Below, in pieces: positions 1 through 23,934 of a DNA stretch of 23,934 bases. The notes beneath the pieces are model-generated. The model made no database searches. It saw nothing but the letters and a program-made list of their open reading frames with translations, and had not been told where the DNA came from. This stretch comes from a virus. Within the stretch, counting starts at the first letter, position 1. Every line of letters begins with the position of its first letter. A program made the position numbers and the translations under genes. The stretch lies in the IMG/VR virus record IMGVR_UViG_3300020421_000140, positions 1-23,934 of that record. One strand, 5' to 3'.

Positions 1-1
1 T

Positions 2-487
2 GGCGCAAGAGCCAATCAGTTTAAGGTAACAATGCCTTTTCCTGGTTACGCACAAGTTGGTGGAGAAATAGAAGACCTAGCATTCTTATGTAAAGCAACT
101 TCATTACCAGGTATGAACTTACCTAGTTTTAATGTTCCTTTCAGAGGAAGAAGTATTAAGATTGCTGGTGATAGAACAATAGAAGATTGGTCAATTACTG
201 TACTAAATGACACTAATTTCAAAATCAGAAATGCTTTTGAAAGATGGTCAAATGGTATCAATAACATGACAGATAACGAAGGCTTAACTAATCCAGCGGA
301 TTATCAAGTTGACGCATTTGTTGACCAATTAGATAGAAACGGTACAACGATTAAGAGTTACACTTTAAGAGGTGTATTCCCTACAATCATTGCTCCGATT
401 GAATTGAGTTATGACGAAGCTACGGCAATTGAAGAATTTGCTGTTACTATGGCATACCAATACTTTGAAACGAACACTACTACCTAA
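2..487 (+). CDS. 19: Tail tube protein gp19 (5' partial)
   Basis: T4 gp19 family, the protein that stacks into the inner tube of the contractile tail. The reading frame is already open at base 2 and reads GARANQFKVT before the first Met at 32, so the true start lies outside the window and the Met at 32 is internal. The visible 161 residues are close to the whole family length (T4 gp19 has 163). The stretch FLCKATSLPG followed by the RSIKIAGDRT strand and the IEDWSITVLND segment is characteristic of gp19 proteins, and the C-terminal YQYFE strand is also typical. It is followed by gp20, as in T4-like cyanophages. Known: the gp19 fold is shared by tube and baseplate proteins. Inferred: this is the main tube protein, because of its position next to the portal gene. 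Confidence 0.9.
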   Translation, partial: GARANQFKVTMPFPGYAQVGGEIEDLAFLCKATSLPGMNLPSFNVPFRGRSIKIAGDRTIEDWSITVLNDTNFKIRNAFERWSNGINNMTDNEGLTNPADYQVDAFVDQLDRNGTTIKSYTLRGVFPTIIAPIELSYDEATAIEEFAVTMAYQYFETNTTT

Positions 488-494
488 AAAGTAG

Positions 495-502
495 TATAAA
501 TA
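495..502 (+). promoter_or_regulatory. T4-type late promoter for gp20
   Basis: Exact TATAAATA octamer in the short gap after gp19. In T4 this element sits at about -13 to -6 and is read by the gp55 sigma factor, so transcription would start near 508. A Shine-Dalgarno AAAGGA (516-521) lies between it and the gp20 ATG. Confidence 0.8.
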
Positions 503-528
503 GATAATGAACAGTAAAGGAATATAGT

Positions 529-2034
529 ATGGCAGATTTATTTGGATTTTCTATAACAAGGGTCAAACCTAAACAGGATCCAAAGCAAAGCTTTACAACA
601 CCACAGGCAGATGACGGTACATCAACTGTCGCTGCCGGTGGTTATTTTGGCCAGTACCTTGACATGGAAGGTACTGCTAAAAATGAGCAGGACTTAATCA
701 GACGTTATAGAGAGATAGCACTTCATCCAGAGTGCGACATGGCAGTAGAAGACATTATCAACGAGGCTATCGTTGCGAATGAATTAAAGGACGCCGTAAA
801 ATTAAATTTAGAGAATTTACCATTTGGTAATGATGTTCGTAGAAAGATAGAAGACGAGTTTAAAGAAGTCTTACGTCTTATGAACTTCAATACTAAAGGG
901 CATGATATCTTTAGAAGATGGTACGTAGATGGCCGTTTATTCTATCATAAAGTAATTGATAGAGAAAGTACACACAAAGGTATCACAGAGTTAAGATACA
1001 TAGACCCACGAAAAATTAAGAAGATTAGAGAAATCAGGAAACAAAGACCTGACGGACCTACTCCATATGGTTTATCAGTTGTAGACCAAATGCAAGAGTA
1101 TTTTATCTTCAACGAAAAAGGAATTACAAATACTACATCTGGTGGTATTAAGATTGCCGTTGACGCAATCGCATTTTGTCCTTCTGGTTTAGTTGACCAG
1201 AATAAAAACATGGTGTTGTCTTATTTACATAAGGCAATTAAACCTGTCAATCAGTTAAGAATGATTGAAGACGCAGCTGTTATATACAGAATTGCGAGAG
1301 CACCAGAGAGACGTATATTTAAAATTGATGTAGGTAATCTACCTAAACAAAAGGCAGAGCAATACTTACGTGATGTTATGGCTAAGTATAGAAATAAACT
1401 TGTCTATGACGCACAGACAGGAGAAATCCGAGACGACAGAAATTACATGTCAATGTTGGAAGACTTCTGGTTACCAAGTAGAGAGGGTGGTAGAGGTACA
1501 GATATTTCTACATTGCCTGGTGGTCAAAACTTGGGAGAGATTGCAGACATTGAATACTTTAGAGCAAAACTTTATAGAAGTTTAAATGTTCCTGCTAGTA
1601 GATTAGAGGCGAACCAAGGATTTAACATGGGTCGTTCTACTGAAATTACTAGAGACGAACTTAAATTTACAAAGTTTGTTCAAAGATTAAGAAAGAAATT
1701 TACTGAACTGTTTAATGATATACTTCATACACAGTTAGTATTAAAAGCAGTAATAGCTGAAGAAGATTGGTTTACTGTTAAAGACCATTTACAATATGAT
1801 TTCTTACAAGACGGCCATTTTGCAGAATTAAAAAATGCGGAAATGTTAATGGAAAGATTGAGACTGGCTGACCAAATGAGAGATTACATTGGTAAATATT
1901 ATTCAATTGAGTATGTTCGTAAGCATGTGCTTAAACAAAACGAAAGAGAAATTGAAGATATTGATAAACAAATTAAACAAGAAGTTGATGATGGTATCAT
2001 AGCTGAACCGTCAACAGATAATGGAGAACTATAA
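529..2034 (+). CDS. 20: Portal vertex protein gp20
   Basis: Portal protein of the T4 gp20 family, 501 residues (T4: 524). It forms the dodecameric ring at one capsid vertex through which DNA is packaged and to which the neck attaches; in T4 it also nucleates head assembly. Recognisable segments are the N-terminal region with YREIALHPECDMAVEDIINEA (about residues 60-80), the RYIDPRKIKKIRE segment around 155-170, and the very conserved SRLEANQGFNMGRSTEITRDE region around 360-380, followed by the KFxxFVQRLRKKF helix. The start has AAAGGA seven bases upstream. The stop overlaps the next ATG (TAATG), so it is likely translationally coupled to the core protein downstream. Late promoter at 495-502. 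No odd features. Confidence 0.95.
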   Translation: MADLFGFSITRVKPKQDPKQSFTTPQADDGTSTVAAGGYFGQYLDMEGTAKNEQDLIRRYREIALHPECDMAVEDIINEAIVANELKDAVKLNLENLPFGNDVRRKIEDEFKEVLRLMNFNTKGHDIFRRWYVDGRLFYHKVIDRESTHKGITELRYIDPRKIKKIREIRKQRPDGPTPYGLSVVDQMQEYFIFNEKGITNTTSGGIKIAVDAIAFCPSGLVDQNKNMVLSYLHKAIKPVNQLRMIEDAAVIYRIARAPERRIFKIDVGNLPKQKAEQYLRDVMAKYRNKLVYDAQTGEIRDDRNYMSMLEDFWLPSREGGRGTDISTLPGGQNLGEIADIEYFRAKLYRSLNVPASRLEANQGFNMGRSTEITRDELKFTKFVQRLRKKFTELFNDILHTQLVLKAVIAEEDWFTVKDHLQYDFLQDGHFAELKNAEMLMERLRLADQMRDYIGKYYSIEYVRKHVLKQNEREIEDIDKQIKQEVDDGIIAEPSTDNGEL

Positions 2035-2414
2035 TGACAGAAAAAGTAAAATCATTTATTGATAATCTAGGCAAAGGTGCAAATGCAGAAGCTGGTGAGG
2101 CTTTTAAAGACGCATTAAGAGACAAAGTTGCCTCTGCTTTAGACCAACAAAGAATTGATGTAGCGAAGAATATCTTTACATCTACACCTGGACAAGGCGA
2201 CCAAGCAACAGCGTTTAGTGACCCTAAACCAGCAGTAATTGACCCAGGTGAAAGAACAGACGCAGTGCATGACACACAAGGTAATGAGATTGAATTTACT
2301 CCAGACGGTAACAATCCAGAACCATCAGCTGAGGTTCCTGAGGCGCCAGCCACAGAAGTTGAAGCACCAGTAGAAGCACCAGCGGCCGAGGTTCCAGCTG
2401 ATGCGAATATCTAA
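2034..2414 (+). CDS. Probable prohead core protein (gp67/gp68-like position)
   Basis: 126-residue acidic protein. Residues about 20-50 form a predicted amphipathic helix (AFKDALRDKVASALDQQRIDVAKNIF in overlapping parts), a pattern I associate with small prohead core proteins found between portal and protease genes of marine T4-like phages. The C-terminal third is a low-complexity Pro/Glu/Ala/Val tail with repeated EAP, EVP and VEAP units, likely unstructured. In T4 the small core proteins gp67 and gp68 are encoded exactly between gp20 and gp21 and are degraded by the gp21 protease during maturation. The start overlaps the gp20 stop and the end overlaps the next gene by 14 bases. The function is inferred from position and composition; the sequence is too divergent for me to choose between gp67 and gp68. 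Confidence 0.55.
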   Translation: MTEKVKSFIDNLGKGANAEAGEAFKDALRDKVASALDQQRIDVAKNIFTSTPGQGDQATAFSDPKPAVIDPGERTDAVHDTQGNEIEFTPDGNNPEPSAEVPEAPATEVEAPVEAPAAEVPADANI

Positions 2415-2643
2415 TCTATTTGAAGAAAAAAAAATAGTAGATAGTAAGACTTTCAGTAGTTTACCACCTTTACATAAAGAGGCGGTAACCGACATGTTTA
2501 CAATGATGGACAAATGTGACGGTAAAGATATTGTTATGGATGTGGAAGAATCAATTGATAAAGTTTCAGACTTCCACGACTTAAACACTTCTGTACTCTA
2601 TGATTACATAGAGGCAGAGACAGACGAACAACTAGGGAGTTAA
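2401..2643 (+). CDS. Unknown small acidic protein in head operon
   Basis: 80 residues, starting inside the end of the preceding gene (14-base overlap, different frame). It begins MRISNLFEEKKIVDSKTF and is rich in Asp and Glu, with mainly helical character and a conserved-looking SSLPPLHKEAVTDMFTMMDK segment. There are no Cys pairs, membrane segments or catalytic motifs. It lies between the likely core protein and a set of putative virion proteins, in the place where T4 has gp68, so a second core or scaffold component is possible. I do not recognise the family. The reading frame is intact and tightly packed with its neighbours, which supports it being a gene. Confidence 0.6.
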   Translation: MRISNLFEEKKIVDSKTFSSLPPLHKEAVTDMFTMMDKCDGKDIVMDVEESIDKVSDFHDLNTSVLYDYIEAETDEQLGS

Positions 2644-2645
2644 AG

Positions 2646-2882
2646 ATGGCGTGGGTAGATGTACCAGGTTCAAGTGCAGTTTGGCAGTATGAAAATTCTG
2701 CTACAGCGTCTAATACGTATCCTGATTCAGCTGACGGTGCAAACTCAACTGTATCTGGTGGTATAAGAACACACACAAGACCAGGAACTAATGCAGTTAC
2801 TAAAGTGTACCTTAGATGTAGAAAAAAAGGTACTACAGTTGAAAGAGGTGAGTTGTCAAAGACTTACTATGACGCACAATAA
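2646..2882 (+). CDS. Unknown small protein, possible virion component
   Basis: 78 residues. The ATG follows the previous stop by two bases, with GGGAG just upstream. The sequence is rich in Ser, Thr, Gly and aromatic residues (AWVDVPGSSAVWQYENS, TYPDSADGANSTVSGG) and ends with a basic KVYLRCRKKGTT segment; this looks like a small beta-rich structural domain rather than an enzyme. It overlaps the next ATG by one base (TAATG). The head-gene context and late promoters on both sides suggest a virion or assembly protein, but this is only inference from position. Confidence 0.6.
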   Translation: MAWVDVPGSSAVWQYENSATASNTYPDSADGANSTVSGGIRTHTRPGTNAVTKVYLRCRKKGTTVERGELSKTYYDAQ

Positions 2883-3256
2883 TGACTGTACAAGTTGAAC
2901 AAAAGTTAGATGATGGTTTTAAGACCATTGTTGGTGTAAAAGGATTTAAAAATGAGGTGTCTCAAAAGGTAGTAGATACACCTAAATTATTAAATGCAAC
3001 AAGTGAAAGTGTTATTTCAGTTGCAAATTTATATTATGATGTTATTGGTAAAGGTGAAGTTAAGATTTTTATTGATGACGAAGAACTAATAAGTTTTACT
3101 GGTGTAGGAAATTATGGTCTTAAACCAGAAGAATTAGATTTAAAAAAGAGCACCGAGGGTGGCAACAATGATGTATTCGTAACAAGTGATGTTAACGTAG
3201 ATACATTTTCAGTCGCTTTAGAGTGTCATAAGGAAACAGGTTTTACAAATGGCTGA
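2882..3256 (+). CDS. Unknown protein in head operon, possible virion protein
   Basis: 124 residues, beta-rich in appearance with alternating hydrophobic strands (LYYDVIGKGEVKIFIDDEELISF) and no catalytic or metal-binding motif. The N-terminal TVQVEQKLDDGFKTIVGVKG resembles a domain that would sit in a multi-component structural assembly. The start overlaps the previous stop (TAATG) and the end overlaps the next gene by eight bases, so the four genes 2646-3641 look like one translational unit. I do not recognise the family; decoration protein or head-associated protein is a guess from context. Confidence 0.6.
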   Translation: MTVQVEQKLDDGFKTIVGVKGFKNEVSQKVVDTPKLLNATSESVISVANLYYDVIGKGEVKIFIDDEELISFTGVGNYGLKPEELDLKKSTEGGNNDVFVTSDVNVDTFSVALECHKETGFTNG

Positions 3257-3641
3257 TATAGTAACAACACAAACAATCGCTGATACATCTGGTGTTAAGC
3301 ATGTAATTAAGATGACTAACGTATCAGATGGTACAGGAGAAAATTTAGTTAAAAAGGTTGACGCTTCAGAGTTAACTTTTATGACAGAAGATGGCGCTAG
3401 AACTATTGCAAGAATTTATTGGTCAATAAACACTACAGACACAAAGAGTGCTGTAGAGTTATATTGGTCAGGTACATCTAATGGTTTGGCGACAAGTTTA
3501 AGTGGGCAAGGTTCTTGGGATTTAAGGGTAAACGGTAATGGAATACCAAATAACGCAACTACACCAACGGGAGACGTGCTTTTATCTACTAAAAACTTCT
3601 CAAAAGACGATAACTACACAATAATTGTAGAGTTTAGATAA
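3249..3641 (+). CDS. Putative virion structural protein
   Basis: 130 residues. The pattern of this protein (MADIVTTQTIADTSG, then VIKMTNVSDGTGENLVKKVD, then RIYWSINTTDTKSAVELYW, ending in DDNYTIIVEFR) resembles a small beta-sandwich family that I recall as a recurrent, mostly uncharacterised structural protein of T4-like cyanophages and pelagiphages. No signal peptide, membrane helix or enzyme motif is seen. It overlaps the preceding gene by eight bases and is followed, after eight bases, by the late promoter of gp21. A role on the capsid surface or in the neck is plausible but not shown. Confidence 0.6.
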   Translation: MADIVTTQTIADTSGVKHVIKMTNVSDGTGENLVKKVDASELTFMTEDGARTIARIYWSINTTDTKSAVELYWSGTSNGLATSLSGQGSWDLRVNGNGIPNNATTPTGDVLLSTKNFSKDDNYTIIVEFR

Positions 3642-3648
3642 GTTTTTG

Positions 3649-3656
3649 TATAAATA
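3649..3656 (+). promoter_or_regulatory. T4-type late promoter for gp21
   Basis: Exact TATAAATA octamer eight bases after the stop of the preceding gene and 18 bases before the gp21 ATG. A purine-rich AGAGAGAGAA sequence (3661-3670) follows and probably serves as ribosome binding site. The predicted transcript start is near 3662. Confidence 0.8.
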
Positions 3657-3673
3657 GTACAGAGAGAGAACAT

Positions 3674-4318
3674 ATGAAACTAATTTCAGAAGAAGTACAA
3701 AACGCAGAATACATTACCGAAGAGGTTAATGGCGAAAAGAACTACAAAATTCGTGGTGTCTTTTTACAATCCGATATCAAAAATAGAAATGGACGAGTAT
3801 ATGAAAATGATATCTTACAGAAAGAAGTAAAAAGGTACAACTCAGAGTTTATCAATAAGAAAAGAGCCTTTGGCGAGTTAGGACATCCTGACGGACCAAC
3901 TGTAAATTTAGAACGAGTATCACACATGATTACGAAACTCTATCCAGACGGTAAAAATTTTATTGGTGAAGCAAAAATCATGGGTACACCATACGGTAAG
4001 ATTGTAAAAGGTCTTATAGATGAAGGCGCTCAATTAGGCGTATCATCAAGAGGTATGGGATCCTTGGTTCAAAAAGGTGGTGTGAACTACGTAGGAAATG
4101 ATTTCTACTTAGCTACAGCTGCCGACATTGTTGCAGACCCAAGCGCTCCAGACGCTTTCGTAGAAGGCATTATGGAACAAAGAGAGTGGGTATGGGATAA
4201 TGGTGTGTTAGTTGAGAGGGAAATTAATGAGTGGAAGAGTGAAATACAGAAGGCAAAATCTATTGCATTAGCAGAAGCTAAGGCGAAAGTCTTTCAGTCC
4301 TTTCTTAAAAAACTCTAA
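3674..4318 (+). CDS. 21: Prohead core protease gp21
   Basis: T4 gp21 family serine protease, 214 residues (T4: 212). It is built into the prohead core, then cleaves scaffold, core and capsid proteins after Glu in (L/I)xE|(A/G) sites during head maturation. Visible motifs are IRGVFLQSDIKNRNGRVY near 26-43, the catalytic-His box GELGHP (His71), the nucleophile box QLGVSSRG (Ser124/Ser125) and the AADIVADPSAPDAF box (151-162), typical of this protease clan. The C-terminal helix rich in Lys, Ala and Glu is likely removed by self-cleavage, as in the family. Its likely substrates gp22 and gp23 follow directly and carry matching cleavage sites (see findings). Confidence 0.93.
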   Translation: MKLISEEVQNAEYITEEVNGEKNYKIRGVFLQSDIKNRNGRVYENDILQKEVKRYNSEFINKKRAFGELGHPDGPTVNLERVSHMITKLYPDGKNFIGEAKIMGTPYGKIVKGLIDEGAQLGVSSRGMGSLVQKGGVNYVGNDFYLATAADIVADPSAPDAFVEGIMEQREWVWDNGVLVEREINEWKSEIQKAKSIALAEAKAKVFQSFLKKL

Positions 4319-4321
4319 ACT

Positions 4322-4329
4322 TATAAATA
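4322..4329 (+). promoter_or_regulatory. T4-type late promoter for gp22-gp23
   Basis: Exact TATAAATA octamer three bases after the gp21 stop. It would start transcripts near 4335 and give a leader of about 50 bases to gp22. No late promoter is seen directly before gp23, so gp22 and gp23 probably share this one. Confidence 0.8.
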
Positions 4330-4346
4330 ACCTTAACAACAATAAG

Positions 4347-4364
4347 AAAATAAACGTTTATTTT
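4347..4364 (+). repeat. 18-bp perfect palindrome in gp22 leader
   Basis: AAAATAAAC is followed directly by its reverse complement GTTTATTTT. It lies between the late promoter and the gp22 Shine-Dalgarno GAGGAG (4371-4376). In RNA it would make a weak A-U hairpin followed by one more U; in DNA it could be a protein-binding dyad. The function is unknown. Confidence 0.55.
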
Positions 4365-4384
4365 TACAAAGAGGAGATTTCTTA

Positions 4385-5548
4385 ATGGCCGATACAGAAA
4401 AAAATTTAGAGGCGTTAGAAGCAGTAGCAATAGAAGAGAATTCTATGGCTGACGCTCCGAAAAAGAATGCTGTTGCGGCTGAACCGAATCACTTGTCAAA
4501 CGAGGCAGAAGATTTAGGCGCAGCTGTGGTTAAACCCACGGACAGCAATCCGGACGCAACTAAGAAAGTAAAGGAAGTTTCTGGTCAAGCACCTCAAAAA
4601 TCTGAGGGTGCTCCTGATCCTATGCCGAAGTTAGATGACAAACATCCATCTAAAGCTATGGAATCAACAGAAACAGAAAACTCAGAAGATAAAGAAATTT
4701 CAGAAGGCGAAATGCCAGCAGGACTAAAGAAATATCTGGACAAGAAAGATGATAAAAAATCTGACGACAAAGAAGAATCTTACAAGTCTAAAAAGGAAGA
4801 TAAAGATGTTGACGTAAAAGAACACGTTGACGCTTTAATCGCCGGTGAAACTGACTTATCAGAAGAGTTTAAAGATAAGGCTGCTACGATTTTTGAAACA
4901 GCAATTAAATCTAAAGTTAAAGAGATTGCAGAAGAGATTGAAGCAGACTATAATAATAAATTTGAACAAGAAATGTCAACAGCAAAAGACGAATTGGTTG
5001 AAAAAGTAGACTCATACCTATCATACGTTGTAGAACAATGGATGAAAGAAAATGAGATTGCTTTAGAAAGAGGAATCAAGGGTGAAATCGCTGAAGACTT
5101 TATTGGTGGACTTAAAAAGTTATTTGAAGACCACTACATTGATGTTCCTGATGAAAAGTATGATGTTTTAGAAGCGCAAGCTGCTAAAGTTGACGACCTT
5201 CAAAAGAAACTAGATGAGCAAATTTCTAAGAACGTTGAGTTAAATCAAGGTGCTAAAGACCTACAAAGAAAAGAAATTGTAGCTGAAGCGTCTGCTGATT
5301 TAGCAGATACTTCAAAAGAGAAGTTTACTAAACTTGTTGAAGAGATTGAGTATTCGTCTAACGAAGACTTTAAGAAAAAAGTTGAGACAGTTAAACAGTC
5401 TTACTTTGGAAAAAGTACAGTTAGCGAAGATTTAGATGATGTGGCGGCTGGAGAGTCAACACTTAACAGTGATGACTTATCTTCTAGCATGGCTGCTTAC
5501 ACCGCCGCTATAAGCAAAACAAAAGATATGAAAATATCTATTAAGTAA
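4385..5548 (+). CDS. 22: Prohead scaffolding core protein gp22
   Basis: Main scaffold of the T4-type prohead, around which the capsid shell assembles and which gp21 later digests. It is 387 residues against 269 in T4. The extra length is an N-terminal, highly charged low-complexity region of about 140 residues rich in Asp, Glu, Lys, Pro and Ser. From about residue 145 onward the protein is a long helical, coiled-coil-prone segment; recognisable parts are EHVDALIAGETDLSEEFKDK (146-165) and the later WMKENEIALERGIKGEIAEDF region that is typical of gp22. An ISE|G sequence near residue 106 fits the gp21 cleavage rule. GAGGAG lies upstream of the ATG. It sits between protease and capsid genes, as in T4. 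Confidence 0.92.
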   Translation: MADTEKNLEALEAVAIEENSMADAPKKNAVAAEPNHLSNEAEDLGAAVVKPTDSNPDATKKVKEVSGQAPQKSEGAPDPMPKLDDKHPSKAMESTETENSEDKEISEGEMPAGLKKYLDKKDDKKSDDKEESYKSKKEDKDVDVKEHVDALIAGETDLSEEFKDKAATIFETAIKSKVKEIAEEIEADYNNKFEQEMSTAKDELVEKVDSYLSYVVEQWMKENEIALERGIKGEIAEDFIGGLKKLFEDHYIDVPDEKYDVLEAQAAKVDDLQKKLDEQISKNVELNQGAKDLQRKEIVAEASADLADTSKEKFTKLVEEIEYSSNEDFKKKVETVKQSYFGKSTVSEDLDDVAAGESTLNSDDLSSSMAAYTAAISKTKDMKISIK

Positions 5549-5568
5549 CATATAGGGAGAAAACAAAC

Positions 5569-6909
5569 ATGTACTTATCCGAAACACATGAAAAGAAATG
5601 GCAGCCAGTCCTAGAGCATCCTGATTTACCAAAAATCGGTGATTCTTACAGACGTGCCGTAACATCTGTTATCTTGGAAAACCAAGAAAGAGCTTCTAAA
5701 GAAGACAACGCTTTCTTAAATGAAGCAGCTCCTACTAACTCAACAGGTTCATCTGTTGCAAATTGGGATCCAATCCTAATTTCACTAGTTAGAAGAGCAA
5801 TGCCTAACCTTATCGCATACGATATCGCAGGCGTACAACCAATGACTGGTCCAACTGGTCTTATTTTTGCAATGAGAAGTAGATACACTTCACAAACTGG
5901 TGGCGAAGCTATGTTTGACGAAGCTGATACAGATTTCTCAGGTAGAAATGCTGCTGGTTCTGCTGTAGATGGTTATTCTACAACAGCACAAGGCGGAACA
6001 AATCCATCTGTACTAAACGACTCACCATCTGCTGGTGCCTACACAAAAGGTACTGCAATGACAACAGCTGCGGCTGAAGCATTAGGTGATGACTCTGGTA
6101 ACGCATTTGCTGAAATGGCATTCTCAATTGAGAAGTCAACTGTAACTGCTAAATCAAGAGCTCTTAAAGCCGAGTACACAATGGAACTTGCTCAAGACCT
6201 TAAAGCAATCCATGGTTTAGACGCTGAGACAGAACTTGCAAACATCTTATCTGCTGAAATTTTAGCAGAGATTAACAGAGAAGTTGTAAGAACTATCTAT
6301 ATCAACGCTGAAAAAGGTGCAGCTACAAACACAACTACTGCTGGTATCTTTGATTTAGATACAGACTCAAACGGTAGATGGTCAGTTGAAAGATTCAAAG
6401 GTCTTATGTTCCAATTGGAAAGAGACGCAAACAGAATCGCTCAAAGAACAAGAAGAGGAAAAGGTAATATGATTATCTGTTCTTCTGATGTTGCTTCAGC
6501 ACTTCAAATGGCTGGTGTTTTAGACTACACACCTGCATTAAACAATAACCTAAACGTTGACGATACTGGTAATACTTTTGCTGGTGTTCTTAACGGTAGA
6601 TTCAAGGTATACATTGACCCATACAGTGCAAACTCAAGCGCTAGCCAATACTATGTTGTTGGTTACAAAGGTACTTCACCTTATGACGCTGGTATGTTCT
6701 ATTGTCCATATGTACCACTACAAATGGTTAGAGCAGTTGGTCAGGACACGTTCCAACCGAAAATTGGATTTAAAACAAGATATGGTCTTGTTGCGAACCC
6801 ATTTGCTGAAACAGGCGCTCAGTCTGGTGCAGCTACTCCGGTTAATGACGCTGGTTCTGCTAACTCAAACAGATACTACCAAAGAGTGCAAATCGCAAAC
6901 TTAATGTAA
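5569..6909 (+). CDS. 23: Major capsid protein gp23
   Basis: HK97-fold major head protein of T4-like phages, 446 residues (T4: 521). The N-terminal part shows WQPVLEHPDLPKI and YRRAVTSVILENQ, then the prohead protease site L50-N51-E52|A53, so the mature form should begin APTNSTGSS, as is usual for marine gp23. Conserved downstream segments include NWDPILISLVRRAMPNLIAYD, GVQPMTGPTGLIFAMRSRY, SRALKAEYTMELAQDLKAIHG, RTRRGKGNMIICSSDVASAL and the C-terminal NRYYQRVQIANLM. The start is preceded by AGGGAGA (5553-5559). It probably shares the late promoter at 4322 with gp22 and is followed by a strong terminator, as expected for the most highly expressed structural gene. Confidence 0.97.
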   Translation: MYLSETHEKKWQPVLEHPDLPKIGDSYRRAVTSVILENQERASKEDNAFLNEAAPTNSTGSSVANWDPILISLVRRAMPNLIAYDIAGVQPMTGPTGLIFAMRSRYTSQTGGEAMFDEADTDFSGRNAAGSAVDGYSTTAQGGTNPSVLNDSPSAGAYTKGTAMTTAAAEALGDDSGNAFAEMAFSIEKSTVTAKSRALKAEYTMELAQDLKAIHGLDAETELANILSAEILAEINREVVRTIYINAEKGAATNTTTAGIFDLDTDSNGRWSVERFKGLMFQLERDANRIAQRTRRGKGNMIICSSDVASALQMAGVLDYTPALNNNLNVDDTGNTFAGVLNGRFKVYIDPYSANSSASQYYVVGYKGTSPYDAGMFYCPYVPLQMVRAVGQDTFQPKIGFKTRYGLVANPFAETGAQSGAATPVNDAGSANSNRYYQRVQIANLM

Positions 6910-6911
6910 TA

Positions 6912-6926
6912 TCTGTTCTTAACAGA
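6912..6926 (+). repeat. Short hairpin after gp23
   Basis: TCTGTT, a three-base loop, then AACAGA: a perfect 6-bp inverted repeat starting two bases after the gp23 stop and 11 bases before the terminator hairpin. It may protect the 3' end of the capsid mRNA from exonucleases. Confidence 0.5.
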
Positions 6927-6937
6927 AATAATGAAAG

Positions 6938-6965
6938 AGGGCGGCTTTATGTCGCCCTTTTTTTT
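6938..6965 (+). terminator. Rho-independent terminator after gp23
   Basis: AGGGCGGC, loop TTTAT, GTCGCCCT, followed by eight T residues. The eight-pair stem contains one G-U pair. It is a classic intrinsic terminator ending the head gene block. Confidence 0.92.
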
Positions 6966-6992
6966 AGCCTAAAACAAACAAAGGAGATTACC

Positions 6993-7088
6993 ATGGATCC
7001 TAACAGTTATTGGTTCACGGCACTATTGATAGCAGCTTTGGTTTTTATCGCTCTTTTTATGAAACCAGGACACACTGCTATATTCTAA
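6993..7088 (+). CDS. 31-residue single-span membrane microprotein
   Basis: A short gene between the gp23 terminator and the next tail gene. The product reads MDPNSYWFTALLIAALVFIA followed by LFMKPGHTAIF. Residues about 7-23 form one uninterrupted hydrophobic segment long enough to span the membrane, with a short polar N-terminus and a Lys/His-containing C-terminus. A strong Shine-Dalgarno AAGGAG (6981-6986) lies six bases upstream of the ATG, which is the best argument that it is translated. The stop (TAA, 7086-7088) is close to the start of the next gene. I do not recognise the family. Possible roles are a holin-like or antiholin peptide, superinfection exclusion, or binding to a membrane complex; none can be decided from sequence. 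Confidence 0.6.
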   Translation: MDPNSYWFTALLIAALVFIALFMKPGHTAIF

Positions 7089-7090
7089 TG

Positions 7091-7098
7091 GATAAATA
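7091..7098 (+). promoter_or_regulatory. Possible degenerate late promoter
   Basis: GATAAATA differs from the late octamer in the first base only and lies 13 bases ahead of the ATG at 7104. The gene after it is a tail component, so late expression is expected. With a start near 7104 the transcript would be leaderless, which weakens the call. Confidence 0.3.
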
Positions 7099-7103
7099 GT
7101 AGT

Positions 7104-7724
7104 ATGGAAACAGCATTATCAAGACAACCTACAAAGTTAGACTATAGTAGTCCAACACAGTTTAGGTTTCAAATAACAAAACTACCAAAGGTAGAATACT
7201 TTTGCACGGCTGCAAATCTGCCTGGTATATCACTATCAACAAGAATTCAACAGACACCACTTTCTGATATTCCACAACCTGGAGAGAAATTAGACTACCA
7301 AACATTAAGAGTAACTTTCATGGTTGATGAGAATTTAGAGAACTATAGAGAGATACATGGTTGGTTGACAGGACTAGCATTTCCTGAAGACCATTCAGAG
7401 TATCAACGTATATTAGGAAGTGGCGCCGACCGCTTTCCTACGTCTTCTGGCGCCAACCAGAGAACGGATCCAGGCAAAGTTAAGTACGGTGCAAGTGACC
7501 AAGGTGCTATATTTTCAGACGCAACATTGAACATATTGACATCTAAAAACAATGGTAACGTTGAAGTAAGGTTCTCAGACGTGTTCCCTACAACATTGAG
7601 TGGACTTGATTATAACCAACAGGCAACAGACGTAGAATACTTGACAGCAACAGTAGATTTTGAATACAAAAGATACGAATTTGCTACAGTTGGTGCGTCA
7701 AAAACTAGTGTTACTGTCACATAG
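7104..7724 (+). CDS. Second gp19-like tail tube/baseplate-type protein
   Basis: 206 residues carrying the gp19-type tube domain: TQFRFQITKLPKVEYFCTAA, NLPGISLS, then PLSDIPQPGEKLDYQTLRVTFMVDENL and NYREIHGWLTGLAFPED near 85-105. The LPGISL and VDENLxNYxEIxxWL motifs are typical of phage tube and tube-like proteins. It is longer than gp19 and differs clearly from the gp19 at the window start, so it is a paralogue and not a duplicate. T4 has a baseplate protein with a gp19-like fold (gp54) that initiates the tube, and marine T4-like genomes often carry the tail completion gene gp3 between gp23 and uvsY; either role is possible. There is only a weak ribosome binding site. It is followed by a weak terminator and the uvsY promoter. 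Confidence 0.7.
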   Translation: METALSRQPTKLDYSSPTQFRFQITKLPKVEYFCTAANLPGISLSTRIQQTPLSDIPQPGEKLDYQTLRVTFMVDENLENYREIHGWLTGLAFPEDHSEYQRILGSGADRFPTSSGANQRTDPGKVKYGASDQGAIFSDATLNILTSKNNGNVEVRFSDVFPTTLSGLDYNQQATDVEYLTATVDFEYKRYEFATVGASKTSVTVT

Positions 7725-7726
7725 AG

Positions 7727-7747
7727 ACTTTACTTTTAAAGTTTTTT
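7727..7747 (+). terminator. Weak intrinsic terminator ahead of uvsY
   Basis: ACTTTA, loop CTTT, TAAAGT, continuing into a run of six T. The stem is A-T rich and only six pairs long. It overlaps the -35 element of the uvsY promoter. Confidence 0.45.
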
Positions 7748-7757
7748 GTGTTATAAT
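7729..7757 (+). promoter_or_regulatory. Sigma-70-like promoter for uvsY operon
   Basis: -35 TTTACT (7729-7734), spacer of exactly 17, -10 TATAAT (7752-7757, perfect consensus). The uvsY ATG is at 7781 with GGAG upstream. It probably drives uvsY, the 2OG oxygenase, uvsW and the Sm-like gene. Confidence 0.75.
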
Positions 7758-7780
7758 ACTACTTAAATTATGGAGATATT

Positions 7781-8209
7781 ATGGATTTAGAACAACTACA
7801 AGAACTAGCCGATAAACGGTTAAAAATCAATGATACTGAACTAGACCTAGAGAGTATCAAAACACCTCAATTACATAACGAGTTTATGAAACACTTAACT
7901 AAATTTAAGTTAATGTTAAGTCGTGCCGAGGGCGAACTAATGAATACTAAAAGGGTACTTTGGGAATATTATACAGGTAAGGCTGACGCCTCTGTGTATG
8001 CACAAAGACCATTTAATTACAAATTGTTAAGACAAGACGTAGACCAATATATTCAGTCAGACGAAGCCTATGTTAAAGCAAAACAAAAGGTAGATTATCT
8101 TTCAACTACTGTAGATTTTTTAGATAGAACTATTAGACAAATTTCAAATAGAACATTCACAATTAAAAATGCAATAGAGTGGAAGAGGTTTACATCTGGT
8201 GCTATTTAA
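7781..8209 (+). CDS. uvsY: Recombination mediator UvsY
   Basis: T4 UvsY family, 142 residues (T4: 137). UvsY loads the phage recombinase UvsX onto single-stranded DNA covered by gp32, starting strand exchange in recombination-dependent replication and repair. The whole-length helical pattern fits: MDLEQLQELADKRLKINDTELD at the N-terminus, the central KRVLWEYYTGKAD (aligning with the ARLDYYSGRGD region of T4 UvsY), and a C-terminal TIRQISNRTFTIKNAIEWKRF (T4: AIKSRGFAIKHIQDMRAF). GGAG lies five bases before the ATG. The stop overlaps the ATG of the oxygenase (TAATG). UvsX is not in this window. Confidence 0.88.
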   Translation: MDLEQLQELADKRLKINDTELDLESIKTPQLHNEFMKHLTKFKLMLSRAEGELMNTKRVLWEYYTGKADASVYAQRPFNYKLLRQDVDQYIQSDEAYVKAKQKVDYLSTTVDFLDRTIRQISNRTFTIKNAIEWKRFTSGAI

Positions 8210-8769
8210 TGCAACTAGTAAAAGACCATATATTATATTTCGATTCGGCAATTAGGTCTCACACAGCACAGACTGTGGTGGATTATTATTATCAAAATGC
8301 CGATTGGCACGAATCATCATTCAGTACAGCAGACGGAATATCTCCAGAAACATCTAAAAAAGTATTGATGAATGAATACTGGATAAAAAAAGGTGATGAA
8401 CATTACGATATATTAAAGTATAGTTTTACAAAAATGGTAGACCAATATATCAAAGTGTATCCTAAAGTTATACCAGAACAGTTTACAGAATTCAGATTAA
8501 ACCACTATCCAGAGGGTGGTTTTATGAAAAATCATATTGACAACATACATCATTCACATGGACAAAAGTTTGGTTACCCACATATCACAGCGTTAATGTT
8601 TTTAAATGACAACTTTGAGGGTGGTGAAATAAGTTTGTGTGATGGTGAATACGTACCACCTATAAAACAAGGTAGTGGTATAGTATTTCCTTCTAATTTT
8701 ATGTTCCCACATGAAGTTAAGAAAGTAACCAAAGGACATAGATATTCTTTAATGACTTGGATTATATAA
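8209..8769 (+). CDS. 2OG-Fe(II) oxygenase (prolyl 4-hydroxylase-like) 1
   Basis: 186-residue iron- and 2-oxoglutarate-dependent dioxygenase. The start at 8209 is chosen because it overlaps the uvsY stop (TAATG); an in-frame ATG at 8179 would lie inside uvsY. The metal triad is visible as His109-x-Asp111 (KNHIDN) and distal His168 (FPHEV), with Arg178 (GHRYSL) for the 2-oxoglutarate carboxylate. The double-stranded beta-helix strands ITALMFLND, GGEISLCDG and GSGIVFPSNFMF are typical of the P4H-like subfamily. The substrate is unknown; such genes are common in marine T4-like phages. It stands between two recombination genes and its stop overlaps the uvsW start, so it is co-expressed with them. 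Confidence 0.88.
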   Translation: MQLVKDHILYFDSAIRSHTAQTVVDYYYQNADWHESSFSTADGISPETSKKVLMNEYWIKKGDEHYDILKYSFTKMVDQYIKVYPKVIPEQFTEFRLNHYPEGGFMKNHIDNIHHSHGQKFGYPHITALMFLNDNFEGGEISLCDGEYVPPIKQGSGIVFPSNFMFPHEVKKVTKGHRYSLMTWII

Positions 8770-10253
8770 TGGACAAAACAAGATATATTATTATTGAAAG
8801 AAAAGATGACGTACATCTAACGATAGAGGCTGATGAGGCCATTCGTAGAGATTTAGGAGAATTTTTTACCTTTGAGGTTCCTGGTTTTAAGTTTATGCCA
8901 CAATATAGAAGTAGAGTGTGGGACGGAAAGATTAGATTATTCTCATATCAAACAGGTAAAATATATGCAGGTTTATATCCTTATATTTTAAAGTGGTGTG
9001 AAGATAATCAGGTACACGTAGTTGATGGCTCAAAAATGCAAGACACCAAGGTTGACGAAGCGAAGGTTGACCAGTTTATTGAGGCATTAAAAATACCTTT
9101 TACGGTAAGAGATTATCAAAAAGAAGCCTTTATCTATGCAACACGTAAGAATAGAACATTGTTACTGTCGCCAACGGCGTCTGGTAAATCACTTATTGTA
9201 TATCTATTGGTAAGATTTAATCTGCTTAGATTGAAAGAAGAAAAAAAGAAAATTTTGATTATCGTACCTACAACATCATTGGTAGAACAATTGTTCAAAG
9301 ACTTTAAAGATTACGGTTGGTCGCCTGAAAGAAACGTACATAGAATATACCAAGGACATGAGAAAGATACAAACAAACAAGTAGTTATTTCTACATGGCA
9401 ATCTATCTATAATCTACCTAAAAACTGGTTTAAACAATATGGTATGATTGTTGGTGATGAGGCACACTTGTTCAAAGCAGTCTCACTAACTAAAATTATG
9501 AGTAATCTAAAAAAATGTCCATATAGAGTAGGTCTAACTGGTACACTTGATGGTAGTAAAACACATAAACTTGTATTAGAAGGATTGTTTGGTAGTGTAA
9601 ATAAGGTAGTATCTACAACGGAACTTATGGAGAAAGGAAAACTATCTGAGTTAAAGATATACTGTTTGGTCTTAAAACACGATAAAAATACCTCACACTA
9701 TATGAAAGATAAGACGTACCAAGAAGAAATGGATTTCTTGGTTGCCAATGAGAAAAGAAATGTTTATATAAGAAACTTATGTAAAGGTTTACAAGGCAAT
9801 TCTTTATGTTTGTTTCAATATGTAGAGAAACATGGTAAACAATTGTATGAAGATATAAAAGAAAAGGCAACAGATAAAAAAGTCTTTTACGTACATGGTG
9901 GAATTGATACAGAAGAAAGAGAACATATCAGACAGATTACAGAAAAATCTGATAATGCAATTATTATCGCAAGTTATGGTACTTTCTCTACTGGTATTAA
10001 TATCAGAAATTTACATAACATTGTATTTGCAAGTCCATCAAAATCCAGAATTAGAAATTTACAATCTATCGGTAGAGGCCTTAGATTAAAAGATAACAAT
10101 AGTCATGCGACATTATATGACATAGCTGATGACATGACCTATAACGAGAAAGAGAACTACACATTGGCCCATTTTAGAGAACGGATAAATATATACAACA
10201 GTGAAGATTTTGATTATGAAATACACAACGTAGGACTAAACAATGACAGCTAG
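8769..10253 (+). CDS. uvsW: RNA-DNA/DNA helicase UvsW
   Basis: T4 UvsW family SF2 helicase, 494 residues from the ATG at 8769, which overlaps the previous stop. UvsW unwinds R-loops and branched DNA, helping the switch from origin- to recombination-dependent replication. The N-terminal domain has FFTFEVPGFKFMPQYRSRVWDGKIRLF in overlapping parts (about 33-59), matching the T4 N-domain with its NWDGRIRL. Helicase motifs are Walker A SPTASGKS (134-141), Ia IIVPTTSLVEQ, DEAH box (230-233), III GLTGTL, the IIASYGTFSTGINI segment and VI QSIGRGLR. T4 UvsW shows the same TTAL, TGLS and ASYGVFSTGI blocks. It overlaps the next gene by 11 bases. Confidence 0.95.
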   Translation: MDKTRYIIIERKDDVHLTIEADEAIRRDLGEFFTFEVPGFKFMPQYRSRVWDGKIRLFSYQTGKIYAGLYPYILKWCEDNQVHVVDGSKMQDTKVDEAKVDQFIEALKIPFTVRDYQKEAFIYATRKNRTLLLSPTASGKSLIVYLLVRFNLLRLKEEKKKILIIVPTTSLVEQLFKDFKDYGWSPERNVHRIYQGHEKDTNKQVVISTWQSIYNLPKNWFKQYGMIVGDEAHLFKAVSLTKIMSNLKKCPYRVGLTGTLDGSKTHKLVLEGLFGSVNKVVSTTELMEKGKLSELKIYCLVLKHDKNTSHYMKDKTYQEEMDFLVANEKRNVYIRNLCKGLQGNSLCLFQYVEKHGKQLYEDIKEKATDKKVFYVHGGIDTEEREHIRQITEKSDNAIIIASYGTFSTGINIRNLHNIVFASPSKSRIRNLQSIGRGLRLKDNNSHATLYDIADDMTYNEKENYTLAHFRERINIYNSEDFDYEIHNVGLNNDS

Positions 10254-10674
10254 TACAGAAATTAAAATTGTTAAGTTAGTAAATGGTGACGATATCGTTT
10301 GTCACATTCCTAGTAAGGGACAACTACCAGAGGCTAACGCTTTAATAAGGTTAATCAAGCCTTTGCAGGTTAAGTATGTTCCACAAGTAACACCAACAGG
10401 TATTAGAGATTATATTGCTTTAATTAGATGGACTAATTATACGGAAGATTATGTGGTTACCATTCCTAAAGATAAGATAATGACAATCACAAATGCTAGT
10501 GTTCCAATGGCAGAGAGTTGGTCTCATATTTCAAAAGAATATGATAAATCGCCACTTGCTCCGAACACCGGCGGCTTACAAGACACTAAACAAATGAGTA
10601 ATAAACAAAATGATGAGTTGAATGAAATATTTGACGAGTTTATGGATAGAGACGGTGAAGAGACTATACATTAG
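10243..10674 (+). CDS. Sm-like small beta-barrel protein of unknown function
   Basis: 143 residues. The first 100 read as a five-strand small barrel: EIKIVKLVNGDDIVCHIP, then RLIKPLQVKYV, then YIALIRWTNYTEDYVVTIPK, then DKIMTITNASVPMAESW. This layout resembles the Sm/Lsm-like proteins I recall in T4-like cyanophages, which share the 'L.NGDDIV' and 'FTIPKDKI' type segments. The C-terminal 40 residues are polar and acidic, ending with NDELNEIFDEFMDRDGEETIH in part; the IFDEFM patch vaguely resembles the hydrophobic-acidic clamp-binding tails of T4 gp33 and gp55. It overlaps uvsW by 11 bases and is the last gene before the gp55 promoter. RNA binding is a family-based guess only. Confidence 0.65.
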   Translation: MTASTEIKIVKLVNGDDIVCHIPSKGQLPEANALIRLIKPLQVKYVPQVTPTGIRDYIALIRWTNYTEDYVVTIPKDKIMTITNASVPMAESWSHISKEYDKSPLAPNTGGLQDTKQMSNKQNDELNEIFDEFMDRDGEETIH

Positions 10675-10753
10675 GTACTAGGTCCTTTCCTTGCAACCCG
10701 CTACACCGCTTATTATACATAAATTTTTAACAATGTCAATGCCAATTTAAGGC

Positions 10754-10768
10754 TCAATTAAAAATTGA
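10754..10768 (+). repeat. Palindrome upstream of gp55 promoter
   Basis: TCAATT, AAA, AATTGA: perfect 6-bp inverted repeat ending seven bases before the -35 box of the gp55 promoter. It could be an operator. The rest of the 139-base gap before gp55 (10675-10753) shows no gene or terminator. Confidence 0.4.
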
Positions 10769-10775
10769 ATCAGGC

Positions 10776-10804
10776 TTGACTTTTACATACTTTTATAGTA
10801 TTAT
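10776..10804 (+). promoter_or_regulatory. Sigma-70-like promoter for gp55 operon
   Basis: -35 TTGACT (10776-10781), 17-base spacer, -10 TATTAT (10799-10804). The gp55 ATG follows at 10814, so the leader would be very short. It would drive gp55 through peptide deformylase, as these genes overlap or nearly touch. Confidence 0.7.
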
Positions 10805-10813
10805 GAGGACATT

Positions 10814-11359
10814 ATGATAAGTAAAAAGAAACCAGAACATTACGTCAATAACAAAGAGTTTTTGTTAGCAATGACGGAGTACAAAAGACTAGTAAACGAG
10901 TCTGTTAAAAACAATCAACCTAAACCACCAGTAACTAATTACATTGGTGAGTGTTTTCTTAAAATTGCCAACCACCTATCTTACAGACCTAACTTTATAA
11001 ACTATACGTTTAGAGACGATATGATTAGTGATGGTATAGAGAACTGCTTACAATACTTAGACAATTTCAATCCAGAGAAATCAAATAATCCATTTGCATA
11101 TTTCACACAAATTATATACTATGCATTTGTAAGACGAATTCAAAAAGAGAAGAAACAGGTAGTAATCAAACAGAAGATGATTGCTGATTCTAATTATGAT
11201 GATATGACATTACAACCAGGTGAAGACAGAGAGTTTAAGAATCAGTTTAGTGAATTTTTAAAAGCAAATCTTCCTAAAGAAAATGCTGAAGAAATAGAAC
11301 AACAGAAAAAGACAAATGAAAGACTAAAAACTTTACGTAAAGCCAAGAAGAAGAAATAA
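10814..11359 (+). CDS. 55: Late transcription sigma factor gp55
   Basis: T4 gp55 family, 181 residues (T4: 185). It directs host RNA polymerase to the TATAAATA late promoters seen in this window. Matches to T4 gp55 run through the N-terminal two thirds: YVNNKEFLLAMTEYK (T4 YVNNKELLQAIIDWK), then RPNFINYTFRDDMISDGIENC and LDNFNPEKSNNPFAYFTQI and FVRRIQKEKKQV. T4 gp55 ends in an acidic region with SLDFLYE, which binds the sliding clamp gp45; here the end is instead Lys-rich (LRKAKKKK) and no such motif is visible. It is transcribed from its own sigma-70-like promoter, consistent with earlier expression than its targets. The next gene starts two bases after the stop. Confidence 0.92.
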   Translation: MISKKKPEHYVNNKEFLLAMTEYKRLVNESVKNNQPKPPVTNYIGECFLKIANHLSYRPNFINYTFRDDMISDGIENCLQYLDNFNPEKSNNPFAYFTQIIYYAFVRRIQKEKKQVVIKQKMIADSNYDDMTLQPGEDREFKNQFSEFLKANLPKENAEEIEQQKKTNERLKTLRKAKKKK

Positions 11360-11361
11360 TC

Positions 11362-11874
11362 ATGTTAGAAGTAATTGATAACTACTTAGATGGTGAAACA
11401 TTTAAGCAGATGGAAACCATAATGACACAAACAAAGTTTGATTGGCATTACACAGAAGACATTACTACACATTTAGGTAGTGATAATCCTTATTTCTATT
11501 TCTGCCACCAGTTTTATCTACACAAAAATTTTGAAACATCACAATTTTTTGATATATGTATACCATTATTAAGAAAACTAGAACCTACGGCCATTCTACG
11601 AATCAAAGGCAACATGTATATCAATCAAGGTATAGGTGTAGTAGAACATTCCGAACATAAAGACTATGAATTCTCACACTTTGGTTGCCTGTTTAGTATT
11701 AATACATGTGATGGTTATACAAGAATAGGTGATGAAAAGATACCAAGTGTCGCTAACAGAATGATTTTATTTGACCCTAGCGTACCACACACTAGTACAT
11801 CAACTAGTGATAGTAAATACAGAATGAACATTAATATGAATATGATAAAACTAGCCGACTGGAAAGAAGAATGA
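11362..11874 (+). CDS. 2OG-Fe(II) oxygenase-like protein 2
   Basis: 170 residues, belonging to a family I recognise from marine T4-like phages. Putative metal ligands are His99-x-Asp101 (SEHKDYEFSH) and His143 (DPSVPHTS), with Arg154 (KYRMNINMN) as the probable 2-oxoglutarate anchor. The linking segment TCDGYTRIGDEKIPSVANRMILFDP is also typical. The substrate is unknown. It begins two bases after gp55 and overlaps gp47 by four bases (ATGA), so it belongs to the recombination operon. It is only distantly similar to the other three oxygenases here, which argues against recent duplication. Confidence 0.78.
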   Translation: MLEVIDNYLDGETFKQMETIMTQTKFDWHYTEDITTHLGSDNPYFYFCHQFYLHKNFETSQFFDICIPLLRKLEPTAILRIKGNMYINQGIGVVEHSEHKDYEFSHFGCLFSINTCDGYTRIGDEKIPSVANRMILFDPSVPHTSTSTSDSKYRMNINMNMIKLADWKEE

Positions 11875-12917
11875 AAATAGCATTACTGAATGATACACAC
11901 TTTGGCGCCAGAAATGATAGTCCAGCGTTTATCAAATACATGAATAAGTTTTATGATGAGTTATTTTTTCCATATCTAAAAGAACATAACATAGGTACAT
12001 TGGTACACCTAGGTGATGTAGTTGATAGAAGAAAATTTATTAATCATAACACAGCACACAATTTTAGAGAGCATTTTTGGAATAAATTAGATGACATGAT
12101 TATTGATACTCATGTTATACTTGGTAACCATGACACGTATTATAAGAATACAAATGAAGTCAATGCCATGCAAAATCTTAACTTATCAAAAGACGTAAAA
12201 ATTTATACAAAAACTACACAAGTAGAGTTTGATGGTTTACCTATTCTATTCATACCATGGATTTGTGACAACAATGAAAAAGAATCAGTTGACATGATTA
12301 CAAACTCACAAGCTACTATTGCAATGGGTCATTTAGAAGTAAAAGGTTTTGAAATGCATAACGGCCATTTTAACGAACATGGTTTAGAGAAAGGTGCTTT
12401 TAAAAGATTTGAGAAAGTATTATCAGGACACTTTCACAAGAAGTCAGATGATGGTCAGATATACTATCTTGGTACACAATACGAAATGACTTGGTCAGAC
12501 TACAATTGTCCTAAAGGTTTCCATATATTTGATACAGAAACTAGAGAACTTGAAAGAGTATCTAATCCTAATAAAATATTTAAAAAGATACATTACAATG
12601 ACCAACTAAAAGACTATGATAGACTTGAAATAGATATGTACAACAATACGTTTGTTAAGTTATTCATTGCTGATAAGCGAGACGCTGATATGTACGATAG
12701 ATTTATTGACCGTATGTATAACGATATAAACGTACATGAATTACAAGTAGTAGAAGATATGTCGGATATTGGTGCTAGCGTAAGAGAAGATATACTAGAA
12801 CAAGGCGAAGATACATTGACCTTTTTAGGTAATTATATTGAACAGGTTGAAACAGATATTGATAAACAAAAACTGAAACAGTTTGCAAAAGAATTATATG
12901 CCGAGGCAAATGAATAA
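11871..12917 (+). CDS. 47: Recombination endonuclease subunit gp47 (Mre11/SbcD-like)
   Basis: 348 residues (T4: 339). gp47 is the nuclease of the gp46-gp47 complex that resects DNA ends for recombination-dependent replication and host DNA degradation. All calcineurin-like phosphoesterase motifs are present: NDTHFG (Asp8, His10), HLGDVVDRR (about 47-55), ILGNHDTYY (near 84), AMGHLEVKG and SGHFHKK. The C-terminal part, which in this family contacts the ATPase, is acidic. The ATG overlaps the preceding oxygenase stop, and its own stop overlaps the next ATG (TAATG). It is separated from its partner gp46 by one oxygenase gene, where T4 also has small insertions. Confidence 0.94.
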   Translation: MKIALLNDTHFGARNDSPAFIKYMNKFYDELFFPYLKEHNIGTLVHLGDVVDRRKFINHNTAHNFREHFWNKLDDMIIDTHVILGNHDTYYKNTNEVNAMQNLNLSKDVKIYTKTTQVEFDGLPILFIPWICDNNEKESVDMITNSQATIAMGHLEVKGFEMHNGHFNEHGLEKGAFKRFEKVLSGHFHKKSDDGQIYYLGTQYEMTWSDYNCPKGFHIFDTETRELERVSNPNKIFKKIHYNDQLKDYDRLEIDMYNNTFVKLFIADKRDADMYDRFIDRMYNDINVHELQVVEDMSDIGASVREDILEQGEDTLTFLGNYIEQVETDIDKQKLKQFAKELYAEANE

Positions 12918-13561
12918 TGGGAAGATATAGAACTTATAACTGGGGTCCTTTATTATTCCAAACTAAATTAGACCAACCTTTTTGTGATGAACTATTAAGA
13001 CGTGGTAAACTTGCTACAGAACCACGTAATAAAAAACTAGCAGGCAACATTGACAAAGAATTTGGTTATACAGAGAATGATATGTCGTGGTTTACAGAAA
13101 ACACAGGTGCTGTATTCAAAGCATATACAGACCATTGGTTAAAACATTTTGCAACTACAAATAGATTTCATCCTAAAATTCAAGCAGGCAAATTAAAAAG
13201 TGTTGTTAGTATGACATCATTATGGATTAATACACAGGTTGCAGGCGAATTTAATCCACCACATAAACATGGTGGTGATATATCATTTGTTATCTATTTA
13301 AAAGTACCAAAAGAAATTGTAGAAGAAAACAAATATTGGGCAGAAAAATCTGCCGACAAGTCAGCAGGTGCAATTAACTTTAATTATGGTGAACCTGTCT
13401 ATGGCCTTGAATGGATTATTAATCAACATATCTTTATTCCAGAAGAATGTCAGATGTTTATATTTCCAGCACAATTAACACATTGGGTTTCTCCCTTTCA
13501 AACACCAGACATAGAACGTATTAGTGTATCTGGTAATCTAAATTGGAACTTTATAGAATGA
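12917..13561 (+). CDS. 2OG-Fe(II) oxygenase-like protein 3
   Basis: 214 residues of the type annotated as putative 2OG-Fe(II) oxygenase (similar to TIGR02466). The core reads SMTSLWINTQVAGEFNPPHK then HGGDISFVIYLKVP. Likely metal ligands are His116 or His118, Asp121 and His189 (QLTHWV), with Arg201 (IERISVSGNLNW) as 2-oxoglutarate anchor. The N-terminal 90 residues form a helical cap. It lies exactly between gp47 and gp46, overlapping both (TAATG and ATGA), so its level should follow theirs. The substrate is unknown. Confidence 0.8.
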   Translation: MGRYRTYNWGPLLFQTKLDQPFCDELLRRGKLATEPRNKKLAGNIDKEFGYTENDMSWFTENTGAVFKAYTDHWLKHFATTNRFHPKIQAGKLKSVVSMTSLWINTQVAGEFNPPHKHGGDISFVIYLKVPKEIVEENKYWAEKSADKSAGAINFNYGEPVYGLEWIINQHIFIPEECQMFIFPAQLTHWVSPFQTPDIERISVSGNLNWNFIE

Positions 13562-15273
13562 TAACATTTAAACGACTACAGTATAAAAACTTTTTATCAA
13601 CAGGTAACCAACCTATAGTTGTCAACTTGGATATGTCACAGACTACTCTAATTGTTGGTACTAATGGTAGTGGTAAGTCAACATTACTAGACGCATTATG
13701 TTTTGTATTGTTTAACAAACCTTTTCGTATTATTAAGAAAGACCAAATGGTCAATACTATTAATGCTGGTGATTGTATGGTAGAGGTTGACTTTGAAGTT
13801 GGTACAAAGAAGTATAAGATACGAAGAGGTATCAAACCAAACATCTTTGAGATATTTCAGAATGGTACTTTGTTGAATCAAGACGCTTCAACTATTGATT
13901 ATCAAAAATACCTAGAACAAAACATAATGAAACTTAATTACAGGTCATTCATTCAGGTGGTTTTACTAGGTTCTTCCTCTTACGAACCGTTTATGAAGAT
14001 GAAACCAAGATACAGACGAGAAGTTGTTGAAGAAATCTTGGACATAAGAGTTTTTGGGCTGATGGACTTGATTTTGCGTTCCCAACAGAGCGATTTACAA
14101 AAAAAGTTAACGGAGGTGAGGCACCAATGCGAGTTAATAAAGTCCAAATACGAAACTGAAGCAAAGTATCTAAAGTCTCTGGAAGACCAAGGTACAGACT
14201 TCCAGACTGGTAAGCAAAAATCTTTAGAAAAAAATAGACAATCCGAGACGGAATACAGAGAAAAAATCAAACAATTGAATATTGAGATAGAATCTACAAA
14301 TAGTTTGTTGGTTGATAAGGACAAAGTAAAAGGTCAGTACAATCAGTTAACAAAACTAGAAGGCAAAATAGAAAACAATCTATCAAACCACCAGAAAACT
14401 TTAGACTTCTTTTTAAATAATGATAATTGTCCTACATGTACACAACCTATTGAAGAAGAATTTAAAAGTAAAAAGAAAATAGAAGAAACAACTACTATTC
14501 AGAAACTAGAAAATGGCCTAGAAGAACTATTACAAGAGATTACCAAGACGGAAGAAAAGGTAACTGAAATGAGTGGTGTATCTAAAAAGGTACAAGATTT
14601 AAATGTAGAGGTCGCTAAAATAGAAACATCATTACAAGCATTAAAAACTTCTAGTGATTCTATACATGAAGAGATATTAATGTCCAAGAATAGAGACAGT
14701 GATATTACAACTATTAAATTAGAACTTAATGAATTATCAAAATCTCTAGTTGAAGCTGATGAAGCATTAGCAAAAGTAAACGAAGAGAAATCTTATGTAG
14801 ATATATTAAGAGAGATACTTAACGACAAAGGTGCTAAGGCACAAATTATACGTAAGTATGTACCAATTATGAATAGTCTTATTAACAAGTATCTACAAGC
14901 AATGGACTTCTATATCTCATTTGTATTAGATGAAGAATTTAATGAGACAGTTAAGAGTAGATTTAGAGATAACTTTAATTATAATAACTTTAGTGAGGGA
15001 GAGAAAATGAGAATTGACCTTGCCTTACTATTTACATGGCGTGATATTGCTAGAATGAAAAACAGTACAAACACCAATCTATTAATACTTGACGAGATAT
15101 TTGATAGTAGTTTAGATGGTCAAGGTACAGATGACTTCTTTAAGATTATTAAAACATTGACAAAAGAAAACATCTTTATCATATCACACAAAGGTGACAT
15201 ATTATTTGATAAGTTTGCTCATATAATTAAGTATGAGAAACACAATAACTTTACACAGTTAGGAACCGTATAA
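13558..15273 (+). CDS. 46: Recombination endonuclease subunit gp46 (Rad50/SbcC-like)
   Basis: 571 residues (T4: 560). The start at 13558 is chosen because its ATGA overlaps the previous stop. It is an SMC-like ATPase partner of gp47. Walker A GTNGSGKS (34-41), a long coiled coil from about 170 to 420 interrupted by the zinc hook CPTC (291-294), the ABC signature FSEGEKMRID (Ser479) and Walker B LLILDEIFD (Asp512, Glu513) followed by IISHKGD. The T4 protein has the matching SFSEGEKARIDIALLFTWRD and LILDEVFDGS blocks. The stop overlaps the next ATG (TAATG). A complete, probably functional gene. Confidence 0.96.
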   Translation: MITFKRLQYKNFLSTGNQPIVVNLDMSQTTLIVGTNGSGKSTLLDALCFVLFNKPFRIIKKDQMVNTINAGDCMVEVDFEVGTKKYKIRRGIKPNIFEIFQNGTLLNQDASTIDYQKYLEQNIMKLNYRSFIQVVLLGSSSYEPFMKMKPRYRREVVEEILDIRVFGLMDLILRSQQSDLQKKLTEVRHQCELIKSKYETEAKYLKSLEDQGTDFQTGKQKSLEKNRQSETEYREKIKQLNIEIESTNSLLVDKDKVKGQYNQLTKLEGKIENNLSNHQKTLDFFLNNDNCPTCTQPIEEEFKSKKKIEETTTIQKLENGLEELLQEITKTEEKVTEMSGVSKKVQDLNVEVAKIETSLQALKTSSDSIHEEILMSKNRDSDITTIKLELNELSKSLVEADEALAKVNEEKSYVDILREILNDKGAKAQIIRKYVPIMNSLINKYLQAMDFYISFVLDEEFNETVKSRFRDNFNYNNFSEGEKMRIDLALLFTWRDIARMKNSTNTNLLILDEIFDSSLDGQGTDDFFKIIKTLTKENIFIISHKGDILFDKFAHIIKYEKHNNFTQLGTV

Positions 15274-15821
15274 TGAGAATGATGATGGTAGAAAACTTTT
15301 TCTCTAACTTTGTTCAGTTAGAGCAAGCATTTAAAGATATACCACGTTATAGTTATAAAGACCATCCAGAGGTACAGGTTGCCGAGTTAAAGAAAACAGA
15401 TGGTACAGAGTTAAATTTTAAATGGCCTGGTGAACGAAGTGAAGACTTGAAGAAAGTATCTCCGTTTGCCGTTTCTTTATTCTTAAAAGAGTTTACAAAG
15501 TTTGGTAATTTTTTACCACCTAATTGTCCATTTAAAATTTATACACACCTACGATTAGGTAGTGATAACAAAGAAGAGTTTATACACAAAGATACACCTG
15601 GTGCTGACTATTCAACACTAGTTTATTTGTCAAAAACTAACCTTGAAAGTGGTACAAAACTGTATGATGACAAACAAAAAGAAATTGCAGATATTAAGTT
15701 TATTCAGAATAGAGCATTAATATTTGAAAGTAGATATAACCACATGCCAATACACAACCATGGTACAGATATCAACAATGGAAGATTAACACTAAATATA
15801 TTCTGGAAGGAACCACAATGA
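15273..15821 (+). CDS. 2OG-Fe(II) oxygenase-like protein 4
   Basis: 182 residues. Putative metal ligands are His105-x-Asp107 (EEFIHKDTPG) and His157 (SRYNHMPI), with Arg171 (NGRLTLNIFW) as 2-oxoglutarate anchor; between them YSTLVYLSKTNLESGTKLYD forms the central strands of a double-stranded beta-helix. The substrate is unknown. The start overlaps the gp46 stop and the end overlaps the deformylase ATG by four bases. The start is the first of several Met codons (MRMMM); it was taken because of the TAATG coupling, but the next ones at 15279-15287 cannot be excluded. Confidence 0.72.
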   Translation: MRMMMVENFFSNFVQLEQAFKDIPRYSYKDHPEVQVAELKKTDGTELNFKWPGERSEDLKKVSPFAVSLFLKEFTKFGNFLPPNCPFKIYTHLRLGSDNKEEFIHKDTPGADYSTLVYLSKTNLESGTKLYDDKQKEIADIKFIQNRALIFESRYNHMPIHNHGTDINNGRLTLNIFWKEPQ

Positions 15822-16390
15822 TTGAACGAGATAAAATAGCATTAATACCACCAACAGACCCTAGAGTCACAACGGCCATTGCACCATACAATGACGATAT
15901 GTTAGAAGAATATGGTTTTAAAGATAGACAAGACTTAACAGAGTTTATGTTTCAAACCATGACAAGATATGGTGGCATAGGACTATCAGCAAACCAAGTT
16001 GGTTTACCATTTAATATGTTTGTTATGGGTGGTCATCCACAAGTAGAAGACGGTCTAAAGATGGCCTGTTTCAATCCTATGATATTGTCAGTAGGTGATG
16101 AAGAGATTATGATGAAAGAGGGTTGCTTAACTTATCCTTTTATTTTCTTATCTATTAAAAGACCTAGAAAATGTGTAGCAAAATACACAGACGAATCAGG
16201 TGACCTAAAAGAGGCGTCACTAGATGGTTTATTAAGTCGTGTTTACCAACATGAGTATGAACATATGTTAGGTAGAACGTTTACTGAACATGCAAGTAAA
16301 ATGAAATTGCAGATGGCAGAGAAAAAAGCGAAGAAACAGATAGACTTAATGAGAAAACACCAAGCACAGACAAAGACATCAGCCAAATAG
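15818..16390 (+). CDS. def: Peptide deformylase
   Basis: 190 residues. It removes the formyl group from the N-terminal Met of nascent proteins. All three family motifs are visible: GIGLSANQ (53-60), EGCLTYP (101-107, metal ligand Cys103) and QHEYEH (144-149, two His ligands and the catalytic Glu). The C-terminal 35 residues after the fold are Lys-rich and helical (KMKLQMAEKKAKKQ), possibly ribosome- or RNA-binding. Phage deformylases are common in marine T4-like phages; they are thought to keep up with rapid synthesis of phage proteins. It ends the gp55 operon and is followed at once by a new promoter. Confidence 0.93.
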   Translation: MIERDKIALIPPTDPRVTTAIAPYNDDMLEEYGFKDRQDLTEFMFQTMTRYGGIGLSANQVGLPFNMFVMGGHPQVEDGLKMACFNPMILSVGDEEIMMKEGCLTYPFIFLSIKRPRKCVAKYTDESGDLKEASLDGLLSRVYQHEYEHMLGRTFTEHASKMKLQMAEKKAKKQIDLMRKHQAQTKTSAK

Positions 16391-16393
16391 GCA

Positions 16394-16422
16394 TTGACTT
16401 TTCAGGCACTTTATGTTAGTAT
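16394..16422 (+). promoter_or_regulatory. Sigma-70-like promoter for the DruA-like operon
   Basis: -35 TTGACT (16394-16399), 17-base spacer, -10 TAGTAT (16417-16422). It starts four bases after the deformylase stop and is only nine bases from the ATG at 16432, so the transcript would be almost leaderless. Confidence 0.7.
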
Positions 16423-16431
16423 GGATATATT

Positions 16432-17730
16432 ATGAGTTACAGTTGGAACAAAGACATGTCAATAGACGACCAATGGCAAAGTTGGCAAGACAATACAGAT
16501 TTATCTAAAGTTTACAATCCAGATACAGACAAATTAAAAGAGACAATCATTAAAGATTTGACCTTTGTATCTGCTATGGATGTAAAAGAATATACATTGT
16601 ATCAGAAGTGGCAAGAAGTTAAAGACAGATATCCCACAGCAGAAACAAATAGTTTCTTTGATGATAAACCTGCTATGCTACGTCCTGAACAGGCCACAGT
16701 TATACAAGAAGTCAAAAATAATTTCTGGTTACCAGACGACCCACAAGAATATCTAAAATTAGAACCTGAACTAATATGGACAGATGGTGCTGAAATACAA
16801 TCACACACAAATGCCAAAGGTAGTGAGATATGGAATGCATTAAGAACTTTCTTATCTACTATGAAAAACAATAGTAACATTGGTAGAAATCTAAACTTTT
16901 TAGTTAGAGATAGAATCACACAGAAATACCTAGGTGTTATCTGTATGAGTAGTGACTTTTTAGACCTTACACCAAGAGACGAATACATTGGTTGGGATAG
17001 AACTAGAAAAACACAAAAGATGATTAATCATACTTGTATTGGTAGTACGATTGTACCTATACAACCACTTGGTTATAATCTAGTAGGTGGTAAATTATTA
17101 GCATTACTATGTTTATCAGATACAGTTGAGAAGACATGGGAAAAACAATATGGTGACAAGTTAGTTGGTGTTACAACTACATCTTTATATGGTAAGACAA
17201 AAGAAATACCATTATCACAATATGATAGATTAAGACACTGGAAGAAAATGGGTTGGACTGCTGGTTCTGTTTCGTTTGAACCTGAAAAGGCAACCAATAC
17301 ATTAATTCAACAATGGTTAATGCATAATCACACATACAAATACTTTGAGTGGTATGTTGCAAAGAAACCTAGTGGTCAACCTCACAAAAGAGACCATAGA
17401 AATAGAAGTAGGTCATTTACATACAGTAAACTAGGCATTGATAAGAAATTACAAAAGTCAGACCATGCTAGAGGTATTTACTTTGGCGAACTATACACCA
17501 ACACAAGAGAATTTTTAAGAGAAGAGTGTGAAGAGAAAGATTTAATGAGAAGTTTCCATAACAGTACAGACTATCTAACTACATTATGGAAAACTAGATA
17601 TGCAAGTAAAAGAATTAAATCACTAACTAAACAAGACCGTGTTTCTAAAGAGACACATTTCTATGATGATATTATATATCTAACATGGGAAGAAACAAAA
17701 GCAAAATATTTACCACAGGTAGGGAGATAA
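16432..17730 (+). CDS. DUF4338 / DruA-like protein
   Basis: 432 residues. The central part (about 150-290) resembles DUF4338, the domain of DruA from the Druantia antiphage system: FLVRDRITQKYLGVICMSSD, then LTPRDEYIGWD, a block with INHTCIGSTIVPIQPLGYNL, then GGKLLALLCLSDTVEKTWEK and a VGVTTTSLYG strand, ending HWKKMGWTAGSV. The order 'strand - RDxxIGWD - T.IVPxQPLGxNLxGGKLLA - W - T.SLYG - WKxxGWT.G' is what I remember for this family. The flanks are charged, helical and without recognised motifs. No other Druantia gene is nearby. It is the first gene after its own promoter and its stop is two bases before mazG. The molecular activity of DruA is not known to me, so the role here is open. 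Confidence 0.6.
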   Translation: MSYSWNKDMSIDDQWQSWQDNTDLSKVYNPDTDKLKETIIKDLTFVSAMDVKEYTLYQKWQEVKDRYPTAETNSFFDDKPAMLRPEQATVIQEVKNNFWLPDDPQEYLKLEPELIWTDGAEIQSHTNAKGSEIWNALRTFLSTMKNNSNIGRNLNFLVRDRITQKYLGVICMSSDFLDLTPRDEYIGWDRTRKTQKMINHTCIGSTIVPIQPLGYNLVGGKLLALLCLSDTVEKTWEKQYGDKLVGVTTTSLYGKTKEIPLSQYDRLRHWKKMGWTAGSVSFEPEKATNTLIQQWLMHNHTYKYFEWYVAKKPSGQPHKRDHRNRSRSFTYSKLGIDKKLQKSDHARGIYFGELYTNTREFLREECEEKDLMRSFHNSTDYLTTLWKTRYASKRIKSLTKQDRVSKETHFYDDIIYLTWEETKAKYLPQVGR

Positions 17731-17732
17731 CC

Positions 17733-18074
17733 ATGGACTTTAACGACTATCAATTAAAAGCATACAAGACAGCAATCTATCCAAAACAAATTAAGATTGT
17801 TTATCCAGCAATGGGACTAGCAGGTGAGGCTGGCGAAGTTGCCAATAAGATTAAGAAATTAATGAGAGACGATAATTTAGGCATACAAGTAGAACAAGTT
17901 AATAGAGAAAAGGCAGAGGCAGCTGCTGATGAATTAGGTGACGTGATGTGGTATGTGGCCTGTTTAGCACAAGACCTTGGTTTTTCTTTAGAGGATATTG
18001 TCAAAAAGAATTTAGAGAAACTTGCTGGTAGACAGCAACGTGGTACATTACATGGTAGTGGTGACAAAAGATGA
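17733..18074 (+). CDS. mazG: MazG-type nucleotide pyrophosphohydrolase
   Basis: 113 residues from the ATG at 17733, chosen because AGGGAGA lies just upstream; an upstream in-frame ATG at 17685 lies inside the preceding gene. All-alpha NTP pyrophosphohydrolase motifs are GLAGEAGEVANKIKK (Glu32, Glu35) and AADELGDVMWYVACLA (Glu67, Asp70), giving the ExxE...ExxD metal site. MazG hydrolyses dNTPs and, in some proteins, (p)ppGpp-like alarmones; phage MazG has been suggested to lower alarmone levels or recycle nucleotides. The C-terminal HGSGDKR resembles other short marine phage MazG proteins. It overlaps the next gene by four bases. Confidence 0.92.
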   Translation: MDFNDYQLKAYKTAIYPKQIKIVYPAMGLAGEAGEVANKIKKLMRDDNLGIQVEQVNREKAEAAADELGDVMWYVACLAQDLGFSLEDIVKKNLEKLAGRQQRGTLHGSGDKR

Positions 18075-18847
18075 AGATAGTCATTGCAACAGGTGGTTTT
18101 GACCCATTACATAGTGGTCATATCAACTATTTAAAAGAAGCAAAGAAACTAGGTGACCAACTTATTGTTGGTGTTAATAGTGACGAATGGTTAGAAAGAA
18201 AAAAAGGTAAATCATTTATGTCATGGAAAGAAAGGTCAACTATTGTAGAAGCACTAGGTTGTGTAGACCACGTAATTGATTTTGATGACCACGATAACAC
18301 AGCCATTGACGCAATCTATAAAGTAAAAAAATATAATGGTCCTAATTGCGAAATAGTATTTGCAAATGGTGGTGACAGAGACCAATATAATATTCCAGAA
18401 TATGAGTATTACCACCAAGATATGTACATGGAGTTTAAATTTGGTGTAGGTGGCGAGAAGACAAATGCTTCAAGTAAAATACTTAAAGATTATAAAGATG
18501 ACATTACAGTAAGAGAATGGGGTAGTTATAGAGTATTACATAACAGCGACAAGAAAAATGTAAAGGTCAAAGAATTAACTGTAGAACCAGGCAAATCATT
18601 ATCAATGCAAAGACATGATAAAAGGTCAGAGCATTGGTTTATTTCAGAAGGACAGGCATCCGTATATACTTTGAACGTATCTACAGACGTAGAACTACAA
18701 GGAAGATATAATGTTTACGATAATTTACATATAAATGTAGGCCAATGGCACCAATTAGTAAACGAATCGGGCAATCCTTTGCGAATCGTAGAGATACAAT
18801 ATGGTGAAACTTGTCAGGAAAGCGACATTGAGAGAAAAAATATATGA
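18071..18847 (+). CDS. Nucleotidyltransferase-cupin (ManC C-terminal-like) fusion
   Basis: 258 residues with two domains. Residues 1-140 form a cytidylyltransferase-like fold: GGFDPLHSGH (His14, His17 of the HxGH motif), SDEWLERKKGKSFMSWKER and TNASSKILKDY, close to the heptose-phosphate (RfaE) and glycerol-phosphate transferases. Residues about 147-258 are a cupin like the C-terminal phosphomannose isomerase domain of ManC: VREWGSYRVLHNS, VEPGKSLSMQRHDKRSEHWF (His182, His188) and GQWHQLVNESGNPLRIVEIQYG (His227). Together they suggest activation of a sugar or polyol phosphate plus isomerisation for surface or nucleotide sugar synthesis; the substrate is unknown. ATGA overlap with mazG. It is the last gene of its operon. 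Confidence 0.85.
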   Translation: MKIVIATGGFDPLHSGHINYLKEAKKLGDQLIVGVNSDEWLERKKGKSFMSWKERSTIVEALGCVDHVIDFDDHDNTAIDAIYKVKKYNGPNCEIVFANGGDRDQYNIPEYEYYHQDMYMEFKFGVGGEKTNASSKILKDYKDDITVREWGSYRVLHNSDKKNVKVKELTVEPGKSLSMQRHDKRSEHWFISEGQASVYTLNVSTDVELQGRYNVYDNLHINVGQWHQLVNESGNPLRIVEIQYGETCQESDIERKNI

Positions 18848-18866
18848 AAAAATAGCTAGAAAGTTC

Positions 18867-18879
18867 GGTAACCCTTACC
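18867..18879 (+). repeat. Small inverted repeat upstream of VWA gene
   Basis: GGTAA, CCC, TTACC, followed directly by AGGTAAC, so the GGTAAC half-site occurs twice within 20 bases. It lies about 30 bases upstream of the -35 box. A possible regulator-binding site or weak terminator stem; no T-run follows. Confidence 0.4.
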
Positions 18880-18896
18880 AGGTAACAAAAATAATT
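18878..18896 (+). repeat. Duplicated upstream element, copy 1
   Basis: CCAGGTAACAAAAATAATT, repeated at 21279-21299 with two more A residues. In both cases a TTGCCT -35 box follows after a similar distance (starts 31 and 33 bases apart). See findings. Confidence 0.65.
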
Positions 18897-18908
18897 TAGC
18901 TGAAAAGC

Positions 18909-18937
18909 TTGCCTTTTGTGAAAAACTCCTGTAGGAT
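18909..18937 (+). promoter_or_regulatory. Sigma-70-like promoter for VWA gene
   Basis: -35 TTGCCT (18909-18914), 17-base spacer, -10 TAGGAT (18932-18937). Near-identical boxes occur at 21312-21340. The predicted start, about 18944, lies just before the first possible ATG at 18949. Confidence 0.65.
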
Positions 18938-18972
18938 GGCCTTATAAAATGAAAAAGGACACTAATAACACT

Positions 18973-21258
18973 ATGATATCACTTGAAACAAAATCTAATC
19001 TAGCAAAATTAATTGCTACCGAAAACATTGTAATCCAACATAACAAAGTAAAGACTGCTTCTTTTGACGTAAAGAACAGAATACTTACCTTACCTATTTT
19101 TAAACAACAAAGTGGTGATGTGTATGATATGCTTATCGCTCACGAATGTGCCCATGCTCTTTATACTCCTTTTAAAGCGTGGGAAGAAATTGCCTCTGAT
19201 AAAGAGTTAAGAATGTATGTTAATGTCCTTGAAGATTGCAGAATTGACAAATTAATTCAAGCGAAATATCCTGGTGTAGTTAAGAACTACATGAATGGTT
19301 TTGATATCCTAGAACAACAAGACTTTTTTGGTCTGTTTGGTAAAAATATTAATAATGATTTGATGTTGATTGACAAAATCAATATGAGGTCAAAGTCTTT
19401 AAACAGACTTACTTTTGCATGGACAAAAGAAGACATGTCATGGTTAATTAAAGTTGACGCTATTGAAACTTTTGAAGATGTAATTGAAGTTGCTAAAGAA
19501 TTACTTAATTGGCAAAAAGACCAAATTGAGGAAATGAAAAAACTTCCTGATTTTGATGAACATGTTATTGCTAAGACTTATGATTTATCAGAAGACTATG
19601 ATGATTATGACGGTGACGAATCAGATGAAACACCAGAAAACAATGATGAAGCAGATGAAAAAAATGACTTCAATAATTTTGGTGACCAAAAAGCAGATGA
19701 TGAAAAAACTACAGATAAATCTGTTATGCAACCTGAAAGTGGTGACAAAGAAAATGATGACGGTAAAGAAGAAGCTACTCAATATGGTTCAGGTGCTGGT
19801 GGTAGTGACGTTGGTAAAAAATTATTAAGAGCAGTTACACAAGAAAGTTTTGATAAAAAATCAGAAGAATTACTTGATGAAAAAGTAAAAGGTTTTATAT
19901 ATGGTAATCTGCCTTCACCTAATATGAAAGAGGGTATGACCTCTTACAAACAATTCTTAAAAGATTTCCAAGAACTAAAGTCTAAAGAAAGAACTCATAC
20001 AGACATTGCCTCTTATGACAAGTGGTTGATTAACGCTTATAAGAAATTTCAAAACGATAACAAAAAAACTGTTATGTATCTTGTTAAAGAATTTGAAATG
20101 AAGAAAGCTGCAACTGCCTACAAAAGAGCAAGTACAGATAAAACTGGTGTTATTGACCCTTTAAAACTTAAAGACTACAAATTTTCAGATGATATCTTTA
20201 AAAGATTGACTATTGTACCAGACGGTAAAAACCATGGTATGATGTTGTTACTTGATTGGTCAGGTTCAATGTCTGATAGTCTAATGAATACTGTTGAGCA
20301 GTTAATCAATCTAGTAGAATTTATCAGAAAGGTTAATATTCCTTTTGAAGTTTACTTCTTTACTAGTGAAAGAAAATGGCAAAGAGAAGATTCAGGTTAT
20401 GAAAAATCATTCTCTTATAAAACAGATAAAGATTGGTTGATGGAAGATTTCCATTTAGTTAATTGTGCAAGTCACAGAATGAATAAAAGAGAATTAGACC
20501 AATCGTTGATGTACATGTACCATATGGCATTTTATTACAATGCAAGTTATGTATATCACAAGAACTGGAATGATGATTTACAAATGGCTAGATACAATAG
20601 TTATGGTATTCCAAGACAATACAACCTTGGTAATACACCACTTAACGAAGCACTTGTATATTGTTTAGATTTGATACCACAATTCAAAAAGAAATATGGT
20701 ATTGAGAAGATGACATTTATCACACTTACAGATGGTGGTGCTAACTCATTTAGAAAAAAACTTAAAAAAGACCTACATAAAGATTCTTATAGTGATGACT
20801 ATGAATCAACTTATGATAAAACTGCTGTTCTTAATGTTGGTAAAAAGAAGATTGTATTGAGTGGTTATTCTTCTGGTGACAGTTTGACAGCTGCCTTGTT
20901 AAGATACATTGGTAAAATGTATGATACTAATGTTATTGGTTTCTATATTCTTAAAAGAGTTAAGGCATGGGATATTGAACAATACATGAAAGGTAAAGAT
21001 TATTATGAAAGGCAGAAGCAAACAGCGGCTGCTAGAAAACAAATGAATAAAGATAAAGCAATTGCTGTAGATAAGAATGGTTATAAAAAGTATTTCTTAC
21101 TTGATGGCAAAAAGATGAGAGTTGAGAATTTTGATTTGAATGACGTTAGTATCAAAAAAGGTACACCGTCAGAATTCAAAAGAGCATTTGGTAAATCAAT
21201 GGCGAATCGATTGGTTTCCAGAGTTGTTTTAAACAAGTTTATCCAGGAGGTTGCATAA
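18973..21258 (+). CDS. CobT-like VWA-domain protein with zinc-protease-like motif
   Basis: 761 residues from the ATG at 18973; an in-frame ATG at 18949 would add eight residues but be almost leaderless. N-terminal domain with LIAHECAHALYTPF (HExxH-like, His57/Glu58/His61 with Cys between), suggesting a zinc site. A very acidic low-complexity linker follows from about 207 to 285. The C-terminal VWA domain has the MIDAS motif DWSGSMSDS (428 onward) and TLTDGGAN (Asp587). This layout corresponds to the proteins annotated 'CobT-like' or 'VWA peptidase' in marine T4-like phages. Known: VWA proteins pair with MoxR/CobS-type AAA+ ATPases, encoded here directly downstream. Inferred: metal insertion or remodelling of an unknown complex; a true cobaltochelatase is unlikely without a CobN. 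Confidence 0.82.
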   Translation: MISLETKSNLAKLIATENIVIQHNKVKTASFDVKNRILTLPIFKQQSGDVYDMLIAHECAHALYTPFKAWEEIASDKELRMYVNVLEDCRIDKLIQAKYPGVVKNYMNGFDILEQQDFFGLFGKNINNDLMLIDKINMRSKSLNRLTFAWTKEDMSWLIKVDAIETFEDVIEVAKELLNWQKDQIEEMKKLPDFDEHVIAKTYDLSEDYDDYDGDESDETPENNDEADEKNDFNNFGDQKADDEKTTDKSVMQPESGDKENDDGKEEATQYGSGAGGSDVGKKLLRAVTQESFDKKSEELLDEKVKGFIYGNLPSPNMKEGMTSYKQFLKDFQELKSKERTHTDIASYDKWLINAYKKFQNDNKKTVMYLVKEFEMKKAATAYKRASTDKTGVIDPLKLKDYKFSDDIFKRLTIVPDGKNHGMMLLLDWSGSMSDSLMNTVEQLINLVEFIRKVNIPFEVYFFTSERKWQREDSGYEKSFSYKTDKDWLMEDFHLVNCASHRMNKRELDQSLMYMYHMAFYYNASYVYHKNWNDDLQMARYNSYGIPRQYNLGNTPLNEALVYCLDLIPQFKKKYGIEKMTFITLTDGGANSFRKKLKKDLHKDSYSDDYESTYDKTAVLNVGKKKIVLSGYSSGDSLTAALLRYIGKMYDTNVIGFYILKRVKAWDIEQYMKGKDYYERQKQTAAARKQMNKDKAIAVDKNGYKKYFLLDGKKMRVENFDLNDVSIKKGTPSEFKRAFGKSMANRLVSRVVLNKFIQEVA

Positions 21259-21401
21259 TGGATACTCTAGGCCTGTTGCCAGGTAACAAAAAAATAATTG
21301 CAAAAAAGGGCTTGCCTTTCGTAGAATACTATGATAGGATAGCCACTGAAAATAAGAAAATAACTAATGAAAAAAAAGGACTATACTATGCTAAACACTA
21401 A
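21258..21401 (+). CDS. Possible 47-residue small protein overlapping a promoter
   Basis: The ATG overlaps the VWA stop (TAATG) and has AGGAGG (21245-21250) seven bases upstream, the best ribosome binding site nearby. The product begins MDTLGLLPGNKKIIAKKGLP and is basic. The frame runs through the AAA+ promoter and ends inside the first codons of the AAA+ gene. The AGGAGG also encodes the last residues of the VWA protein, and the same DNA block recurs ahead of the VWA gene where no such frame exists, so this may be chance. Confidence 0.3.
   Translation: MDTLGLLPGNKKIIAKKGLPFVEYYDRIATENKKITNEKKGLYYAKH
21279..21299 (+). repeat. Duplicated upstream element, copy 2
   Basis: CCAGGTAAC, seven A residues, then TAATT. 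It matches 18878-18896 apart from two extra A residues, and is followed by the same TTGCCT/TAGGAT promoter. Confidence 0.65.
21312..21340 (+). promoter_or_regulatory. Sigma-70-like promoter for AAA+ gene
   Basis: -35 TTGCCT (21312-21317), 17-base spacer, -10 TAGGAT (21335-21340). Same boxes and spacing as the promoter of the VWA gene; probably also serves bS21 downstream. Confidence 0.65.
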
Positions 21402-22587
21402 ACAACAACAATTCGTAGATTATGCCGTTGAGAAATTTGGTTCAAATGAACTAACTGTTGCTCAACTTAAAGAAGCCAATAAAAAGTTTGGTTGCAAATA
21501 TGCACCACAATGGCTTATCAAAAACACAGACTTTAAAATAGGCAAAGGCCTATTTCAGTTACCAACTGAAACAGATGGTTCTTCTGCTAAGACTTCCGGT
21601 ACTGCCGAGAAAGTTTTGCCACAAGAAACAATCAATACAGAAGCTGCTTACGTAGTTTCATCTTTAACAGGTAATATTGTTCCTGCTAAGGATCCAAGTT
21701 TCGTTTCTTTCGGTAACTATCCAGATTTAAAATCAATTGTTAGGTCTAATATGTTCTATCCTGTTTTCATTACTGGTTTGTCTGGTAATGGTAAAACATT
21801 TGGTGTAACTCAAGCATGTGCTGAAGTTAAAAAAGAAATGATTAGAGTTAACATTACTATTGAAACAGATGAAGATGACCTTTTAGGTGGTTACAGACTT
21901 AAAGATGGTCAAACTGTTTGGCAAAATGGTCCTGTTATTGAGGCGATGGAGAGAGGCGCATTATTGCTTCTTGACGAAATTGACCTTGCCTCTAACAAGA
22001 TTATGTGTTTACAACCGATACTTGAAGGTTCAGGTGTCTATGTTAAAAAGATTAACAAGTTTGTAAAACCTAAAAATGGTTTCAACGTGGTCGCTACTGC
22101 CAATACTAAAGGTCAAGGTAGTGATGACGGTAAGTTTATCGGTACTAATGTTCTTAATGAGGCGTTCCTTGAAAGGTTCCCTATTACATTTGAACAGAAG
22201 TATCCAACTGCTAACGTTGAGCAAAAAATCTTAATCAACAGCCTTAAAAGTGCTGGTAAAAAAGATGATGACTTTGCTAAAAAGTTAGTAACATGGGCTG
22301 ACGTAATCAGAAAAACATATTTTGATGGTGGCGTTGATGAGATAATCTCAACTAGAAGATTAGTCCATATCGTTCAAGCATTTGGTATCTTCAATAACAA
22401 AATGAAAGCTATTGAAGTTTGTACTAATAGATTTGATGATGATACAAAGAATTCATTTAGTGAGTTATATCAGAAAGTTGACGCTGGCGCTACTGCTGAG
22501 CAGATAAGCGAAGAAGCGAGACAGGCAGATATGAAGTCTCAAATGGATGACAATGATAGTGAGTCAGATGACGAAGACGTTATCTAA
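21388..22587 (+). CDS. cobS: CobS/MoxR-like AAA+ ATPase
   Basis: 399 residues from the ATG at 21388, chosen for the AAGGA seven bases upstream; an ATG at 21367 would add seven residues. The N-terminal 90 residues form a helical domain (LNTKQQQFVDYAVEKFG, CKYAPQWLIKN) typical of phage CobS proteins. The AAA+ core has Walker A GLSGNGKT (130-137), Walker B LLLLDEID (192-199), sensor ATANT (236-240) and LNEAFLERFP with the arginine finger region (near 262). The VNITIETDEDDLLGGY loop is typical of MoxR/CobS proteins. The C-terminus is very acidic (DDNDSESDDEDVI). It is the natural partner of the upstream VWA protein. The name cobS follows marine phage usage; a role in cobalamin synthesis is unproven. 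Confidence 0.85.
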   Translation: MLNTKQQQFVDYAVEKFGSNELTVAQLKEANKKFGCKYAPQWLIKNTDFKIGKGLFQLPTETDGSSAKTSGTAEKVLPQETINTEAAYVVSSLTGNIVPAKDPSFVSFGNYPDLKSIVRSNMFYPVFITGLSGNGKTFGVTQACAEVKKEMIRVNITIETDEDDLLGGYRLKDGQTVWQNGPVIEAMERGALLLLDEIDLASNKIMCLQPILEGSGVYVKKINKFVKPKNGFNVVATANTKGQGSDDGKFIGTNVLNEAFLERFPITFEQKYPTANVEQKILINSLKSAGKKDDDFAKKLVTWADVIRKTYFDGGVDEIISTRRLVHIVQAFGIFNNKMKAIEVCTNRFDDDTKNSFSELYQKVDAGATAEQISEEARQADMKSQMDDNDSESDDEDVI

Positions 22588-22600
22588 ATCTATCAATAGT

Positions 22601-22647
22601 GTAAGTCCTTGTGGGGTCGGGGTAGTGTCCGACCCCCATTTACTTAC
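22601..22647 (+). promoter_or_regulatory. Nested hairpin in the bS21 leader
   Basis: Outer pair GTAAG (22601-22605) / CTTAC (22643-22647) encloses GGGGTCGG (22613-22620), an eight-base loop, and CCGACCCC (22629-22636). The inner stem is perfect and G+C-rich in an otherwise AT-rich genome. No T-run follows, so it is not a normal terminator. It ends four bases before the bS21 Shine-Dalgarno, and could be an mRNA processing or autoregulatory site. Confidence 0.65.
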
Positions 22648-22662
22648 GGAAAGGAGACAACT

Positions 22663-22866
22663 TTGTCAATAACTGTAGAAGTAAGAAATGGTAATTTAGA
22701 AAAGGCCATGCGTGTATTGAAGAAAAAGGTTATGCGAGAAGGAATTGTAAAAGAATTACGTGACCGACAGCATTATAAAAAACCCTCTGAAATTAAACGT
22801 GAGAAGAAAAAAGAAGGCATTAAGAATTACAAGAAGAAGATGAAGAAATTACAACAAGAATTATAG
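22663..22866 (+). CDS. rpsU: Ribosomal protein bS21
   Basis: 67 residues, starting at TTG (22663), with AAGGAG (22651-22656) six bases upstream; an in-frame ATG at 22609 would begin inside the leader hairpin and add an unrelated N-terminus. Family pattern: SITVEVRNGNLEKAMRVLKK, then MREGIVKELRDRQHYKKPSE and IKREKKKEGIKNYKKKMKK, highly basic and helical like E. coli S21. bS21 sits near the anti-Shine-Dalgarno region of the 30S subunit and is needed for initiation on natural mRNAs. Phage-coded bS21 is known to be common in pelagiphages and is thought to replace the host copy to favour phage mRNAs. It follows the AAA+ gene and precedes the structured RNA. Confidence 0.9.
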   Translation: MSITVEVRNGNLEKAMRVLKKKVMREGIVKELRDRQHYKKPSEIKREKKKEGIKNYKKKMKKLQQEL

Positions 22867-22889
22867 TATTCCCGCCTGTGCATTTATAT

Positions 22890-22897
22890 TATAAATA
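22890..22897 (+). promoter_or_regulatory. T4-type late promoter for the noncoding RNA
   Basis: Exact TATAAATA octamer 23 bases after bS21. With T4 spacing the transcript would begin near 22903, directly at the first stem of the putative RNA and more than 430 bases from the next gene. Confidence 0.75.
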
Positions 22898-22902
22898 TGG
22901 TG

Positions 22903-23245
22903 AGTAGGCAGCTCGTAAGACCTACGGCGTGGAGGGGTAGAACCTTGCCCGAGCTTGTAAAGCCAAAGATAGGTTGGAGTTTGGTCGTTCTCTATTACAA
23001 AAAACGACCACCTAATTCGGGCTCATTGGTCTTTGTAGCACTTTAATGTGACAAGGTTGGTAAGACAATTTAGTATAACGAGGGTGAGACCTACCTCGGC
23101 CCAAATGTATTCAGTAGAGCGAGAGTGAACCTGGATAGTGGTACGTTTTAGCGATAGCGCTTGGTTTCATCCACTTTAAATAGACAAACTTAAGCTGCGT
23201 GTTAATGTTTTGGTAGTTTTAAACACAAAAAAGAAAAACTACCAC
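22903..23245 (+). ncRNA. Putative structured noncoding RNA, about 340 nt
   Basis: This fills most of the only gene-free stretch above 300 bases (22867-23338); no credible reading frame is present on either strand. Stems, 5' to 3': GTAGG/CCTAC (22904-22908, 22921-22925) whose loop AGCTCG (22910-22915) can pair with CGAGCT (22950-22955) as a pseudoknot; AGGG/CCTT (22933-22936, 22943-22946); GCCCGA/TCGGGC (22947-22952, 23017-23022), which competes with the pseudoknot and encloses TAGGT/ACCTA (22970-22974, 23010-23014) and GGTCGTT/AACGACC (22983-22989, 23003-23009); CTTTGT/ACAAGG (23031-23036, 23051-23056); CGAGG/CCTCG (23079-23083, 23094-23098); TGAACC/GGTTTCA (23126-23131, 23163-23169) around AGCG/CGCT; AGTGG/CCACT (23137-23141, 23171-23175); and TGGTAGTTTT/AAAACTACCA (23211-23220, 23235-23244). 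It has no tmRNA, RNase P or 6S hallmarks. The ends are inferred. Confidence 0.6.
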
Positions 23246-23269
23246 TTGAAATATGAAGATAAGTGACTA

Positions 23270-23277
23270 TATAAATA
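23270..23277 (+). promoter_or_regulatory. T4-type late promoter for hsp20
   Basis: Exact TATAAATA octamer; the predicted start near 23283 lies at the first base of a hairpin, giving a 56-base leader to hsp20. Confidence 0.78.
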
Positions 23278-23282
23278 ACTAT

Positions 23283-23303
23283 GATACGCTCATTAGAGGT
23301 ATC
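23283..23303 (+). promoter_or_regulatory. 5'-terminal hairpin of the hsp20 mRNA
   Basis: GATAC, bulged G, CTC, loop ATTA, GAG, GTATC: eight pairs beginning at the predicted first transcribed base. It leaves the Shine-Dalgarno free, so it is more likely an end-stabilising stem than a thermosensor. Confidence 0.5.
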
Positions 23304-23338
23304 TTAATTAAACTTTGCTTAACAAAAGGAGGTTCTAT

Positions 23339-23791
23339 ATGACCAATCACAAAGCAATTCAATCAATTTTTACTGGATTAAGACCATTCACTGTCGGTTT
23401 TGATGAAATGTTTGACCATTTTGATACAATGGCACATCATCTACCACACATGACGGCGAATAACTATCCCCCATACAATATCGTAAAGACAGGTTCTTTA
23501 ACATATGATATTCAGGTGGCGTTAGCTGGGTACAGTAAAAAAGATGTATCAATCAACTATGAGGATAATGTCCTTAAAATTGAATCTGTAAAATCAAAAG
23601 AAGAAAAGGAAGTGGAAGACAATGACGGTGTATTACACAAAGGCATTGCAAAAAGAAACTTCACTAAATCTTTTACTATTGCAGAAGATGTTGAGGTTAA
23701 GGGTGCCGAATTAAAAGACGGACTATTAACTGTTTCTTTAGAGAAAATCGTTCCAGACCATAGAAAGGCGAGAACAATCAACATTAAATAA
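23339..23791 (+). CDS. hsp20: Small heat-shock protein Hsp20 (IbpA-like)
   Basis: 150 residues from the ATG at 23339, chosen for the perfect AAAGGAGG (23325-23332) upstream; an ATG at 23315 would lie before it. Alpha-crystallin domain from about 44 to 137: YPPYNIVKTGSLTYDIQVAL, AGYSKKDVSINYEDNVLKIE, then HKGIAKRNFTKSFTIAEDVE and GAELKDGLLTVSLEKIVPD, close to E. coli IbpA (GIAERNF, GANLVNGLL). It holds unfolding proteins for refolding. Hsp20 genes are a hallmark of marine T4-like phages, where the partner has been suspected to be capsid or host proteins. The C-terminal RKARTINIK carries the I-x-I motif used in oligomerisation. Late promoter, strong SD, and a terminator behind it indicate a monocistronic unit. 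Confidence 0.95.
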   Translation: MTNHKAIQSIFTGLRPFTVGFDEMFDHFDTMAHHLPHMTANNYPPYNIVKTGSLTYDIQVALAGYSKKDVSINYEDNVLKIESVKSKEEKEVEDNDGVLHKGIAKRNFTKSFTIAEDVEVKGAELKDGLLTVSLEKIVPDHRKARTINIK

Positions 23792-23804
23792 TAATTATTG
23801 CTAG

Positions 23805-23836
23805 AGGCGTCCTAGCATTGCCTTTTGGACGCCTTT
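23805..23836 (+). terminator. Terminator-like hairpin after hsp20
   Basis: AGGCGTCC (23805-23812), 14-base loop, GGACGCCT (23827-23834) and TT. The stem is perfect, the T-run short. An alternative stem TGCTAG (23799-23804) / CTAGCA (23812-23817) shares bases with it, so the two cannot form together. Confidence 0.6.
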
Positions 23837-23846
23837 AGTGTATATT
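23818..23846 (+). promoter_or_regulatory. Sigma-70-like promoter for the tRNA
   Basis: -35 TTGCCT (23818-23823), 17-base spacer, -10 TATATT (23841-23846). The TTGCCTTTT core equals that of the VWA promoter. The start is expected near 23853, ten bases before the tRNA. It overlaps the hsp20 terminator. Confidence 0.6.
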
Positions 23847-23862
23847 GTAACTATGAATAAAT

Positions 23863-23934
23863 GCGGAAGTAGTATAAAAGTAACACACTTGGTTTCCAAC
23901 CAAGAGAAGATTGGGCAGTACAATCCTTCCGCTC
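23863..23934 (+). tRNA. tRNA-Gly (UCC), running into the window end
   Basis: Acceptor stem GCGGAAG / CTTCCGC (23863-23869, 23926-23932), then discriminator T and one C at the edge, probably the start of CCA. Anticodon arm CTTGG-TTTCCAA-CCAAG, anticodon TCC, reading GGA/GGG codons. The T stem GATTG/CAATC is perfect, but its loop GGCAGTA lacks the usual TTC, and the D loop AAAAGTA has only one of the two usual G. The D stem GTAT/ACAC has one mismatch. It may be a functional tRNA with an altered elbow or a decaying one. Confidence 0.75.

Follow-up and report, generated by a model that had tools for sequence, protein, structure and literature searches.

Covariation among marine phages points to a modular structured RNA between bS21 and hsp20

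The DNA analysed here, referred to as the window, is a stretch of 23,934 nucleotides from the IMG/VR virus record IMGVR_UViG_3300020421_000140. It is part of the genome of a T4-like myophage, in which Pfam recognises the gp20 portal and the gp23 capsid, and its nearest cultured relatives are the Pelagibacter phages Mosig EXVC030M and HTVC008M. The assignment to a pelagimyophage-type virus in a preliminary description of the window is supported. On the plus strand a bS21 gene with a TTG start occupies 22663–22866 (Pfam PF01165, E 2.4e-16) and an hsp20 gene starts at 23339; Pfam confirms both as neighbours of the spacer, the latter by its HSP20 domain. The 472 nt between the bS21 stop (22866) and the hsp20 start are the longest intergenic gap of the window. 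No ORF of at least 50 aa in the ORF list starts in this spacer, consistent with the earlier claim of some 450 bases free of a reading frame. The longest frame there has 49 aa and runs from an ATG at 22897 to 23046; a conserved small ORF was considered and rejected because the frames differ among relatives. The raised G+C content noted previously was also confirmed (0.47 in the spacer region vs 0.29–0.40 in its surroundings).

Several other features were observed around the spacer. Immediately upstream of the bS21 start, a strong hairpin formed by GGGGTCGG and CCGACCCC (22613–22636) is nested in a longer GTAAGT/ACTTAC stem (window 22600–22653) and could serve either to terminate the gene before it or to regulate bS21. 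A tRNA-Gly with anticodon TCC lies at 23863–23933, where it scores 43.9 bits with Rfam and was missed by ARAGORN; HTVC008M has a tRNA-Gly immediately upstream of its bS21 (locus L083, 1789–1862). Some relatives carry a glutamine riboswitch (RF01739) downstream of the S21–RNA–hsp20 block (L187, 2499–2547; L219, 3810–3863). Known riboswitches were previously sought in pelagimyophages and none was found (PMC7029224).

We found that the spacer matches no known RNA family. Rfam 15 cmscan of the window at gathering score returned only the tRNA at 23863–23933, and over 22500–23700 there was no match at E up to 5, including to GOLLD, ROOL, OLE, tmRNA, RNase P, 6S, group I introns and riboswitches. ARAGORN reported nothing over the bS21–hsp20 spacer, and neither program placed a tRNA over 22862–23262. 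ARAGORN predicted no tmRNA in the window, nor in any of 15 related loci, among them the Mosig locus L082, and Rfam found none in the window. These results agree with the preliminary description that tmRNA, RNase P, 6S and group I introns do not account for the sequence. We found no earlier report of an RNA from this spacer in the literature.

Folding did not bear out the claim of structure beyond chance. The plus strand folds with an energy of -99 kcal/mol where shuffled sequences average -97.5 (z -0.27), and 32 of 100 shuffles are no less stable than the native sequence; the minus strand gives z -1.18. Folding energy was therefore dropped as evidence of structure. The evidence comes instead from relatives, collected as 80 loci from a scan of viral contigs with hsp20 and 82 contigs from a pattern of the most conserved stretch. 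A MAFFT alignment of the region following bS21 revealed blocks of conserved structure between swapped segments. Compensatory changes exceed the controls: none of 500 shuffles reaches the observed covariation score and slid controls stay at or below 0.09, where the relatives were found partly via patterns that fix conserved bases, kinship of the sequences inflates the shuffle controls and the slid controls keep relatedness. The signal is strong in the modules called domain C and D2/B' and in the 5' hairpin. Covariation above both kinds of control thus indicates that the spacer encodes a genuine structured RNA on the plus strand, as had been proposed.

The same comparison bears on whether the stems are features of DNA. 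Insertions adjoin the element, and T4-like phages have intergenic origins and homing-endonuclease sites, so that palindromes of a replication origin or of a packaging or recombination site might mimic RNA stems. However, in the helices of D2, B' and other modules G-U cells outnumber A-C cells by 85:18, and this tolerance of G-U but not of A-C argues for a plus-strand RNA rather than a DNA palindrome. Crossing helices also covary, and the orientation is fixed relative to the genes. We regard a DNA-level element as extremely improbable.

The RNA proper extends from about 22903 to about 23245 (about 340 nt), and a helix, P1, adds 22870–22876 upstream. Of the element previously drawn at 22890–23338, the stretch from about 22903 to 23245 is retained as RNA, whereas 23246–23338 lies outside it and is the hsp20 leader. 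This leader has its own late promoter box, TATAAATA at 23270–23277, found by a scan for ATAAATA and followed by the gene with the Pfam HSP20 domain.

The modules described below all lie on the plus strand. P1 pairs TCCCGCC (22870–22876), upstream of the promoter box of the RNA, with GGCGTGGA (22926–22933), leaving one bulged T. In 33 of 47 relatives P1 forms as the sequence's own helix with a weighted length of at least 6, vs 21% when partners are swapped, and the helices are of many different sequences. Module A is the hairpin P2 at 22904–22925 (GTAGG, 22904–22908, with CCTAC, 22921–22925), which carries the conserved loop CNNYTCRTAAGW. Its first three variable pairs form in 47, 47 and 46 of 47 sequences (140/141), where shuffled means are 30, 26 and 21. 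The relatives support this stem, one of those named in the preliminary description, and likewise its AGTGG/CCACT stem. Module B (22976–23009) is an H-type pseudoknot whose first stem joins GGAG (22976–22979) to CTCT (22990–22993) and whose second joins GGTCGTT (22983–22989) to AACGACC (23003–23009). By eye, relatives form it with other sequences in both stems, such as GCAG..CTGC with TGGTGGT/ACCACCA.

The 3' part of the RNA contains three further modules. D1 (23109–23136) is an ATTCAG/CTGGAT hairpin with a GNNA-type tetraloop, and listing the relatives shows it covarying as ATTTGAG/CTCAAAT, GTCTGG/CCAGAT and GTTGAGT/ACTCAAT. In a different phage group (loci L204 and L215), a D1-like hairpin, AGTGGAAGCGAGAGTGGAAGCTGG, stands immediately upstream of domain C. 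D2 (23137–23190) consists of an outer helix (23137–23141/23171–23175), an inner hairpin (23150–23152/23159–23161) and a pseudoknot between GGTTT (23163–23167) and AAACT (23186–23190). B' (23199–23244) is a second H-type pseudoknot with GTGTT (23199–23203) pairing AACAC (23222–23226) in its first stem and 23211–23220 pairing 23235–23244 in its second. The second stem of B' is 99.7% paired and both sides change in 4 of 8 pairs; its first stem, by eye, becomes GAGTT/AACTC and GGCT/AGCC in relatives. Counted together, D2 and the 3' pseudoknot B' pair in 97.6% of cells and show 71 two-sided changes vs 22 in shuffled alignments, with a covariation score of 0.293 vs 0.130 shuffled and slid controls at or below 0.071. 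B and B' share one design, the formal count having been made on B' only.

Between B and D1 lies domain C (23019–23102), a junction supported by covariation in alignments of 47 and 58 sequences. Its helices are P1c (23019–23022/23099–23102), P2c (23039–23041/23048–23050), P3c (23055–23059/23066–23070, with a GTAAGA loop) and P4c (23079–23083/23094–23098), and a pseudoknot joins GGTCT (23028–23032) to AGACC (23087–23091) in the P4 loop. Mutual information computed over the 47 sequences with no assumed structure recovered four helices together with the pair 19–103, linking J1/2 to the P4 loop. When the structure was named, 95.7% of cells pair in the 47 sequences vs 77.9% in shuffled ones, with 164 two-sided changes vs 51 and a covariation score of 0.455 vs 0.142, which none of 500 shuffles reached; slid controls stay at or below 0.074. 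The GGYCT/AGRCC pseudoknot is 100% paired, with U-A in 36 sequences and C-G in 11 and never a mixture; part of its constancy reflects the search pattern, which fixed some of its bases but left Y and R free independently of each other. In the 58-member alignment the score is 0.585 vs 0.162 shuffled, a value biased upwards because that alignment was fitted to the model. Domain C has an invariant nucleotide core, and this one core occurs with two peripheral types, long (P2 and a GUAAGA loop) and short (about 82 nt). Its size is tRNA-like and it has a loop-to-junction pseudoknot, a likeness in outline only.

These data indicate that the supported pseudoknots are other than the two in the preliminary description. 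The proposed crossing of 22910–22915 with 22950–22955 requires CGAGC, which is present in the nearest relatives only. The TGAACC/GGTTTCA crossing conflicts with the pairing of GGTTT with AAACT at 23186–23190 in 44 of 44 sequences and with the location of TGAAC inside the separate hairpin D1. A two-fold switch suggested around 22947–22955 found no support.

We next consider expression. The box TATAAATA at 22890–22897 resembles a T4-type late promoter, from which a start would be expected near 22902–22903. All 7 ATAAATA occurrences in the window are on the plus (gene) strand and 6 of the 7 are intergenic, the exception being at 10185, which suggests that TATAAATA behaves as a late promoter. ATAWATA is invariant across 40 aligned relatives. 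Ahead of module A, 27 of 49 relatives have TATAAATA or NATAAATA; another 20 of the 49 have TATATATA in place of NATAAATA, which counts against this reading. The late promoter that had been proposed here is thus credible from its sequence, distribution and conservation.

This promoter poses a problem at the 5' end. The 5' strand of P1 lies upstream of the box, so a transcript from 22903 would be without P1. This suggests that RNA reading through from bS21 is also functional, or that the RNA switches between two 5' forms, and a read-through form probably exists besides the predicted late transcript. Covarying P1 draws on sequence that precedes the proposed start, so that forms other than the late transcript may exist or may be the working ones. 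Some relatives are without P1 and have a longer P2 directly after TATAAATA. At the other end, no terminator was found downstream of B', so the RNA may be cut from a longer transcript or may not be a free molecule.

To follow domain C across genomes we used a covariance model, R1, built from domain C only. R1 finds one copy each in the phages Mosig, Aegir and Kolga (E 1e-14 to 1e-18), and of the 46 loci picked up by a relaxed pattern it confirms 45. The relaxed pattern occurs in at least 120 viral contigs, including those of unrelated siphophages. Among 84,980 bacterial and archaeal genomes the domain C pattern has no match and the relaxed pattern has 2, of which 1 is confirmed by the model. 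That sole confirmed match (L177, 705–786) comes from a Red Sea Rhodobacteraceae MAG, where it sits on a contig of 3.95 kb that is possibly from a phage; a Corynebacterium pattern match (L176) has no model match and was rejected as chance. This suggests that domain C is virtually restricted to viruses.

The composition of the spacer varies widely. By rough motif rules, A, C and D occur singly or together, in many combinations, in nearly all of 94 distinct S21–hsp20 intervals. HTVC008M has none of the three by these rules; by eye it retains NATAAATA and one B pseudoknot, as well as two related hairpins whose loops are CTCGTAAAT. The Melnitz phage, which has bS21, shows no spacer after it and no domain C. 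HTVC103P matches only beside hsp20 and is without domain C, and phage 023Pt_psg01, a blastn match (H8), was rejected as it has no domain C. In Mosig EXVC030M the "hypothetical proteins" Mosig_00015 and Mosig_00014 are annotated over the RNA (L082, 2558–2806) and are probably spurious genes. Comparison of the intervals thus indicates a mosaic RNA whose portable modules fold independently and are exchanged, lost and recombined between phages, which is the main point that the preliminary description missed.

The element is tied to bS21 in the pelagimyophage-type group, and elsewhere domain C is also found without a nearby bS21. The siphophages Aegir and Kolga carry domain C alone, one gene after bS21 and before a terminase-side gene. 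It also stands alone after ssb (L157) and beside several unrelated genes, and in L097, L114, L129 and similar loci bS21 is 450–760 nt upstream of it. Downstream of domain C in L157 there is another possibly structured stretch (10924–10996), cut by the locus end. Runs of CAAGC-type repeats (AAGCTTCAAGCAGCAAGC) directly follow domain C in G+C-richer phages (L185, L186, L196, L198, L214, L217).

We asked whether these positions fit a cis-regulatory element, either an hsp20 leader of riboswitch type with domain C as its aptamer or a structured 3' UTR of the bS21 mRNA. The element always shares the strand of bS21 and hsp20 and in most cases lies between them, domain C is a compact junction with an aptamer-like invariant core, P1 forms only in a transcript arriving from bS21, and related phages do use glutamine riboswitches (PMC9004378). 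However, hsp20 has its own late promoter (23270) downstream of the element. The element stays with bS21 despite about 1 kb inserted between the RNA and hsp20 in Mosig, L006, L009, L014 and L022, and stays with hsp20 where an extra ORF follows bS21 (L203). Domain C lies before and after many unrelated genes, unlike a riboswitch of one pathway, so there is no constant leader position. Insertions on either side and the unrelated neighbours of domain C suggest that the RNA probably does not serve an adjacent gene as its leader or tail, and we consider this explanation unlikely.

Modularity itself could have other causes. The pseudoknots and junctions might block exonucleases in late transcripts, a role in stability or processing like that of viral exonuclease-resistant RNAs. 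H-type pseudoknots flank the element, the number and order of modules vary as would those of interchangeable roadblocks, and domain C often directly follows a stop codon. However, the invariant core of domain C exceeds what a roadblock needs, and most transcripts are without domain C, given the single copy in each of Mosig, Aegir and Kolga; we find this distinctly improbable. A nucleic-acid decoy against host defence or nucleases, with module shuffling as the trace of an arms race, would suit the rapid module turnover, including the two peripheral types on the same core, and the restriction to viruses. The element has no linked defence system or target, however, and the domain C core is very constant where an arms race predicts change. 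We hold a decoy to be very improbable.

Taken together, the lack of a family match and the covarying modules indicate a new family of structured RNA, which belongs broadly with the large orphan RNAs of phages and is unusually modular. Like GOLLD and ROOL, the spacer RNA is phage-encoded and large, with many pseudoknots, no open frame and a tRNA nearby; unlike them it has no Rfam match and about half the length, and its modules are reshuffled between close relatives. Like OLE it is a large structured RNA linked to bS21, directly following the phage bS21 gene; unlike OLE it is without an Rfam match and not in Bacillota, and its domain C also occurs without a nearby bS21. An OLE-like bS21-binding motif was sought and rejected: the SD:anti-SD mimic is absent, there being no CCUCC in the RNA and a single GGAGG, at 22931, which belongs to the freely varying sequence of P1. 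T4 rnaC and rnaD (species 1 and 2), two stable RNAs six nt apart beside tRNA genes, are likewise structured orphan RNAs of a T4-like phage; rnaC, however, ends in a tRNA-like T arm that the spacer RNA does not have, and R1, which covers domain C only, scores at best 7 bits on the pair, no match. The Mosig and Melnitz phages have a two-piece tmRNA (PMC9004378), also a structured RNA of related marine T4-like phages, but no tmRNA was predicted in the window (ARAGORN, Rfam) or in the Mosig locus L082 (ARAGORN).

Domain C is physically linked to one known family in other phages. In eight marine phage contigs (L087, L149, L155, L184, L186, L190, L214 and L216, with L184 and L216 below the family cut-off) it lies 7–10 nt from a Flavobacterium-1 RNA (RF02976), on the same strand and before or after it. 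Flavobacterium-1 is absent from the window and differs from domain C in fold and sequence. The family reportedly has its probable source in Weinberg's work of 2017.

Our data lead us to favour, as moderately probable, the reading that the spacer yields a multi-domain phage ncRNA of about 340 nt which is expressed late and acts in trans. The late promoter box at 22890 would drive the RNA while structural genes are expressed, and its ends may be protected by the 5' hairpin together with H-type pseudoknots whose loops are A-rich. Domain C would be the working part, since no other module combines an invariant core with occurrence in unrelated phages, and may bind one conserved host or phage partner common to many hosts. 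By analogy, the first candidate partner would be the ribosome or the phage bS21, given the position of the RNA, the binding of bS21 by OLE RNA (PMC12054373) and the behaviour of GOLLD, which rises at lysis and is pulled down with ribosomes (PMC12286853). Against this partner stand the missing OLE motif, the frequent occurrence of domain C without a nearby bS21 and the presence of bS21 without the RNA in Melnitz. A broader scheme, possible though doubtful, is that marine phages share a kit of portable RNA modules (C, the A hairpin, the B pseudoknots, D, Flavobacterium-1 and others) that are recombined like protein domains into composite ncRNAs, and that in pelagimyophages the composite acts on the host ribosome late in infection, together with the bS21 that the phage itself encodes.

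Few known viruses are as abundant as the pelagiphages (PMC10504331), and a conserved, covarying ncRNA in most of their S21–hsp20 intervals had gone unannotated. As a family, domain C is compact and can be searched for with model R1 (58 aligned members), and cellular genomes almost entirely lack it. The swapping of modules represents RNA evolution via domain shuffling and links the orphan Rfam family Flavobacterium-1 to phages. If the RNA acts in trans, host takeover in the SAR11 system would gain a new layer, which the cultured pair of Mosig and HTCC1062 allows to be tested.
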